NCBI GenBank assembly: GCA_029264685.1
Contig: JARHZW010000100.1
Span: 1-62,368, forward strand
Reading direction: 5' to 3'
DNA: 62,368 nt
From: Candidatus Limivicinus sp.
GTDB lineage: Bacteria > Bacillota > Clostridia > Oscillospirales > Oscillospiraceae
Position 1 is the first letter of the stretch; each line of letters opens with the position of its first letter. The notes beneath the pieces were generated by a model that had not been told where the DNA came from, made no database searches, and saw only the letters and a program-made list of their open reading frames with translations. A program made the translations under genes and the position numbers. This document shows positions 1-62,368 of this stretch, piece after piece.

Positions 1-1272
1 AGAGCACTGTATCATAAGATAGGGAGACACAAGGCAGCCGTTCCAAGTGGCTGATACCGCATTTTTAACTCTCTGCCAGCCCTCGCAATCGGTGCGGGAA
101 ACGGGGCTTGGCTCCATATGGGCACCCATGGTCAGGGTAATTTCGCTGTCATTGATTGTTTTGCGGATATACTCCTGAGCGGAAGCCAGAGAGTCATCGG
201 GATTAAGGCGTATGTTGGAAACCATAGAAGCAGAGGGAGGGATAACATTTGGCGCAGAGCTTCCCTGCATCTGGGTAAACGCCACCGTGGTTCTCATAAG
301 AGCGTTAAGCTCTCCACCGCTCTTCTTGCACATGGAGTCCAGAATTGGTCCAAAACACCAGAGGTTTGCAAAAATCATGCGGTAAAGAAAGCCTGAATGT
401 CTGCCCAGAGTGTCAAACATCTCCGCCACAGGCTTTGTGATGTGAGCCTTAAAGGGATTATTTTCCATTTTAACACAGGCCGCAGACATCCTGCCCACAG
501 GTGTGTGGGGCTTCGGAGCGGAAGCGTGGCCGCCGTTGGAGGAAATGCTGTATTCAAGGTTCATCATACCTTTTTCTGCAATGCCTATAAGGGCGCAGGG
601 CTTTTTAACGCCTGGGAAAACATCTTCCACAACTGCTCCGCCCTCATCAACCACCATAGAGGGGACTATGCCTTTCTCCTTGAAGTAGTTTACAATATTG
701 ACAGCGCCCTGTCCGTTGACCTCTTCTCCTCCCGAAAAGGCGAAATATATATCATTTTCAGGTGTAAAGCCCTGTTTTATCAGGTTTTCTGCCGCTGAAA
801 GTATTCCGTTAAAGGTAGATTTAGTGTCAAGAGCACCTCTGCCCCACAGCACACCGTTTTCGATTATGCCCTCAAACGGCGGCTTCTCCCAGTTCTCCTC
901 TTCAACGGGCACCACATCGTAGTGAGCCATCAAAACAGCAGGTTCACCGTCATTTTTTCCTTTCCAGCGGAACAGCAAAGCTCTGTTTTCCATCCGCTGC
1001 ATAGGGCAGGTCTCTACAACATGGGGGTATAGAACCGGAAGCTTATCTATGAGTTTTTCAAATTCCCCGTCATCTTCAAGTGCAGGGTCTTCGTTTGACA
1101 CGGTTTTGCAGCGAATAAGCTCTCTGAGTGCATTTTCAGCCGCATCACGGTCAAAATCCACATCAGGAAAGCTTTGTTTTTCCTCTTTAACAGGCTTAAA
1201 CCTTGCTGTTCTGACAAGTATTACCGCAAGCAGAACTGCAATAACAGCTAAGATAACATATAAAACTATCAT
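1..1272 (-). CDS. M20-family zinc peptidase, C-terminus cut by window edge
   Basis: The gene is missing from the ORF track because it has no stop in the window, but an open frame runs from the ATG at 1272 (AAAGGAG seven bases upstream) to base 1. The protein starts with one hydrophobic segment (about residues 2-20), so it is probably membrane anchored. The M20 metal motifs follow in order: LMAHYDVVP (His and Asp ligands), GRGALDTKS (bridging Asp), SGGEEVNGQGA (catalytic Glu pair) and VDEGG. The layout resembles carboxypeptidase S / Gly-Xaa carboxypeptidase members that remove C-terminal residues from short peptides. About 424 residues are visible, so only a short C-terminal part should be missing. 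The exact substrate cannot be read. I am sure of the family, less so of the subfamily. Confidence 0.88.
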   Translation of the reverse strand, partial: MIVLYVILAVIAVLLAVILVRTARFKPVKEEKQSFPDVDFDRDAAENALRELIRCKTVSNEDPALEDDGEFEKLIDKLPVLYPHVVETCPMQRMENRALLFRWKGKNDGEPAVLMAHYDVVPVEEENWEKPPFEGIIENGVLWGRGALDTKSTFNGILSAAENLIKQGFTPENDIYFAFSGGEEVNGQGAVNIVNYFKEKGIVPSMVVDEGGAVVEDVFPGVKKPCALIGIAEKGMMNLEYSISSNGGHASAPKPHTPVGRMSAACVKMENNPFKAHITKPVAEMFDTLGRHSGFLYRMIFANLWCFGPILDSMCKKSGGELNALMRTTVAFTQMQGSSAPNVIPPSASMVSNIRLNPDDSLASAQEYIRKTINDSEITLTMGAHMEPSPVSRTDCEGWQRVKNAVSATWNGCLVSPYLMIQCS

Positions 1273-1387
1273 TTTTCTTCTCCTTTACAACACTTTCTAT
1301 ATATACTCCGTGATTGCACGGAATAAACGGCGGTAAATATTTCATCGGAGAGAGCCGACTGCGCTTTCCCGACCGTGGCTAAAGGCA

Positions 1388-1409
1388 AGAGCCGCATTTC
1401 TGCGGCTCT
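1388..1409 (-). terminator. Hairpin downstream of the patatin gene, weak terminator
   Basis: A perfect 9-bp stem (agagccgca/tgcggctct) with a four-base loop lies about 75 bases after the patatin stop. On the minus strand the following bases are ttgccttt, a poor U-tract, so termination may be partial or factor dependent. Confidence 0.4.
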
Positions 1410-1484
1410 GTTCATATTGTGTTTATAATTATACGCTTTAAAATTCCGCTTGTAAAGTTAAACTTAAATGGCAAAAACCATTTC

Positions 1485-2603
1485 TCAGTCAGCAAAATGT
1501 CCTATGCCGCCCTCTTTGTTTTCAGCCTCTTCAATAAGGTGCAGAAGCTCCCTGTCTGTATATATTTTCAGCGGTTCGATATTGAGAAGCTCCGCTTCCC
1601 GCTCCATAAGTTTTATGAGAATATCGTAATAGCCTTCCTTTTCCGCATCCAGCTTTCTGGCAATTCTTGGCAGCTCTTTCTCGCACAGGGTACGCAGCCC
1701 CACTTCGCTCGCTTCATCATAAAGCCTGTCAATAAGAACAGTAAGTGCCTCCCGCTCAGTCATGGTTCTGTCAACACAGAAACGCCTGCCGTAAAGGCCG
1801 TAAAGCACACGCATTGTATCATAATATCCTATATTCATGTCTCTGCGTGCCTGCTGTGCATCAAAATTCAGAACGCCACCCAAGTCAAACTCAGTGTCTA
1901 CAACGGTCAGATTAACATCGTCAGGCATTTTAAAGCGCCGCTCTCTGCCGTGGCCAGGAATTCTAACGGCAATTATATCTCTGTAGCCTCTGGAAACCAG
2001 AGCGTGAAGAGGAAGCGTATCCATAAGCCCTCCGTCTGCATACAGCTTGCCCCCCAGCTTTTCCAGCCTGAAGGTGGGGTGGTAGGCAGAGGCAAGAAGC
2101 ATATCGCATATCCGGTCAGCAGGGAGATCGTTTATCTTGATTTCAAGGGGTTTGAGTTCGCTTAAAGAGACCGTGGTAACATACAGCTCCACAGGACTTT
2201 CTTTTATGGCCTTCTCGTCCACCATTTCTTTTATCCACTGGCGCAGAGGAGCCACATCAAGCCCCCTGTTTTTTATAAGGCCCAGAGCCTGAGGAATAAG
2301 ATCGTCAATATCGGAAAGCTCTATCTCTCCGTTGAGCACCTTTTTCAGGTCTTTCTCCTCTTCTTCCGAAAGCTGAATGACCTGTGTAAGGCGTATATCC
2401 TTCCACACCTTAATCGCCCGTTCTATATCCCCCATGGTCATAAGTGCGCCGTTCAATGCTCCCACCGAAGTACCGGATACAGCATTGAATTTTACTCCGC
2501 ATTCCTTCAGGGCAATCCATGCTCCGATCTCATATCCGCCTTTTGCCCCGCCGCCCTCAAGGGCTATGGCATAGGTTTTTTCCGTATCAAGCCTTAACCT
2601 CAT
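1485..2603 (-). CDS. Patatin-like phospholipase
   Basis: A predicted acyl hydrolase with a Ser-Asp dyad acting on membrane or storage lipids. Visible motifs are the glycine-rich oxyanion loop EGGGAKGGYE (residues 16-25), the nucleophile elbow GTSVG with Ser46, and the dyad Asp in ADGGLMD near residue 190. There is no signal peptide, so it should act in the cytoplasm. The track ORF begins at a GTG (2609) that overlaps the ribosome site; the ATG at 2603 has GGGGAG five bases upstream and is preferred, giving 372 residues. It follows the transketolase terminator so closely that no separate promoter fits between them; it may depend on read-through or on a promoter inside tktC. The natural substrate is unknown. 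Confidence 0.85.
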   Translation of the reverse strand: MRLRLDTEKTYAIALEGGGAKGGYEIGAWIALKECGVKFNAVSGTSVGALNGALMTMGDIERAIKVWKDIRLTQVIQLSEEEEKDLKKVLNGEIELSDIDDLIPQALGLIKNRGLDVAPLRQWIKEMVDEKAIKESPVELYVTTVSLSELKPLEIKINDLPADRICDMLLASAYHPTFRLEKLGGKLYADGGLMDTLPLHALVSRGYRDIIAVRIPGHGRERRFKMPDDVNLTVVDTEFDLGGVLNFDAQQARRDMNIGYYDTMRVLYGLYGRRFCVDRTMTEREALTVLIDRLYDEASEVGLRTLCEKELPRIARKLDAEKEGYYDILIKLMEREAELLNIEPLKIYTDRELLHLIEEAENKEGGIGHFAD

Positions 2604-2621
2604 AAACACTCCCCTTTTGGT

Positions 2622-2650
2622 AAAAAAGCCGGAGTGTAACTCCGGCTTTT
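2622..2650 (-). terminator. Rho-independent terminator of the transketolase pair
   Basis: A stem of about 11 bp (aaagccggagt/actccggcttt) with a three-base loop, followed on the minus strand by a run of T. It lies directly after the tktC stop. Confidence 0.85.
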
Positions 2651-2657
2651 CTATGCT

Positions 2658-3605
2658 TTACTTTTTCAGGCTGACAGCCTTCTCAGCCATTTCAGCTATT
2701 TTTTCGCAGCTCAGACCGTAATACTGCAAAACCTCTTCTGCCTTACCGCTTCTGCCGAACTCGTCCATAACGCCGTGGCGCAGAACGGGAACGGGGCATT
2801 TCTCGCTGACAAGTCCGCAGACAGCCTCGCCCAGACCTCCGATAACGGAGTGTTCCTCGGATGTAACAATGCATCCGGTCTCGCTGGCAGCTTTGAGAAC
2901 TATCTCCTCGTCCAGAGGCTTTATAGTATGCATATCTATAACTCTGGCGGAAATTCCTTTGCCTTCCAGAATTTCTGCGGCCTTTATCGCTCTTCCCACC
3001 ATAAGGCCTGTTGCAATAATGGTGACATCCTTACCATCTCTTACGCATACCCCTTTTCCTATCCGGAAATCATATCCATCCAGCTCATCTGTAAAGATTT
3101 CGCTGTCGGAGCGCTGAAGGCGCATATATGCAGGACCGTCGTAGTTTAAAAGAGCCTCCACTGCCTTTTTCATTTCGTTGCCGTCGCAGGGGCAGAGAAC
3201 AGTCATTCCCGGAATTGCACGCATCAGTGCAAAATCCTCAATGCACTGGTGAGTGGCACCGTCTTCACCTACGGACACGCCGCCGTGGGAACCGACGATT
3301 TTAACATTTAATCCGGGGTATGCAACAGAGTTTCTAACCTGCTCATATGCTCTGCCTGCGGTGAACATTGCGAAGCTGTTGCAGAAAGGCTTCAAGCCTG
3401 TAGTTGCCATACCGGCTGCAATGCCGGTCATATTGCACTCGGCAATTCCGCAGTCAAAAAATCTTTCGGGAAATGCCTTTGCAAAAGAATTTGTTTTTGT
3501 TGCACCTGAAAGGTCAGCGTCAAGCACAACAAGCTCGGGATATTCAGGAGCAAGCTCCACTAAAGCCTCACCGTAGGCGGTGCGGGTTGCGATTTTTCCT
3601 GCCAT
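2658..3605 (-). CDS. Transketolase, C-terminal subunit
   Basis: The 315-residue protein carries the pyrimidine-binding and C-terminal domains of transketolase, which moves two-carbon ketol units between sugar phosphates in the pentose phosphate pathway. Seen are the segment around FFDCGIAECNMTGIAAGMA (with the Glu that activates thiamine diphosphate), GVSVGEDGATHQ, and a C-terminal domain ending in DEFGRSGKAEE. The N-terminal half is a separate gene immediately upstream, one base away, so the two are translated together and form one enzyme. Split transketolases are common in clostridia and archaea. A DXS-like or sugar-specific role cannot be excluded. Confidence 0.9.
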   Translation of the reverse strand: MAGKIATRTAYGEALVELAPEYPELVVLDADLSGATKTNSFAKAFPERFFDCGIAECNMTGIAAGMATTGLKPFCNSFAMFTAGRAYEQVRNSVAYPGLNVKIVGSHGGVSVGEDGATHQCIEDFALMRAIPGMTVLCPCDGNEMKKAVEALLNYDGPAYMRLQRSDSEIFTDELDGYDFRIGKGVCVRDGKDVTIIATGLMVGRAIKAAEILEGKGISARVIDMHTIKPLDEEIVLKAASETGCIVTSEEHSVIGGLGEAVCGLVSEKCPVPVLRHGVMDEFGRSGKAEEVLQYYGLSCEKIAEMAEKAVSLKK

Positions 3606-3606
3606 G

Positions 3607-4452
3607 TTACTGAACCTCCAGTTCTTTTATCTGAGCCATAAGCTCATTTTCGGCAATCTCAAACTGCTCATCGCCGGGAGCCTTGCCGTGCCAGCCTGCC
3701 TGATTTTCCATAAAGGATACGCCCTTGCCCTTGGTGGTGGCTGCAATTATTGCAGTAGGCTGTCCCTTGGTTTCACGGGCTTCTCTGAGTGCGGAACGAA
3801 TATCCGCATAGTCGTGGCCGTCTATTTTTATAACGTGCCAGTTAAAAGCTTTAAATTTTTCGTCCAAAGGCTCGGTAGGCATAACATCCTGAGTCTTTCC
3901 GTCAATCTGGAGACCGTTAACATCAACGAAAGCGCAGAGATTATCCAGCTTCCACTTTGCAGCGGCCATGGCGGCCTCCCAGATCTGTCCTTCGTCGATC
4001 TCACCGTCACCGCAGACAGCGTAGGTACGGTAATCCTTACCTTTTAACTTTGCGGAAACGGCCATACCCACAGCGGCGCTCAGTCCCTGTCCCAGAGAAC
4101 CGGTGGACATATCAATACCTTTTACGTTCACCATATCAGGATGGCCTGACATATGGCCCTTAATGGAGCGAAGAAGCTTCAAATCTTCCTTAGGGAAATA
4201 TCCTTTCAAAGCCAGCATCGAGTAAAGAGCAGGGGCGCAGTGACCCTTGGAAAGTACAAATCTGTCCCTGTCCTCCCAGTTGGGTTCATCGGGTCTTATA
4301 TTCATTTCGTCAAAATACAAAACGCTCAAAATGTCCATGCAGCTCAGTGATCCTCCCGGATGACCGGAAGCCGCCTCGTGAATGGCATCCACCGCCATAA
4401 GCCGCCCTTTGGCAGCCATGAGTCTAAGCTCTCTCTCGGATAATTTTTCCAT
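3607..4452 (-). CDS. Transketolase, N-terminal subunit
   Basis: A 281-residue thiamine-diphosphate-binding half of transketolase. It contains AASGHPGGSLS near the N-terminus, FVLSKGHCAPALYS, and the ThDP/Mg motif GDGEIDEGQIWEA. The track ORF begins at 4524, but the ATG at 4452 has an AAGGA site eight bases upstream and starts the conserved region (MEKLSEREL), so the extra 24 codons are untranslated leader. A TTGACA lies near 4540 on the minus strand, but no convincing -10 sits at the right distance. It pairs with the C-terminal subunit one base downstream. Confidence 0.9.
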   Translation of the reverse strand: MEKLSERELRLMAAKGRLMAVDAIHEAASGHPGGSLSCMDILSVLYFDEMNIRPDEPNWEDRDRFVLSKGHCAPALYSMLALKGYFPKEDLKLLRSIKGHMSGHPDMVNVKGIDMSTGSLGQGLSAAVGMAVSAKLKGKDYRTYAVCGDGEIDEGQIWEAAMAAAKWKLDNLCAFVDVNGLQIDGKTQDVMPTEPLDEKFKAFNWHVIKIDGHDYADIRSALREARETKGQPTAIIAATTKGKGVSFMENQAGWHGKAPGDEQFEIAENELMAQIKELEVQ

Positions 4453-4596
4453 TTCGTCATTCCTTTCATTCATACGCAAAAGGTTTATGCTACCTTCACA
4501 TCTATCCAAGGTATTTTCCCACATTTACAGGTCTTTTGTCAAGCCAAACCATACATAATTATATATTCAGCACCATTGGGATAAAACACTCGGAAT

Positions 4597-4635
4597 ATGT
4601 AGAAAGCGGAGACAAACCGTCTCCGCTTTCTACAT
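4597..4635 (-). terminator. Perfect 17-bp hairpin after the molybdopterin operon
   Basis: atgtagaaagcggagac and gtctccgctttctacat form a perfect stem with a five-base loop directly after the mog stop codon. On the minus strand the next bases (attccgag) are not a U-run, so it may be a processed 3' end or a weak terminator. Confidence 0.55.
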
Positions 4636-4638
4636 AAT

Positions 4639-5148
4639 TTACTTTTCGGGAGCGGCACAATTTGCCGAACCTGCCGATGCCAGCATATCCATGCCGTGCT
4701 TTAAGGCCTCTGTCACCGCCGACAGATTTTCCACAGCCGCCTTTTTACTGCCGGGCAGATTGACTATAAGGCTCGCTCCACGAATGCCTGCAACGCTTCT
4801 TGACAGGCAGGCTCTGGGCGTAATCTTCATGCTCTCGGCTCTCATAGCCTCGGGAATCCCTCTGGTCTCCCGCTCAATTACCTCAAGAGTTGCCTCAGGA
4901 GTAATGTCTCTCGGAGAAAAACCTGTGCCGCCGGTAGTCATCACAAGGGAGATTTTAAGCTCATCGCAGCATTTAACAAGTTCTTTCCGTATTTTATCCC
5001 TTTCGTCAGGGACCGTGGCTCTGTATACAACCTGCCAGCCTTCTTTTTCCAGCAGCTCCTTTACAGCCGGGCCGCTGGTATCCTCCCTCTCTCCTGCAAA
5101 GCATTTGTCGCTTACGGTAATTACTGCGGCAGTATACTTACTGCTCAT
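4639..5148 (-). CDS. mog: Molybdopterin adenylyltransferase-type protein (MogA/MoaB family)
   Basis: A 169-residue protein of the molybdopterin-binding fold that adenylylates molybdopterin before molybdenum insertion. The family signature TTGGTGFSPRDITPEAT is intact, preceded by SDKCFAGEREDTSGP. It is the last gene of moaA-moaC-mog and overlaps moaC by 11 bases, which implies translational coupling. MogA and MoaB share this fold; which one this is cannot be settled from motifs, so the symbol is given at family level. MoaE, MoaD and MoeA are not in the window. Confidence 0.85.
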   Translation of the reverse strand: MSSKYTAAVITVSDKCFAGEREDTSGPAVKELLEKEGWQVVYRATVPDERDKIRKELVKCCDELKISLVMTTGGTGFSPRDITPEATLEVIERETRGIPEAMRAESMKITPRACLSRSVAGIRGASLIVNLPGSKKAAVENLSAVTEALKHGMDMLASAGSANCAAPEK

Positions 5149-5635
5149 TCCCCTCTCTCTCCTCTCTGAAATAGTCCCCGTGAACTCCCCCTGTTTTACT
5201 CACAAGGCGTATATCCGTTATAACCATGTCCTTCTGAACGGCTTTGCACATATCATAAACTGTCAGAGCGGCCGTAGAAACTGCCGTCAGTGCCTCCATC
5301 TCAACCCCTGTTCTGCCGTCGCAGCTAACCTCTGCGTAGATCTCCACCGATTGCCGCTCACTGCATAATGACAGCTCCAAATTAACTCCGTCTATAATCA
5401 CAGGGTGACACATGGGGATCAGATCCGGCACTTTTTTCGCTCCCATCACTCCCGCTATCTGGGCAACGGTCAAAACATCTCCCTTTTTCATGCCGCCGCT
5501 TTTTATTAAATTAAAGGTGTTTTCATTTACAAGCACTCTTGCCCCTGCTTTTGCGGTGCGGACGTTTACGGGCTTTGCCCCTACATCCACCATTTTTGCT
5601 CTGCCCTGATTGTTGAAATGAGTAAAATCTGCCAT
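5138..5635 (-). CDS. moaC: Cyclic pyranopterin monophosphate synthase
   Basis: MoaC (165 residues) works with MoaA to convert GTP to cyclic pyranopterin monophosphate, the first stage of molybdenum cofactor synthesis. Diagnostic segments are PDLIPMCHPVIIDGV and GVEMEALTAVSTAALTVYDMCKA, with the active-site Lys in DIRLVSKTGG. Length is normal. It begins four bases after the moaA stop and overlaps mog at its end. Confidence 0.95.
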   Translation of the reverse strand: MADFTHFNNQGRAKMVDVGAKPVNVRTAKAGARVLVNENTFNLIKSGGMKKGDVLTVAQIAGVMGAKKVPDLIPMCHPVIIDGVNLELSLCSERQSVEIYAEVSCDGRTGVEMEALTAVSTAALTVYDMCKAVQKDMVITDIRLVSKTGGVHGDYFREEREGNEQ

Positions 5636-5639
5636 TGTC

Positions 5640-6593
5640 TTACCCTCCTATCTGGTTCATGTTTCTGCCTGATTTACTGCGGTTTTCCCAGTCCAGCGCT
5701 CCGTGCCATTCCGGTTTTGCCTGTATCGCCTTTATCATCTGCTGCCGCATCTGCCCCTCGTCAAGCCCCTTAATGGAGATTTCATCAGCTGAGTGGAGAC
5801 AGGGCTTCAGTTTTCCGTCCGATGTAAGTCTTATTCGGTTGCACTCTGCGCAGAAGTGGGCGCTCACCGGACTTATAAGGCCTATATTGCCCTTTGCCTC
5901 GGGCAGCTTATACAGTCTGGCTACACTGCCGTCAGGAGATACCTTTTGAAGCTCAGGCAGTACCTCCAGAACCCGCTCATTTGAAATGTAGGCCCCCGGG
6001 CCGAATTCTCCCCCGTCGTACATTGGCATAAGCTCTATAAAGCGTATATCAACGGGGTAGCGCATGGTAAGCTCTGCCAGAGGTCGAATTTCATCGTCAT
6101 TAAATCCGCCAACCAGAACCGTGTTGATCTTTATCTTCTCAAAGCCTGCTCTCAGCGCCGCTCTCAGGCCCTCGGCAGCCTGAGCCAGAGTACCCCTTCT
6201 TGTTATGTAGGCGTATTTCTCCGCATTTAGAGTGTCCAGACTCATGTTTATGCGCTTAACTCCCGCTTCCTTCAGCGGAAGCGCCAGCTGCGGCAGTTTA
6301 ATTCCGTTTGTGGTTATGCATACTTCCTCAATTCCTGGTACAGCCGCAGCATTTTTGCATATTGACACAATATTCTTTTTGACAAGAGGCTCCCCTCCGG
6401 TAATTCTTATCTTCCGTATACCGAGAGAAGCGGCAGCACGCACCGCATTTATCACTTCTTCCTCACTCAGCAAAAATTCCTCTGGCATTTTGCATATGCC
6501 GTTTTCCGGCATACAATAACGGCAGCGCAGGTCGCACAGCTCCGTCACGGAGATACGCATATATGTAATTTCTCTTCCGTAATTATCAGTCAT
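5640..6593 (-). CDS. moaA: GTP 3',8-cyclase (radical SAM)
   Basis: MoaA opens and rearranges GTP using S-adenosylmethionine and two iron-sulfur clusters. The N-terminal cluster motif is C20-x3-C24-x2-C27 (CDLRCRYC) and the C-terminal cluster is in CAECNRIRLTSDGKLKPC. The track start at 6653 would fall in the -35 element of the operon promoter; the ATG at 6593 has CAGGAG nine bases upstream and gives the usual MoaA opening MTDNYGREI, leaving 317 residues. First gene of the operon with moaC and mog. No molybdoenzyme lies nearby. Confidence 0.95.
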   Translation of the reverse strand: MTDNYGREITYMRISVTELCDLRCRYCMPENGICKMPEEFLLSEEEVINAVRAAASLGIRKIRITGGEPLVKKNIVSICKNAAAVPGIEEVCITTNGIKLPQLALPLKEAGVKRINMSLDTLNAEKYAYITRRGTLAQAAEGLRAALRAGFEKIKINTVLVGGFNDDEIRPLAELTMRYPVDIRFIELMPMYDGGEFGPGAYISNERVLEVLPELQKVSPDGSVARLYKLPEAKGNIGLISPVSAHFCAECNRIRLTSDGKLKPCLHSADEISIKGLDEGQMRQQMIKAIQAKPEWHGALDWENRSKSGRNMNQIGG

Positions 6594-6624
6594 GGCATTG
6601 AACTCCTGAAAAGTTTTATAACCA

Positions 6625-6653
6625 ATTATAAGCCCCATATCGTTTTTTATCAA
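6625..6653 (-). promoter_or_regulatory. Promoter of moaA-moaC-mog
   Basis: On the minus strand TTGATA, 17 bp, TATAAT. No riboswitch-like fold is evident in the short leader. Confidence 0.75.
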
Positions 6654-6662
6654 TCCCGGCGC

Positions 6663-6690
6663 TTGAATTTTCTTTTCTATAATGTATAAT
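6663..6690 (+). promoter_or_regulatory. Promoter of the ACT-DUF711 pair
   Basis: TTGAAT, 16 bp, TATAAT, preceded by TG. It is back to back with the moa promoter, with -35 boxes about 10 bp apart. Confidence 0.7.
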
Positions 6691-6722
6691 AAAAGTCATT
6701 CCATGTATAAAAGGAGAAAACT

Positions 6723-6992
6723 ATGAAAGCTATAGTAAGCGTGTTTGCAAAAGACACCAAGGGCATCACTGCCCATGTAACCGCTCTTTTAGCCCAGCAG
6801 AACATAAACATTCTGGATATAAGCCAGACCCTTATGCAGGAGTACTTTGCAATGATTATGCTGGTGGATCTTACTGACTGTAAAATGCCTTTCCATGAGC
6901 TGAGCGACCTTCTTCAGAAAAAAGGTGCTGAAAAAGCTCTGGATATTCATATTCAGCGTCAGGATATTTTTGAAGCAATGCACAGGATTTGA
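6723..6992 (+). CDS. ACT domain protein (UPF0237 type)
   Basis: An 89-residue stand-alone ACT domain. Such domains usually bind amino acids or other small ligands and regulate a partner. The pattern fits: KAIVSVFAKDTKGITAHVTALLAQ, then a second strand-helix-strand with AMIMLVDLTD. AAAGGAG lies upstream of the ATG. Nine bases separate it from the DUF711 gene, and this two-gene order recurs in Firmicutes, so it is probably a sensor for its neighbour. The ligand is unknown. Confidence 0.9.
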   Translation: MKAIVSVFAKDTKGITAHVTALLAQQNINILDISQTLMQEYFAMIMLVDLTDCKMPFHELSDLLQKKGAEKALDIHIQRQDIFEAMHRI

Positions 6993-7001
6993 GGTTAGAG
7001 A

Positions 7002-8357
7002 ATGAGTTATCTTTTAAACAGCAGTGAAATATTACAGACCATACAGATGATAGATCAGCAGCATCTGGATGTACGCACGGTCACAATGGGTATAAACCTT
7101 TTGGACTGCGCCCACAACGATATAAATGTATGCTGCTGGAATATCTATGACAAGATCTGCCGCAAGGCTGAAAATCTGGTTGAGACCGCTTGTAATATTG
7201 AGCGTGAATTCGGAATCCCCATAGTTAACAAGCGGGTCTCCGTTACGCCTATCTCCCTTGTAGCCGCAAGCTGTAAAGCAGAGGATTACACTCCTCTTGC
7301 CGTGACCCTTGATAGAGCCGCAAAAGCCGTAGGCATTAACTTTATCGGCGGCTTTTCCGCCCTCTGCCACAAAGGCTTCACGGAAAGCGACCTGAAACTT
7401 ATAAATTCCATTCCCCGTGCTTTGACAGAAACCGACATCGTGTGCTCAAGCATAAACGTTGCCTCTACACGGGCGGGAATAAACATGGATGCAGTAGCTC
7501 TTATGGGCAAAATCATAAGACAGACTGCGGACATTGACCCTATGGGCTGCGCTAAACTGGTGGTCTTTTCCAACGCCGTTGAGGACAACCCATTTATGGC
7601 GGGCGCTTTCCACGGCGTGGGTGAGCCTGAATGTGTTATAAACGTGGGTGTTTCAGGCCCAGGCGTTGTGGCTCATGCTCTCAAACAGTGCAAGGGGCTG
7701 CCCTTTGACGACGTGGCAGAGACCATCAAAAAAACTGCCTTTAAGATTACCCGTATGGGTGAACTTGTGGCACAGGAAGCCTCAAGACGCCTCGGTGTTC
7801 CCTTCGGCGTGGTGGATCTTTCTCTTGCTCCCACTCCGGCAATCGGAGACAGTGTTGCTGAAATTCTGGAAGTAATGGGTCTGGAAAAATGCGGAACTCA
7901 CGGAACAACTGCTGCTCTGGCGCTTTTAAATGACGCTGTTAAAAAGGGCGGTGTGATGGCTTCAAGCCATGTGGGCGGACTTTCCGGTGCTTTTATTCCG
8001 GTTTCAGAAGATGCGGGCATGATCTCCGCTGTTGAAAGCGGTTCTCTCTGCATTGAAAAACTTGAAGCCATGACCTGCGTATGTTCCGTAGGTCTTGACA
8101 TGATTGCAGTCCCCGGGGACACCAAGGCCGAAACCATTTCTGCAATAATTGCCGATGAAGCGGCAATCGGCATGGTCAACAACAAAACAACCGCCGTGCG
8201 CCTTATCCCTGCCAAGGGCAAAAAAGTGGGAGACAGAATAGATTTCGGCGGACTGCTTGGTTCTGCCCCAGTCATTTCTCTCCATGAGGAATCACCGGCT
8301 GAATTTGTGGCAAGAGGCGGCAGAATCCCCGCACCTCTCCACAGCCTTAAAAACTGA
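7002..8357 (+). CDS. PFL family protein, DUF711/UPF0210
   Basis: A 451-residue cytosolic protein of the UPF0210 family, related in fold to glycyl-radical enzymes of the pyruvate formate-lyase type but without a proven reaction. Recognisable stretches are [16 protein letters not shown] near the N-terminus, [12 protein letters not shown], and [18 protein letters not shown] in the C-terminal half. There is no typical C-terminal glycyl-radical loop of PFL. Length is normal for the family. It is transcribed with the ACT protein and ends at a strong bidirectional terminator. Confidence 0.88.
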
Positions 8358-8372
8358 TATATCACATTATGC

Positions 8373-8414
8373 AAAAAGAGACTGTCACAACATGAAATTG
8401 TGACAGTCTCTTTT
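8373..8414. terminator. Bidirectional terminator
   Basis: aaaaagagactgtcacaa pairs with ttgtgacagtctctttt around a seven-base loop. It has A-run and T-run flanks and lies between convergent DUF711 and DUF3810 genes. Confidence 0.9.
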
Positions 8415-9550
8415 CAGTTTACAGCTTTCAGCGCCTCATCATAGTAATAATTCACCAGTAGATCCACGCAGGCGCCATAGCTTTTTAACCCGAGCTTCTG
8501 GTCATAGCTCTGTAAAAAGCCCTCATAAACCTTGTTCATGGTGCTTCGTGCAGGGCCTTCAAATTTTTCCCAGTATAAACGGTTTTCCGCAAAATCCAGA
8601 AGAACATATTCCCCCAGTTTTCCTGATATTTCTTTCCACGCCTCATAATCGGCCTTGTAAAGAGCATTTCCCAAATGGGTATATGCAAGAAGTGCCGCCG
8701 AATACACATAATCCGTCTGACCATATTCAAGGCTCACAAGTACAGCCGCAAAATTTGCTTCCTGCTCCTTTGCTATCCCCCGCTGGTGGGCAAGCTCATG
8801 AGCAACCGTTGAGGGAAAAAGATTAGGCGGAAAATCGGCGTTCACATTGGCCTCGCCGGTAAAAGGAAAGAAGAAGCCTGTAAAATCAGTATAACTCAAA
8901 ATTCCGGAAAATCGGAAAGGCTTTGCTTTCAGGGCCTCCCCCTGAAGGCATGGAAATTTCTCCTCCGCATTTTCATAAAGCTCAGGCGACAGCTCGAGTA
9001 TCTCTTCCCTATCAGGCCTGTAAAAGCCATTTTCATCCCTTGCTACTTTTTCCGAATACTCATTCGCCATATCCGCAAAGTAGCTGGTAACGGTTTTCAG
9101 CTGCTCCACACTTATTTTTTCGTTTTTCAAGCCGCTGCTGCTTATGAAATCGTCTGCATAATAATATGTTCCCCAAAAAACAGAAAAAAGAGCATATACA
9201 AGCAGTGCAAAGGCTGCAATGGGCAGAACTGTTTTATACAGTCTTGTAAGCCTTTCTTTTTCCATCACCATCCGTACTATTCCATATATTACGAAAGCCA
9301 AAACAGAAATACCTGCCGTCCAGATAAGTAACTCCGCCATTGAAAAAGGCAGACTGTTCAGCAGCTTTGCCATGGTCTGCTGGTACGGGCGGACAAAATT
9401 CTCTGAAATTTCAACCATCAGCGCCTTGTTGTGCCGTGTAAGCAGGTGAAATACAATTACGGCGGTGCTAAGGATTCCAACAGTATGTGCCAATGGGCAA
9501 AGCGCATAAAAATCCTTTATCCTGTGTTTTTTATTCTTCAATTTACTCAC
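8414..9550 (-). CDS. DUF3810 membrane protein, putative zinc metallopeptidase
   Basis: The 378-residue protein has three hydrophobic segments in its first 130 residues, then a soluble part with HELAH (in STVAHELAHQRGIAKEQEANF), a zincin-type HExxH motif with a downstream Glu, as in DUF3810 proteins. A membrane-tethered peptidase is likely; the substrate is unknown. No ATG fits the N-terminus: the frame opens with GTG at 9550, and an alternative TTG three codons on has GTGAG upstream. It stands alone between the L20 operon terminator and the DUF711 terminator. Confidence 0.78.
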   Translation of the reverse strand: MSKLKNKKHRIKDFYALCPLAHTVGILSTAVIVFHLLTRHNKALMVEISENFVRPYQQTMAKLLNSLPFSMAELLIWTAGISVLAFVIYGIVRMVMEKERLTRLYKTVLPIAAFALLVYALFSVFWGTYYYADDFISSSGLKNEKISVEQLKTVTSYFADMANEYSEKVARDENGFYRPDREEILELSPELYENAEEKFPCLQGEALKAKPFRFSGILSYTDFTGFFFPFTGEANVNADFPPNLFPSTVAHELAHQRGIAKEQEANFAAVLVSLEYGQTDYVYSAALLAYTHLGNALYKADYEAWKEISGKLGEYVLLDFAENRLYWEKFEGPARSTMNKVYEGFLQSYDQKLGLKSYGACVDLLVNYYYDEALKAVN

Positions 9551-9597
9551 TCTTTATATAATACACCAAATCTTCTGTCTTAATATCATTATAATAC

Positions 9598-9626
9598 AAA
9601 AACCACCGCCGGAATCCGGCAGTGGT
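9598..9626 (-). terminator. Terminator of infC-rpmI-rplT
   Basis: accac-gccgg pairs with ccggc-gtggt with one mismatch, followed on the minus strand by TTTTTG. It begins about 20 bases after the rplT stop. Confidence 0.85.
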
Positions 9627-9643
9627 CATAAAAGTAAATTTAA

Positions 9644-9997
9644 TTACTTTGCGTTCTTTGCCATCTCGCAGAGAGCGGTAAATGCAGCGGGGTCATGAAT
9701 AGCCATCTCAGAGAGCATCTTGCGGTTCATGTCTACGCCGGAAAGCTTCAGACCGTGCATGAAGGTAGAGTAGTTCATACCGTTCATCTTGCAGCCTGCG
9801 CTGATACGGGTGATCCAGAGCTGTCTGAAGTCTCTCTTCTTCTGCTTACGACCAACGTAAGCATAGCGGCCGGACTTCATGAGCTGCTGATTTGCCATTT
9901 TATAGTGACGGGACTTGTTGCCCCAGTAGCCCTTTGCAAGACCGAGAACTTTGTTTCTGTGCTTGCGGGTCATCATTGCGCCTTTAACTCTTGCCAT
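9644..9997 (-). CDS. rplT: Ribosomal protein L20
   Basis: A 117-residue primary 23S rRNA-binding protein needed early in 50S assembly, and in Firmicutes the repressor of its own operon. The basic N-terminus ([26 protein letters not shown]) and the [15 protein letters not shown] and [11 protein letters not shown] segments are typical. Last gene of infC-rpmI-rplT; the putative L20 leader lies upstream of infC. Confidence 0.98.
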
Positions 9998-10025
9998 TTT
10001 TTATCCTCCTATATGCCGTCAGCCC

Positions 10026-10223
10026 TTATTTGTAAGGGATCATTTTCTTAATGGTTGCGGTGTTGGTAACGTCAGCATAAGCCTCGGAACGCAGACGACG
10101 GCAACGCTTGGAATCCTTCTTGGTGAGAATGTGGCTCTTAAATGCGTGTGCACGTTTTACCTTACCGGTCTTAGTGAGATTGAATCTCTTTTTAGCACCG
10201 CTGTGGGTTTTCAGTTTGGGCAT
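10026..10223 (-). CDS. rpmI: Ribosomal protein L35
   Basis: A 65-residue 50S protein with the usual sequence [20 protein letters not shown] and a lysine/arginine-rich C-terminus. It lies 60 bases after infC and 28 before rplT, the standard operon order. Confidence 0.98.
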
Positions 10224-10283
10224 GATTATTTCTCCTTCCGTAACTGGGTTAATGCAGGTATTCCCTGCTATTAAACTAAGTAA

Positions 10284-10856
10284 TTATTCCTCAGGCTCTG
10301 AGGTTTTAGGGGTTTTCGGTTTTGCAGGTTTTTTGGGCGGGGTAGTGGGCTTGGGAGAAAGGAACATGGACATATTCCGTCCCTCAAGCTTGGGAGCCTT
10401 ATCCATACTGGCTATCTCTTCACATTTTGCTGCGAAGTCTTTCAGCAGCACTGCTCCGATATCAGTATGAGCCATTTCTCTGCCTCTGAAACGAACGGAC
10501 ACCTTAACTCTGTCACCGTCGTTCAGGAACTTCTGAGCATTCTTCAGCTTAGTGTTGAAGTCGTTATCTCCGATACCGGGAGACATACGAATTTCCTTGA
10601 TTTCAATAACACGCTGTTTTTTCTTTGCTTCCTTTTCCTTCTTTGTCTGCTCGAAGCGGTACTTTCCGTAATCCATAATCTTGCAGACAGGGGGTGTGGA
10701 GCCAGGAGCAATCTTAACCAGATCCAAATCCCTTTCAGCAGCAATTTCCAGTGCCTCACGGGCAGACATAATGCCTAACTGTTCTCCCTGGTCGCCGATC
10801 AGGCGGATTTCCTTATCATTGATCTCTTCGTTGATTTGATGATTTGCGCTTGCGAT
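10284..10856 (-). CDS. infC: Translation initiation factor IF-3, apparent ATC start
   Basis: IF-3 binds the 30S subunit, blocks 50S joining and rejects wrong start codons. The family core is intact: NHQINEEINDKEIRLIG, APGSTPPVCKIMDYGKYR, the basic linker, and a C-domain with VRFRGREMAHTDIG. The track ORF of 210 codons runs back into the upstream attenuator stem. The only strong ribosome site is GGAGGTG, which is followed eight bases on by ATC in frame (ATC GCA AGC GCA AAT CAT). A GTG in frame overlaps that site and is too close. I therefore place the start at ATC, giving 190 residues. A C-terminal Pro/Lys-rich tail (PTTPPKKPAKPKTPK) is longer than in E. coli. Confidence 0.93.
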   Translation of the reverse strand: MASANHQINEEINDKEIRLIGDQGEQLGIMSAREALEIAAERDLDLVKIAPGSTPPVCKIMDYGKYRFEQTKKEKEAKKKQRVIEIKEIRMSPGIGDNDFNTKLKNAQKFLNDGDRVKVSVRFRGREMAHTDIGAVLLKDFAAKCEEIASMDKAPKLEGRNMSMFLSPKPTTPPKKPAKPKTPKTSEPEE

Positions 10857-10878
10857 ATGAAACACCTCCGGAAAATAT

Positions 10879-10906
10879 AAAAAGCGCGGAAGTACAACAT
10901 CCGCGC
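10879..10906 (-). terminator. Attenuator hairpin in the infC leader
   Basis: On the minus strand gcgcgga pairs with tccgcgc and is followed by TTTTT, all upstream of the infC ribosome site. It is a Rho-independent terminator placed to stop transcription before the operon. Confidence 0.8.
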
Positions 10907-11006
10907 ATAAAAACACTTTAATCCCTTAACGGGAACTGTTTTATTGACCACAGCTGACTTTTGCCGCCGGGTGAGGACGTGGATACCGTACCTTCTTTAT
11001 TTTAGC
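10879..11006 (-). ncRNA. Probable L20 leader (autoregulatory 5' leader of infC-rpmI-rplT)
   Basis: About 130 bases of leader lie between the mapped promoter and the attenuator. It contains several local inverted repeats (for example cccgttaaggg) before the terminator stem. Position, length and terminator match the L20 leader class, in which excess L20 promotes termination. The assignment rests on context; I did not fold it or compare it with a covariance model. Confidence 0.65.
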
Positions 11007-11012
11007 ATAGGT

Positions 11013-11041
11013 AATATATCAGATTTTCAGTCGCTTGTCAA
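11013..11041 (-). promoter_or_regulatory. Promoter of infC-rpmI-rplT
   Basis: On the minus strand a consensus TTGACA, 17 bp, TATATT. This is one of the best promoters in the window, as expected for a ribosomal operon. Confidence 0.85.
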
Positions 11042-11066
11042 GGCTTTTCTTTAAATAATATTGATC

Positions 11067-11098
11067 AATACTAAGAAAAATTACTTTTTCCTTAGTAT
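11067..11098 (-). terminator. Terminator overlapping the deoC stop codon
   Basis: On the minus strand ATACTAAG and CTTAGTAT flank A-run and T-run arms, so the stem includes the TAA stop itself. It is A/T rich and probably of moderate strength. Confidence 0.55.
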
Positions 11099-11760
11099 CC
11101 CTCGCCGCTATCCTGAGAAAGAGCAAGCTTGACTATACGGCTTGTCCCCAATCTCTCGGCTCCCAGCTCTATAAAGTCTTCTGCATCCTTCAGACTTGAT
11201 ATTCCGCCGGCAGCTTTTACCTTGACGCTCTCAGGGCTGTTTTCACGCATGAGCTTTACATCTTCTCTTGTAGCACCGCCTGTGGAAAATCCGGTAGAGG
11301 TCTTAATGTATTCAGCTCCGCATTCAGCCACAATATGGCACATTTTAATTTTTTCCTCATCTGTCAGCAGGCAGCACTCGATAATTACCTTAAGAAGCTT
11401 CCCTTCGGTTGCCTTGCGCACAGCCATGATGTCGTTTTTCACATCTTCCCAGCAGCCGTCCTTCAGCATGGAGAGGTTTATCACCATATCGATTTCGTCT
11501 GCACCGTTTTTTACTGCGTCCGCCGCTTCAAAAGCCTTGGCAGCAGTGGTCATATAGCCGTTTGGAAAGCCGATAACCGTGCATATCGGAAGCTTATCTC
11601 CCACATAGCGTTTTGCTCCTGCTACATGACAGGGCGGAATACATACGCTGGCGCATCCAAATTCTATTGCCTGATCACAGAGCGTTCTGATTTCCTCTGA
11701 GGTGCAGTCAACTCTCAGCTGAGTATGGTCGCATTTTTCAAGAATATTTTTTATATCCAT
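11092..11760 (-). CDS. deoC: Deoxyribose-phosphate aldolase
   Basis: DeoC cleaves 2-deoxyribose 5-phosphate to glyceraldehyde 3-phosphate and acetaldehyde, feeding DNA-derived sugars into glycolysis. The Schiff-base lysine is in YIKTSTGFSTGGAT, the catalytic Asp/Lys pair lies in ADEIDMVIN and VKAAGGIS. Length (222) is normal. It is a single-gene unit with its own promoter and terminator; no nucleoside phosphorylase or deoxyribonucleoside transporter is adjacent. Confidence 0.95.
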   Translation of the reverse strand: MDIKNILEKCDHTQLRVDCTSEEIRTLCDQAIEFGCASVCIPPCHVAGAKRYVGDKLPICTVIGFPNGYMTTAAKAFEAADAVKNGADEIDMVINLSMLKDGCWEDVKNDIMAVRKATEGKLLKVIIECCLLTDEEKIKMCHIVAECGAEYIKTSTGFSTGGATREDVKLMRENSPESVKVKAAGGISSLKDAEDFIELGAERLGTSRIVKLALSQDSGEGY

Positions 11761-11791
11761 AAATATCTCTCCTTATCAGAATACTTAATTT

Positions 11792-11820
11792 ATTATATTC
11801 TATTTTTCCGTCATATTCAA
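11792..11820 (-). promoter_or_regulatory. Promoter of deoC
   Basis: On the minus strand TTGAAT, 17 bp, TATAAT. Confidence 0.75.
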
Positions 11821-11870
11821 GAACCCTTTTTGAATAGATTTAACTATCTCAACGAAAAGGACTGAAAACT

Positions 11871-12491
11871 ATGGACATGACTTCTGAAACAAACTATGTT
11901 AAGCTTTGCGGTGTAATTGCCGGAAAGCCTGAATATTCCCACAGCAGCAGAAATCAGGAATTTTATTCTTTCCCTCTGCAGGTTCAGCGCCTCTCCGGCA
12001 ATACGGATACTTTAAATATTGTGCTGAGAAAAGAGCAGTTAGCAGAGCTTGAGCTGAAAGAGACGGGGATGCTGTCCGTGGAAGGGCAGCTGCGCAGCTT
12101 TAACAACCGTCGAGGGCATGGTGCCAAGCTTATTATAACCGTTTTTGCAAAAGAACTGTATTTTTGCGATGACGATTATGAAAATTCAGTGCATCTCAGC
12201 GGCACTCTGTGCAAGGAGCCAAATCTCCGCTGTACACCTATGGGGCGTGACATCTGCGATTTGATGCTGGCGGTAAACCGCCGCTACGGCCGTTCCGATT
12301 ATCTCCCCTGTATCTGCTGGGGGCACAATGCACGGCAGGCCTCCCTATGGAGTGTTGGCACGGAGCTTTCTCTGGAGGGCAGGATTCAGAGCCGAAACTA
12401 CATAAAGCTCACTGATGAGGGTCCCGTTGAAAAAACCGCTTTTGAGGTCTCCATAACCGATGTTAAGCTCTTGAACCCTGAAGCAGAGTAG
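11871..12491 (+). CDS. Tandem OB-fold single-stranded DNA-binding-like protein
   Basis: 206 residues containing two SSB-like OB folds in a row. The first runs from NYVKLCGVIAGKPEYSH to about residue 105, with GQLRSFNNR at the usual SSB position. The second runs from NSVHLSGTLCKEPNLRCTPMGRDICDLMLAVNRRYGRSDYLPCICWG, a classical SSB stretch, to GRIQSRNY. There is no acidic SSB C-terminal tail for partner binding, so it is not the main replicative SSB. Similar proteins occur in related clostridia; the role is unproven. ATG at 11871 has AAAGGA nine bases upstream. Confidence 0.75.
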   Translation: MDMTSETNYVKLCGVIAGKPEYSHSSRNQEFYSFPLQVQRLSGNTDTLNIVLRKEQLAELELKETGMLSVEGQLRSFNNRRGHGAKLIITVFAKELYFCDDDYENSVHLSGTLCKEPNLRCTPMGRDICDLMLAVNRRYGRSDYLPCICWGHNARQASLWSVGTELSLEGRIQSRNYIKLTDEGPVEKTAFEVSITDVKLLNPEAE

Positions 12492-12575
12492 AAAAAAATT
12501 GCTTCATAAACAGCTTTGTCGAAGCTGTTGACTGCATCCATCTTTTGAGTTAAGTTAACTTCGGAGGTGGTTTTT

Positions 12576-13118
12576 ATGTGGAAGAAAATCCTGTTGTCCC
12601 TAATTTCGCTGGCTTTACTTCTGGCTGCAAATCTGAATGTCTGCTGGAAGGTAAAGGTCTCGGGAAAAGATGTTTACGGCTTATACAGCACATCGCAGTT
12701 CAAAGCGTGCGAAAAGGCAGCTGTTTCAGCAGCAGATGAGATTTGCCGTGATGAAGCTCAAATTCCCATGTTCAAAAAAAGCCTACGCCTGAGCTTTCTG
12801 CCCCCTGTGGGAAAAGAAAAGCTTCTTACAGACAGAATGATTTTGTCCGTTCCCGGCATTTGTCTCTCAGACGAGATATTTGTGGACGGAGAGAGGCTTG
12901 GAACAGTCCCTGATTCCAATGTTTTGTATAATGAACTTAGATCCTACATTAAAAACCAAATGCCTAACCGTGCCGTCTTCGGCAGCATAAGCGGAGAGGT
13001 CACGGTAAAGCATGTATACAGCAGTGTTGGAAGGGAGACGGGCTACTCGGATATGGTTCTTTTGATTTCCGGTGCTGCTCCGGTTTTCTATGTTGATAAA
13101 GATGGTCAGTACGCATAA
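12576..13118 (+). CDS. Exported or membrane-anchored protein of unknown function
   Basis: I do not recognise a full family. The 180-residue product has an N-terminal hydrophobic segment (residues 5-20) and then a soluble extracytoplasmic part. The stretch DEIFVDGERLGTVPDSNVLYNELRSYIKNQ resembles the small domain that precedes G5, LysM or M23 peptidase domains in clostridial wall proteins, but no catalytic domain follows. The ORF begins at a GTG three codons upstream; the ATG at 12576 has GGAGG eight bases upstream and is preferred. It could be a remnant of a wall hydrolase or a stand-alone adaptor. Confidence 0.6.
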   Translation: MWKKILLSLISLALLLAANLNVCWKVKVSGKDVYGLYSTSQFKACEKAAVSAADEICRDEAQIPMFKKSLRLSFLPPVGKEKLLTDRMILSVPGICLSDEIFVDGERLGTVPDSNVLYNELRSYIKNQMPNRAVFGSISGEVTVKHVYSSVGRETGYSDMVLLISGAAPVFYVDKDGQYA

Positions 13119-13122
13119 AGAA

Positions 13123-13155
13123 AGCGTGGAACCGCATTGGTTCCACGCTGTTTTC
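13123..13155. terminator. Bidirectional terminator
   Basis: agcgtggaacc pairs perfectly with ggttccacgct around a five-base loop, with gttttcttt on one side and cttt-rich sequence on the other. It lies between the convergent exported orphan and the NahK-like gene. Confidence 0.85.
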
Positions 13156-13156
13156 T

Positions 13157-14224
13157 TTATTCGTATTCTTTTACTATGTCATGCATCTGCTGCCACTTGC
13201 TTTCCATATCCCGCACAAGTTTAAACTGAGTACGGGCTCTGTCAAGGTTCTGTCCGTCTCTGTGCACGGCAAAGTAATGGTCTCCGTCCAGATAGTCTGT
13301 AAGGAAGCGTACACCGCACTCAAGAGTCATAAGCTTTGCGCCCATAGGCAGCATTTTGCGCTCATTTTCGGTCAGTCCCGGGCAGGCCTCGAGAAAGCCC
13401 CTTGTATAGGTTCTGAACAGCTCCAGATCCATTTCCATTTTGCTGAGATCCTGCTCATCCTCTGCAGCTGTAGCAGCTCCGAAGCGAATGGAATCGCCGA
13501 AATCATAAAGGCTGAGACCTGGCATAGTGGTGTCCAGATCTATAACGCACAGCGCCTTTCTGGTTACCTCATCAAGCATAACGTTGTTAAGCTTTGTGTC
13601 GTTATGAGTAACTCTTAAAGGCAGCTCCCCCTTTGCCAACATATCGGTAAGGGCTGAGGCGTCCTTTTCATGGTTGAGCACAAACTCAACCTCTTCTTTG
13701 ACTTCTGCCGCTCTGCCCATAGGATCTTTTTCAAGAGTTTCCTTAAATATGCGATAGCGGTCCGGAGTATTGTGAAAATTAGGAATAGATTCGTGAAGTG
13801 TCTCTGCCGGAAAATTCTGAAGCTGTTGCTGAAAGCTTCCGAATGCAACGGCGCTCTGATAAAAGTCCTCCGCCGTCTCAGGCTTTTGCAGGCACAGAGA
13901 ATTTTCTATATATTCGTAAACTCTCCAGCAGCTGTCATCTTCCATGCGTTTATAGTCTTTGCCATCATTGGTTTGCACAATGGTCATAACCGCTCTCGGA
14001 TCATCGGTAAACCTGCGGATATAGCGTGTCACGGAAGCAATGTTTTCCATCAGTCCGTCAACATCTTTAAATGCCGAGCTGATTTTCTGAAGAATATAAC
14101 GGTATCCTGAAATGCAAACTGTAAGGTATGTCTCGTTTATATGACCGCAGCCGTATCTCTCGCAGTAAACAGGTCTGCCGTTAAGAGGAAAACTGCTTAA
14201 AACCTTTTCCAGATATTCAGTCAT
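13157..14224 (-). CDS. nahK: N-acetylhexosamine 1-kinase-like phosphotransferase
   Basis: A 355-residue kinase of the aminoglycoside-phosphotransferase fold. The catalytic segment RVTHNDTKLNNVMLDEVTRK and the metal segment VIDLDTTMPGLSLYDFGDSIRFG closely match what I know of bifidobacterial NahK (LnpB), which phosphorylates GlcNAc or GalNAc at O1. It lies 15 bases after the GH112 phosphorylase that releases exactly such a hexosamine, which supports the call strongly. The downstream UDP-sugar enzymes (GalT- and GalE-like) are not in the window. Last gene of the operon. Confidence 0.85.
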   Translation of the reverse strand: MTEYLEKVLSSFPLNGRPVYCERYGCGHINETYLTVCISGYRYILQKISSAFKDVDGLMENIASVTRYIRRFTDDPRAVMTIVQTNDGKDYKRMEDDSCWRVYEYIENSLCLQKPETAEDFYQSAVAFGSFQQQLQNFPAETLHESIPNFHNTPDRYRIFKETLEKDPMGRAAEVKEEVEFVLNHEKDASALTDMLAKGELPLRVTHNDTKLNNVMLDEVTRKALCVIDLDTTMPGLSLYDFGDSIRFGAATAAEDEQDLSKMEMDLELFRTYTRGFLEACPGLTENERKMLPMGAKLMTLECGVRFLTDYLDGDHYFAVHRDGQNLDRARTQFKLVRDMESKWQQMHDIVKEYE

Positions 14225-14239
14225 TTTATCACCCCTGCC

Positions 14240-16408
14240 TTATATGCTGTACCAGCGGATTTCGTTGGCAGCCAGATTAAGCTCAAAGCTGTCCTTATCA
14301 GTGTAAACAGTGGTGCTCTGGGGCTCATAGGTGTTATTGACAACGCAGTATTTACCGTTTTTGACAAAAGCATGAACTTCTACATTGTAATTGCTTGAGA
14401 ACCACTTGTTAAGCTCATCCTCGCTGTGGGCGCTCCACAAAATTGCACGGTAAAGAACACGGCTGTTGCAGAAGCTGTAAGGCAGACCGGAAATATAAAC
14501 ACTGCGTCCCTTTCCGTATTCGTTTACAGCCATCTGAACCTCTTTATCTCTCTGAGACAGGATAACCGCATTTTCAAGTGCGTAAATATTTTTCTTTCCT
14601 TCGCCGAAATCTACGCCATTGGTGCAGTCCTGAAGAATGAAGTGGTTCGGTTTTTCTTCCCAGTTGTACTTGTCATAGTTGAGAGTGAAGCCTGTCTCCT
14701 TCTCAACGCCCAAAACGGAGCTGAGCTGGAGGTAGCGGCCCTGATACTGGTGTCCGCTGGGTTCACCCACACCGATAAATCCGCCGCCTCTGCACACAAA
14801 GCCTCTGACCGCCGCAGAAATTGCAGGATCCTCCCACTCTGCGCCGCCTGTATGGGCTGTATCACCGTCACCTACATTAATGATAACGTCTATATCATTG
14901 AGCATTTCGGGATTTTCTCTAATATCATCAAAGCTTATAAAGCGCACATCGAATGGAGCGCCTGAAAGAGCCTCTATAATTCCTGCGTAGGAATAGTTCT
15001 GTTTCTGGTAAAGCGCATGGTGAACCATATGGCAGCCCCATGCACGCATTTTGCCCCAGCAGTTGAGCACTGCAACGGTCTTAACGCAATAAGGAGTGGT
15101 TCCCTTGATGTTTTCATACAGCTCTCTGAATTCATTGCAGACACTTTCCACATAGTCTATAAAATCAGGGAACCGGCAGGCCAGCTTCAGATAGCCGCCA
15201 TAGCCTATTCTGTCAATGGGCTTGCGAAGAATTGCACGTCTTGCAGTGACCCAGTTCTGCTTTGCCTCCCAGACAGGGTTTCCGCCTTCATAGAAGGTGT
15301 CCGGGAAGAAGTAGGGCAGGAAGCGGCCCTCGGTATATTTAACGCCGGGAATATCGGAAATAAGGCGGAGAGTGCTGCCGTTACCAACTGAGCCTACAAC
15401 TGCGTCAAGACCAATGGTTTTAAACTCATCCATGAAGGGTTCGGTTCCTATCCAGTGGTCACCAAGGAACATCATTGCCTCTTTACCCATCTCATGGGTA
15501 ATATCAACCATTTCCTTTGCGATTTTGGCAACCTCTCTTCTCTGGAATTTCTGGAAATCCTTAAATTCCTTGGAAGGTATGCGGTACTGGTTATTGTAAT
15601 AGCCCTGATCTATAATAAACTCAGGACGGAACTTATATCCAACTTCCTTCTCAAACTGCTCAAGAATGTATGGGCTGACAGAGGCGGAATAACCGTACCA
15701 GTCAACATACTTTTCTCTCTTCAGTTCATCAAACATCAGTGTAAACTGATGGAAGAAAGTGGTATAACGGATAACATTCACATAGGGATGCTCTTCTATG
15801 AACTTTCTCAGCCTCTTCATGGTGAATTCATGAGTTTTTGGCTGACGCACATCAAATGTTATCTGATGCTCAAAGTTTGTCCAGCCGTTGGTTACGGCAT
15901 TGTACATATGGACAGGGTCCCAGATAAGATAGGCCAGGAAGCTGACGGTGTACTCATGGTAAGCCTCTGGCTCAGAAATAACAACGCAGCCGCTCTTTTC
16001 GTCATAGCTCCACTTGTCGGCAGAAAGCGGTTCGCCCTTGCTTCTGTCCATAACCTCCCACCAACGCTTAATATCGTCACGGGTGTTAACCTGCATAAGC
16101 TCGGGAGAAATCCCCTTCATAAGTGGGATTTCCAAAGCTCCCTCTTCCTCGGCAGTGTAAAAGCCGGTCATAATATAGCACTGCTGTACCTCATCGGGGT
16201 TAGCCTTTGCCCACTCGTTATCTTTACGGGTTGTGTAATAGGTAGAATACACCTTTGCGCCTACATTACGCAGCTCCTGAGGAAAATCTGTTCCGTCGCA
16301 GTCACGGATTGCGTCTGCACCCCAGCGCTTCATTATTTCCAGAGTTTCGGGAACCACATCCATGTCAGTAGGAATGGTAACTCTTCCCTTGCGAATTTCT
16401 TCGTTCAT
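14240..16408 (-). CDS. GH112 1,3-beta-galactosyl-N-acetylhexosamine phosphorylase
   Basis: A 722-residue cytosolic phosphorylase that splits galacto-N-biose or lacto-N-biose with phosphate, giving galactose 1-phosphate and GalNAc or GlcNAc. Landmarks are WGADAIRDCDGTDFP near the N-terminus, WHEYTVSFLAY-like EYTVSFLAYLIWDPV, the likely general-acid region IIDQGYYNNQYR, GKEAMMFLGDHWIGTEP, TEGRFLPYFFPDTFYEGG and YGKGRSVYISGLPYS. It is slightly shorter than the bifidobacterial enzyme of about 750 residues. GH112 also includes galactosyl-rhamnose phosphorylases; the NahK-like neighbour favours the hexosamine substrate. The ATG has AGGAG upstream. Confidence 0.93.
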   Translation of the reverse strand: MNEEIRKGRVTIPTDMDVVPETLEIMKRWGADAIRDCDGTDFPQELRNVGAKVYSTYYTTRKDNEWAKANPDEVQQCYIMTGFYTAEEEGALEIPLMKGISPELMQVNTRDDIKRWWEVMDRSKGEPLSADKWSYDEKSGCVVISEPEAYHEYTVSFLAYLIWDPVHMYNAVTNGWTNFEHQITFDVRQPKTHEFTMKRLRKFIEEHPYVNVIRYTTFFHQFTLMFDELKREKYVDWYGYSASVSPYILEQFEKEVGYKFRPEFIIDQGYYNNQYRIPSKEFKDFQKFQRREVAKIAKEMVDITHEMGKEAMMFLGDHWIGTEPFMDEFKTIGLDAVVGSVGNGSTLRLISDIPGVKYTEGRFLPYFFPDTFYEGGNPVWEAKQNWVTARRAILRKPIDRIGYGGYLKLACRFPDFIDYVESVCNEFRELYENIKGTTPYCVKTVAVLNCWGKMRAWGCHMVHHALYQKQNYSYAGIIEALSGAPFDVRFISFDDIRENPEMLNDIDVIINVGDGDTAHTGGAEWEDPAISAAVRGFVCRGGGFIGVGEPSGHQYQGRYLQLSSVLGVEKETGFTLNYDKYNWEEKPNHFILQDCTNGVDFGEGKKNIYALENAVILSQRDKEVQMAVNEYGKGRSVYISGLPYSFCNSRVLYRAILWSAHSEDELNKWFSSNYNVEVHAFVKNGKYCVVNNTYEPQSTTVYTDKDSFELNLAANEIRWYSI

Positions 16409-16435
16409 ATTTTTACTCCTGATATATAATCTTTT

Positions 16436-16627
16436 TTAATCTTGATATGGTCTGTTGTATATATAAAGGGCAGCAAGCAGAAGCACCAGACCTGCCAGCA
16501 TGATCAAAAGCCCTTTAAGCTCGCCCGTAAGCTTCCATCCGGCAATTACCAAAACCATGCCCAGAATAAAAGCCAGCGCTATAAGGGTCACTCTCAGTGC
16601 CACATGTTCTTTCCAAAATTTCTGCAT
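16436..16627 (-). CDS. Small two-helix membrane protein (DUF6903-like)
   Basis: 63 residues with two hydrophobic stretches (VTLIALAFILGMVLVIAGW and LLIMLAGLVLLLAALYI) and a C-terminal YNRPYQD. It resembles the small proteins called DUF6903 next to clostridial sugar ABC operons; this family call is from memory. It lies between the permease and the phosphorylase and is likely translated with both. It may be an accessory subunit of the importer. The ATG at 16627 has GAGG eight bases upstream; the GTG at 16636 overlaps that site. Confidence 0.7.
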   Translation of the reverse strand: MQKFWKEHVALRVTLIALAFILGMVLVIAGWKLTGELKGLLIMLAGLVLLLAALYIYNRPYQD

Positions 16628-16637
16628 AATATGCACC

Positions 16638-17528
16638 TCAGCCTTTCAATCCGCCCACGGTCATACCCTGAGTAAGTTTCTTCTGAACACAGATATAAAG
16701 TATGATTGTAGGTAGCATTACCAGTACCAGACCGGCGTACAAAGTACCGAATTCAGCCTTTGACTGCTGCGCCTGCATAAGGTTCAAAAGCCCAACGGGC
16801 AAAGTTTTGGGACCTTTGGCGGAATTCATCAAAGTCATGGATATGATGTACTCATTCCAGAATGAGAGGAAGTTAAAGAGAATAATAGTTATTATAGAAG
16901 GCTGTGCCATAGGGAAAATAATTTTCGTCATGGCTGTACCGTAACCGGCACCGTCAATATACGCCGCCTCCTCGAAATCATGTGGCAGGCTGGCAAAGTA
17001 GCCGGAAAGAAGATAGATCGTAAACGGCAAAGCCGTTGACGCATAGACAAGTGCCAGAACAAAAAGGTTATTCAGCAGAAAACCATGTCCCATAAGGTTT
17101 TTAAGCCACATATCGCCGTCTTTCAGCATAAGAAATATAGGTACGACAATATAGTTCACATTTATGAACAGGCCCGCCATAAAACAGGTGTTTAAAAATT
17201 TGCTCCCTCTGAACTTAAATCTTGACAGGCAGTAAGCCGCCGGAAGAGCAATGACAAGCAGCAGTGCAAGAGCTGTAACGGTGACTATAGCTGAATTGAG
17301 CATATACTCTCCCATTCTTGCGCCTTTCCATGCGGACACGAAATTCTGCCAGTAAAAGCTGGCTGGCAAAGCCCATGGATTACCGTAAAACTCAGAATTC
17401 TGCTTCACTGAAGCCATGAACACCCATGCCACCGGCACAATAATGCAAACAGCCAGCAGGATAAGCATGAAGTATACAAAAAACTTGAACAGCTTTTCGC
17501 CGCCTTTTGATTGTTTTGTTTGAGTCAT
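16638..17528 (-). CDS. Sugar ABC transporter permease (MalG type)
   Basis: A 296-residue inner-membrane permease with six predicted helices and the EAA loop EEAAYIDGAGYGTAMTKIIFPMAQP that docks the ATPase. The start is the ATG at 17528, with AAGGAGG upstream; the track's TTG start is too close to that site. With its MalF-type partner and the lipoprotein it forms a CUT1-type importer, presumably for galacto-N-biose/lacto-N-biose. No ATPase gene is present in the operon, so a shared MsmK-like ATPase encoded elsewhere is expected. Confidence 0.93.
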   Translation of the reverse strand: MTQTKQSKGGEKLFKFFVYFMLILLAVCIIVPVAWVFMASVKQNSEFYGNPWALPASFYWQNFVSAWKGARMGEYMLNSAIVTVTALALLLVIALPAAYCLSRFKFRGSKFLNTCFMAGLFINVNYIVVPIFLMLKDGDMWLKNLMGHGFLLNNLFVLALVYASTALPFTIYLLSGYFASLPHDFEEAAYIDGAGYGTAMTKIIFPMAQPSIITIILFNFLSFWNEYIISMTLMNSAKGPKTLPVGLLNLMQAQQSKAEFGTLYAGLVLVMLPTIILYICVQKKLTQGMTVGGLKG

Positions 17529-17543
17529 TTTTTGCAAGCCTCC

Positions 17544-18419
17544 TTAGAATTCCAGTGGTTCCCGCTTGGTTGCCCGGTTTACAAAGGCTGAAAGAAGGAA
17601 TGAGAAAAGGAATATTATCACGCCGGCTGCCATCGAATAGCCGTAAAGTCCGGCATCTTTCTGGTTATACATAAAGCTAAGTCCCACATCCATCATTCCC
17701 TTTGCTACCATAGACTTCACAAAAAGGAAAGCCATGTTTATAGTGGAAATAATAAAGAAGGTCAAAGTTGTGCGTATGTTTGTCCAAACAAGTGGAATTG
17801 TGAGCTGGAAGAACTGGGTAATTCTGCCTGCCCCGTCAAGGCTGGCACTCTCGTAAAGGCTGAGAGGCACGCTTGACATAGACGCCATATACATTACCAT
17901 GTAATAACCTATTGCCTGCCAAACCATGGCAATAATCACGCTTATTACAACCAGCGGCTGGTCTTTCCACAGCAGCATAACGGTTTTGCCTGAAAACATG
18001 GATAGGATTGAATTCAGCATACCATTTTCAGGTTTGTAAATTGCAGAAAATATACCGGCTATAACAACAATAGAAAGAATATTGGGTATGTAGAAAATAA
18101 CACGAAAGAAATTCTGTCCCTTTATTTTTTCTTTAGTCAGAATAGCTGCAAAGGTTAGAGCAAATGCAAAGGTTACGACAGTTACTACTACTATGAGCAG
18201 AATAGTATTCTGCATTGATGCAATAAATTTAGGGTCGCTGAAGAGGATCTTAAAGTTATTAAAGCCTACAAAAGTCTCTGTCGGTGAATAAGCACCTCTC
18301 TCAAAAAGAGACATTCTGAAAACATTCAGTGTTGGAACAATCATAAAGATAGTGAACAGTATCACGGCCGGGGCAACACACAAAGTTATAAACAGTCCCT
18401 GTCCTTTACGTTTTTCCAC
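17544..18419 (-). CDS. Sugar ABC transporter permease (MalF type)
   Basis: A 291-residue permease with six predicted membrane helices and the EAA loop YESASLDGAGRITQFFQLTIPLV. The track ORF starts at 18470, but a GTG at 18419 has AAGGAG eight bases upstream and begins a normal MalF N-terminus (VEKRKGQGLFITL). It is 15 bases before the second permease gene. A hairpin separates it from the upstream binding-protein gene, which probably lowers its expression relative to that gene. Confidence 0.92.
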   Translation of the reverse strand: MEKRKGQGLFITLCVAPAVILFTIFMIVPTLNVFRMSLFERGAYSPTETFVGFNNFKILFSDPKFIASMQNTILLIVVVTVVTFAFALTFAAILTKEKIKGQNFFRVIFYIPNILSIVVIAGIFSAIYKPENGMLNSILSMFSGKTVMLLWKDQPLVVISVIIAMVWQAIGYYMVMYMASMSSVPLSLYESASLDGAGRITQFFQLTIPLVWTNIRTTLTFFIISTINMAFLFVKSMVAKGMMDVGLSFMYNQKDAGLYGYSMAAGVIIFLFSFLLSAFVNRATKREPLEF

Positions 18420-18525
18420 ATCCTCAACTCCTTTCAAAAGTAATTTAACATAGCAACTGCAATATATCACGGCTCGGAAGAGCTTTCAGAGCCGCCATAT
18501 ATAATGCAGCCGCTGTATCGGAAAA

Positions 18526-18555
18526 GCGGGATGAGTAGGAAACTACTCATCCCGC
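18526..18555 (-). terminator. Intercistronic hairpin between binding protein and permeases
   Basis: A perfect 13-bp stem (gcgggatgagtag/ctactcatcccgc) with a four-base loop, followed on the minus strand by TTTTCC. It lies inside the operon, so it likely acts as a partial terminator or an mRNA-stabilising end. Confidence 0.75.
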
Positions 18556-18591
18556 CTACTGTCGGTTTGGTCGTTTTTGTCTATTCGGGAA

Positions 18592-19956
18592 TTACTGGAG
18601 GTTTGCCAGCATCTGGGAGCTTGCTTCCTTAATGCCGTTTACCCATTCCTCAACAGTAACATTGCCGCTTACAAGGCCGTTAACAGGATCGAGGAATACT
18701 TCACGAACGCTGCCCAGACCGGCAACTGCCTTATAGGAGGCAAAGCCGCCCATAGCAGGCTTAACATTGTTGTCATAGATAGCGAGGAATTCCTTCTTCT
18801 CTGCATCGCTGATAGTGTCTGCGGCACCGGTGATGGGCTGAACAGCTCCGCCCTTGGCAAAGATTTCCTGAGCCTTGTCGCTGTACAGGAATGCGATGAA
18901 CTGCTTTGCGCCGTCTGCATTTTCAGCGCCGCTGGGGATCCAGCACTGCTGGAACCAGCAGAAGCTGTAACGGTCTCCGCCGTCCTTAACAGCAGGAATA
19001 GCGGTCATACCCCACTTGAAGCCGTCAGCCTTGGGAGAATCTGCCATCTCGCCGGCAATCCAGCTGCCGTTGGGCATAAAGAGTGCCTTGTTGTCCAGAA
19101 TGAGCTGCTGGTTCTGCTTGAAGTCCTGATCGTTTGCCTGAGCAGGAGTTACAGGGTTAGTGTAGGTAGCAAGTTTGCCGATGATGTCAAAGCAGGTCTT
19201 TGCTTCGGGAGTATCCCAAATGCCTTCTTCGTAGTGGGTAGCCTTTTCAAAGAACTCAGGGCCGCCTACAGTGTACATAAGGCCGTACAGGAAAGCATCG
19301 AAGTAACCGGTGGTAGGATAGGTGAACAGGGAAATGCCCTCTTCCTTAGCCTTGTCACCAAGCTCCCACATCTGATCCCAGGTAGTGGGGACTTCCCAGC
19401 CCTTTTCCTCAAAGAGGCCGGCGTTGTAGAACAGACCGCAGGGATCGTAGAACATAGGAGCAAGATAGGTCTTGCCGTCTGCGTAGGGGTTGGTGATGGA
19501 AGTATCGAGGAAGCCGTCGGAGATCTTCTCGGAAACCTTCACGGTCTCTCCGGGAACGGTCATCTCCAGAACATCGCTCAGGTCTGCAACCAGTTTGTCT
19601 TTAACGAACTGCTCGGTAAGACCGGCGGGACGGCCAACAGGAAGGTAAACCACATCGGGGTACTCGCCGCCCTGCATGGAAGGTCCGATAACATCCTCAA
19701 GGTTTTTGTCCTCAATGAACTCGACCTTGATTCCGGTCTGAGCCTCGAAAGCAGCGCCGATCTCAGCCCACATCTCGGGGTAGGCATCGGTGAATGCAGT
19801 AGATACTGCGGCTACCTGAATGGTACCGCCTTCTGCGGGGGTCTCAGCAGCGTCTGCAGGAGTCTCTGCGGGCTGCTCGGGAGCTTTGCTCTCGCCGCAA
19901 GCTGCAAGAGCAAATACCATGCTTAACGCAAGTATAAGCGCAAGAAACTTTTTCAT
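18592..19956 (-). CDS. Extracellular sugar-binding lipoprotein of the GNB/LNB importer
   Basis: A 454-residue family 1 solute-binding protein. It has a lipoprotein signal (MKKFLALILALSMVFALAAC) followed by a Pro/Ala/Glu linker, then the two-lobe fold, with typical segments PDVVYLPVGRP, GLFYNAGLFEEKGWEVPTTWDQM and AKQFIAFLYSDKAQE. The ATG at 19956 has GGAGG eight bases upstream; the track start is a TTG. It is the first gene of the operon that ends with GH112 and NahK, and it is divergent from the AraC regulator. The disaccharide ligand is inferred from this context. Confidence 0.93.
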   Translation of the reverse strand: MKKFLALILALSMVFALAACGESKAPEQPAETPADAAETPAEGGTIQVAAVSTAFTDAYPEMWAEIGAAFEAQTGIKVEFIEDKNLEDVIGPSMQGGEYPDVVYLPVGRPAGLTEQFVKDKLVADLSDVLEMTVPGETVKVSEKISDGFLDTSITNPYADGKTYLAPMFYDPCGLFYNAGLFEEKGWEVPTTWDQMWELGDKAKEEGISLFTYPTTGYFDAFLYGLMYTVGGPEFFEKATHYEEGIWDTPEAKTCFDIIGKLATYTNPVTPAQANDQDFKQNQQLILDNKALFMPNGSWIAGEMADSPKADGFKWGMTAIPAVKDGGDRYSFCWFQQCWIPSGAENADGAKQFIAFLYSDKAQEIFAKGGAVQPITGAADTISDAEKKEFLAIYDNNVKPAMGGFASYKAVAGLGSVREVFLDPVNGLVSGNVTVEEWVNGIKEASSQMLANLQ

Positions 19957-20017
19957 TAGATTTTCCTCCAATAAATTATTATGTTTCGGTTCTACCTTAA
20001 CATATTGATATGTTTAT

Positions 20018-20045
20018 AGTATACATTATTCAATTTTTTCATCAA
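20018..20045 (-). promoter_or_regulatory. Promoter of the GNB/LNB operon
   Basis: On the minus strand TTGATG, 16 bp, TATACT. The -35 is weak, as expected for an activator-dependent promoter. Confidence 0.55.
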
Positions 20046-20211
20046 TCTCAATATTGCTGTCTTATTTATATATATTGCTACGGCTTATATTTTTGTAGAT
20101 TTCAATAAAATGTCCTTACTTTTTTGTACATTCTCTACAATATTAGCCGATTTTATTTTATTTATAATAGAAAAAACACTGCTTTTTACAGTTTTTATGA
20201 ATTTATTGTCC

Positions 20212-20240
20212 TTGTAAATAATTTAAATACGCTATATAAT
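20212..20240 (+). promoter_or_regulatory. Promoter of the AraC-family gene
   Basis: TTGTAA, 17 bp, TATAAT, followed by a leader of about 60 bases. Confidence 0.7.
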
Positions 20241-20304
20241 CATTTACAGAAATCCATAATTCATTATTTACTATTTTTGGCAATAAATATAAAGTGGTGA
20301 TAGT

Positions 20305-21171
20305 ATGAGTGAAAACCGTTACGATTTAATCTCCAAAGCAAGTCTTGATGCCAGAGTTTCGGCAAAGCTTCTTTATGTTAGTACCGCAAAATACGGCGGT
20401 GATTGGAACAGTGTACCCCATACCCACGCATGTGCTGAGATGTTCTTCGTGGTTGGCGGCAGAGGGCAGTTCCGTATTGAGGACAAGCTGTACCCTGTCG
20501 AAGAGAACGACCTTATAGTTGTGAATCCTCATGTACGGCACACGGAAACCAGCATAGACTCCAAATCCCTTGAATACATCGTCCTTGGAATTGAAGGACT
20601 TGAGCTAATGGTCAGCGAAGAAGAAAGCAATCCCTTTGCCATCATCAATTTCAAATCTTCCGGAAGTGACATTCATTTTCTGCTTACGAATATGCTCAAA
20701 GAGCTGGAAACCAAATCACCCGGTTATGAAACCGTGTGTCAGGATCTGCTTGACATTCTTGTAATAAGACTCATGCGTGGTTCGGATTTTTCTGCAAAGT
20801 TGATTCCAAGCAATGTTCAGGTAAGCAAGGAGGGTGCTGCCGTCCACCGCTACATTGAAAGTCATTTCAAGGAAAATGTAACCCTCGACGATCTGGCAGA
20901 GGTGGCTCACCTGAATAAATACCACATGACCCATCTGTTCACAAGGGATTACGGAATATCGCCTATTAAATATCTTCTCAGCCTTAGAATAAAGGAGAGC
21001 TGCTATCTTTTGCGTACAACAGACCATCCCCTGTCCCAGATTGCACGAATAACAGGTTTTTCTTCACCCAGTTATTTTTCTCAAAGCTTCCGCAAAGCAG
21101 AGGGTATCAGTCCCACAGACTACAGAGCAAAGCATCATCTATCCAAGCAGTCCAGATATTTCACTGAATAG
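20305..21171 (+). CDS. AraC-family transcriptional regulator
   Basis: A 288-residue regulator. The N-terminal cupin domain shows HTHACAEMFFVVGGRGQFRIED and PHVRHTE, typical of sugar-sensing AraC proteins. The C-terminal pair of helix-turn-helices runs from VTLDDLAEVAHLNKYHMTHLF to GFSSPSYFSQSFRKAEGISPTDYR. It is transcribed away from the GNB/LNB operon, so it most likely activates it in response to an imported sugar or a product. Start codon ATG with a modest GTGGTGAT site. Confidence 0.93.
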   Translation: MSENRYDLISKASLDARVSAKLLYVSTAKYGGDWNSVPHTHACAEMFFVVGGRGQFRIEDKLYPVEENDLIVVNPHVRHTETSIDSKSLEYIVLGIEGLELMVSEEESNPFAIINFKSSGSDIHFLLTNMLKELETKSPGYETVCQDLLDILVIRLMRGSDFSAKLIPSNVQVSKEGAAVHRYIESHFKENVTLDDLAEVAHLNKYHMTHLFTRDYGISPIKYLLSLRIKESCYLLRTTDHPLSQIARITGFSSPSYFSQSFRKAEGISPTDYRAKHHLSKQSRYFTE

Positions 21172-21242
21172 CAAAACACTCCCCTGTATGAAACAGCAGT
21201 GTTACGGCTGTATTCAATGGTTTCCATTGTTGTAACAATTTT

Positions 21243-21280
21243 AAATCTCCCCTTTTCCTGCTGAAAAGGGGAGATTTTTA
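21243..21280. terminator. Bidirectional terminator
   Basis: aaatctcccctttt pairs with aaaaggggagattt around a seven-base loop, with T-runs on both sides. It lies between convergent AraC and DUF523 genes. Confidence 0.9.
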
Positions 21281-21282
21281 TT

Positions 21283-21726
21283 TTATAAAGATAAAAGCAA
21301 GTCTATTTCGCTCTCGCCGAAAATCTCTATGCCGTTTCTCTTCAGCAGCTCGGAAGTAACCCCGTCGCCTGAAATAACGGTGCCGGTAAAGCTTCCGTCA
21401 TATATTCTGCCGCTGCCGCATGACGGACTTTTTTCTTTAAAAAGAGCCTTTTTGCAGCCGTATCTTCGGGCAAGTATAAGGGCGCATTCTGCTCCCTTCC
21501 GATACTCCTCCGTTACATCCACGCAAGCCTTGTTCACAACCCTGTCACCCTGTCTCTCGCTGGGTATTCTCGGTATGGGAAGGCCGCCTGATGTTTCGGG
21601 ACAAACCGGTATAATTTTGTACTTTTCTCTGAGTACATTCAGAACCTCATCCGGCAGGGTATTGGCTTTACCGTTATATTTGCATCTGTTTCCAAGCAGG
21701 CAGGCACTCACAAGAAGATTTTCCAT
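21283..21726 (-). CDS. DUF523 protein
   Basis: A 147-residue cysteine-containing protein of the DUF523 family (SACLLGNRCKYNGKAN at the N-terminus, CPETSGGLPIPRIPSE, and KSPSCGSGRIYDG). These conserved cysteines suggest a metal or nucleotide site, but no biochemical role is established that I can state. It starts one base after the rhomboid stop, so it is translated with that gene. Confidence 0.88.
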   Translation of the reverse strand: MENLLVSACLLGNRCKYNGKANTLPDEVLNVLREKYKIIPVCPETSGGLPIPRIPSERQGDRVVNKACVDVTEEYRKGAECALILARRYGCKKALFKEKSPSCGSGRIYDGSFTGTVISGDGVTSELLKRNGIEIFGESEIDLLLSL

Positions 21727-21727
21727 A

Positions 21728-22294
21728 CTATCGCCTCATATTAAGTCCAAGCACTGCACCGCAGACACCGCCTATTATGTGGGTCAGCTGTGAAATATTA
21801 TCCGTCTTGAGAAGCCCGTCAAACAGCTCTCCGCCAAGATATAAAACCAGTACCAAAACCAGAGTAATGGGAATACAACCGTCCTTCATACCCGAAAGGG
21901 AGGACATGACAATCATCATAAACACTATGCCGGAAGCACCCAAAAGGGTGGTTCCGGGAAAGAAAAGCCACTGAACAAGTCCGGAAACAAGAGCTGTAAG
22001 GAATATTGCCCAAAAAAGATTTCCTGTCCCGTATTTTTCCTCAAGAGGAGGTCCCACCACCAGAATCATCATCATGTTTCCGATGTAGTGGGCATAATCT
22101 GCATGGCCCAGCACATGAAGAATAAATCTCGGGTATGTAAAGGGGTCCGAAAGTGGGGCACGATACACCGAAAAAAGGGTCTGCGTTGTCCATCCGGATG
22201 AAGCGAAATCCAAAAACAGCACCACCAGAGAGGTCAGTGCGAAGGTCAGCACAAGGGGAGAATTATACTGGAATTTTATAACTCTCTTCCTCAC
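21728..22294 (-). CDS. Rhomboid-family intramembrane serine protease
   Basis: A 188-residue protein with about six hydrophobic segments. The catalytic features are in the right order: [13 protein letters not shown] (oxyanion His/Asn region), GASGIVFMM with the nucleophile Ser, and the base His in [15 protein letters not shown]. It would cut single-pass membrane proteins inside the bilayer. It lacks long extra domains. The gene overlaps the macrodomain gene by four bases (ATGA type), so the two are coupled. Substrates cannot be predicted. Confidence 0.82.
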
Positions 22295-22815
22295 AGTGCC
22301 TCCCCAAGCTCGGAAAGAGCTTTTTCATAGTATTCTTTTGTTTTGTCGTCAAAACACACCATGCGAACACGCTCGATTTCTTTGTGTTCCTTTAGGTAGT
22401 CGTATATTACGGACATGGCGATTACGGATGCCTTTTCAAGAGGGAAATGATATACACCCGTGCTTATAGACGGAAAATCCACTGTTCTGCAGCCGTGCTT
22501 TGAAGCAAGGCGCAGGCATGACTCATAACAGGAGGCCAAAAGCTCAATTTCCTTCTTTTTTCCGCCACGCCATATAGGCCCAGGGGTATGGATAACATAT
22601 TTTGCCGGGAGATTATAGCCTTTGGTAAGCTTTGCATCTCCGGTTTTGCAGCCGTTAAGCTTGCGGCACTCCTCCAAAAGCTCCGGTCCGGCAGCTCTGT
22701 GTATAGCTCCGTCAACTCCGCCTCCACCTAAAAGGGAGCAGTTGGCGGCGTTAACAATGGCATCTACGCTCTGCTGTGTAATATCACCTTTTATAACCTG
22801 AATTCTGTCGCTCAT
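22291..22815 (-). CDS. Macrodomain protein, ADP-ribose/O-acetyl-ADP-ribose hydrolase type
   Basis: A 174-residue single macrodomain like E. coli YmdB. The ADP-ribose site is visible as [26 protein letters not shown] and [19 protein letters not shown]. It would remove acetyl or ADP-ribosyl groups from metabolites or proteins. It is 12 bases after the ClpE-like gene and overlaps the rhomboid gene. The family is certain; which substrate matters here is not. Confidence 0.92.
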
Positions 22816-22827
22816 AAGCTTCGCTCC

Positions 22828-25164
22828 TTAATAGCTTACCGTAACTCCGTTTTCATCGGCGGAAAGCTTCAATATATCGGTTTTTTCTCCACGCATCTCG
22901 ATAATTTTCTGTGCAATTTCGTCTTCGATTTCCTTCTGGATAAGACGGCGAAGATTTCTTGCACCGTAATTTACAGAGTAGCCTTTTTTCACCAGATAGT
23001 CTATAAGCTTTCCGTCCCAGCTCAGCTCCATATCCTTTTCCCGAAGAAGTTCTTTTACCTGCTCAAGCATAAGCTCTGCTATGGCACGGAAATTATCCTC
23101 GGTAAGCTGGTTAAAGCATATTACCTCATCAACTCTGTTTATAAACTCCGGTCTGAGGAACTCATTCAGGGCTTTTAGAGCACGCTCACGGCTCATATCG
23201 CTTAAAGTTCCGCCGAAACCAACGCTGCCGGTTTTATTGCCGGAGCCGGCGTTTGTTGTCATTATAATTATTGTGTTCTCAAAATTTACGGTTCTGCCCT
23301 GAGCATCGGTGATTCTGCCGTCGTCCAGTATTTGCAGAAGAATATTCATAACATCGGGATGAGCCTTTTCAATTTCATCAAAAAGAACCACAGAATACGG
23401 CTTGCGGCGTATTTTTTCCGTAAGCTGCCCCGCTTCGTCATATCCCACATATCCGGGGGGTGAGCCTATAATGCGTGATACGGAGAACTTCTCCATAAAC
23501 TCCGACATATCAAGTCTTATCAGCGATTCGGGAGAATCGAACATATCCTCGGCAAGACGTTTTACAAGCTCAGTCTTACCCACTCCCGTGCCGCCTACAA
23601 ATATAAAGCTTACGGGCTTACGCTTGACTTTAAGCCCCACACGGCTGCGTTTTATTGCGGCGCAGACCGCATTCACGGCTTCATCCTGACCCACAATGTG
23701 TTTTTTCAGTCTTTCGTCAAGGTTTGCCAGTCTCTCAAGCTCATCCTCTTTTATGCTTGAAGCGGGAATTTTGGTCCAAAGCTCTACAATCCTTGCCAGA
23801 TTGTCAATCCCCAGCTGCGGTCTTCCCACAGAGTTCAGCTGCTCGATTTCACTCTGAAGCTGAAGCTCACGGCTGCGAAGCTCCGCAATTCTGGCATAGC
23901 GCCTATCCATCATTTCCTGTGTGGCTTCCTCGTCATTTGCCATGTCTTCCGACATAAGTGCATCTCTTTCAAAACGGATGTTTTCAAGATCCCGTTCATC
24001 CATCATGCGCCTGTTTATATTCTCGTCTTTAAGATTAAGGTCGGAGCAGGCTTCGTCAATAAGGTCAATTGCCTTATCGGGCAGGAAGCGGTCAGTGATG
24101 TAGCGCTCACTCATAAGCACTGCCTGGCGGCACATTTCGTCTGAGATAGTTACGCCGTGGTAATCCTCGTAATAGCGAGAAACGCCTCTTATGATCTTTA
24201 TGCTGTCCTCAATGGAGGGCTCATTCACGGTGACAGGCTGGAAGCGGCGCTCAAGAGCAGTGTCTTTTTCTATATGTTTTCTGTACTCGGCAAATGTGGT
24301 GGCACCGATAACCTGAATTTCCCCTCTGGAAAGTGCAGGCTTGAGAATATTCGCAGCGTTCATACTGCCCTCGGCATCTCCTGCGCCTACAATATTGTGT
24401 ACCTCGTCAATGACAAGAATTATATTTCCGTGGTTTTTAATCTCCTCGATAAGCCCTTTCATGCGGCTCTCGAACTGGCCTCTGAACTGAGTACCCGCCA
24501 CAAGAGAAGTCAGGTCAAGCAGGAACACCCGTTTATCCTGAAGCTTATACGGCACATTGCCCATGGCAATACGCTGTGCCAGTCCCTCGGCTATGGCTGT
24601 TTTTCCAACGCCCGGCTCGCCTATAAGACAGGGATTGTTTTTCTGTCTGCGGTTTAAAATCTGAATTACCCGCTCCAGCTCCTCTTCCCTGCCTATCATG
24701 GCGTCGAGCTTTCCCTGCTCTGCTCTCTCGCTGAGATCTATGCAGTAGCTGTCAAGAAATTTTCTCTTTTTGTTTCTGGAATTGTCACGGTTTTCCTGTT
24801 TAGGTGCTGAAGCCTCACCGGAACTTTCCGCTTTTCCCTGTTCTTTGGCAGGGCCGCCGAAAAGTCTGTTGAGGAAAGGGAAGGTGGCGGTTTTGCCATC
24901 GTCCTCTTCTCCGTCCATATCAGGAGCCTCCAGTCCCATCAGCTCCTCTGCGCCGTTGAGGGCATTCATCATTTCTCCTGAAAGGCTGTCAAGGTCCTCA
25001 TCTGAAATACCCATCTTATCTATAAGATCGTCAACCGGCTTAATATGGAGCTCTCTTGCACATTTCAAACAGAGGCCTTCATTTTTGGTCACTCCGTTTT
25101 CTATCTTGGTAATAAATAAAACTGCCACGTTTTTTCCGCAGCGTGAACACATCTGTGCTTGCAT
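22828..25164 (-). CDS. ClpE/ClpC-type AAA+ unfoldase with N-terminal zinc finger
   Basis: A 778-residue protein with two ATPase modules that unfolds proteins for ClpP or for refolding. The N-terminus has a four-Cys finger (CSRCGK and CLKCAREL) instead of the ClpC N-domain repeats, as in ClpE. Walker A motifs are GEPGVGKTA and GGTGVGKTE, with Walker [11 protein letters not shown] and [11 protein letters not shown] short coiled-coil middle domain ([18 protein letters not shown]) separates the modules. The ATG at 25164 has GGGAGG upstream. No ctsR or mcsAB accompanies it; it sits in a cvpA-clp-macro-rhomboid-DUF523 unit. Confidence 0.92.
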
Positions 25165-25186
25165 AAATACCTCCCGGTGTAAATTT

Positions 25187-25205
25187 GGCCGGGAAAAACC
25201 CGGCC
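25187..25205. other. Short GC-rich hairpin between cvpA and the clp gene
   Basis: ggccggg pairs with cccggcc around a five-base A/T loop. The T-run is in the loop rather than after the stem, so it is not a standard terminator. It could tune expression of the clp gene. Confidence 0.45.
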
Positions 25206-25237
25206 TCAAGGACACATCGTCCCATTGTTATCTGATT

Positions 25238-25954
25238 TTATATAAGCCCCTTTGTCAAAAAGTCAAAGGTCATGAAAAACTTTGCCAGTGCTGTACCCTC
25301 CAGAGTGTCGGCTCCGATGATAATTCCCATAAAGCTCAAGAGCCAGCATAAAAGGGAACAATACAAAAAGCCCTTCACAAAACCAAGCACTCCGCCGCCC
25401 ACATAGTCAAGCATGGGCATTTTGGGGAATTTAAAGCTGAAGTTTCCTATATTGGTAATCGCAATCAGCAGGATCAATATAAGCAGGAAAGCCAGCAACA
25501 GTCCTCCTACATAGCTTATGGTGTCGCACATCACGCTGATAACCGATGCCGTCATGTTTTCTCCGGTTTTTTCAGCATACTTTACCGACTTATCGGCAAT
25601 GCGCTCAGACAGTTTGTCGCTCAAACCCAGACTCTTGGAACATTCAAAAGCGTAATCGTATCTAAGTGAACTGTCCTGAGCCAGAACATCCTCCAAAGAC
25701 AGCTCGCTGTTGCCGTACCCCATTTCTTCCAGAGCCGCACTTCTTGTTTTCTGGGAATCTATATACCCGTCAACAAAAGGCTCCATTACAGGAATAATCT
25801 GTCCTGCGTACTTTTCCGACAGAAAGCTTCCGCCGTAAAGAGCGATAATCACAGCCAGAATCCCGACTATTCCGCTCACAAAGCCTTTCTTGCAGCCACG
25901 CCATATACACATTGCAACTATCAGCAATAATACTATATTGATAAAGAGTTTCAT
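25238..25954 (-). CDS. CvpA-family membrane protein
   Basis: A 238-residue protein with four main hydrophobic segments: the first two at the N-terminus (FINIVLLLIVAMCIW, GIVGILAVIIALYGG), the last two after residue 140. It ends with the family pattern LDYVGGGVLGFVKGFLYCSLLCWLLSF. CvpA proteins are linked to colicin V production and envelope homeostasis in Proteobacteria; the role in clostridia is open. First gene of its operon. A TTG six bases upstream is an alternative start. Confidence 0.82.
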   Translation of the reverse strand: MKLFINIVLLLIVAMCIWRGCKKGFVSGIVGILAVIIALYGGSFLSEKYAGQIIPVMEPFVDGYIDSQKTRSAALEEMGYGNSELSLEDVLAQDSSLRYDYAFECSKSLGLSDKLSERIADKSVKYAEKTGENMTASVISVMCDTISYVGGLLLAFLLILILLIAITNIGNFSFKFPKMPMLDYVGGGVLGFVKGFLYCSLLCWLLSFMGIIIGADTLEGTALAKFFMTFDFLTKGLI

Positions 25955-26021
25955 ATGCAATCTCGTCCTTTATATGTATTCTTTACGGCTTCCCGCAAAG
26001 CTTTTCTCCGGCTCGGAGTTT

Positions 26022-26030
26022 ATTATACCA
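26022..26030 (-). promoter_or_regulatory. Extended -10 promoter of the cvpA operon
   Basis: On the minus strand TGGTATAAT, an extended -10 element; no -35 box lies at the normal distance. Confidence 0.5.
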
Positions 26031-26065
26031 CATAATTGTGAACAAATATATGTTTATATTTTATA

Positions 26066-26836
26066 TCAATCTAAAAACAGCTGTCCAACCGGCTCATCAT
26101 ACCACAATCTGTTTAAATACAGCCCCTGTGGAGGCATTGTAGGCCCTGTAAGCCGTCTGTCTCCCTGCTCAAGAAGCTTTGGAATGTCTTCCGGCAGTAT
26201 CTTTCCGTAGGACGCATATACCAGCGTGCCCACAATAGCCCTGCACATATTATACAGAAAGCCGTTTGCACAGATTGAGACGGTTATTATATCTCCCTGT
26301 TTTTCCGCCTTGCACCAGTATATGGTGCGTACTGTAGTTTTTGTCTCCGTTCCGAGACTTCTTACAGCCCTGAAATCATGGGTTCCCTCAAAGCTTTTTG
26401 CCGCCGCAGTCATCTGCTCCATATTAAGCCTCTGCGGATATAAGCACACACGCTTATCCAGAAAAGGGTCTCTGATGGGGCTGTTTAATATTTTGTAGAT
26501 ATATTCCTTTTTTATGCAGGAGCCGATAGCGTTAAAATTTTCCGGTGCCTCCACTGCATCCACTACCGCAATATCACCCGGAAGACGGGCATTAACAGCC
26601 AGCGGTATTCTGTCTGCCGGAATCCGGCAGTCCGTTTTAAAATTGGCGCAATATCTCAGTGCATGAACGCCTGCATCGGTTCTGCCGCAGCCGGTCAGCT
26701 TGACCTTATGGCCGCAGACTTTCTCCAGTGCCTCTTCCATGGTCTGCGCCACGCTTATTTCGTTTTTCTGCACCTGCCAGCCGTGGTAACGGCTGCCGTC
26801 ATATTTTAAACGCAGTGCTATATTTCTTGTTGCCAT
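26066..26836 (-). CDS. truA: tRNA pseudouridine(38-40) synthase
   Basis: A 256-residue enzyme that makes pseudouridine at positions 38-40 of tRNA anticodon arms. The catalytic Asp lies in GCGRTDAGVHALRYCANF; RLKYDGSRYHGWQ and GFLYNMCRAIVGTLV are further family marks. It is three bases after ecfT, the widely conserved ecfA1-ecfA2-ecfT-truA order. No clear terminator follows. Confidence 0.96.
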   Translation of the reverse strand: MATRNIALRLKYDGSRYHGWQVQKNEISVAQTMEEALEKVCGHKVKLTGCGRTDAGVHALRYCANFKTDCRIPADRIPLAVNARLPGDIAVVDAVEAPENFNAIGSCIKKEYIYKILNSPIRDPFLDKRVCLYPQRLNMEQMTAAAKSFEGTHDFRAVRSLGTETKTTVRTIYWCKAEKQGDIITVSICANGFLYNMCRAIVGTLVYASYGKILPEDIPKLLEQGDRRLTGPTMPPQGLYLNRLWYDEPVGQLFLD

Positions 26837-26839
26837 AAA

Positions 26840-27637
26840 TTATAATCCAAATTTCTTCAAAACTATAACCACAATCAGGAAAAGAACTCCGATTGAAAGT
26901 GCCGCCCAGTCCTTTCCGGACATTACAAGCTTTTTCATCCTTGTTCTGCCCTCGCCGCCGTGGTAGCAGCGGCTCTCCATGGCAACCGCCAGTTCATCCG
27001 CTCTTCTGAACGCAGATACAAAAAGCGGCACAAGTATAGGCAGCATGGCCTTTGCACGCCTTATAATGTTTCCCGTTTCAAAATCTGCCCCCCTTGCTTT
27101 CTGGGCAGACATGATTTTATCCGTCTCCTCAATAAGCGTAGGAATAAAGCGCAGCGCCATGCTCATCATTATGGTCATTTCGTGAACAGGAACCTTTATC
27201 TTTTTGAGCGGATTTAAAAGTATCTCCAGACCGTCCGTAAGGGCCATGGGGCTTGTGGTATATGTCAGCAGAAAAGTACCGGTGACAAGCAGCGTAATAC
27301 GAAGTATCATCTTAGCCGCTCTGTCTATACCCTCCCATGTAATGATCCAGCCGGGCAGAACAGGGGTTCCCTGAGTATAAAATATATTCAGTATTCCCGT
27401 AAGGACTATAATAAATATCATGGGCTTCATGCCCTTAAAGATATTTTTAGGCTTTATTTTAGAAAGCCACATGGAAGCTGCCGTAAACACCGCCACCACA
27501 GCGTAGCCTGCCCACCCCTTTGCCTGAAAGAGCATGACTATATACAGCACCACAAGCAGCAGCTTGGTTCTGGGGTCAAGCCTGTGAACAGGGGTATCCG
27601 CCGGGAAGAACTGCCCTAAAGTAATATCCTTCAGCAT
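26840..27637 (-). CDS. ecfT: Energy-coupling factor transporter transmembrane protein EcfT
   Basis: A 265-residue membrane scaffold joining two ATPases to exchangeable substrate-binding S components for vitamins and metals. It has about five hydrophobic segments and the coupling motifs seen as AQKARGADF and SAFRRADELAVAMESRCY (the Ala-Arg-Gly pattern). It overlaps ecfA2 by seven bases. No S component is encoded nearby, so it should serve several S proteins as a group II ECF module. Confidence 0.95.
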   Translation of the reverse strand: MLKDITLGQFFPADTPVHRLDPRTKLLLVVLYIVMLFQAKGWAGYAVVAVFTAASMWLSKIKPKNIFKGMKPMIFIIVLTGILNIFYTQGTPVLPGWIITWEGIDRAAKMILRITLLVTGTFLLTYTTSPMALTDGLEILLNPLKKIKVPVHEMTIMMSMALRFIPTLIEETDKIMSAQKARGADFETGNIIRRAKAMLPILVPLFVSAFRRADELAVAMESRCYHGGEGRTRMKKLVMSGKDWAALSIGVLFLIVVIVLKKFGL

Positions 27638-28491
27638 TTTCCCGCCCCCTTAACCTGAAGCACGGCTTTTTTCAGCTGCTCATGGGTGTAAACGGAGCGT
27701 GGGATATCAATTCCCCGCTGTCTGAGCGCCATTGCAACAGCTGTTGGTCTCGGAACTGCCAGACCTATCTTGATAAGCTCCTCCGGCTGAGAAAACACCT
27801 GCTCCGGAGTGCCGTCCATTTTTATGCTGCCGTGGTCAAACACCAGAATACGCTGGGCAAATTCCGCCGCATCATCCATATTGTGGCTGACAACAATAAC
27901 CGTGGCACCGCTTATTTCACGGTAGCGCTTTATATTGTCCATTATCTGGCGGCAGCCTGCCGGATCTAGGCCTGCGGTAGGTTCATCCAGAATAAGCACT
28001 CCCGGACGCATTGCCATAACACCGGCTATTGCGATCCTGCGCTTCTGACCGCCCGAAAGCTCCAGAGGCGATTTTTCAAAAAGCTCCTCCGAAACTCCGG
28101 TAAACTCAGCTGCTTCCCGTACCCGCTCGTCAACTTCTTTTTCGCTCAGCCCCATATTTTTCGGGCCGAAGGCAATGTCCGCATATACGGTTTCCTCAAA
28201 AAGCTGGTATTCAGGGTATTGGAAAACAAGGCTTACCTGCCATTTCACATCACGCCTTGACTGCTTGCTTTCGTTTATATCCCTGCCATCCACGAGTATC
28301 CTGCCGGAGCTTGGTTCCAGCAAGGCGTTGAGATGCTGGATAAAGGTGGATTTTCCTGACCCCGTATGCCCTATAAGACCTACGAACTGTCCGTGGGGAA
28401 TAACAAGGTTAATATTTTCTATTGCTGTTTTTTCAAACGGAGTATCCATGCTGTATGTGTGGCATAAATTCTCCACTCTGATTTCTGCCAT
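27631..28491 (-). CDS. ecfA2: ECF transporter ATPase EcfA2
   Basis: A 286-residue ABC ATPase: Walker A GHTGSGKST, signature LSGGQKRRIAIAGV, Walker B VLILDEPTAGLDP, and a switch His in VVSHNMDD. The track ORF starts at 28542, but the ATG at 28491 has AGAGGA upstream and begins the conserved MAEIRVENL. It follows ecfA1 by 11 bases and forms a heterodimer with it. Confidence 0.95.
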   Translation of the reverse strand: MAEIRVENLCHTYSMDTPFEKTAIENINLVIPHGQFVGLIGHTGSGKSTFIQHLNALLEPSSGRILVDGRDINESKQSRRDVKWQVSLVFQYPEYQLFEETVYADIAFGPKNMGLSEKEVDERVREAAEFTGVSEELFEKSPLELSGGQKRRIAIAGVMAMRPGVLILDEPTAGLDPAGCRQIMDNIKRYREISGATVIVVSHNMDDAAEFAQRILVFDHGSIKMDGTPEQVFSQPEELIKIGLAVPRPTAVAMALRQRGIDIPRSVYTHEQLKKAVLQVKGAGKC

Positions 28492-28502
28492 TCTGTTTCC
28501 TC

Positions 28503-29342
28503 TTATATTTTTCTTAGTGCCGCCGCAATTGCATCGGCGCATGAATCCACATCCAATGCGTCCAAAGGCAGTCTCATTCCCTCAAGATTAAGCTCATACA
28601 TAAGCCGTGTTGTCTCCGGAACATCAAGTCCCTCGCTCTGCATAAGCTCCACCTGAGAAAACACGGCTCCGGGTTTTCCGTCGGCTATAACAACACCGTT
28701 TGACATTACAATAAGCCTGTCCGCATTTATGCACTCGTCCATATGGTGCGTAATCAGCACCACCGTCATTCCATGCTCACGGCAAAGCTTTGTAATACTC
28801 TCTATAACCTCCCGTCTGCCCTGAGGGTCGAGCATTGCGGTAGGTTCGTCCAGAACGATAATTTCCGGCTCCATAGCGATAACGCCGGCTATGGCAACTC
28901 TCTGCTTCTGACCGCCGGAGAGCAGGTGAGGCGCATGAAGTCTGTATTCGTACATTCCCACCATTTTAAGGGCATTGTCAACCCTTTTTCTTATCTCTTC
29001 CATTGGTACTCCCAGATTTTCGGGAGCAAAGGCCACGTCATCCTCCACAACATTTGCAACTATCTGGTTGTCGGGATTTTGAAATACCATGCCCACGGAG
29101 CGCCTTACCTCTAAAAGCCTGTCCTCGTCCGATGTATCTGTATCTTTAACGTAGACCTTGCCCTCAGTAGGCGTAAGTATGGCGTTCATATGCTTTGCAA
29201 GCGTAGATTTTCCGGAGCCGTTATGCCCCAGTACCGCCACAAAGCTGCCTTTTTCTATTTCCAGATTTATCCCTTTAAGCGTCTCGATGTCATCATCGGG
29301 ATAAGTGTAATGCACATCTTTAAAGCTAATTACCGAATTCAA
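28503..29342 (-). CDS. ecfA1: ECF transporter ATPase EcfA1, TTG start
   Basis: A 279-residue ABC ATPase: Walker A GHNGSGKST, signature LSGGQKQRVAIAGV, Walker B IIVLDEPTAMLDP, switch His in LITHHMDE. The 366-codon track ORF runs back into the methyltransferase gene and has no ATG near the conserved start. A TTG at 29342 has GAGAGGA upstream at eight bases and gives LNSVISFKDVHYTYP, so I take it as the start. Its ATPase core looks complete. Confidence 0.94.
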   Translation of the reverse strand: MNSVISFKDVHYTYPDDDIETLKGINLEIEKGSFVAVLGHNGSGKSTLAKHMNAILTPTEGKVYVKDTDTSDEDRLLEVRRSVGMVFQNPDNQIVANVVEDDVAFAPENLGVPMEEIRKRVDNALKMVGMYEYRLHAPHLLSGGQKQRVAIAGVIAMEPEIIVLDEPTAMLDPQGRREVIESITKLCREHGMTVVLITHHMDECINADRLIVMSNGVVIADGKPGAVFSQVELMQSEGLDVPETTRLMYELNLEGMRLPLDALDVDSCADAIAAALRKI

Positions 29343-29356
29343 ATCTAAATCCTCTC

Positions 29357-30217
29357 TCAGCGCTCCCAGCGGCAGGTTGCACCGCAGGGCAGATACAGCC
29401 CGCTCTCCGTTACGGGAAGCGCCAGCTCCTGACTGTCGGATCTGCCGCCGAATTTTTTTGTAAATATACTCTCCGCAACATAGGACAAAACAGAGGGTGA
29501 AAGACCGGTAGTATAGGAATTTATAATAACAAAAAGAGGGTTGTCTGACAGAACATCTGCACACAGAGAAACAAAGGGCCAGAGATTCTGCTCCAGTTTC
29601 CACACCTCACCGCCGGGGCCTCTGCCATAAGACGGCGGGTCCATAATAATGGCGTCATAACGGTGTCCCCTGCGTATCTCTCTCTCCACGAACTTGGCGC
29701 AGTCATCAACTATCCAGCGGATAGGTGCATCCGAAAGGCCGGATGAAGCGGCATTTTCCTTGCCCCAGCTTACCATTCCCTTGGCTGCATCCACATGGCA
29801 CACGCTGGCCCCTGCCTTTGCACAGGCAACGGTAGCCCCGCCAGTATATGCAAAAAGGTTCAGCACATTTATATGCCGTCCTGCATTTTTGATTTTATCC
29901 ATAGCCCAGTCCCAGTTGGCAGCCTGTTCGGGGAAAATGCCGGTGTGCTTAAAATTCATGGGTTTTACATTAAACGTAAGCTCGCCGTAATGCACCTGCC
30001 AGTTCTGAGGCAGCTTTCCCTTGTCCCAGCTGCCGCCGCCGCTTTTTGAGCGGCTGTACTCGGCGTCACGCCTGTACCACAATTTATTTTTTCTCGGGGT
30101 ATCCCATATAGCCTGAGGATCCGGACGAACCAGATAATAGTCTCCCCATCTTTCCAGTTTTTCACCCTTTGAGCAGTCTATAAGCTCAAAATCCTGCCAT
30201 TTATCCGAAAGCCACAT
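29357..30217 (-). CDS. SAM-dependent methyltransferase, RlmI/COG1092-like
   Basis: A 286-residue class I methyltransferase. The nucleotide-binding region is NLFAYTGGATVACAKAGASVCHVDAAKGMVSW and the catalytic segment is IIMDPPSYGRGPGGEVW, as in RlmI-type 23S rRNA cytosine methyltransferases. The PUA domain of RlmI is missing. It is therefore related but may modify another RNA. The ATG at 30217 has GGTGAAG upstream. It heads the transcript that continues into ecfA1-ecfA2-ecfT-truA. Confidence 0.82.
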   Translation of the reverse strand: MWLSDKWQDFELIDCSKGEKLERWGDYYLVRPDPQAIWDTPRKNKLWYRRDAEYSRSKSGGGSWDKGKLPQNWQVHYGELTFNVKPMNFKHTGIFPEQAANWDWAMDKIKNAGRHINVLNLFAYTGGATVACAKAGASVCHVDAAKGMVSWGKENAASSGLSDAPIRWIVDDCAKFVEREIRRGHRYDAIIMDPPSYGRGPGGEVWKLEQNLWPFVSLCADVLSDNPLFVIINSYTTGLSPSVLSYVAESIFTKKFGGRSDSQELALPVTESGLYLPCGATCRWER

Positions 30218-30255
30218 AATATCTTCACCAATTTCTTTACATATTAAATCATCAT

Positions 30256-30284
30256 ATTTTAACATCAAAAGCACCGCAGGTCAA
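30256..30284 (-). promoter_or_regulatory. Promoter of methyltransferase-ecf-truA operon
   Basis: On the minus strand TTGACC, 17 bp, TAAAAT. Confidence 0.7.
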
Positions 30285-30304
30285 CCTAAAAGCCCCTTTG
30301 TCAA

Positions 30305-30349
30305 TAAAAAAGGCCTCGGAATTTCCTGCCTTTAAAGGAAATTCCGAGG
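30305..30349 (-). terminator. Terminator after the permuted binding-protein gene
   Basis: cctcggaatttcct pairs perfectly with aggaaattccgagg around an eight-base loop, followed on the minus strand by CCTTTTTTATTG. Confidence 0.9.
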
Positions 30350-30360
30350 TACTTTACACA

Positions 30361-31161
30361 TCAATGTGCATTATAGTAGTAAATTGCCGTACTGTCTGTA
30401 AGAACTGTGTCACAGCGGCCCGAAAACAGATAACTGAAGCACTCGGTGGTGCCTCCTGCAAGTCTGGTAATCTGGCCCATTCTGTTGGACAGCTTCTCGT
30501 CAGTGTTGAGAGCCTCAAGAGCCTCCGGAGTGGAGCTCATAACCATTTTCTTACCCGAAAGCATAAGCTTATTCCATATAAGGCTGCCGTCTCTGGCAGC
30601 TATTACAATATCGTTGTGGACATAAGGACCGTACTGGAAAACTCTGCCTTTATCTATATCCTCCTGATTTATGGCAATGCCGCCCCACGCACAGTCAATA
30701 TTTCCTGAGGACAGCTCCACATACACATTTTCTTTCTCTATCGGCTGGATTTTCAGATTCCAGCCCAGTCGCTCGCAAACCGCAATGGCCAGCTCCACAT
30801 CGTGGCCCCAGTATTCGCCGTTTGCAATGTACGCCATAGGAAATGAGTTTATATCAACACCGATGATAAAATCTCTTGGCTCGGGCATACCTACTTTTTC
30901 CAGCGCCCTTGCATTCTTCTTGAAGTTTATAATCTTGCTTCCAAACCATTTCGATGAAAGCTCTGCCACTTTTCCTTCTGCCGTTAAAGTTTCAATAGCC
31001 GCAATAACATAAGCTGCCGTAGGGTCTCCGGTTCTGAAGCCCAGAGAGTAATCCTGCTCCACCAGAGTCTGCACCACCTTAACGCCGTAAGAGCCGCCTC
31101 CGCAGCCTGCGGCGCTCAGGCAAATACAGACTGCAAGCAATATACATAAAGTTTTTTTCAT
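30361..31161 (-). CDS. Solute-binding lipoprotein (SBP_bac_3 type) with apparently circularly permuted domain order
   Basis: A 266-residue lipoprotein with a signal ending SAAGC (Cys20). The family is that of amino-acid-binding proteins, but the order is wrong. Residues 24-75 (VKVVQTLVEQDYSLGFRTGD to GKVAELSSKWFG) match what normally forms the extreme C-terminus. Only after a linker does the usual N-terminal lobe begin (FIIGVDINSFPMAYIANGE, GHDVELAIAVCERLGW, SGNIDCAWGGIAIN). The protein then stops at GRCDTVLTDSTAIYYYNAH, exactly where the normal C-terminal segment would follow. All parts of the fold seem present once. No ABC permease or ATPase is adjacent. It is 22 bases after the serine hydrolase gene and likely co-transcribed. 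Confidence 0.8.
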   Translation of the reverse strand: MKKTLCILLAVCICLSAAGCGGGSYGVKVVQTLVEQDYSLGFRTGDPTAAYVIAAIETLTAEGKVAELSSKWFGSKIINFKKNARALEKVGMPEPRDFIIGVDINSFPMAYIANGEYWGHDVELAIAVCERLGWNLKIQPIEKENVYVELSSGNIDCAWGGIAINQEDIDKGRVFQYGPYVHNDIVIAARDGSLIWNKLMLSGKKMVMSSTPEALEALNTDEKLSNRMGQITRLAGGTTECFSYLFSGRCDTVLTDSTAIYYYNAH

Positions 31162-31183
31162 ACAATTCCACCAGTTTTATTTT

Positions 31184-32425
31184 TTAATGTTTAGGCTGAT
31201 ATTTATCCTTCGAGGTTTTGCTCACGGTTTTTTTCTTCTCAGGAATTTTTGCGGTTCTCTCCTCTGCTCTTTCCCTTCTGCCTTTTTTCTTCATAACCGC
31301 TGACAAAAGGACAGCCGCCACGGCAGCAGCACCCGGTACACCCGCAATCACAAGAGCTTTTTTAGCAAAGGAACCCTTCTTTTCCGTGGTTTCCTTATTT
31401 TCTGGTGCAGGATTTTGCTGTTGGGTCTGTGGCTGCTCCTGCTCCGGTTTTTCCTGCTCTTCCTGTTTTTCCTCTTCCGCTTTTCTCTGCTCTTCCTGAG
31501 CCTTTCTCTCCTCTTCTGCCTTTCTCTGTTCTTCCTCTGCCCTGGCTTTTTCAAATGCATCCAGCTTTTCGTCAAGCGCAAGGGTGTACTCCTCAAAAAT
31601 CGGGGCAAAGCCGGCAATCAGATCGTCGTTCAGGCCCATCTGCTCGGTCATAACCACAAGTATAAAGGGATTCGGCGTGTAAACTATTCCGGCGGTGTGG
31701 CTGAAAGCCTTGTTGCTTCTGTCCACAAGCGCCCCGTATTTCTGGGCAATTTCATACTTGCCGCCCAGTGTTCGGTTAAAATATGTATCAGGCTGCGCCT
31801 GTTTCAGACATTCGATAATATTCGGGAAGCGCTCGTTTTCAAAATACAGAGTTTTCATAACGTCCGTCATGAATCGGGCATTAAAATAGCTGTAATCATA
31901 AAAGTTATCCACATAATCCTCTTTTGGCATATCTGAATATCTCTGGTACAGCTCTCTGACCTTTTTGTTTCCCTCAGGAGTTTCATACGGTACATCGGCT
32001 ATATAATTCATGGTAAGGTGGCCGTAATCATTATTGGAGTAGACCAGAACCAGCTTTTCAAGTTCCGAAAGTTTCATACCTCTTATATCGGAATCCTGAG
32101 TCAGCTTTCCGGCGTGCTCACCCTCTGCCATAATCATAAAAAGGGGCACTTTATACATACTTGCGCTGTAATACCACTTATCTCCGTTGTAAAGCCATGT
32201 GTCTCCGGTAGCAGTATAGCAGTAGCCTATGCTTATGTTGTCCTTGTTCAGGTTTTTGGACGCTATATAATCTTCAAGCTTTTGCTGAAGCTCCTGTCCG
32301 TCTATAATGCTCTCCTGTGGGCTTTCAGGCTCTTCTGCGAATGCGGCGGTAAGCGGCAGAACAAATACCATGCAGAGCATAAGGCATATTGAGGTTTTAA
32401 ATATTTTTGAAACTCGTTTCAACAC
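31184..32425 (-). CDS. Membrane-anchored serine hydrolase, class A beta-lactamase fold
   Basis: 413 residues. An N-terminal signal peptide ends near AFA-EE. The beta-lactamase-like domain shows SMYK (nucleophile Ser and Lys) near residue 90, a YSNND that fits the SxN motif, and HTAGIVY in place of KTG. A long Glu/Arg/Lys/Gln-rich coiled coil (EEQRKAEEERK repeats) follows, then Pro/Gln-rich linker, a membrane helix (ALVIAGVPGAAAVAAVLLSAVM) and a basic tail. The catalytic domain is thus held outside the cell on a stalk. Start is GTG at 32425 with AGGAG, or TTG one codon later. It may cut peptidoglycan or cell-wall peptides; a true antibiotic role is doubtful. Confidence 0.8.
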   Translation of the reverse strand: MLKRVSKIFKTSICLMLCMVFVLPLTAAFAEEPESPQESIIDGQELQQKLEDYIASKNLNKDNISIGYCYTATGDTWLYNGDKWYYSASMYKVPLFMIMAEGEHAGKLTQDSDIRGMKLSELEKLVLVYSNNDYGHLTMNYIADVPYETPEGNKKVRELYQRYSDMPKEDYVDNFYDYSYFNARFMTDVMKTLYFENERFPNIIECLKQAQPDTYFNRTLGGKYEIAQKYGALVDRSNKAFSHTAGIVYTPNPFILVVMTEQMGLNDDLIAGFAPIFEEYTLALDEKLDAFEKARAEEEQRKAEEERKAQEEQRKAEEEKQEEQEKPEQEQPQTQQQNPAPENKETTEKKGSFAKKALVIAGVPGAAAVAAVLLSAVMKKKGRRERAEERTAKIPEKKKTVSKTSKDKYQPKH

Positions 32426-32454
32426 TAAATCTCCTGAAGCTATATTTGTTTTTA

Positions 32455-32483
32455 AGAATACAGAATATTTCACACTAAATCAA
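32455..32483 (-). promoter_or_regulatory. Promoter of serine hydrolase and permuted SBP
   Basis: On the minus strand TTGATT, 17 bp, TATTCT. Confidence 0.65.
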
Positions 32484-32511
32484 GCTGATTTCCATAAATT
32501 ACTTACGAATT

Positions 32512-33819
32512 TCAGAAAATCTCAATTTCTTCTCCCTGCCGTCTCACGGCGCTGCCGAAGAAATATTCAGCAGCTTTTATAAGGTACGCCGTATCGTCCG
32601 CACCGGCAGTCTCATATGCCGAATGCATTGCCAGCTGAGGAAGACCGATGTCCACGGAATCTATGGACACATGGGCAGAGCTTATATTTCCCAGTGTAGA
32701 GCCGCCGGGCATATCAGCTCTGTTGGTGTAGCTCTGCACAGGTACTTCCGCCCTGCCGCATATTTCGCTGAAAACAGCGGCAGAAACCCCATCCGTGGTG
32801 TACTTTTGATTTGCGTTATGCTTAATGACTATGCCCCTGTTCATTTTAGGTCTGTCATTTCTGTCCGCAAGTTCAGGATGGTTGGGGTGAACGGCGTGGG
32901 CATTATCGGCAGACACCATAAAGCTCTGGTTCAGGGCACGGAGATAATCGCCCCTGTTCATACCCTGCTTTTCGCATATGCGGCTCAGAGTATCTTCAAG
33001 AAAGCTGGAATCCGCTCCCTGTTTTGTACCGCTGCCCACTTCTTCATTGTCGAATATGCACAGCACCGGCACGCTGTTTCCGTTCTCAGCTTTCAGGAAG
33101 CCCTGCAAGCAGGAGAAAGCGCACTGTAAATCATCCAGTCTGGGTGCTGAAATGTATTCAAGGTTAGCCCCCCACTGAGTTCCCTTGTCACGGCAGTAGG
33201 TGAACATATCATAGGAGACAATATTTTCTTTTTCCGCCTCTGCGGCCTCTGCCAGAATATCTTCAAAGCTCATTTTACCGTCTGCGCCGGAAAACAGCGG
33301 CAGCATATCCACATTTGCGTTGTAGCTCTTGCCGTCGTTTGCGCTTCTGTCCATATGAATGGCCACATTTGGTATCATTACAAGGTCTCTGTCAATATTT
33401 ACAAGCTTTGAGCGGAGCTTTCCGTTCTGCTTTACAAGAACTCTGCCTGCAAGGGACAAGGGTCTGTCAAGCCAGCTTGAGCAGATCATGCCGCCGTATC
33501 TTTCACAGTTTAGCTGAATGTACTCCCCCGCCGCTTTGACAGCAGGCCGGAATTTGACCTTAAAGCAGGGAGAATCCCCGTGGGCCGCCATAATCATAAA
33601 GCCTCTGAAATGATTTTCAGGCAGTTTGAAAGCTATAACGGAAGAACCGTTTCTGCGGGTGAAATATTTTCCTCCCCCTGCAATCGTCCAGTCCTCGCCC
33701 TCGTAAAGCTCGGTAAAGCCCTGAGCTTTCAGGGCTTCTGCGGTGTTTTCCGCTGCGTGCCATGCGGTAGGACTTTTTTCTATAAAATCAAACAGCTGTT
33801 CATTTATATTTTTATTCAT
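32512..33819 (-). CDS. M18 family aminopeptidase
   Basis: A 435-residue cytosolic zinc aminopeptidase that removes acidic or neutral N-terminal residues. The metal ligands lie in MAAHGDSPCFKVK, the CIFDNEEVGSGTKQGADSSF segment (catalytic Glu) and SADNAHAVHPNHPE, with a final His in DIGLPQLAMHSAYE. Family length is normal. The ATG at 33819 has GAGG nine bases upstream. Its promoter shares its -35 box with the divergent oligoendopeptidase gene. Confidence 0.93.
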   Translation of the reverse strand: MNKNINEQLFDFIEKSPTAWHAAENTAEALKAQGFTELYEGEDWTIAGGGKYFTRRNGSSVIAFKLPENHFRGFMIMAAHGDSPCFKVKFRPAVKAAGEYIQLNCERYGGMICSSWLDRPLSLAGRVLVKQNGKLRSKLVNIDRDLVMIPNVAIHMDRSANDGKSYNANVDMLPLFSGADGKMSFEDILAEAAEAEKENIVSYDMFTYCRDKGTQWGANLEYISAPRLDDLQCAFSCLQGFLKAENGNSVPVLCIFDNEEVGSGTKQGADSSFLEDTLSRICEKQGMNRGDYLRALNQSFMVSADNAHAVHPNHPELADRNDRPKMNRGIVIKHNANQKYTTDGVSAAVFSEICGRAEVPVQSYTNRADMPGGSTLGNISSAHVSIDSVDIGLPQLAMHSAYETAGADDTAYLIKAAEYFFGSAVRRQGEEIEIF

Positions 33820-33854
33820 GACCTTTAACCTCTTTTTCAATTCACAATGTTTTT

Positions 33855-33883
33855 ATTATAACACAGCTTTTACACGATTGCAA
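33855..33883 (-). promoter_or_regulatory. Promoter of the M18 aminopeptidase gene
   Basis: On the minus strand TTGCAA, 17 bp, TATAAT. The -35 hexamer at 33878-33883 is a palindrome and also serves the plus-strand promoter. Confidence 0.75.
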
Positions 33884-33906
33884 AAGAAGAGATAATATAG
33901 TATAGT
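33878..33906 (+). promoter_or_regulatory. Promoter of the M3 oligoendopeptidase gene
   Basis: TTGCAA, 17 bp, TATAGT, using the same palindromic -35 hexamer as the opposite promoter. Confidence 0.7.
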
Positions 33907-33941
33907 TAAACCAATCTAATTTTTACCAAGGAGGTATTAAA

Positions 33942-35627
33942 ATGAAAGTCAGCGAACTTCCCTATAAGCGTGTAAGTCTGGACGAACTTGCGTCCACCAT
34001 GACAGATGTTATAGACAGAATCAAAAACGCCGAAAGCACCGCCCAGATTCTTGCCGCCAGAGAGGACTACTTAAAGCTTTATCTGGAATTTTACACCAAC
34101 TACTCCCTTGCCTATATGCGCTACACGATAAACACCGTAGACGAATTTTATGTAGGCGAGAACGATTATTACGACGAAATCATGCCTGAGGTACAGAACT
34201 ACATGGTTCAGTACGCCTCCGCTCTTCTGGATTCCCCCTTCCGTGAGGAACTGGAAAAGGAGCTTAGTCCCGTGCTGTTTAAGTCCATGGAGGCTCAGAG
34301 AAAGTCCATGGCTCCCAACGTAGTTGAGGACATGGTTGAGGAAAACAAAATCACCAGTGAATATTCAAAGCTTATGGCCGGTATGGAGTTTGAATTCAGA
34401 GGAGAGAAGCTCCCTCGCCCCATGCTTGCCAAATACTTCAAATCCGACGACAGAGAGACCCGCCGGGAGGCTATGGAGGTTCTGGGCAAAACTCTTATGG
34501 CAAACCGTGAGGCGCTGGACAGCATTTACGACCGTCTGGTCCATGTCCGTACCCGCATAGCTCAGAAAATGGGTTACAAAAACTTCGTCGAGCTGGGCTA
34601 CTACCGCATGGGCAGACTGTGCTACGATCAGAAGGATGTGGAAAACTTCCGCAAAAATGTAGTGGAGGATATTGTTCCCGTAGTGGCACGGCTGCGCACG
34701 GAGAACGCCCGCCGCATGGGAATTGACAAGTTCATGTTCTACGATAACGAAGTGCTTGTTCCCGGCGGTGATCCCGTCCCATGTGACAAAGAACACATCT
34801 TCTCTGCCGCCAGAGAGATGTACCACGCCATGGGCAAAGAAACCGGCGATTTTATCGACATGATGATTGATAACGACGCCTTCGATGTGGATTCCAGAAA
34901 GAACAAGTGGGGCGGCGGTTACTGCACCGAATTCCCCAAGTATAAACAGCCCTTCATTCTTGCAAACTTTAACGGCACCTCCGGTGATGTAGATGTTGTC
35001 ACTCACGAGGCAGGCCACGCTCTCAACGCCTACTTAATAGCTGACAACCGCTTTGCCCTTGAGCTTCAGTGCGGCGGCATGGAAACTGCCGAAACCCACT
35101 CCATGAGTATGGAGTTTTTCGCCTGGCCCTACATGGACAAGTTTTTCGGTGAAGATGCACCTAAATATCGCTATATGCACGCTCTGGACGCTCTTTCCTT
35201 CATTCCCTACGGCAGCATGGTGGACGAGTTCCAGCATATAGTCTACGAAAATCCAGATATGACTCCTGCTGAGAGAAACAAAACATGGGCAGAGCTTGAA
35301 AAGAAGTTCAGACCCCACATCAGCTTTGAGGGTATGCCCTATCTTGAAGAGGGTACACGCTGGCAGTACCAGATGCACATTTTTGAAAGTCCCTTCTATT
35401 ACATTGATTACTGCCTTGCCCAGACGGCAGCATTCAACTTCCTGCTGGCTTCTCAGGACGATTACGACGACGCATTCAAGCGCTACATTCGTTTGTCCCG
35501 TCAGGGCGGTGAGAAGGTATGGACAGAGCTTCTGGAGGAAGCAGGCTTCGCATCCCCATTCACTCCCGGTGCTCTCAAGGATCTGGCTCAGAGAGTTGAA
35601 GCACTGCTGACTAAAATTAAAGTCTGA
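33942..35627 (+). CDS. M3 family oligoendopeptidase (PepF-like)
   Basis: A 561-residue zinc metallopeptidase of the thimet/oligoendopeptidase F group that degrades peptides of moderate length in the cytosol. The zinc motif is VVTHEAGHALNAYL with the third ligand Glu in METAETHSMSMEFFAWPYM. The C-terminal part includes HIFESPFYYIDYCLAQTAAF, where a conserved Tyr stabilises the transition state. A GGAGG site precedes the ATG. It is divergent from another peptidase, M18, with linked promoters, which suggests peptide-use control. Confidence 0.95.
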   Translation: MKVSELPYKRVSLDELASTMTDVIDRIKNAESTAQILAAREDYLKLYLEFYTNYSLAYMRYTINTVDEFYVGENDYYDEIMPEVQNYMVQYASALLDSPFREELEKELSPVLFKSMEAQRKSMAPNVVEDMVEENKITSEYSKLMAGMEFEFRGEKLPRPMLAKYFKSDDRETRREAMEVLGKTLMANREALDSIYDRLVHVRTRIAQKMGYKNFVELGYYRMGRLCYDQKDVENFRKNVVEDIVPVVARLRTENARRMGIDKFMFYDNEVLVPGGDPVPCDKEHIFSAAREMYHAMGKETGDFIDMMIDNDAFDVDSRKNKWGGGYCTEFPKYKQPFILANFNGTSGDVDVVTHEAGHALNAYLIADNRFALELQCGGMETAETHSMSMEFFAWPYMDKFFGEDAPKYRYMHALDALSFIPYGSMVDEFQHIVYENPDMTPAERNKTWAELEKKFRPHISFEGMPYLEEGTRWQYQMHIFESPFYYIDYCLAQTAAFNFLLASQDDYDDAFKRYIRLSRQGGEKVWTELLEEAGFASPFTPGALKDLAQRVEALLTKIKV

Positions 35628-35642
35628 TTCTGAATAATTGTA

Positions 35643-35682
35643 TAAAAAAATGGCATTTCCGTCAAGGAAATGCCATTTTTTA
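35643..35682. terminator. Bidirectional terminator
   Basis: aaaaaaatggcatttcc pairs with ggaaatgccatttttt around five bases. It lies between the convergent M3 peptidase and pseudokinase genes. Confidence 0.92.
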
Positions 35683-35687
35683 TTAAC

Positions 35688-37349
35688 TTAATCATTAAAT
35701 TCGCAGATAAAACCGATAGTACCCTTGTACCACTTGGGATAGTCAGCCACGGGATCGTTTCGGCTGTCGTTATATTCCCAGCCCTTGTTATTCCAGAGCA
35801 TAAGATAATCTTCTTTAGCTCCGTCATAACTGTCAACATAGGATGGTTCATCACCCTCGCCCCAGGGTGCAGGGAAGAAATCTACCTTTTCTCCGTTTTC
35901 CCAAACAAGGGTGTCGTTTATTCTGTGGCAGCCTATCCAGACACGGCCTAAACCGGCCTCCTCTGCAATACCGATAACCTTCTGAAGCTCCTCTGCATCG
36001 TTTATAACTACAAGGTAGCCGCCCTTCTCAATGCACAGGTCTCTTGCCTCGGTCCAGCTCACGTCATCCTTAAAGATTTCGTATCTTGAAGTCTTGGGGG
36101 CAGGAGTTTCTTCGAGTGCAGGTGTCTCTGCTTCAGGCGTCTGCTCTCCTGTAGCAGGGCTTTCGTCAGGAGTTTTCTCAGGCTCTGCAATGTCTATCAC
36201 CGGATTATCTGTAGGCATAAGGCCGATATTGGATTCGTCCTTATCAATAACCGGCAGATTGTCTATCTGACCTGAATTTTTATCCTCGTCCTTCCACTGG
36301 AAATCGTTAAGCCACGCATTAACGATTATAGCTGTAACAACGATAACAGCGCATATCACAAGAACTGCCGCCAAAGAGCGGTTGCGGCTTTTCTGGGCCT
36401 TGGCAGCCGTCTTTTTCTCATGCTCCGCATTGACTCCGTACCGAACGGCAGGCTGAATATTCTGCTTCAAAACCACAGGCTCGAGTTCGGGATTTCTGTC
36501 CTCAGTGAGAACGGGAACCTGCTGTTTTACCCGCTCCGGAGCTTTTCTCTGTTCCGGCTGTCTCCTTGGCTCAGGCGGTCTCTTGGGCGCAGGTCTTCTG
36601 GGTTTTCTCTTTACAGGCTCGTAAACCTTGATTTCTTCCTCCTCAGCCGCAGGCTCCTCCGGAATAACCGTTTCCTCAGGCCGGGCGGGAATTTCGGCAG
36701 CAGGCGCTTCTTCCTCCTGAGGCTCATCCACGCCGTTTTCTATAATGTCTACCATTATCCGCTCAATGTCAGACAGGTCATCATCATTTTTATTAAAGAG
36801 AGTCTCGGCACTGGATGCTCCGTTAAGATACAAATTCTTATCGCAGTTATCAAGCATTATCTTCATTTCTTCCAGATTTTTGTATCTGGCCTCCGGCTTA
36901 AAGCTGGTAGCCTTGCAGATTATTTCCGAAAGTCTTCTGCCGGCAGCTTTGGGTGCCGGAAAATCGTCCCCGTTCATGCGGCGGAGCTGAGGATTTTCAC
37001 ATTCTCCCTCATACGGAAGTCTGCCCTTATTAAAGGCATAATACAGCACCAGTCCCAGAGAATACACATCTGAAGCCTGAGATTTTTTCCCGTTCCAGTA
37101 AAGCTCAGGTGCAAGGAAATCCAGCTCCTGTCCTTCCCAATCCCCGCTTTTTGCAGGACCCAGGGCAACTCGGCCTTCGGCGTCCATACAAATATTTTCA
37201 GGGTAAATACCACCTCGATAAGCTCTTGTACCAACCTCTGCCACCACTCTGGCGCAAAGCTTGGAACCGAACTCGCAAAGCTCCTGCCGGTTCATATTCA
37301 CTATCTGCTTACCGAGAGTTTTACCAGGCTCAAATTTTATATCTGTCAT
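35688..37349 (-). CDS. Pseudokinase / transmembrane / C-type lectin fusion
   Basis: 553 residues in three parts. Residues about 30-165 resemble a kinase C-lobe: YRGGIYPENICMD sits where HRDIKPENILLD is expected, LDFLAPELY resembles the APE motif, and ASDVYSLGLVLYYAF matches helix F. The catalytic Asp (HRD) and the DFG are lost and the N-lobe is missing, so it should be inactive. A Pro/Glu/Arg-rich stretch and one membrane helix (about 323-346) follow. The outer C-terminus (421-553) is a C-type-lectin-like domain: WTEARDLCIEKGGYLVVIND, VWIGC, WGEGDEPS near the usual EPN position, and terminal FICEFND. It may sense or bind a wall ligand outside and signal inside. Confidence 0.82.
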   Translation of the reverse strand: MTDIKFEPGKTLGKQIVNMNRQELCEFGSKLCARVVAEVGTRAYRGGIYPENICMDAEGRVALGPAKSGDWEGQELDFLAPELYWNGKKSQASDVYSLGLVLYYAFNKGRLPYEGECENPQLRRMNGDDFPAPKAAGRRLSEIICKATSFKPEARYKNLEEMKIMLDNCDKNLYLNGASSAETLFNKNDDDLSDIERIMVDIIENGVDEPQEEEAPAAEIPARPEETVIPEEPAAEEEEIKVYEPVKRKPRRPAPKRPPEPRRQPEQRKAPERVKQQVPVLTEDRNPELEPVVLKQNIQPAVRYGVNAEHEKKTAAKAQKSRNRSLAAVLVICAVIVVTAIIVNAWLNDFQWKDEDKNSGQIDNLPVIDKDESNIGLMPTDNPVIDIAEPEKTPDESPATGEQTPEAETPALEETPAPKTSRYEIFKDDVSWTEARDLCIEKGGYLVVINDAEELQKVIGIAEEAGLGRVWIGCHRINDTLVWENGEKVDFFPAPWGEGDEPSYVDSYDGAKEDYLMLWNNKGWEYNDSRNDPVADYPKWYKGTIGFICEFND

Positions 37350-37389
37350 CGGATTTCCTCCTCATCCGCAGTCTGTCTCTAATGGAATT

Positions 37390-37418
37390 ATGTTAACACA
37401 CCGAGCAGACTTCGTCAA
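37390..37418 (-). promoter_or_regulatory. Promoter of the pseudokinase-lectin gene
   Basis: On the minus strand TTGACG, 17 bp, TAACAT. Confidence 0.6.
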
Positions 37419-37437
37419 TGCCGCAATACAAAAAGCT

Positions 37438-39042
37438 TTATTTTTCCATTTTTTCGGCTATGCTGTTAAGCTGATCGGCATAGGATGAAAGCTCCTTGTT
37501 TGACCTGCCTTCCAGCTTTCTGCACGCACGGATAACTCTTTCCGCAGCGGCAACAAGGCGCTGGAACACAGCGTTTGACCTTGTATTTTTCTCTTTGGCT
37601 TTTTGTATCGGCTTTCCCTTTGTTATTTCTATAAAGTCACCCTTAATAAGGTCAAAACTTGTTCCGCTGTAGGGCGCATAGGCTTTATAGCCCAGCTCTT
37701 CGTTCAGAGTTTTTGTAAAGCTGTCTGCCGAATCCGGATCGCCGTGGTTTATGAACACCATGTCAGGCTTTTTTTCAAAACCGGAGAGCCAGCGGATAAG
37801 CCCTGCCTTATCGGCGTGACCGCTTACGCCGGGCAAAACATCTATTGCTGCCCTGACATTGATGTCTTCATTGAATATTTTGACCTTGTCGGCACCGTCA
37901 ACAAGGATTCTGCCCAAGGTCCCTTCTGCCTGATATCCCACAAACAGTATTCTGCATTCCGGCCGCCATAGGTTGTGCTTCAGGTGGTGGCGGATTCGGC
38001 CCGCATCGCACATACCGCTGGCGGATATAATAACCTTAGGCGTTTTATCAAGGTTTATTGCAACGGAGTCAGCCTGAGTGACCGAAAGCTCAAGACCGGG
38101 GAATATGAGCGGATTTACGCCCGAACGCATAACAGCCTGCATTTCCTCGTCAAGAAATTCGGTGTCGCACTGCAAAAACACGCTTGTCGCCTCCACCGCA
38201 AGAGGACTGTCCACATACACAGGGAAATCTTTATGGCCTTTAACAAGCCCTTTTTCTTTGATTTCCCTAATGAAATACAGCATTTCCTGAGTGCGGCCTA
38301 CGGCAAATGACGGTATAACCAGATTGCCGCCTGCATCAAGGGTCTCCTGTATACGCTCCGTCAAGGCTGCCACATAATCCACCCGCTGTACATTGTGGAG
38401 TCTGTCGCCGTATGTGGATTCCATAACAAGATATTCCGTGTCTTTAACAAACTGAGGATCTCTTAGTATGGGCTGGTGTAGATTTCCTATATCTCCGCTG
38501 AACGTAATTTTTCTTGTCTCGCCGTTTTCATGCATCCACACCTCTATGGCAGCGGAGCCAAGCAGGTGTCCCACATCAGTAAGTCTTATTGAAAAAGCCT
38601 CATTCACCTGTATAAGCTCATTGTATGAGCATGGTCTCATGCAGCCCAAAAGCCCCTCCGTATCCTCCAGAGTATACAGAGGCTCTACCGGCGGCTCACC
38701 ACGGCGCTTTGCCTTGCGGCTTTCCCATTCGGCATCCGACATCTGAATATGGGCGCTGTCACGAAGCATAATATCACAGAGTGAGCAGGTGGCAGAGCTT
38801 GCATATACCACTCCTCTGAAGCCTTTTTTATAAAGCAGGGGCAGATTACCCGAGTGGTCTATATGGGCGTGGGTAAGCAAAACAAAATCAATTTCTTCCG
38901 GATTCACGGCCAGAGTCTGATTTACAAAAATGTCTTTGCCCTGCTCCATACCGCAGTCTACAAGGCCCTTTTTGTTCCCTGCCTCAATCAGAGTGCAGCT
39001 TCCGGTGACTTCATGGGCAGCTCCGTAAAATGTAAGCTTCAT
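37438..39042 (-). CDS. Beta-CASP metallo-beta-lactamase RNA nuclease-like protein
   Basis: A 534-residue cytosolic zinc hydrolase. The metallo-beta-lactamase motif is LLTHAHIDHSGNLPLL, with further ligands in VGHLLGSAAIE and FSGDIG. The beta-CASP part shows MESTYGDRLH, VIPSFAVGRTQEMLYFIREI and VSGHADKAGLIRW, and FINHGDPDSADSF near the C-terminus. This matches the CPSF/YSH1-like bacterial group rather than RNase J, which is about 555 residues with a different C-domain. It probably processes RNA. It has its own promoter. Confidence 0.92.
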   Translation of the reverse strand: MKLTFYGAAHEVTGSCTLIEAGNKKGLVDCGMEQGKDIFVNQTLAVNPEEIDFVLLTHAHIDHSGNLPLLYKKGFRGVVYASSATCSLCDIMLRDSAHIQMSDAEWESRKAKRRGEPPVEPLYTLEDTEGLLGCMRPCSYNELIQVNEAFSIRLTDVGHLLGSAAIEVWMHENGETRKITFSGDIGNLHQPILRDPQFVKDTEYLVMESTYGDRLHNVQRVDYVAALTERIQETLDAGGNLVIPSFAVGRTQEMLYFIREIKEKGLVKGHKDFPVYVDSPLAVEATSVFLQCDTEFLDEEMQAVMRSGVNPLIFPGLELSVTQADSVAINLDKTPKVIISASGMCDAGRIRHHLKHNLWRPECRILFVGYQAEGTLGRILVDGADKVKIFNEDINVRAAIDVLPGVSGHADKAGLIRWLSGFEKKPDMVFINHGDPDSADSFTKTLNEELGYKAYAPYSGTSFDLIKGDFIEITKGKPIQKAKEKNTRSNAVFQRLVAAAERVIRACRKLEGRSNKELSSYADQLNSIAEKMEK

Positions 39043-39085
39043 AAAATTAACCCCCTTGTATTATTTCTGAATTAAAGTTATTATT

Positions 39086-39114
39086 ATTTTACACCAGTAT
39101 TTATGGCTTATCAA
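39086..39114 (-). promoter_or_regulatory. Promoter of the beta-CASP nuclease gene
   Basis: On the minus strand TTGATA, 17 bp, TAAAAT. Confidence 0.7.
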
Positions 39115-39161
39115 CATTACTTAATAATCCTTAATAAAAATTTATAATTTTCGGAGTAAAG

Positions 39162-40064
39162 ATGGAACATTATCTTTCTTTAAATTCATACCTGAGAGAG
39201 CGTTTCGGAGAAAAAATGTATAAACTTGCACTGGACGGCGGTTTTTCCTGTCCGAACCGTGACGGAGCTATCGGCACGGGAGGCTGTATATTCTGCTCAG
39301 GCAGAGGAAGCGGGGATTTTTCGGTTCCTGTTGGAAAAGACATTTCCGCTGCAATCGACCGTGCGGTTTCTCTTGTAAAGCACAAAAATTCAGGCGGCTG
39401 GATTGCCTATTTTCAAAACTTCACCGGCACATACGCAGCTATAGACCGGCTGCGTGACTTATATACAGCCGCTGTAAATGAACCTCGCATTTCCGTTCTC
39501 TCCATAGGCACAAGGCCGGACTGTCTGGGGGATGAGGTTATAGAGCTTTTAGCTGAGCTAAATAAAATCAAGCCTGTCTGGATAGAACTGGGACTTCAGA
39601 CCATCCACCCCCAAACCGCTGAATATATACGGCGTGGCTATCCGCTTTCGGTATTTGACAGCGCTGTCAAACGTCTTAAAGGTTGCGGAATTGAGGTTAT
39701 AGTCCACATGATTATCGGTCTGCCGGGAGAAACTGCCTCAATGATATATGAGACGGCAAAATACATAGGAAGTTCCGGAGCGGACGGAGTTAAGTTTCAG
39801 CTTCTCCATATTCCGGAGGGCACGGATCTGGCTGATGACTACAGGGCGGGAAAATTCAAAGCACTGGAGCTTAACCAATACATAGAGCTGCTTGAAGGCT
39901 GTATACGCCGCATCCCGCCTAATATGGTGGTTCACCGCTTAACAGGAGACGGGGCCAAAAAGGAGCTTATCGCCCCCTTGTGGAGCGGAAACAAAAAAAT
40001 GGTTTTGAATGCCATAAATCAGGCTTTTGACAGAGATATGCTGCTTCAGGGGGAATTATTATAA
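39162..40064 (+). CDS. YhcC-type radical SAM protein (TIGR01212 family)
   Basis: A 300-residue radical SAM protein. The cluster motif is the family variant CPNRDGAIGTGGCIFC. Further marks are WIAYFQNFTGTYA, VLSIGTRPDCLGDEVIELL, WIELGLQT and GIEVIVHMIIGLPGET. The family is widespread and its reaction is not firmly known; tRNA or sulfur chemistry has been suggested. GGAG lies upstream of the ATG. Monocistronic, ending at a strong terminator. Confidence 0.9.
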   Translation: MEHYLSLNSYLRERFGEKMYKLALDGGFSCPNRDGAIGTGGCIFCSGRGSGDFSVPVGKDISAAIDRAVSLVKHKNSGGWIAYFQNFTGTYAAIDRLRDLYTAAVNEPRISVLSIGTRPDCLGDEVIELLAELNKIKPVWIELGLQTIHPQTAEYIRRGYPLSVFDSAVKRLKGCGIEVIVHMIIGLPGETASMIYETAKYIGSSGADGVKFQLLHIPEGTDLADDYRAGKFKALELNQYIELLEGCIRRIPPNMVVHRLTGDGAKKELIAPLWSGNKKMVLNAINQAFDRDMLLQGELL

Positions 40065-40107
40065 AAAAATTACTCTTTCACCTTATTTGTGAAAGAGTAA
40101 TTTTTTT
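40063..40107. terminator. Bidirectional terminator
   Basis: aaaaaaattactctttca pairs with tgaaagagtaattttttt around a nine-base loop. It ends both the radical SAM gene and the long pyrH-polC operon. Confidence 0.92.
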
Positions 40108-43100
40108 ACATGTCAAAAAGGCTTATCTGGCTGGAATCCGGCATATCGCCAAGAGCACCCATTTTTTTCAGCTGTTCAAAATGGGTCTGACCCACCTTGG
40201 GACAGGCTCTGCTCAGTTCCTGAATAGAGATAAACTTCTTATTCATATCCTTGACCCTGCCCAGATCCTCGGCGGCAGTTTCACCAAGACCTGCTATAGA
40301 CACAAAAGGCGGTCTAATGCGTCCGTCATCAGTCAGAAGGAACTTTTTGGAATCCGACTCATAAAGGTCTATGGGCGCAAACTCAAAGCCACGCATATTG
40401 AATTCATACACGGCTTCCATGGTGGTAAGAAGTCCCTCCTCGTTGGCCGTAAGGTCATGGCGGCGGTGCATTTCATTTATCTTTCTGCGCACCGCATCGG
40501 CTCCGCCCGTCATCATTTCGGCATCAAATCCGCCTTTCTGACTGCGGCGATAGAAATAAGCGCTGTAAAACGCCAGCGGCTCATGAACCTTAAACCATGC
40601 AATGCGGAAAGCCATCATAACATAGGCAACTGCATGAGCTTTAGGGAACAGATATGCTATCTTGCGGCAGGACTCAATATACCAGTCCGGTACACCCATG
40701 GAGCGCATCTGCTCTTCCGCATCGTCAGGGAAGCTTCCCGTCTTTTTGACCTTGCCCTTACGCACGGCCTCCATGGTCTTAAATGCCAGGGAGGGCTGCA
40801 TTCCCTTGGATATAAGGTAGAGCATAATGTCGTCTCGGCAGGCTACCGTCTCTTTAACGGTGGCTATGCCGTTTACAATAAGGTCGTGGATATTGCCCGC
40901 CCAAACGTCAGTGCCGTGAGAGAAGCCGGACAGTCTTACCAGAGTATCAAAAGCTTTCGGCTGAGTATCAACAAGCATCTGACGGGTAAAGTTCGTTCCG
41001 AACTCAGGAACACCGATAGTGCCCGTTTTGCCTATGATCGGGTCATCCTCAGGCAGTCCCAGAATTGCGGGGCTTGTAAACATGGCCATGGTGTCAGGGT
41101 CCGAAAGGGAAATCTGTTTCGCGTCTACTCCCGTCATATCCTCCATCATGCGTATCATGGTGGGGTCATCGTGACCCAGCTCATCCAGCTTCAGCAGGTT
41201 TGACTCCATACAGTGATATTCAAAATGAGTGGTTATAATATCGCTGTCAGGGTCGTCCGCCGGATGCTGAACGGGGCAGAAATCCGTAACATCCATGTCC
41301 TGCGGGATAACGACCAGACCGCCCGGGTGCTGGCCTGTGGTGCGTTTAATGCCCACAAGTCCCTGAGCCAATCTGTTTTCCTCTGCCTTGGTGGCTGAAA
41401 TGTTTCTCTCCTCAAGATATTTTTTCACATAGCCGTAGGCTGTCTTTTCAGCCAGTGTGCCTATGGTGCCGGCTCTGAAAACATGGTCAGAGCCGAAAAG
41501 CACCTCTGTATATTTATGAGCTTTGCCCTGATATTCACCTGAGAAGTTAAGGTCTATATCAGGGGTTTTTTCGTTTCCGGGGAAGCCCAGGAAGGTTTCA
41601 AAGGGAATGTCGAAGCCATCCCTGTTCATTTTTGTTCCGCACTTGGGGCAGTTCATCTCCGGCATATCCGCTCCGCATCCGTAATCCTTGCCTGATTCAA
41701 AATCCGAGTACCGGCAGTTAGGGCATACATAGTGAGGCGGCAGTGAGTTAACCTCCGTTATATCCGACATATACGCAACCATTGAGGAGCCCACGCTTCC
41801 TCGGCTTCCGACCAGATAGCCGTGTTCCAGAGAGTTTGTAACAAGCTTCTGGGCGCTCATGTATATAACGTCATAGTTATGGTCAAGAATGGTGTTTAGC
41901 TCAACATCAACTCGATCCTGAACTATTTTCGGGGGATTCTCCCCGTAAATGCGGTGCATCTTGCTGTAAACAAGGTCTTTCAGATCCCGAGCCGAATTCT
42001 CGATTTTAGGCGGGAAAAGTCCTTTGGGCAAAAGTTCAATCTCCTCCACCTGATCGGCAATAGCTCTTGTATTGGTGATGACAACCTCTTTTGCCACGTC
42101 CTCTCCCAGATACATAAATTCTGCCAGCATTTCTTCCGTGTTGCGGAAGAATATGGGGCATCCTCTGTCTGCATCGGAGAATTTCTTGGCGGCCTGCAAG
42201 ATTTTTCTGTACTGCTCATCCTCTGCATCAAGGAAATGAACATCGGAAGCGGCAATTACAGGCTTATTAAGCTCACGGCCTAAGTTCAGAATGGTTTTAT
42301 TGTACTCCTGCAAAACAGATACATCGCTGACAACTCCGTTATCAACCAGAAATCCGTTATTGCATATGGGCTGAATTTCCAGATAGTCATAGAAAGAAGC
42401 TATTTCTTTCAGTTCTTCGTGGCTTGCCCCTTTCATAACTGCGCCGTACAATTCACCCATTCCGCAGGCCGAGCCCACAAGGATTCCCTCCCTGTGCTGG
42501 AGCAGCAGGCTCTTGGGAACAGTGGGGCTTCGGTGGAAATATTTAAGATAGGACTGGGAAACCATTTCATACAGGTTTTTAAGGCCCACCTTGTTTTTCA
42601 CAAGAAACACCATATGGTAGGATTTTGCCACATCCGTACGCCTCAGAGAGTGATAGACCGTTTCAATATCGTCAATAGTTCTGGCTCCCTGCTGCTGGAG
42701 CATGGGCAGGAACTTGCCCATTATTCTTGCAACCACTATGGCATCGTCCGTTGCTCTGTGGTGGTTGAATTTAGGCAGCTTCAGATGGTTTGAAACCGTG
42801 TCCAGCTTAAAGCGCTTCAAATCAGGGCATAGAGCCTGAGAAAGCGCCAGAGTATCAAGGAATATGGGCAGGAAACGCAGTCCGTTCCGCTTGGCAGCCG
42901 CCGTCATAAAGCCCACATCAAAATGGGCGTTATGGGCAATTATGGGCCTGTCTCCCACAAACTCCATGAACATCTCCATTGCCTCTTTTTCGGAGGGCGC
43001 ACCCTTAACATCAGAGTCCTTTATTCCTGTAAGCTCGGTAATATCCGCAGGAATGTGGCGTTGGGGGTCAACAAAGGTGTTGAAGGTCTCTTTCATTTCG

Positions 43101-44116
43101 CTGCCGGAGAATATAACGGCACCGATTTCCGTCATACGGTCATTTTCAGCGTTAAGACCCGTAGTTTCAATATCAAATGCTACAAACTCCGTATCAAGGG
43201 GAAGCTTGCTCTTTCCGATGACGGCAGAGTTGCCGTCCATATCGTTTACGAAATAGCCTTCCATGCCGTAAATTATCTTTACGCCGTGTTTTTTCCCCGC
43301 CTTCCACATATCAGGGAAAGCCTGACACACGCCGTGGTCCGTAACCGCTATGGCAGGCATACCCCAGTATGCCGCACGCTTTACTATTGCCTCCGGATCG
43401 GTGAGGGCATCAAGAGCCGAAAAACGGGTGTGCATATGCAGTTCCACTCGTTTTTCAGGGGCATTGTCGGGACGAATGTACTTTTTACCCCGCATTATAT
43501 TTCTGGGTTCCAGTACCATATCGTCATCGTATTTTGAATAGATAACCTCTCCCTGAACTATCAGATGGTCTCCGGGAGAAATTTTATTTATAATTGCCTG
43601 ATCATCGTCAGAGCGGAGATACTTTGAAACCTTAATTGAGTTAGTCCTGTCGGTAATATCAAAGTTTAAAACCGCACCTCCACGCTTTGCCAGAGTTCGG
43701 CTTTGCTGAACCACCACGTCGCCCTCAACCGTCACCTTGCCTGATTCAAGGCTCAGTGTGCTCATGGGCACGGGTCTCTGCTTAATGCCTTTTCCGTAGA
43801 GCACATCTCCCTTGGGAGCGCCCTCGGGAGCTTTCTGGTTTGACCCGCTCATAGCTGAGGTTGAGGCATATTTGGGTCTGGGATAATCGGGCACAAGTCC
43901 TACACCTTTTAATGCGTAATCCTTTTTCAGTCTTTCGCTCAGGGTAGAAATTTCCACCGGTGAGGGCATGGATGCAAAGGAGGCGCAAACCGTCATGGTA
44001 AGCTCTCCCTCATCTATCTGCACGTCGGTTACAGTTGCTTTGCTGAGACCTCCTGCGAAATTCTCCAGATCCTCACAGCCGGGAAACATAGTGAGAAAGA
44101 GAGTATGTTCGCTCAT
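40106..44116 (-). CDS. polC: DNA polymerase III alpha subunit, Gram-positive PolC
   Basis: A 1336-residue replicative polymerase with built-in proofreading. In order: a short N-terminal region, an OB fold (FDITDRTNSIKVSKYL), the first PHP part ELHMHTRFSALDALTD, the exonuclease FVAFDIETTGLNAENDRMTEIGAV, the second PHP part, a zinc site (CPNCRYSDF and CPKCGTKMNRDG), the palm PDIDLNFSGEYQGKAHKY and the fingers and tail domains. The N-terminus is about 100 residues shorter than B. subtilis PolC (1437). It overlaps ispG by four bases, so a core replication gene is coupled to isoprenoid synthesis. Confidence 0.97.
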   Translation of the reverse strand: MSEHTLFLTMFPGCEDLENFAGGLSKATVTDVQIDEGELTMTVCASFASMPSPVEISTLSERLKKDYALKGVGLVPDYPRPKYASTSAMSGSNQKAPEGAPKGDVLYGKGIKQRPVPMSTLSLESGKVTVEGDVVVQQSRTLAKRGGAVLNFDITDRTNSIKVSKYLRSDDDQAIINKISPGDHLIVQGEVIYSKYDDDMVLEPRNIMRGKKYIRPDNAPEKRVELHMHTRFSALDALTDPEAIVKRAAYWGMPAIAVTDHGVCQAFPDMWKAGKKHGVKIIYGMEGYFVNDMDGNSAVIGKSKLPLDTEFVAFDIETTGLNAENDRMTEIGAVIFSGSEMKETFNTFVDPQRHIPADITELTGIKDSDVKGAPSEKEAMEMFMEFVGDRPIIAHNAHFDVGFMTAAAKRNGLRFLPIFLDTLALSQALCPDLKRFKLDTVSNHLKLPKFNHHRATDDAIVVARIMGKFLPMLQQQGARTIDDIETVYHSLRRTDVAKSYHMVFLVKNKVGLKNLYEMVSQSYLKYFHRSPTVPKSLLLQHREGILVGSACGMGELYGAVMKGASHEELKEIASFYDYLEIQPICNNGFLVDNGVVSDVSVLQEYNKTILNLGRELNKPVIAASDVHFLDAEDEQYRKILQAAKKFSDADRGCPIFFRNTEEMLAEFMYLGEDVAKEVVITNTRAIADQVEEIELLPKGLFPPKIENSARDLKDLVYSKMHRIYGENPPKIVQDRVDVELNTILDHNYDVIYMSAQKLVTNSLEHGYLVGSRGSVGSSMVAYMSDITEVNSLPPHYVCPNCRYSDFESGKDYGCGADMPEMNCPKCGTKMNRDGFDIPFETFLGFPGNEKTPDIDLNFSGEYQGKAHKYTEVLFGSDHVFRAGTIGTLAEKTAYGYVKKYLEERNISATKAEENRLAQGLVGIKRTTGQHPGGLVVIPQDMDVTDFCPVQHPADDPDSDIITTHFEYHCMESNLLKLDELGHDDPTMIRMMEDMTGVDAKQISLSDPDTMAMFTSPAILGLPEDDPIIGKTGTIGVPEFGTNFTRQMLVDTQPKAFDTLVRLSGFSHGTDVWAGNIHDLIVNGIATVKETVACRDDIMLYLISKGMQPSLAFKTMEAVRKGKVKKTGSFPDDAEEQMRSMGVPDWYIESCRKIAYLFPKAHAVAYVMMAFRIAWFKVHEPLAFYSAYFYRRSQKGGFDAEMMTGGADAVRRKINEMHRRHDLTANEEGLLTTMEAVYEFNMRGFEFAPIDLYESDSKKFLLTDDGRIRPPFVSIAGLGETAAEDLGRVKDMNKKFISIQELSRACPKVGQTHFEQLKKMGALGDMPDSSQISLFDM

Positions 44117-45177
44117 TTAATGTCGTCCTTTTCTATAAGTTCCACCAGCGCATCGCAGAGCTGATCGTATGGATATGTACCTATAACCTGTCCTTTTTTG
44201 AACAGCAGCCCCTTGTCTTTTCCTCCGGCAACGCCGTAATCGGCTTCTCTCGCCTCTCCGGGACCGTTGACAACGCAGCCCATTACAGCCACGCTTATGT
44301 CTCTGGGCATATCCTTCACTCTCTGCTCCACCTTATTGGCGAGACCTATAAGGTCAATTTCCGTTCTGCCGCAGGTAGGGCAGGAAACCAGCTTCACGCC
44401 TCCCTGTCTTACTCCGGCTGCCTTCAAAATGGCTATACCGGCACTGACTTCCTTAACAGGGTCAGCGGTCAGAGAAACTCTTATAGTGTTGCCTATACCC
44501 TCGCTTAAAAGAGTGCCTATGCCTACGGCAGACTGGATGGTTCCGTTCCATTCCGTTCCTGTTTCCGTAACTCCCAGATGCAGCGGATACGGGAACACCT
44601 CTGAGGCCAGACGGTAGGCCGCTATGGTGAGAGGCACGGAAGAGGATTTAAGGGAAAGGCAAATATCCTCAAATCCGAATTTTTCAAGCAGCGCCGCATG
44701 GTCCCGTGCGCTCTCAACAAGAGCCTCGGGGCATGGGTGTCCGTACTTTTCTATAAGTCTTTTTTCCAGACTGCCGCCGTTAACGCCTATGCGAATAGGT
44801 ATATGCCGCTTTTTGCACTCTTCGGCAACAGCCTTCACATTTTCCTCTCCGCCTATATTGCCAGGGTTTATCCTTATTTTGTCTATACCTCTTTGGGCAA
44901 CCTCTAAAGCCAGCCGGTAGTCAAAGTGAATATCCGCAACAAGCGGCATATCCACCCTCTCTTTTATTTCAGATATTGCACGGGCTGCTCTCATATCAGG
45001 TATTGCAAGACGAACGATTTCACAGCCTGCCGCTCTGAATTCCTTTATCTGGTTTACCGTTGCCTCCACGTCCCATGTCTTTGTATTGCACATGGACTGA
45101 ACGGTAACGGGAGAGCCGCCTCCGACGGCGACTCCTCCCACATTTATTTTTCTCGTATTGTCTCTTTTATTTGTCAT
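44113..45177 (-). CDS. ispG: 4-hydroxy-3-methylbut-2-enyl diphosphate synthase
   Basis: A 354-residue iron-sulfur enzyme of the MEP isoprenoid pathway (also GcpE). The TIM-barrel part contains GGVAVGGGSPVTVQSM and PLVADIHFDYRLAL; the cluster domain contains CPTCGRTEIDL and MGCVVNGPGEAREADYG with the conserved cysteines. It overlaps rseP and polC by four bases each (ATGA), so translation is coupled through the set. Confidence 0.97.
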   Translation of the reverse strand: MTNKRDNTRKINVGGVAVGGGSPVTVQSMCNTKTWDVEATVNQIKEFRAAGCEIVRLAIPDMRAARAISEIKERVDMPLVADIHFDYRLALEVAQRGIDKIRINPGNIGGEENVKAVAEECKKRHIPIRIGVNGGSLEKRLIEKYGHPCPEALVESARDHAALLEKFGFEDICLSLKSSSVPLTIAAYRLASEVFPYPLHLGVTETGTEWNGTIQSAVGIGTLLSEGIGNTIRVSLTADPVKEVSAGIAILKAAGVRQGGVKLVSCPTCGRTEIDLIGLANKVEQRVKDMPRDISVAVMGCVVNGPGEAREADYGVAGGKDKGLLFKKGQVIGTYPYDQLCDALVELIEKDDIK

Positions 45178-46232
45178 CTCATTACCAGCCTTACTATATC
45201 GTTAAACATAACAAATGCCATAAGCGCCAGAAGCAGTATCATTCCGGCCGTATGAATGTATCCCTCGTATTTGGGATCCAGCTTCCTGCCTGTAATTTTC
45301 TCTATTATTAGAGTTACCAGAAGCAGAAACACTCTGCCGCCGTCAAGCGCAGGGATAGGCAGCATATTCATCACTGCAAGGTTTACGGCAATAAATGCCC
45401 CGAAATAGAAAATGTTAAACAGCGCATCACCTACAGAAGCAGAGTGCTGACCCGTTTCGGCCATAAGATCAACTATACCTACAGGGCCTGCCATATCCTT
45501 TACGCTTACCTGCCCTTTAACCAGCTGCTCCAGCCCCATCCATACCATGCGCCCGAATTCCATGGTGGTATTCCATGTATGGCGGAGTTTATTTGCCAAT
45601 GTAGGCTCATCAATACCTAAGGTAAAGCCGTACATTTTTTTCTGCTGTCCCTCATACTGTATAGGCTTTAGTTCAAAGTCCTTTAATTGAACTTTTTTCC
45701 CGTCTCTTATGACCACAATGTCATAAGTTCCGTCACCCTGAGCGAGAAAATCGGAAATATCGTAAAACTGGTAAACTCTGTGACCGTCGATTTTATGGAT
45801 TCTATCCCCTGCCTGCAGGGCATTTTCTCCCTCATAAGGGCAGTTATCTATAAATCCCGCCAGAACCGGCGCTCTGAAGCCCTGTGCAGGGAAAAGCAGG
45901 ATAAAGACTATTACAAAGCCAAGCAGAAAGTTCATAAATGAGCCTGCAATCAGAATCAGGAATTTTTTCCATGGCGGCTGGTTTATAAAGGCTCTGGGGC
46001 TGTCAGACGCTTCATCCTCACCCTCCATGGCGCAATACCCGCCTATTGGAATGGCTCTGAGAGAATACTGGGTTTCCCCTTTCTGCTTTTTGAATATAGC
46101 ATGACCCATGCCGATAGAAAATTCCTCAACCTTGACTTTGCAGAGTTTAGCCACGGTAAAATGGCCCAGCTCATGGATAGCTATAAGTATGCCAAAGAAC
46201 AAAATTGCCAGTAATACATATAAAACGCTCAT
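45174..46232 (-). CDS. rseP: Site-2 intramembrane zinc protease RseP
   Basis: A 352-residue M50 protease that cuts membrane proteins such as anti-sigma factors and signal peptides. The zinc motif is HELGHFTVAKLCKV; the third ligand is in NMLPIPALDGGRVF. A PDZ domain lies between (GENALQAGDRIHKIDGHRVY). Four hydrophobic segments are visible. It is followed by ispG with a four-base overlap; 45 bases separate it from the upstream alkD-type gene, where cdsA and dxr would be expected. Confidence 0.95.
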   Translation of the reverse strand: MSVLYVLLAILFFGILIAIHELGHFTVAKLCKVKVEEFSIGMGHAIFKKQKGETQYSLRAIPIGGYCAMEGEDEASDSPRAFINQPPWKKFLILIAGSFMNFLLGFVIVFILLFPAQGFRAPVLAGFIDNCPYEGENALQAGDRIHKIDGHRVYQFYDISDFLAQGDGTYDIVVIRDGKKVQLKDFELKPIQYEGQQKKMYGFTLGIDEPTLANKLRHTWNTTMEFGRMVWMGLEQLVKGQVSVKDMAGPVGIVDLMAETGQHSASVGDALFNIFYFGAFIAVNLAVMNMLPIPALDGGRVFLLLVTLIIEKITGRKLDPKYEGYIHTAGMILLLALMAFVMFNDIVRLVMR

Positions 46233-46277
46233 AAATTAAATCTCCATTGGGATAAAAAGTGCTTGATTTTCCTTTTC

Positions 46278-46955
46278 TCAGTACTTCAGGGTTCTGAGAA
46301 ATGCCTTTCTTTCATCGCTCACACGCCGGCTTTCCACAGCCTTTTGAATGGCCTTGTTGTGGACAAAGGGTGTAAGTTTTCTCTCTGTAAGGTATGGCAA
46401 AACACTGTCATACTGCTTTGCAAGAGCCGTTGCAAAATACCATGCAAGCATCATATTCACATAGTATTCCTCAGATTGAATTTTACCTGCAAGTTCAAGA
46501 TATTCAGGCGAAAAATCCTCATCCAGAAAATGAACCATAAGCATACCTACGGCAAAGCGCACAGTATATACTTCTTCGGAAGACAGCCACTGCCTTATTT
46601 TCTCCATAAGCTCCGGACGGTGCTTTTTAAACACAGGCGGTCTTAACTGGTCGCAGCTTGACCAGTTGTCAATATATGGCAGATATTTTTCCGTCTCCGC
46701 TATGCAAAGCTCAAAATCCTTCATGCGCTCTATCATGAAGCCGTGGACATTGTTTTCCTCGTAGTATTCATGGGGCAGAGAATTCAAAAATTCTCCCGCC
46801 TCCGAACTCTGATAAAACTCCTTTGCAAGGCTTTTAAGCTGAGGCGTTTTTACGCCTATTATTCGTCTCTTATCTATATTAGGCACAAGAGCGCTGAAAA
46901 ATTCCTTATATTTTTCATCTCTCATATAAAAGAGCTTTTCCTGTAGCTCTGTCAT
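46278..46955 (-). CDS. AlkD-type DNA alkylation repair protein
   Basis: A 225-residue all-helical HEAT-like protein, matching the DNA alkylation repair family that excises alkylated purines. Seen are IIGVKTPQLKSLAKEF, the WSSCDQLRPPVF segment (Asp is the catalytic-site residue in AlkD), RFAVGMLMVHFLDEDF and MMLAWYFATALAKQYD. It starts inside the uppS stop (ATGA), so it belongs to the operon. In this place most clostridia carry cdsA and dxr. Confidence 0.85.
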   Translation of the reverse strand: MTELQEKLFYMRDEKYKEFFSALVPNIDKRRIIGVKTPQLKSLAKEFYQSSEAGEFLNSLPHEYYEENNVHGFMIERMKDFELCIAETEKYLPYIDNWSSCDQLRPPVFKKHRPELMEKIRQWLSSEEVYTVRFAVGMLMVHFLDEDFSPEYLELAGKIQSEEYYVNMMLAWYFATALAKQYDSVLPYLTERKLTPFVHNKAIQKAVESRRVSDERKAFLRTLKY

Positions 46956-47698
46956 GGGTTTTTAACTCCGCCGAAGCGTCTGTCACGGCTTCTGTATGCC
47001 TCTATAGCCCTGTCAAGATCCTCCGGCTTAAAGTCCGGCCACAGGGTGTCGGTATAATAAAACTCGGAATAGGCGCACTGCCAGAGCAGGAAATTTGAAA
47101 TTCGCTGCTCTCCGCCGGGTCTTATGAGAAGGTCAGGATCGGGAATTCCGGCAGAATAGAGGTAGGAAGAAAAGATTTCCTCCGTCAGCTCTCCGCTTAC
47201 CTTTCCCTCTGCCGCATCCTGTGCCCAACGGCGGGCGGCTCTTATAATTTCGTCTCTGCCGCCGTAGTTCAGGCAGATGTTGGCCTGAAAGCCGTCGTAG
47301 CCCTTGGAAATTTCCTCTGTCTTATCTACAAGACTTCTGAGTTCGGGGCTGAGAGCGGACACATCTCCCAGAATTTTCATCTTTATATGGTCTTTGGCCA
47401 TGCTGTCTACAGCCTCATGGAGATATTTTCCCAGAAGCTTCATAATTGCGCCCACTTCTTCAGGCGGACGCTTCCAGTTTTCGGTTGAAAAGGCATACAC
47501 CGTCAGATACTCAACGCCTATATTTTTGCAATATGTAGCTATGCGTCTGAAGTTTTCGGAGCCTTCCACATGCCCTGCCGTTCTCGGCAGTCCCCGCCTT
47601 TTTGCCCAGCGGCCGTTGCCATCTAAAATAATGGCAATATGGCGGGGGACGCCGGTAGGCTCCCCCGCCGCATTCTTTTTAGAAAAAATAGCTGCCAT
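46952..47698 (-). CDS. uppS: Isoprenyl transferase (undecaprenyl diphosphate synthase)
   Basis: A 248-residue cis-prenyltransferase that makes the C55 carrier lipid for wall synthesis. The active-site region is HIAIILDGNGRWAKRRGLPRTAGHVEG, with YAFSTENWKRP and the C-terminal RPGGEQRISNFLLWQCAYSEFYYTDTLWPDF. It starts within the frr stop (TAATG). Confidence 0.97.
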   Translation of the reverse strand: MAAIFSKKNAAGEPTGVPRHIAIILDGNGRWAKRRGLPRTAGHVEGSENFRRIATYCKNIGVEYLTVYAFSTENWKRPPEEVGAIMKLLGKYLHEAVDSMAKDHIKMKILGDVSALSPELRSLVDKTEEISKGYDGFQANICLNYGGRDEIIRAARRWAQDAAEGKVSGELTEEIFSSYLYSAGIPDPDLLIRPGGEQRISNFLLWQCAYSEFYYTDTLWPDFKPEDLDRAIEAYRSRDRRFGGVKNP

Positions 47699-48249
47699 TA
47701 TATCTCAGTAAGCTCTTTTTCTTTGGCGTCGGTGATTTTATCAATGGACTTAATATAATCATCGGTTATCTTCTGTATTTCTTTTTCAATATCCTTGTAG
47801 TCATCCTCTGTTATCTCAGAGTTTTTCTGCTGCTTCTTGAATTTATCAATAGCGTCTCTGCGGATATTGCGGATAGTTACCTTGCACTCCTCGCCGTACT
47901 TTTTGGTCTGCTTTACCAGCTCCTTACGGCGCTCTTCAGTGAGAGGAGGGAAAATAAGGCGGATGGATCTGCCGTCGTTCTGGGGATTGATTCCCAGATC
48001 GGACGCAATGATTGCCTTTTCAATCCCCTTTAAAACAGAGTTGTCCCAGGGCTGAATGAGCAGGGAGCGAGGGTCGGGTGAAGAAACGGTTGCCAGCTGC
48101 TGGATAGGGGTAGGGGCGCCGTAGTAATCCACTCTCAGCTGTTCAAGGACAGAGGGGTTTGCCCGTCCTGCCCGAATGGTTGAAAGGTGTTCCTCAAGGG
48201 CATCGCTGCTTTTCTTCATTCTGTTTTCAAATTCTTTGTAATCAGACAT
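47698..48249 (-). CDS. frr: Ribosome recycling factor
   Basis: A 183-residue protein that splits the post-termination ribosome together with EF-G. Typical stretches are LSTIRAGRANPSVLEQLRVDYYG, GAPTPIQQLATVSSPDPRSLLIQPWD and EERRKELVKQTKKYGEE. It is 35 bases after pyrH and overlaps uppS by one base. Confidence 0.98.
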   Translation of the reverse strand: MSDYKEFENRMKKSSDALEEHLSTIRAGRANPSVLEQLRVDYYGAPTPIQQLATVSSPDPRSLLIQPWDNSVLKGIEKAIIASDLGINPQNDGRSIRLIFPPLTEERRKELVKQTKKYGEECKVTIRNIRRDAIDKFKKQQKNSEITEDDYKDIEKEIQKITDDYIKSIDKITDAKEKELTEI

Positions 48250-48284
48250 GGTAAATACCTCCGTTAAATATAATTATGTTCCGG

Positions 48285-48995
48285 TTAAATTACGGTTGTA
48301 CCCAGCTTTTCTCCGCCGAGAACCCTTTTAATATTCTCAGGGTCAGCCAGAGCAAAAACAATTACGGGAATATGGTTATCCATTGCAAGGCTTGTTGCAG
48401 TGGTGTCCATAACGGCAAGGTGTCTTGAAAGCACCTCATCGTAGCTTATGCTGTCAAATTTTTCGGCTTCAGGATTGACCCTGGGGTCATCGCTGTATAC
48501 TCCGTCAATATTTTTTGCAAGCAGTATGGCATCTGCGTGGATTTCAGCCGCTCTCAGCACTGCTGCGGTATCGGTGGAAAAGAAGGGAGCACCGGTGCCG
48601 CAGGCAAAGAGAACCACGCTTCCCTTTTCCATATATTCTATGCTTTTTCTGGTATCATAACGCTCGCCCACGCCCTGAATATCCACGGCAGTCATAACTC
48701 TTGCGTCAACACCCTGCTGCTTGAGCACATCGGCTACGGCAAGGCAGTTCATAGCGGTAGCCAGCATACCCATACGGTCTGCGCTGACACGCTCCACCTT
48801 ACCCGCTCCGTCCTTAACGCCGCGCCAGAAGTTACCGCCGCCTATGACGATACCCACCTGAGCGCCCATATTAACACAGTCTCTCACCTTTTCGCAGACA
48901 CTGGAGACAAAATCGAAATCAAAGCCTGTTTTCTTTTCGGCGGCAAGAGCTTCGCCGCTTATTTTTATAAGAACACGCTTATATACGCTTTCCAT
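48285..48995 (-). CDS. pyrH: UMP kinase
   Basis: A 236-residue amino-acid-kinase-fold enzyme that phosphorylates UMP to UDP. Visible are RVLIKISGEALA, VIGGGNFWRGV, DRMGMLATAMNCLA and FACGTGAPFFSTDTAAVLRAAE. First gene of the operon that continues to polC; GGAGAG lies upstream of the ATG. Confidence 0.98.
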   Translation of the reverse strand: MESVYKRVLIKISGEALAAEKKTGFDFDFVSSVCEKVRDCVNMGAQVGIVIGGGNFWRGVKDGAGKVERVSADRMGMLATAMNCLAVADVLKQQGVDARVMTAVDIQGVGERYDTRKSIEYMEKGSVVLFACGTGAPFFSTDTAAVLRAAEIHADAILLAKNIDGVYSDDPRVNPEAEKFDSISYDEVLSRHLAVMDTTATSLAMDNHIPVIVFALADPENIKRVLGGEKLGTTVI

Positions 48996-49037
48996 CTTAA
49001 CTCTCTCCTTATATATGCTTAATTATTGTTTCAGATA

Positions 49038-49066
49038 ATTTTACCACAGCCGTGGCTGTTTGACAA
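49038..49066 (-). promoter_or_regulatory. Promoter of the pyrH-polC operon
   Basis: On the minus strand TTGTCA, 17 bp, TAAAAT. The -35 box overlaps a plus-strand TTGACA upstream of spoIIGA. Confidence 0.7.
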
Positions 49067-49112
49067 TTCCTAAATGACAAATTGTGCATTCGCAAAGCGT
49101 TACAATAGTCCC

Positions 49113-49928
49113 ATGGAAATTATCTACATAGACTCATTGTTTTTTATTAACCTGATTACCGATTATCTGCTGTGCCTGTGTGCAGGCAGGATCTGCGGTC
49201 TGAGGCTTAAACGGCTCCGATATTTATGCGCTGCCCTGCTTGGGGCCGTGTATTCCGTGGCTGTATTCATGCCAAGGCTTAGCTTTCTGTCCTCTCCGCT
49301 GATGAAGCTTGCCGCCGGACTGTCAATGGCCTTAATAGCCTTTGCCGGCGAAAAGAACCCTTTCCGCTGTGCATTTGTTTTTCTGGCTGTATCCGCCGCA
49401 TTCGGCGGTGCCCTATGGGCGCTGGGTCTTTCCGACAGCGTAATCGGCGGGTATAAGCGCATATCAACAAAGCTTCTGTTAAGCGCCTTTACCATCTGCT
49501 ACAGCCTTGGAATTTTAATATTCCGGTGCAGAGCAAAAAATGCAGACAGACGCCGAGTGGAGGTAAAACTTAGATTTCTCGGCAGAGAGGCGCAGTTCAT
49601 GGCTCTTTTGGACACCGGCAACTCCCTTTCGGACCCGCTCACCGGCGCATCTGTAATGGTAGTCTCGCCTCACGCACTGAAAAGTATTCTTGGGGAAAAC
49701 ACAGGCTGCTTTGAGGAGCTTAGTCCTGTGGAGCTTATAGAGTTTTCACAGAATGTGCCGGAGCTGAAGGGCAAGCTGCGCCTTATTCCCTATTCTGCGC
49801 TGGGCGTTACAGGCACACTTCCAGTGTTCCGTCCCGAGCTTCTCATCATCGACGGCAAAGAGGATAAAGAGCTTTTGGCAGCAGTTTCTAAAAGTGCATC
49901 CGGAGACGGCTTTGAAGCACTGATTTAA
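49113..49928 (+). CDS. spoIIGA: Sigma-E processing peptidase SpoIIGA
   Basis: A 271-residue membrane-bound aspartic protease that cleaves pro-sigma-E in the mother cell during sporulation. The N-terminal half has about five hydrophobic segments ([22 protein letters not shown] at the start); the catalytic motif is [15 protein letters not shown]. The track ORF starts 13 codons upstream; the ATG at 49113 gives the usual family start. No Shine-Dalgarno is seen before either codon, and a TACAAT lies only seven bases before 49113, which allows a leaderless transcript. It is directly followed by sigE. Confidence 0.92.
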
Positions 49929-49959
49929 TTTATTATCATTTAAGGGGGCTTACACCGCA

Positions 49960-50682
49960 ATGCTTTGCAAACCGCAAATAATGTTTTTGAAGGAACAGAT
50001 AATGGAAATTTTAGGGCTGAATCCTCCCTCGGTTTTTTACATAGGGGGCAGCGACAGTCTGCCCCCGCCTCTGAAAAGAGAGGAGGAAGAGCAGGCTCTC
50101 AACGCTCTGGCAAAGGGAGACGATGACGCACGGCAGCTTCTGATAGAGCATAATTTAAGGCTTGTGGTGTACATATCCAAACGTTTTGAAAACACGGGAG
50201 TAAATATTGAAGATCTGATCTCCATAGGCACCATAGGTTTGATTAAAGCCGTAAATACCTTTAAGCCGGGCAGAAAAATAAAGCTTGCCACTTACGCCTC
50301 CCGCTGCATAGAAAACGAAATCCTTATGTATCTGAGAAAAATCTCCTCACAGAGAAGCGAGGTAAGCTTTGACGAGCCCTTAAACACCGACTGGGACGGA
50401 AACGAGCTGCTGCTGTCGGATATTCTCGGTACTGATGAGGATGAAGTTTCCCGTCCTCTGGAGGACGACGCAGAAAAAAGAATGCTTATGGAAGCCATCG
50501 ATACTTTAAGCCGCAGAGAAAAGGAGATCATTCTCATGCGTTTCGGTCTGCCCTGCGGGCGGGAATACACTCAGAAAGAGGTGGCAGATATAATGGGCAT
50601 ATCTCAGAGCTACATAAGCAGACTGGAAAAGCGGATAATAGGCAGGCTGAAAAAAGAAATGCTAAAGAGAATGCAGGTATAG
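49960..50682 (+). CDS. sigE: Sporulation sigma factor sigma-E
   Basis: The 240-residue mother-cell sigma factor. An N-terminal pro-sequence of about 26 residues precedes [13 protein letters not shown], the mature start seen in other SigE proteins. Region 2 is [36 protein letters not shown] with [14 protein letters not shown]; region 4 ends with [25 protein letters not shown]. It follows spoIIGA by 31 bases, the standard pair. The third usual member, sigG, is not here; the next genes encode serine dehydratase. Confidence 0.96.
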
Positions 50683-50690
50683 AATAATTC

Positions 50691-50719
50691 TTGTCAAAAT
50701 ATCCGCTTTCATTTATAAT
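50691..50719 (+). promoter_or_regulatory. Promoter of the L-serine dehydratase genes
   Basis: TTGTCA, 17 bp, TATAAT, only nine bases after the sigE stop. It separates the metabolic genes from the sporulation pair. Confidence 0.75.
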
Positions 50720-50753
50720 AAATCTGCTATACAAAGATTTAGGGGTTGACATT

Positions 50754-51428
50754 ATGGATATTTTTGACCTGATAGGGCCTATAATGGTTGGGCCTTCCAG
50801 TTCCCACACAGCAGGCGCTGTCCGTATCGGTCATGCTGCCAGAAAGCTTTTGGGAGAAGCTCCCGCAGAAGCTAAAATTTATCTCCACGGTTCCTTTGCC
50901 GCCACAGGCAGAGGCCACGGAACCGACAGGGCAATTATTGCCGGTCTTTTAGGCATGGCGCCTAATGACCAGCGGATTCCGGACAGCTTTGATATTGCAG
51001 CCGAGCAGGGGCTTAAATTCAGCTTCGGAGAAAAAAATCTTCGCAATGCCCATCCTAATTCCGCTCTTATTGAGCTTAAAGCCAAAAGCGGAAATAAAAT
51101 CTCCATGATTGCCGCTTCCATCGGCGGAGGCAGAATTCAGGTCCGCAATCTTAACGGTATGGCTCTCTGCTTTTCTGCCGAACAGCCTACCCTGATTGTA
51201 AAAAATGCAGACCGGCCGGGAAGTGTTGCCGATGTTTCAAGAACTCTTGCGGAGCTTGGCATAAATATCGCCACCTTTCAGGTGAGCCGTGATTCCAGAG
51301 GCGGAGAGGCTATAATGGTCATTGAGTGTGACGACACGGTTAAGCCTGAGACCATAGAAAAAATTCGCCGCACACCTGGAATTCTGAGCGCCGCTTTTAT
51401 TGACTCTAATCGTGAGGTGGAAAACTAA
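50754..51428 (+). CDS. sdaAB: L-serine dehydratase, beta subunit
   Basis: A 224-residue subunit of the iron-sulfur L-serine deaminase that turns serine into pyruvate and ammonia. MDIFDLIGPIMVGPSSSHTAGAVRIG is the family start; GSFAATGRGHGTDRAI follows, and an ACT domain ends the protein (LIVKNADRPGSVADVSRTLAELGINIATFQ). The track ORF begins 21 codons upstream inside the promoter; the ATG at 50754 has AGGGG eight bases upstream. It overlaps the alpha gene by one base. Confidence 0.96.
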   Translation: MDIFDLIGPIMVGPSSSHTAGAVRIGHAARKLLGEAPAEAKIYLHGSFAATGRGHGTDRAIIAGLLGMAPNDQRIPDSFDIAAEQGLKFSFGEKNLRNAHPNSALIELKAKSGNKISMIAASIGGGRIQVRNLNGMALCFSAEQPTLIVKNADRPGSVADVSRTLAELGINIATFQVSRDSRGGEAIMVIECDDTVKPETIEKIRRTPGILSAAFIDSNREVEN

Positions 51429-52300
51429 TGGCTATATTTGATTCCGTGGCGGAGCTTATCGCCTACTGCAAGGAAGCATCCGAGCCCCTCTGGGAAACCG
51501 TTATGCGCTCATCCGCAAGAGAATGCGGAATAAGCACAGAAGAGTCATGGAGCCGTATGGGTCTGCGCCTTGCCGCAATGCGTGAGGCAGACAAAAGCTA
51601 CGATCCTTCCCAGCACTCCCGCAGCGGTCTTACCGGTGGAGACGGGGAAAAAATGAGAAGATATTACGAAAGCGGCCAGTCAATAGGCGGCGAGTTCATG
51701 GGGCAGATAATTGCCGGTGCGCTCAGAATGGGTGAATGCAACGCCTGTATGCACTGTATCGTGGCAGCGCCTACCGCCGGTTCATGCGGGGTAATTCCTG
51801 CCGTATTGCTGCCCTACGCCGAAAAATTCAATGTTCCCGACGAGGAGCTTATAAAGGCACTGTATGTGACCGCAGGCTTTGGCGCCGTAATCGCCACAAG
51901 AGCTTCCATATCAGGCGCTGAGGCAGGCTGTCAGGCTGAAGTTGGCAGCGCCGCCGCAATGGCTGCCGCCGCTCTTGTTTTTCTCCACGGCGGTGATGAG
52001 GAGCAGATGGCAAATGCCTGTGCCATTGCCCTAAAAAATATGATGGGGCTGATTTGCGACCCTGTGGCAGGCCTTGTTGAAGTTCCGTGTGTAAAGCGCA
52101 ATGTTGCGGGTGCAATGAACGCCTTCTCAGCCGCCGAAATGGCTCTTGCAGGTATTACCTCCCGTATTCCGGTTGACGAAGTTATAGACGCAATGCAGAT
52201 AGTGGGTGAAATGATGCCCGGTTCTCTCCGTGAAACAGGTCTGGGCGGTGTCGCCGCCACTCCAACGGCAATAAAATTTAAAGAAGATTTCTTCGGATAA
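51428..52300 (+). CDS. sdaAA: L-serine dehydratase, alpha subunit
   Basis: A 290-residue subunit carrying the oxygen-sensitive 4Fe-4S cluster. Cluster and active-site cysteines lie in CMHCIVAAPTAGSCGVIPAV and LICDPVAGLVEVPCVKRN; GCQAEVGSAAAMAAAAL is another family mark. It follows the beta subunit through a TAATG overlap. An anaerobic lifestyle fits this enzyme type. Confidence 0.97.
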   Translation: MAIFDSVAELIAYCKEASEPLWETVMRSSARECGISTEESWSRMGLRLAAMREADKSYDPSQHSRSGLTGGDGEKMRRYYESGQSIGGEFMGQIIAGALRMGECNACMHCIVAAPTAGSCGVIPAVLLPYAEKFNVPDEELIKALYVTAGFGAVIATRASISGAEAGCQAEVGSAAAMAAAALVFLHGGDEEQMANACAIALKNMMGLICDPVAGLVEVPCVKRNVAGAMNAFSAAEMALAGITSRIPVDEVIDAMQIVGEMMPGSLRETGLGGVAATPTAIKFKEDFFG

Positions 52301-52301
52301 T

Positions 52302-52339
52302 AAAAAAGTATCGGGAATTAAAATTCCCGATACTTTTTT
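52302..52339. terminator. Bidirectional terminator
   Basis: aaaaaagtatcgggaatt pairs perfectly with aattcccgatactttttt, separated by two bases (so an effective loop of a few bases). It lies between convergent sdaAA and the MATE gene. Confidence 0.92.
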
Positions 52340-53723
52340 AATCATTTACAAGGTTTATAACCCATTTTTTCTTCTTTACAAGCACATAGCCAATAAAGCA
52401 TTTTATAAAATCAAGTCCGTTTACAACTATATACATGGAAAGAATACTGAGCGAGGTGAAACGGGACAGTACAAATGCAGCGGGAATTCCCACCGTCCAA
52501 ACAAATACGCAGTCGAAAATAAAGGTTATTACAGTTTTTCCGCCTGAACGCAGGGTAAAGTAGCAGGCATTTCTGAAGGAAAACATGGGCAGTAAAATTG
52601 CGGTTACAATCAGCAGCTCCTCTGCTATCTTCTTTACGTTGTCGGTAGTATTGTAAAGCTGAGGTATATACGGTGACAGCAGTGCCATTACAATGCCTAT
52701 AATGACGCAGATAAACACGGAAAAAGCAATAAGCTTTCTGTCCTCGTCCACGGCCCGCTCTACCTCTCCTGCCCCGAGAAGTGCGCCTACCATTATTGAA
52801 ACAGTGGTTCCCATGGCGTAAAGCGCACAGAAGAAAAGCTCCGAAACCGTAGTTGCTATATTCACAGCCGATACCACCTCAAGCCCTCTCATAGAGTAGC
52901 ACTGGTTCAAAACTGCCATACCGGAGGACCAGAAAATCTCATTGAGAAGCAGAGGCGTACCTTTCACCGCAATATTCTTCAGCAGAGCTTTGGGTACTTT
53001 AAGGCTTGAGTAAGCCCCCTCAATATAGCGGCAGCGCTCCTTATGTCTGTGGGTCCAGCCGATCACTATAAAGCATTCCACAAATCTGGCAAGCACCGTT
53101 GCAATGGCTGCGCCTTCCACGCCCATTACGGGAGCACCCAGCTTGCCGAATATAAGAATGTAGTTAAAAATCAGGTTAACAAATACCGCCACAATACCTG
53201 CCTTCATGGGCAGCATTGTTTCTCCGGTCTCACGCAGCGTGCTTGCGTATATCTGAATCACCGCAAAAGGCACTATCTGCCACATCATTACATGGAGATA
53301 ATCAAGGCCGTAATTAAGAGTATTTTCCAGATTCAGGTCTCCGCCGCCTTCGTGGAGGAACAGCCGTATAAGCTGCTCGCCTGCACCGGCAAATGCAGCC
53401 AGAAACACCACTACAGACACAACGGCTATATAAATCTTTATTCTGAATGTATCCTGAACGCCCTTGTTATCGCTTTTGCCGTAATACTGGACAGTAAAAA
53501 TTCCGGCGCCTGCAAGACCGCCGAAAATGCACATATTGAAAACAAAAAACAGCTGGTTGACTATGGCAACGCCTGACATAGGCTCTGTTCCCACCTGTCC
53601 CACCATTACGTTATCCAAAAGGCTGACAAAGTTTGTAATAACATTTTGAATAAGAACAGGAGTCATTACAGCAAAAAGGCGTCTGTAAAAGGCCTTATCC
53701 CCAACCAATGATTTTATTCTCAT
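52338..53723 (-). CDS. MATE family efflux transporter
   Basis: A 461-residue membrane protein with twelve predicted helices in two similar halves. Family features include FAVMTPVLIQNVITNFVSLLDNVMVGQVG at the N-terminus and AVNIATTVSELFFCALYAMGTTVSIMVGALLGAG at the start of the second half. It would export cationic drugs or metabolites using a sodium or proton gradient. The ATG at 53723 has GGAGG six bases upstream; the track start is eight codons earlier inside the -10 region. Confidence 0.93.
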   Translation of the reverse strand: MRIKSLVGDKAFYRRLFAVMTPVLIQNVITNFVSLLDNVMVGQVGTEPMSGVAIVNQLFFVFNMCIFGGLAGAGIFTVQYYGKSDNKGVQDTFRIKIYIAVVSVVVFLAAFAGAGEQLIRLFLHEGGGDLNLENTLNYGLDYLHVMMWQIVPFAVIQIYASTLRETGETMLPMKAGIVAVFVNLIFNYILIFGKLGAPVMGVEGAAIATVLARFVECFIVIGWTHRHKERCRYIEGAYSSLKVPKALLKNIAVKGTPLLLNEIFWSSGMAVLNQCYSMRGLEVVSAVNIATTVSELFFCALYAMGTTVSIMVGALLGAGEVERAVDEDRKLIAFSVFICVIIGIVMALLSPYIPQLYNTTDNVKKIAEELLIVTAILLPMFSFRNACYFTLRSGGKTVITFIFDCVFVWTVGIPAAFVLSRFTSLSILSMYIVVNGLDFIKCFIGYVLVKKKKWVINLVND

Positions 53724-53750
53724 TCTGCACCTCCATAAAAAGTCCATGAT

Positions 53751-53779
53751 ATTATACAGGGCTTTTCTGTAAAAAGCAA
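53751..53779 (-). promoter_or_regulatory. Promoter of the MATE gene
   Basis: On the minus strand TTGCTT, 17 bp, TATAAT. Confidence 0.7.
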
Positions 53780-53830
53780 GGAGTTTTGCAGCTTGATGTT
53801 TAAAACCGGCGAATCACTTTCTCCTCAGTT

Positions 53831-53865
53831 AAAAAGGGTATCCGCCAAACTGTCGGATACCCTTT
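53831..53865 (-). terminator. Terminator of the MMPL operon
   Basis: aaagggtatccg pairs with cggataccctttct around a nine-base loop, followed on the minus strand by TTTTTAA. Confidence 0.85.
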
Positions 53866-53868
53866 CTG

Positions 53869-55632
53869 TTATTCCTTATCTTTTCTGAACAGGTTCATAA
53901 ATCTGTCAGCCAGCAGAGCAAAGCCTGAAAGCTCCTCCTCTGCTTCGGGTGCTGCCTCCGGTGCTTTCGGAAGCTCTATTCCTTTGGTTGAGAACACAAA
54001 CTGCACCGCTGCCACGTTTTCGTTTTTGTCCGACAGGAAGCTGTGGGGTTTGAATTCCTCTCCGTCCCCGGGATTTATCATACTGTTGACTTCGTCAGGT
54101 ATGGTCTTTGTGCCGTCATTAAGCTGACTTGTACCCCCTGCCAGAGCCTCGGTGCCTCCTGCAAGGGAGCTGCCTGCCGCAGCCAGAGCGTCAACCCCCT
54201 GAGTGTACTGCACAAGTCCGTCGTGGAACTGCCGGTAACTGTCTCCCAGCGCTGCCAGCTGCTCAAGCTGCGCCTGTATCTGATCCATACCCTCTCCGCC
54301 CTCGCCTGAGCTGATAAACTCCTCCAGAGCTGCTGCGGCTGCTCTCAGCTGGGCCGCCTGAGTACGGATAAGCCCTGAGGCTACCGGAAGTCCTGCTGAA
54401 ATCTGCCACAGTCCCTCACGGTTTGCCTCCCATCCCGCTTTTGCGGAAAGGGCCTGATTAGAATTGTTTATAAGCCCCTGCAATGCGGCATTGTCCGGAT
54501 TTGCCTCCAGAAGGGCGTTTACCGCCGCCTCATCAACATAGGAAACCGCATCCAGAGGTGCGCCCACCTGTGCTATCACATTGTCTACAGTGGTTTTCAT
54601 TTCTTCCACCATAGCAGCGGAAGAATCAAGCCCGTCAGCCGCAGCATAGAGAGCTTTCGGCAGCATAGCCAGATTGCCAAGGTCAATATCTCCGCCTATT
54701 TCGCCCATACCGCCCACAATTTCGCTTATCTTTTTCATCCCTTCAAGTATCTGGGCAGAACCGCTTCTGAGACTCTCGGAATTTGCCGAGAGCTGATTTA
54801 AGCCGCCGGAAAATTGGCTCATCCCGGAGCTTAACTGCCATGCGCCGCTGTTAAGACTTGAAACTCCGTCACTGAGCTGCTTTAATCCGTTTGTAAGCTG
54901 ATCCATTTTCTCCCCGTTGAGCATATCAGCCATAGACAGCGGAACCGCCGCTATACTGATTCCGCCCATTGTGAAGTCCTGAACATCGGCTGAGAGAGTG
55001 AATGTGGATTCCGTTCCGGGCATGGACATGAAGTTTATCATTTTGTTTCCGCCCGCATTTGCCATTGTAGAACCTTCGGCCACTATATTCACGCATTTTT
55101 CAGAGTTCAGACTCATTGAAATCTGGGCCAGATAGTTGTCAAAGAAAGAGGCGTCTCCCTCCTGATTTTTCTTTATCTCAATCTTGATTTCAAGGTGTCC
55201 GCTGCGGCCGCCCAGTTCATCAGGCGAAATTTTTTCGCCGTCCATGTAATACTCTATATTTATGATCCATGGAACCTGAGCCGAATTCAGTTCGCCTCTG
55301 AAATAAGTTCTGCCTTTTCCAAGCTCCAGTTCCACACCGTCTTTTGAGCTTTTGATTTCCTTGGTGTCGCTGAGATTCAAAACCTGTCCGAAGTTTCCGT
55401 AGTAGGTAAGAGCTGTTTCCTCTTCTGAGTCAATTACAACAACAGGCACAAGCTTTTCTGTTTTTCCGTTTGCGTCTAAAATCCCGTACACTACCTCTTC
55501 TGTCTTATATCCGCTTTCAAGTTCAGAGCCTTCCGTTACGCTCTCTTCCGTGTGACCGTCGGCAAAAGCATAGGCCGGTAAAAGTGTCAGCGCAAGCAGC
55601 GCTGCAAGCAGACTGGAAATAAATTTTTTCAT
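53869..55632 (-). CDS. Secreted coiled-coil partner of the MMPL exporter (YhgE/Pip-like)
   Basis: 587 residues with a signal peptide (MKKFISSLLAALLALTLLPAYAFA). The first third is beta rich; the middle consists of many LSxG/LxxG-type repeats (LKQLSDGVSSLNSGAWQLSS and similar), predicted to form long helices. Such repeat regions occur in YhgE/Pip proteins and in proteins paired with MMPL exporters. No C-terminal membrane helices are present, so it is fully extracytoplasmic or held by its partner. It starts four bases after the MMPL stop, so they are made together and may form one export complex. Confidence 0.72.
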   Translation of the reverse strand: MKKFISSLLAALLALTLLPAYAFADGHTEESVTEGSELESGYKTEEVVYGILDANGKTEKLVPVVVIDSEEETALTYYGNFGQVLNLSDTKEIKSSKDGVELELGKGRTYFRGELNSAQVPWIINIEYYMDGEKISPDELGGRSGHLEIKIEIKKNQEGDASFFDNYLAQISMSLNSEKCVNIVAEGSTMANAGGNKMINFMSMPGTESTFTLSADVQDFTMGGISIAAVPLSMADMLNGEKMDQLTNGLKQLSDGVSSLNSGAWQLSSGMSQFSGGLNQLSANSESLRSGSAQILEGMKKISEIVGGMGEIGGDIDLGNLAMLPKALYAAADGLDSSAAMVEEMKTTVDNVIAQVGAPLDAVSYVDEAAVNALLEANPDNAALQGLINNSNQALSAKAGWEANREGLWQISAGLPVASGLIRTQAAQLRAAAAALEEFISSGEGGEGMDQIQAQLEQLAALGDSYRQFHDGLVQYTQGVDALAAAGSSLAGGTEALAGGTSQLNDGTKTIPDEVNSMINPGDGEEFKPHSFLSDKNENVAAVQFVFSTKGIELPKAPEAAPEAEEELSGFALLADRFMNLFRKDKE

Positions 55633-55636
55633 ATGT

Positions 55637-57730
55637 TTATGCCTCCCCGGATTTTCCCGCTTTTTTTGATTTTTTCTCCCGCTCTTTTAAGATGAAAGGA
55701 GTCTTCGTAAGTCTGGCTGTGGGTCTGTCAAATAAAATCAGCAGCGCCGGCAGAGCCAGAAGAACCAGTGCCATTGACAGCAGCGTACCTCTGAACAGGA
55801 GCAAACCCAGTTCCTTGACAATTTCCATTGACGAAGTCATTTTCAAGCTCAGTCCCGCCGCAGAAAGAATAAGCCCGCTGGTTATGATGGAAATAATATT
55901 GTCGTTTATTGTACCTTTCACTGCCTCTATGCTGTACATACTCTTTCTTCGCACCACATAGCCGTCAGTCAGCAATATTGCATAGTCAATGGTTGCCCCA
56001 AGCTGTACCGTATTTATTACCAGATAGCCCAGATATACAAGGGGGGTATTGGTAAAATAAGGTGTGGAAAGATTGATCCATATTGCAGACTCTATCACAA
56101 ATATAAGTATTACCGGCAAGGTGAGAGATTTGAACGAAATCAGCAGGGTAAGCAGTATAAACACAATGGCAAGCCCGTTTACAAGGTTTGTGTCTCCCTG
56201 AACCACATACTTCATGTCGTAAAGGTTTGCGCTCATGCCGCAGGAATAGTTTTCCTCATAAAATTCCGATGCAACGGCTCTCACATCCTCCACCACATCA
56301 AAGGCGTGTCCGCCTTCTTCGCCTGTGTCGGTGTTTATTATAATTCTGGAATAGTTGTCGGAATAAAAGTTTTTGACCAGCTCGGGACTCAAAAACTCCG
56401 TGGGAATACTGCTTCCTACCGTGCTTGTGTAAGACATAACCGCAGTAACATGTGGAATTTCCTGAAGCTTCTCACTCATCTGCGCTTCACGGCCTATATC
56501 CCCTTTAGGAACAAGCAGGACTATCGGAGTATTCTCCCCGAATTTCTCGTTAATTTTTATAGTGTCCTTACCGTATCTGCTTTCCGGCGCAGGCGCTCCG
56601 TTTCCATAGAAGAAATCAGAACGGCTCTGAGCCATAAAGCAGGGCACCACCAGAAGCGCCACCAGAATCAAAGCGGGAATTCTGATTTTTATAAACACAT
56701 TTCCAAGCTTTTTAATCTCCGGAATTATGCGCTTGTGGGTGGTTTTATCCAAAAGCTTTACACAGCAAAGTGCAAGAGCCGGCAGGAACACAACGGCTGA
56801 AATATAGCTCAGTGCAACGCCTTTCACAAGGTTCAGCCCTAAATCGCTGCCTATGCCAAAGCGCATAAACACCAGCGCCAGAAATCCCAGAACCGTTGTA
56901 GCGGCAGACGCAGCGATTGAAACGAAGGATTCTTTTATCGCAAGCTGCATTGCAATCTTTACGTCTTTCTCCGTTTTTCTGAATCGCTCAAAACTGCTCA
57001 GCAGAAAAATAGCATAGTCCAGCGACACTGCAAGCTGTAATATGGGGCTGACAGACTGAGTAATATACGAAATGCTTCCGAATATTACATTGGTTCCCAT
57101 GTTTATTATAACTGCCACACCTATTGTGCATAGAAACAGCAGCGGAGAAATCCATGAGTTGGTGGTAAGCAGAAGCACAACTATTATAGTGGGCAGAAGA
57201 ATCGAGGCTGCCCCCATAACCTCTGTCATAATCTGGTTTCTGGAATAGGCGATATTGGCCGCCATTCCGCTTATTCCGCCCTCTTCACCAATGATTTTAT
57301 ATATGGCATTTGTGGCTTTTACTTCCATGTCAGGCTCAATAACCACATCGTAAATTGCGGTGGAATCCTTGTAATACTGGTTTAGCAATGCCTTATCCAG
57401 CATTTCCTCAGGAGTTCTTATATCCGCCATATCATCAAGCCACATGACCTCCATTACACCGGGGCAGGCAGCAATTTTCTGCTTTACCTCTGCTGCTTCC
57501 GTTATGGTAAGCTCCGGCATCATGACCCTTGCATTAGGTACTGCCGAGGAGAATTCCTCAGTCATCAGCTTTAAGGCCACCGTGGACTGTGCGTCCTCCG
57601 GCAGATACTGGGTCATGTCATAGTTAACCTTGACGGTAAAAAACAGGCCTGCGCAAATAAGGCTTATAATCAGAAATACTATAACTATAAGTTTTGCGTG
57701 TTCCGTTATCCATTTTGTCAATCTGTCCAT
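55637..57730 (-). CDS. MMPL/RND-type exporter
   Basis: A 697-residue exporter with about twelve membrane helices and two extracytoplasmic loops. Family marks are the first helix IVIVFLIISLICAGLFFTV with the MTQYLPEDAQS that follows, LAVSLDYAIFLLSSFERFR, and in the second half GATIDYAILLTDGYVVRR, where the Asp-Tyr pairs lie in the proton path. Such proteins move lipids or amphipathic drugs. It is divergent from a TetR gene that probably represses it and is transcribed with the coiled-coil partner. Confidence 0.92.
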   Translation of the reverse strand: MDRLTKWITEHAKLIVIVFLIISLICAGLFFTVKVNYDMTQYLPEDAQSTVALKLMTEEFSSAVPNARVMMPELTITEAAEVKQKIAACPGVMEVMWLDDMADIRTPEEMLDKALLNQYYKDSTAIYDVVIEPDMEVKATNAIYKIIGEEGGISGMAANIAYSRNQIMTEVMGAASILLPTIIVVLLLTTNSWISPLLFLCTIGVAVIINMGTNVIFGSISYITQSVSPILQLAVSLDYAIFLLSSFERFRKTEKDVKIAMQLAIKESFVSIAASAATTVLGFLALVFMRFGIGSDLGLNLVKGVALSYISAVVFLPALALCCVKLLDKTTHKRIIPEIKKLGNVFIKIRIPALILVALLVVPCFMAQSRSDFFYGNGAPAPESRYGKDTIKINEKFGENTPIVLLVPKGDIGREAQMSEKLQEIPHVTAVMSYTSTVGSSIPTEFLSPELVKNFYSDNYSRIIINTDTGEEGGHAFDVVEDVRAVASEFYEENYSCGMSANLYDMKYVVQGDTNLVNGLAIVFILLTLLISFKSLTLPVILIFVIESAIWINLSTPYFTNTPLVYLGYLVINTVQLGATIDYAILLTDGYVVRRKSMYSIEAVKGTINDNIISIITSGLILSAAGLSLKMTSSMEIVKELGLLLFRGTLLSMALVLLALPALLILFDRPTARLTKTPFILKEREKKSKKAGKSGEA

Positions 57731-57776
57731 AAACTGCTCACTTTCGACAACATGATGTTGATTTAATTTCGGTTTT

Positions 57777-57805
57777 ATAATATACTTACACTATGTTGTT
57801 TACAA
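57777..57805 (-). promoter_or_regulatory. Promoter of the MMPL operon
   Basis: On the minus strand TTGTAA, 17 bp, TATTAT. The -35 box lies inside the inverted repeat listed next. Confidence 0.65.
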
Positions 57806-57831
57806 TAAACAGATTATTAAAATCTGTAAAC
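57798..57831. promoter_or_regulatory. Candidate TetR operator
   Basis: Two nested inverted repeats lie here: GTTTACA with TGTAAAC, and CAGATT with AATCTG. Their centres differ by about three bases. They cover the -35 of the MMPL promoter, as expected for a repressor site. Confidence 0.5.
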
Positions 57832-57894
57832 TTCTAAACACTTTTCATCAATTCTGTTGGATATTCGCAGAAAATTTACAAATAAGGTGATTTT

Positions 57895-58476
57895 ATGGCT
57901 GAAAAGAAAACTGACGCCCGTGTTCGGTATACGAAGATGATGATCCGAAACGCATTTACCTCACTTTTAAAAGAAAAAACCCTTGCCAAAGTAACGGTAA
58001 CGGACATTTGCAGCAGGGCAGGCATAAACAGAGCCACATTTTATTCCCACTACAAGGACCCCGTGGACCTTATGGAGCACCTTGAAAACGAGCTTCTTGA
58101 AAATATAGTGGACATAATAAACGAGTCTATCGCCTCAGGCGATGCAGAGCTTGGGAAAATTCTCCCTCACATCCTCTCATTTATCCAAAACGAGGCCGAT
58201 GTATGCCTTATTTTTACCTCCGACCTTTCAAACACGGGATTTCTCATGCGCTGCCTCCGGCTTATAGAAAACCGTTTTGTTATGGCATGGACCACAAGGT
58301 GCGGCATAAGCGAGGAGCTGGCAGATGAACTCTATCTGTACGGCGCTATGGGCAGTGTAGGTCTGCTCCACAAATGGCTGTATTTCGGCTGCCCCCAAAG
58401 TCCGGAATATATGGCAGACCTTATAATAAAGCTGTTTAACAGAGGTGCTTCCGCTTTTAATCTTTGTCAGAAATAA
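57895..58476 (+). CDS. TetR/AcrR-family regulator
   Basis: A 193-residue regulator. The N-terminal DNA-binding domain is VRYTKMMIRNAFTSLLKEKTLAKVTVTDICSRAGINRATFYSHYKD; the C-terminal part is all-helical, of the kind seen in TetR proteins that sense drugs or lipids. An AAGGTG site precedes the ATG. It is divergent from the MMPL operon and likely controls it and itself. Confidence 0.93.
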   Translation: MAEKKTDARVRYTKMMIRNAFTSLLKEKTLAKVTVTDICSRAGINRATFYSHYKDPVDLMEHLENELLENIVDIINESIASGDAELGKILPHILSFIQNEADVCLIFTSDLSNTGFLMRCLRLIENRFVMAWTTRCGISEELADELYLYGAMGSVGLLHKWLYFGCPQSPEYMADLIIKLFNRGASAFNLCQK

Positions 58477-58518
58477 AAAATAGCCATGTAAGGCAAGCCT
58501 GACTAAATCAGCACAGAG

Positions 58519-58547
58519 TTGTTTATACCGCTTACACATGGTATAAT
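58519..58547 (+). promoter_or_regulatory. Promoter of dxr
   Basis: TTGTTT, 17 bp, TATAAT. The track ORF start at 58519 lies inside this promoter, which supports the later ATG. Confidence 0.7.
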
Positions 58548-58593
58548 CTTGTACACAAAATCCTTTTTAAGATATACACAAAGGAGAATTATT

Positions 58594-59742
58594 ATGGATT
58601 ATAAAATTTCAGTTATAGGTAGTACCGGCTCCATAGGCCGCCAGACCTTGGATGTTGCCGAAAATCTGGGGATAAAGGTAGTTGCTTTGTCTGCAAATTC
58701 TCAGGTTGAGCTTATTGCAGAGCAGGCAAGAAAATTCAAGCCTGAATTTATAGCAATGGGAAACGAAAAAGCCGCCAAGGAGCTGAAAATCGCTCTTTCG
58801 GATTTGGATGTTAAAATAGGCTGGGGTGATGAAGCCCTTACTGAGGCTGCCGCCATAGACAGTGCAGACTGCCTTGTTACTGCCGTATCCGGTTCGGTTG
58901 GGTTAAAGCCCACTCTGGCTGCAATAGAAAAGAAAAAACGCATTGCATTTGCAAATAAGGAAACTCTGGTCTGCTCCGGTGAAATTATGATGAAAAAGGT
59001 TGCGGAATGCGGTGCAGAACTGCTGCCTGTAGATTCCGAGCACTCCGCAATCTTCCAGTGTCTGGAAGGCAGAGGCAGAGAGCAGCTCCATAAAATCCTG
59101 CTTACCGGCTCCGGCGGCCCGTTTAGAGGTATTAAGCGTGAGGCTCTTGAAAATATCACTCCCGCAGATGCTCTAAAGCACCCCACATGGAGTATGGGCG
59201 CTAAAATTTCAATCGACTCCGCAACTATGATGAACAAAGGTCTTGAATTTATCGAAGCCATGCACCTTTTCGGGGTAAAACCGCAGGACATTCAGATAGT
59301 CGTTCATCCGCAGAGCGTTATCCACTCCATGGTGGAGCTTGTTGACGGCACGGTAATCGCCCAGCTTGGCTGCCCTGATATGCGCCTGCCCATTCAGTAC
59401 GCTCTCACCTATCCCCGCCGCTTGCCCGGCCGCAGTGAGCACCTTGACTTCACCACACTTAAAGACCTTACTTTTGAAGCTCCGGACTTTGAAAATATGC
59501 CCTGCCTCCGTCTGGCCGTGGATTGCGCCAACAAGGGCGGTATAAAGCCATGCGTAATGTCTGCCGCAAATGAAGTTGCAGTCCATATGTTTCTCCGTGG
59601 AGAGCTGGGCTATAACCGTATTTACGACTGCGTGCAGGATGCAGTAGATCATTTTGACGGTCCTGCGGATGATATAGAGGTAGTAATCGAAGCCGACAGA
59701 GAAGCACGGGAGTTTGTAAAGAAAAACTACGGCTCCATATAA
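58594..59742 (+). CDS. dxr: 1-deoxy-D-xylulose 5-phosphate reductoisomerase
   Basis: A 382-residue NADPH enzyme that makes MEP, the committed step of the MEP isoprenoid pathway. NADPH site: VIGSTGSIGRQTLDVAEN. Metal and substrate site: LPVDSEHSAIFQCLEG and TMMNKGLEFIEAMHLFGV. AAAGGAG precedes the ATG at 58594. In many clostridia this gene lies between cdsA and rseP; here it stands alone with its own promoter and terminator, about 10 kb from the pyrH-polC operon. Confidence 0.97.
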   Translation: MDYKISVIGSTGSIGRQTLDVAENLGIKVVALSANSQVELIAEQARKFKPEFIAMGNEKAAKELKIALSDLDVKIGWGDEALTEAAAIDSADCLVTAVSGSVGLKPTLAAIEKKKRIAFANKETLVCSGEIMMKKVAECGAELLPVDSEHSAIFQCLEGRGREQLHKILLTGSGGPFRGIKREALENITPADALKHPTWSMGAKISIDSATMMNKGLEFIEAMHLFGVKPQDIQIVVHPQSVIHSMVELVDGTVIAQLGCPDMRLPIQYALTYPRRLPGRSEHLDFTTLKDLTFEAPDFENMPCLRLAVDCANKGGIKPCVMSAANEVAVHMFLRGELGYNRIYDCVQDAVDHFDGPADDIEVVIEADREAREFVKKNYGSI

Positions 59743-59826
59743 CTGTATGAAATGATTGAACCCTTATCCATAGCTTTTTTCTGTTGATAACTTTTATCAA
59801 AACACAATAAATTTAAGAAAAAGGAA

Positions 59827-59866
59827 ACGCCAATGGCTCAAAGAATATTGAGCCATTGGCGTTTTT
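59827..59866 (+). terminator. Terminator of dxr
   Basis: acgccaatggctca pairs perfectly with tgagccattggcgt around an eight-base loop, followed by TTTTTC. Confidence 0.9.
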
Positions 59867-59889
59867 CAACATTTTTGTGGGAAAGTCCT

Positions 59890-60771
59890 TTATATAAGTT
59901 TTTTCAGATAGTTTCCATAAACATTTACAGAGCCGCTTTCAACAATGAAAGCTTGAGGGTCATACTCCCTGACGATAGTGCGAAGGTAAGGAATTTCATA
60001 TTTGGAAAGAACCACATAAAGTATACGGCTCTCTCCGTTTGTGTATGCACCTTTGCTGTTTATGATCGTTACCCCTCTGCCCATCTCTTCCATTATAGCC
60101 TTGCCGATCTGGTCTCCCGGAAGACGTGTAATTATCTTCACTTCCTCGTTGATATTCTGCGTATAGACCTTGTCCATAAATATAGAGAAGAAAACAGAGA
60201 AAATAACCGAGTAGATAAGAACACCCAAATCAAAAAAGAAAATGCAGCACAGGTACAAAACCATATTAACCATAAGGTTAAATCCGCCTATGCTCTTTCC
60301 CTTGTTGCCCCTGATTAAAATAAGACCAATAACATCAGCTCCGCCTCCTGAGGCGCCCATGCGAAGATAAAAACCTGCACCCGCACCGGATAGAATTCCG
60401 CCTATCAGGCACGAAGCAAGCCTGTCATCCGGTAGAAGCGCCTGTGTGGGAATAAGCGCCAGTGCCGGAGTCATCACAGTTAAACAGAGCAAAGTTCTAA
60501 GCAAATATGCATGGCTGATTTTAAACCAAGCAAAAATGAGAATGGGAATGTTTATGCAATAATAGATAATGGAAGCAATATCAAAATTGGGGTTAATATC
60601 GAAAAATTCAACAATTAGCGTTCTCAAGACCTGACAGTAGCCCATAAAGCCGCCGCAATAAATATTGTGCGGAACAAGAAATGCATTGATACCAAAGCAA
60701 TACAGCAGTGTGGAAAAAATAATGCCAACGCATTTTTTTGTTTCATTAAGCGCCAGAGAGCTTTTTTTCAT
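59890..60771 (-). CDS. YitT family membrane protein (DUF161-DUF2179)
   Basis: A 293-residue protein with about five hydrophobic segments in the N-terminal part (for example IFSTLLYCFGINAFLVPHNIYCGG) with GASGGGADVIGLIL, followed by a cytosolic DUF2179 domain (VKIITRLPGDQIGKAIMEEMGRGVTIINSKGAYT). The transport or signalling role is unknown. The track ORF starts 23 codons upstream; the ATG at 60771 has GCGGGG upstream and gives the usual MKKSSLALNE-like beginning. Confidence 0.9.
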   Translation of the reverse strand: MKKSSLALNETKKCVGIIFSTLLYCFGINAFLVPHNIYCGGFMGYCQVLRTLIVEFFDINPNFDIASIIYYCINIPILIFAWFKISHAYLLRTLLCLTVMTPALALIPTQALLPDDRLASCLIGGILSGAGAGFYLRMGASGGGADVIGLILIRGNKGKSIGGFNLMVNMVLYLCCIFFFDLGVLIYSVIFSVFFSIFMDKVYTQNINEEVKIITRLPGDQIGKAIMEEMGRGVTIINSKGAYTNGESRILYVVLSKYEIPYLRTIVREYDPQAFIVESGSVNVYGNYLKKLI

Positions 60772-60802
60772 ATTCAGACCCCGCTTTAAAATTACTGGGA
60801 AC

Positions 60803-60831
60803 ATGATATACTCTAAAATATAAAAAGTCAA
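60803..60831 (-). promoter_or_regulatory. Promoter of the yitT-type gene
   Basis: On the minus strand TTGACT, 17 bp, TATCAT. Confidence 0.65.
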
Positions 60832-60985
60832 TATTAACACTTAGTTAAATAATATGGAAAAAAATGAAAAACTCTTAAAATCTGTAATGACAATCTGACG
60901 AGGATACCAATTTATTATATAAAATAAAACCGTTATTGTATCGGAAAATATCCCCACATAACCATTTTGCAAATACCAAAAAACA

Positions 60986-61018
60986 TTAAAAACTGCCGGG
61001 AACTAATAGTTCCCGGCA
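60986..61018 (-). terminator. Terminator of the right-hand binding-protein gene
   Basis: tgccgggaact pairs perfectly with agttcccggca around a three-base loop, followed on the minus strand by GTTTTTAATG. Confidence 0.88.
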
Positions 61019-61034
61019 ATAATTGATTATAATG

Positions 61035-62180
61035 TCAACAGAAATACTCATCCAGTTTATCGGTAGCTTCCTCAGGAGTCTTCCAGCCGTTATAGCACTC
61101 AAAGAACATTTGCTTGATCTCAGTTTTGTATATTCCCAAGGAATGCTGAACAATATTGGTTTCGGAAATAAGCGAATTTAATTTATCTGCATCTTCTGGT
61201 ATTAAAACACCTGATGCGAGAGCTTCCTCTACCTGCTTGTTGAAACAATCGGCAATAACAGGCAAACCGCACATTTCCATTTGACGTTCAGGAGTTAAAA
61301 GAAATCGAATAAATTCCAATGCCCCGTCTTTGTCTCTGCAATAGTTTGTTAAACAAATTTCATTATTTACCTGATACATACAGCCATTGGAATTATTTGA
61401 AGGGATACCGCACAAAGTATAATTGCCGTCAGTAAAAAGCCTTGCGGACTGAATGGTGCCAAAGCTTTTTTGAATAGGTAAATAATAAATAAATGAAGAT
61501 TGATCTGCATCTGAAGTTTCTTTAGAAGAAGCAATACCCAAACTCATAATGTTTGAAAAACCCATCTCATCAAAAGAGGTATTTGGATTTGATAGAATAT
61601 TTGAAACGGTATATGAATTCAAACGCTCAAACAGCACCTCTCTATCGCAAGATGCTAAATCAAATAAATAATCCTTATCAGCAGAGTATGGAGCAGGTGT
61701 AAAATAAGCGCAAATTGAAAAATCTAAGGGTATGGAATAAATCGATCCCTCATAACCGCTTCCTAAAATACCATGAACAAAGTCCTCACGCCTTATAACA
61801 TCATCATTGTCTACAAAAGCTGTTAATTCACTACACTTCGAATTGTACTGTGAATGGTCAAACCAACCACCACACCACAACATATCAGGAGTTAAATCGG
61901 ACGCAAGTCCATTGTCACCGGAAATTTCATCAAGATAGTTATACCTTGTAAGCTCAACCAGTTCAACAAAATAGTCAGAATTTTCATCATTAAATAAAGC
62001 GGCAAAATGAGCAGCTTCACTGTTTTCACCTATAACACCCAAGGTAATAATGGTTTTATCAGCTGCTGACTCATTAGGATCAAAACTTACATCTTCTGTT
62101 TGGGGATAGCCCGCACCGCATCCGGCAAGTAAGCCAAGCATAACAAAAACAACTAAAGAGAAAATAAATAACTTACGCAT
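61035..62180 (-). CDS. Orphan extracellular solute-binding lipoprotein
   Basis: A 381-residue lipoprotein (MRKLFIFSLVVFVMLGLLAGC, Cys21) of the family 1 sugar-binding fold. Typical parts are ITLGVIGENSEAAHFAALFNDENSDYFVELV, PDMLWCGG, YSIPLDFSICAYF and DGALEFIRFLLTPERQ. The ATG at 62180 has AAGGAG six bases upstream; the track start is 24 codons earlier. It is monocistronic, without permease or ATPase in the window. Base use is visibly richer in A/T than in nearby genes, a hint of transfer. Confidence 0.85.
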   Translation of the reverse strand: MRKLFIFSLVVFVMLGLLAGCGAGYPQTEDVSFDPNESAADKTIITLGVIGENSEAAHFAALFNDENSDYFVELVELTRYNYLDEISGDNGLASDLTPDMLWCGGWFDHSQYNSKCSELTAFVDNDDVIRREDFVHGILGSGYEGSIYSIPLDFSICAYFTPAPYSADKDYLFDLASCDREVLFERLNSYTVSNILSNPNTSFDEMGFSNIMSLGIASSKETSDADQSSFIYYLPIQKSFGTIQSARLFTDGNYTLCGIPSNNSNGCMYQVNNEICLTNYCRDKDGALEFIRFLLTPERQMEMCGLPVIADCFNKQVEEALASGVLIPEDADKLNSLISETNIVQHSLGIYKTEIKQMFFECYNGWKTPEEATDKLDEYFC

Positions 62181-62223
62181 AAAATACTCCTTTCTAAAAA
62201 TTATTTTGATAATTTTCAGGTTT

Positions 62224-62252
62224 ATACTAACATGCCTAACTATAAAAAACAA
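62224..62252 (-). promoter_or_regulatory. Promoter of the orphan binding-protein gene
   Basis: On the minus strand TTGTTT, 17 bp, TAGTAT. Confidence 0.55.
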
Positions 62253-62273
62253 TTATTCTTTAGTAAAATTAAG

Positions 62274-62305
62274 AAAAGCACCATAAAAAGTTTACGGTGC
62301 TTTTT
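62274..62305. terminator. Terminator near the right edge
   Basis: aaaagcaccata pairs imperfectly with tacggtgctttt. It probably ends a minus-strand gene beyond the window; the last 60 bases show no coding region I can support. Confidence 0.6.
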
Positions 62306-62368
62306 AAATATAAAAGCGGCACGAAATGACCTACACAACAGTTTTTACGCAATTGGCGCTAATATACC

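Follow-up and report, generated by a model that had tools for sequence, protein, structure and literature searches.

The lipoprotein encoded at positions 30361–31161 on the reverse strand of the window, which is the whole stretch of 62,368 nucleotides that was analysed, is almost certainly a natural circular permutant of the SBP_bac_3 solute-binding proteins (SBPs). Its segments follow one another in the order C-terminal part, lobe 1 and lobe 2, whereas the ordinary order is lobe 1, lobe 2 and C-terminal part. Annotating such permuted proteins as truncated SBPs is misleading. A wider reading, put forward tentatively, is that SBP_bac_3 proteins have been permuted repeatedly and independently in Clostridia-type bacteria, at no fewer than three break points and in working importers, and that in the branch of the window the permuted receptor serves as a membrane-proximal sensor or accessory of a serine hydrolase.

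Order of the segments

The reading frame of 266 amino acids starts with a signal peptide (residues 1–19, positions 31105–31161; this and the following features are all on the reverse strand) that ends in the lipobox LSAAGC, read from the sequence. The lipidated cysteine, Cys20 (31102–31104), is unvaried across diverse permuted homologues and is followed by a tether of about six residues before the first strand of the model. Residues 26–75 (30937–31086), which were assigned by phmmer, profiles and the model, are the moved segment, composed of the second hinge strand and the SBP_bac_3 C-terminal helices. According to the alignments, residues 76–96 (30874–30936) are a linker that joins the old C-terminus to the old N-terminus; it is followed by lobe 1 with the first hinge strand (N1, residues 97–190, 30592–30873, PF00497 E 5.6e-20) and by lobe 2 (N2, residues 191–266, 30364–30591). 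In terms of sequence, the lipobox is followed by YSLGFRTGD...GKVAELSSKWFG and then by normal lobe-1 sequence, and the protein stops after DTVLTDSTAIYYYNAH. The new C-terminus, YYYNAH, is the point at which the canonical second hinge strand would begin.

Three profiles, derived from 46 ordinary, non-permuted SBPs chosen so as to avoid circularity, each match the protein a single time: the C-terminal profile at residues 33–74 (25.0 bits), lobe 1 at 98–188 (70.6 bits) and lobe 2 at 195–263 (26.4 bits). The permuted order is also found against the PDB with phmmer, by which residues 96–208 align to residues 24–135 of 4f3p and residues 26–76 align to residues 193–244 of the same chain. When the N-terminal 74 residues are the sole query, they match 4f3p at 194–244 (E 1.4e-4), and the remaining bacterial SBP chains with E<1 are likewise matched near their C-termini. 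The protein passes the family threshold of PF00497 (SBP_bac_3) with 71.9 bits, against a cut-off of 26.4, and its best Pfam stretch starts only at residue 99.

Together, the profiles and the model account for all SBP_bac_3 segments, namely lobe 1, lobe 2, the C-terminal helices and two hinge strands, not in the canonical order but as C, N1 and N2, each once, behind the lipobox. Judged by its sequence, the protein is a circularly permuted variant of PF00497, of Type II / cluster F, and not an ordinary member of the family. The first-pass annotation had proposed the permutation, and the canonical-only profiles and the PDB chain matches bear it out; the same holds for its observations that each part is present once, that the signal peptide is intact and that the new ends fall near the second crossover of the lobes, where the model has a hinge strand (residues 27–43). 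The separate profile alignment of the N-terminal segment and the rest, which it had recommended, returned the permuted order.

The moved segment is short, about 50 residues, and its similarity to SBP C-termini might be ascribed to chance or convergence, with nothing permuted. This reading is scarcely conceivable and can be ruled out, since the best of 2000 shuffled N-terminal pieces reaches 10.3 bits with the C-terminal profile against the 25.0 bits of the real segment, and homologues have the same order. In the transporter-linked homologues, scores of the C segments with the family profile reach 86 bits, and the segments align closely with their canonical sisters.

Predicted structure

An AlphaFold2 model, computed from 23 permuted sequences and no templates, is two-lobed and compact (pLDDT 90.6, pTM 0.84). 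It contains two 17-residue strands, at 27–43 and 174–190, as expected of the two hinge strands, and helices at 48–61 and 64–73, as expected of the C-terminal helices. In the GlnBP-like Type II / cluster F topology, the C-terminal helices return to lobe 1 and complete it. The first-pass annotation had the moved segment completing lobe 2, which is the wrong lobe: the second hinge strand and the helices complete lobe 1, and a refutation test based on whether the segment completes lobe 2 misnames the lobe for that reason. Foldseek and VIA-align retrieve SBP_bac_3 proteins with Z up to 13.8 (4ohn) over about 175 residues, a sequential matching that speaks to the fold only.

The permuted chain would begin with the second hinge strand and make the C-terminal helices of lobe 1, from which a linker of about 22 residues would lead to the old N-terminus. 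Lobe 1 would then be completed, and the chain would cross the first hinge strand and finish with lobe 2, so that a Venus flytrap fold is expected despite the permutation. The lipid anchor would be joined by some six residues close to the hinge and lobe 2, as opposed to the long tether at lobe 1 of canonical proteins. The tether from the cysteine to the first strand has a median length of 7 amino acids in permuted and 19 in canonical proteins, uncorrected for relatedness.

Conservation and selection

Colinear full-length orthologues, 55–71% identical, are present in 33 of 36 genomes of the same genus, where order, ends and linker are kept, and colinear orthologues also occur in 22 public MAG contigs, mostly from Oscillospiraceae or Clostridia of herbivore guts. 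All aligned rows stop at one residue, and His266 is invariant in 23 orthologues. For the dozen closest pairs dN/dS is mostly 0.05–0.17, which indicates purifying selection. The conservation across the genus and the low dN/dS therefore argue for a functional gene and not a remnant. The search for homologues of the same order that the first-pass annotation called for found them genus-wide and in many other families.

A broken or chimeric gene, such as a remnant of a tandem SBP, or an assembly artefact could look alike, since tandem SBP proteins exist in the phylum. It is nevertheless a very improbable explanation for an order and ends that are shared by more than 30 independent genomes under low dN/dS, for a gene with an intact signal peptide and terminator, and for a confident, compact model. 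Conservation refutes both a pseudogene and an assembly artefact, and the earlier assertion that the gene is not broken is upheld.

Repeated origins of the permutation

Classification of the fetched loci with the three-part profiles gave 113 reading frames of the C-N1-N2 order and 59 of the canonical N1-N2-C order, counts in which many loci come from one genus or were fetched twice. Five further frames (L170, L171, L172, L174 and L183) have N2 before C before N1; in four of them lobe 2 comes first and lobe 1 stands at the end, and in L172 the break is apparently inside lobe 2, not at the first hinge. By family code, no fewer than 15 families of the phylum contain permuted SBP_bac_3 proteins, with three break points. 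Such proteins are nearly absent from a phylum sample drawn mostly from other classes, in which six candidates per genome were scored, so that the counts are lower bounds among the matches listed.

A tree built from 86 reordered rows requires 10 state changes across all types, and the starred branches force a minimum of 6 changes in the C-N1-N2 type and of 3 in the N2-C-N1 type. The AU test rejects a topology that places every C-N1-N2 row in a single clade (p 9e-56). Gains and reversions are indistinguishable because the tree is unrooted; as read from these sequences, the permutation of SBP_bac_3 has several origins in the phylum. The closest relative outside the window's family is the transporter-linked protein L059, which is 38% identical and has a linker nearly equal in length to that of the window protein, and a tree with the window clade directly sister to it is compatible with the data (AU p 0.40). 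A subfamily with a KYGL-type C-terminus holds canonical, C-N1-N2 and N2-C-N1 members and a third order together (L003, L183, L173 and L171). The canonical L003, from the window genome (G000:C74:6083-6730), nests among permuted relatives.

The best matched pair is the canonical L116 and the permuted L064, which are 65% identical over 219 residues once reordered. The linker of L064 holds the canonical C-terminal tail, FGADVTTVPDT (compare FGSDISIVPDN of L116), and then the mature N-terminal stretch, DDGSLTKVKEAGKFILGLDD (compare GDDSLQKIKDKGELILGLDD of L116). A linker made of the old tail and the old N-terminal stretch is a signature of permutation by duplication. This most likely route would consist of a tandem duplication, in a receptor of an ABC importer, after which the front of the first copy and the back of the second would have been lost. 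The phylum also has intact tandem SBP-SBP proteins, L076 and L150, the former an SBP-SBP-permease fusion. Long frames that match the SBP profile at least twice are G034:C20 (1410 aa), G038:C5 (1224 aa), L076 and L150. Tandem and multi-SBP frames are possible intermediates of permutation by duplication.

Association with transporters and its loss

Outside the window's family, a permease gene lies within about 200 bp downstream of the permuted receptor gene, and an ATPase gene comes next, in nearly all of the neighbourhoods that reach far enough downstream to be counted. All five N2-C-N1 loci also precede permease and ATPase genes, and in L113–L115 the permease alone was seen before the fetched stretch ended. 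Most of the transporter-linked permuted receptors retain the canonical pocket residues. Permuted receptors very probably serve importers, since most of their genes immediately precede those of a permease and an ATPase. Neither a permease nor an ATPase gene was seen next to the receptor at the loci of family f76 (L110–L112 and L182) or at L165; the f76 proteins retain the canonical pocket, and their acidic tethers are long (about 37 amino acids).

The window genus belongs to family f1, the orphans of which (the genus itself, L058, L060, L074 and L077) have no permease beside the gene in the neighbourhood survey and lie on one side of a branch (100/98). Another permuted f1 protein, L073, is transporter-linked and groups elsewhere in the tree. 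In the window genome, three polar-amino-acid permease domains score over the cut-off, each beside its own canonical SBP, and the next permease match is part of a MetNIQ-like system that has a lipoprotein of its own. The window receptor is not encoded with a cognate permease and ATPase, as a receptor of a polar amino-acid importer would be. That no cognate permease is adjacent had already been noted from the sequence, and the observation extends to the whole genome, given that all three permeases have an SBP of their own. It is very likely that the window lineage lost its transporter, and its family would descend from a transporter-linked permutant.

Downstream of the receptor, at 26843–29420 on the reverse strand, there is an ECF-type module of two ATPases and a T-component-like protein, which accompanies the receptor at between roughly one third and one half of the orthologous loci. 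It represents a different transporter class and is not evidence of a cognate permease; the ATPase matches downstream in the window genus are ECF ATPases.

Ligand pocket and operon

In amino-acid receptors, arginine and threonine hold the carboxylate of the ligand and aspartate holds the amino group. The positions of GlnBP Thr70 and Arg75 are changed in the whole f1 orphan clade and that of Thr118 is mostly changed, while those of Asp10 and Asp157 are kept in the window genus and L058. The protein thus has the aspartate positions of a polar amino-acid receptor and not its arginine and threonine. Given that the carboxylate arginine is gone, a simple alpha-amino acid is improbable as the ligand. 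Residues that are newly invariant in the genus are Glu142-Lys143-Glu144, Arg233 and the C-terminal His266.

The receptor gene starts 22 bp past the stop of the upstream gene, which encodes a secreted serine hydrolase of the Beta-lactamase2 family (31184–32473, reverse strand, PF13354 E 2.1e-13), with a signal and a C-terminal transmembrane segment read by eye and no NCBIfam match at E 1e-5. This co-oriented gene is directly upstream in 17 of the 22 orthologous loci, usually at about 30 bp or less, and not so in the other 5. An M18 aminopeptidase (32512–33840, reverse strand, PF02127 E 1.1e-119), the first gene of the apparent operon, is also in the cluster at 17 of the 22. The order is M18 aminopeptidase, serine hydrolase, permuted receptor and terminator, the last being a strong intrinsic one (30349–30314, reverse strand; a 14-pair stem, then CCTTTTTT), as the first-pass annotation had reported. 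The promoter that it had assigned to the receptor gene is unsupported: the best promoter-like site, TTTGCA-18-TATAAT with TG (33884–33855, reverse strand, by consensus match only), lies 5′ of the M18 gene. The receptor gene is the last one of the apparent operon. A 553-aa protein at 35688–37349 (reverse strand) has an odd combination of partial protein-kinase-like matches (PF07714 and PF00069) and a C-type lectin match (PF00059).

Proposed role

The best overall explanation, which is favoured with some reserve, is that the protein is a permutant lipoprotein uncoupled from import that acts as an accessory or sensing subunit of a surface hydrolase. In the window family, the permuted receptor would have been cut off from its transporter and would have lost the residues that hold the carboxylate, and it may have been retained as a putative ligand-binding lipoprotein co-encoded with a membrane-bound serine hydrolase. 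As a best guess, it would assist this hydrolase or sense for it, and not import. The first-pass annotation had suggested that the protein might be a sensor and not an importer component; of this, the data support the missing transporter, and sensing is a conjecture. That the co-encoded hydrolase is the actual partner is possible but somewhat doubtful, and the neighbourhood alone is no proof of an interaction between the two.

Orphan SBPs can use a permease encoded at another locus, and the window protein might still function in import, docking on a permease that is shared and lies elsewhere in the genome, in keeping with the permuted homologues of other families, which adjoin permease and ATPase genes, and with the three polar-amino-acid permeases of the window genome. 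Each of these has an adjacent SBP, the nearest other candidate is the MetNIQ-like set with its lipoprotein, and the carboxylate-binding positions are changed clade-wide, all of which makes this unlikely. Still less probable, by a small step, is that the orphan lineage became an enzyme on the SBP scaffold. A precedent is cyclohexadienyl dehydratase, which evolved from SBP_bac_3 (PMC7683729), and the residues newly invariant in the genus would fit; a catalytic motif such as those of known SBP-derived enzymes was not recognised, however, and the presence of cyclohexadienyl dehydratase chains in the structural matches is due to the common fold only.

Comparison with known systems

Circular permutants of binding proteins have been made by engineers. 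A literature search, itself incomplete, that combined circular permutation with solute-, substrate- or amino-acid-binding proteins yielded nothing on SBP_bac_3; the one naturally permuted binding protein that it turned up is TpMglB-2 (Tp0684) from Treponema pallidum. This Type I binding lipoprotein led to the proposal of a "Type Ic / cluster Bc" class, and its authors suggested that this topology may reflect adaptation to anchoring in the membrane (PMC4990184). The repeated natural permutation described here falls in the best-studied class of import receptors. Canonical sisters are still 65% identical, which provides matched pairs in which the chain order and the anchor position are changed and the operon layout is the same. 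With such pairs one could test whether docking and transport depend on where the anchor sits, by what steps duplication yields a permuted chain, and whether a receptor parts from transport more readily once it is permuted.

TpMglB-2 and the window protein are alike in being natural circular permutations of a bilobed binding lipoprotein. TpMglB-2 is a glucose-binding protein of Type I / cluster B in which the first three strands of the N-lobe have moved near the C-terminus (PMC4990184), whereas the window protein is a Type II SBP_bac_3 protein in which the C-terminal segment has moved to the front, and it is one of a set in which permutation arose repeatedly and at three break points. Being Type II by sequence, it is not a member of the Type Ic class and has only the principle in common with it. 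With canonical SBP_bac_3 proteins (GlnH, 4f3p and 4ohn) it shares the homologous lobes, the hinge strands and the lobe-2 aspartate; it differs from them in segment order, in the position and length of the tether, in the absence of the carboxylate arginine and threonine, and in having no transporter. The transporter-linked permuted SBPs (L059, L061–L073 and others) agree with it in the C-N1-N2 order and are broken at a similar point, but their canonical pocket is mostly kept and their genes precede those of a permease and an ATPase.
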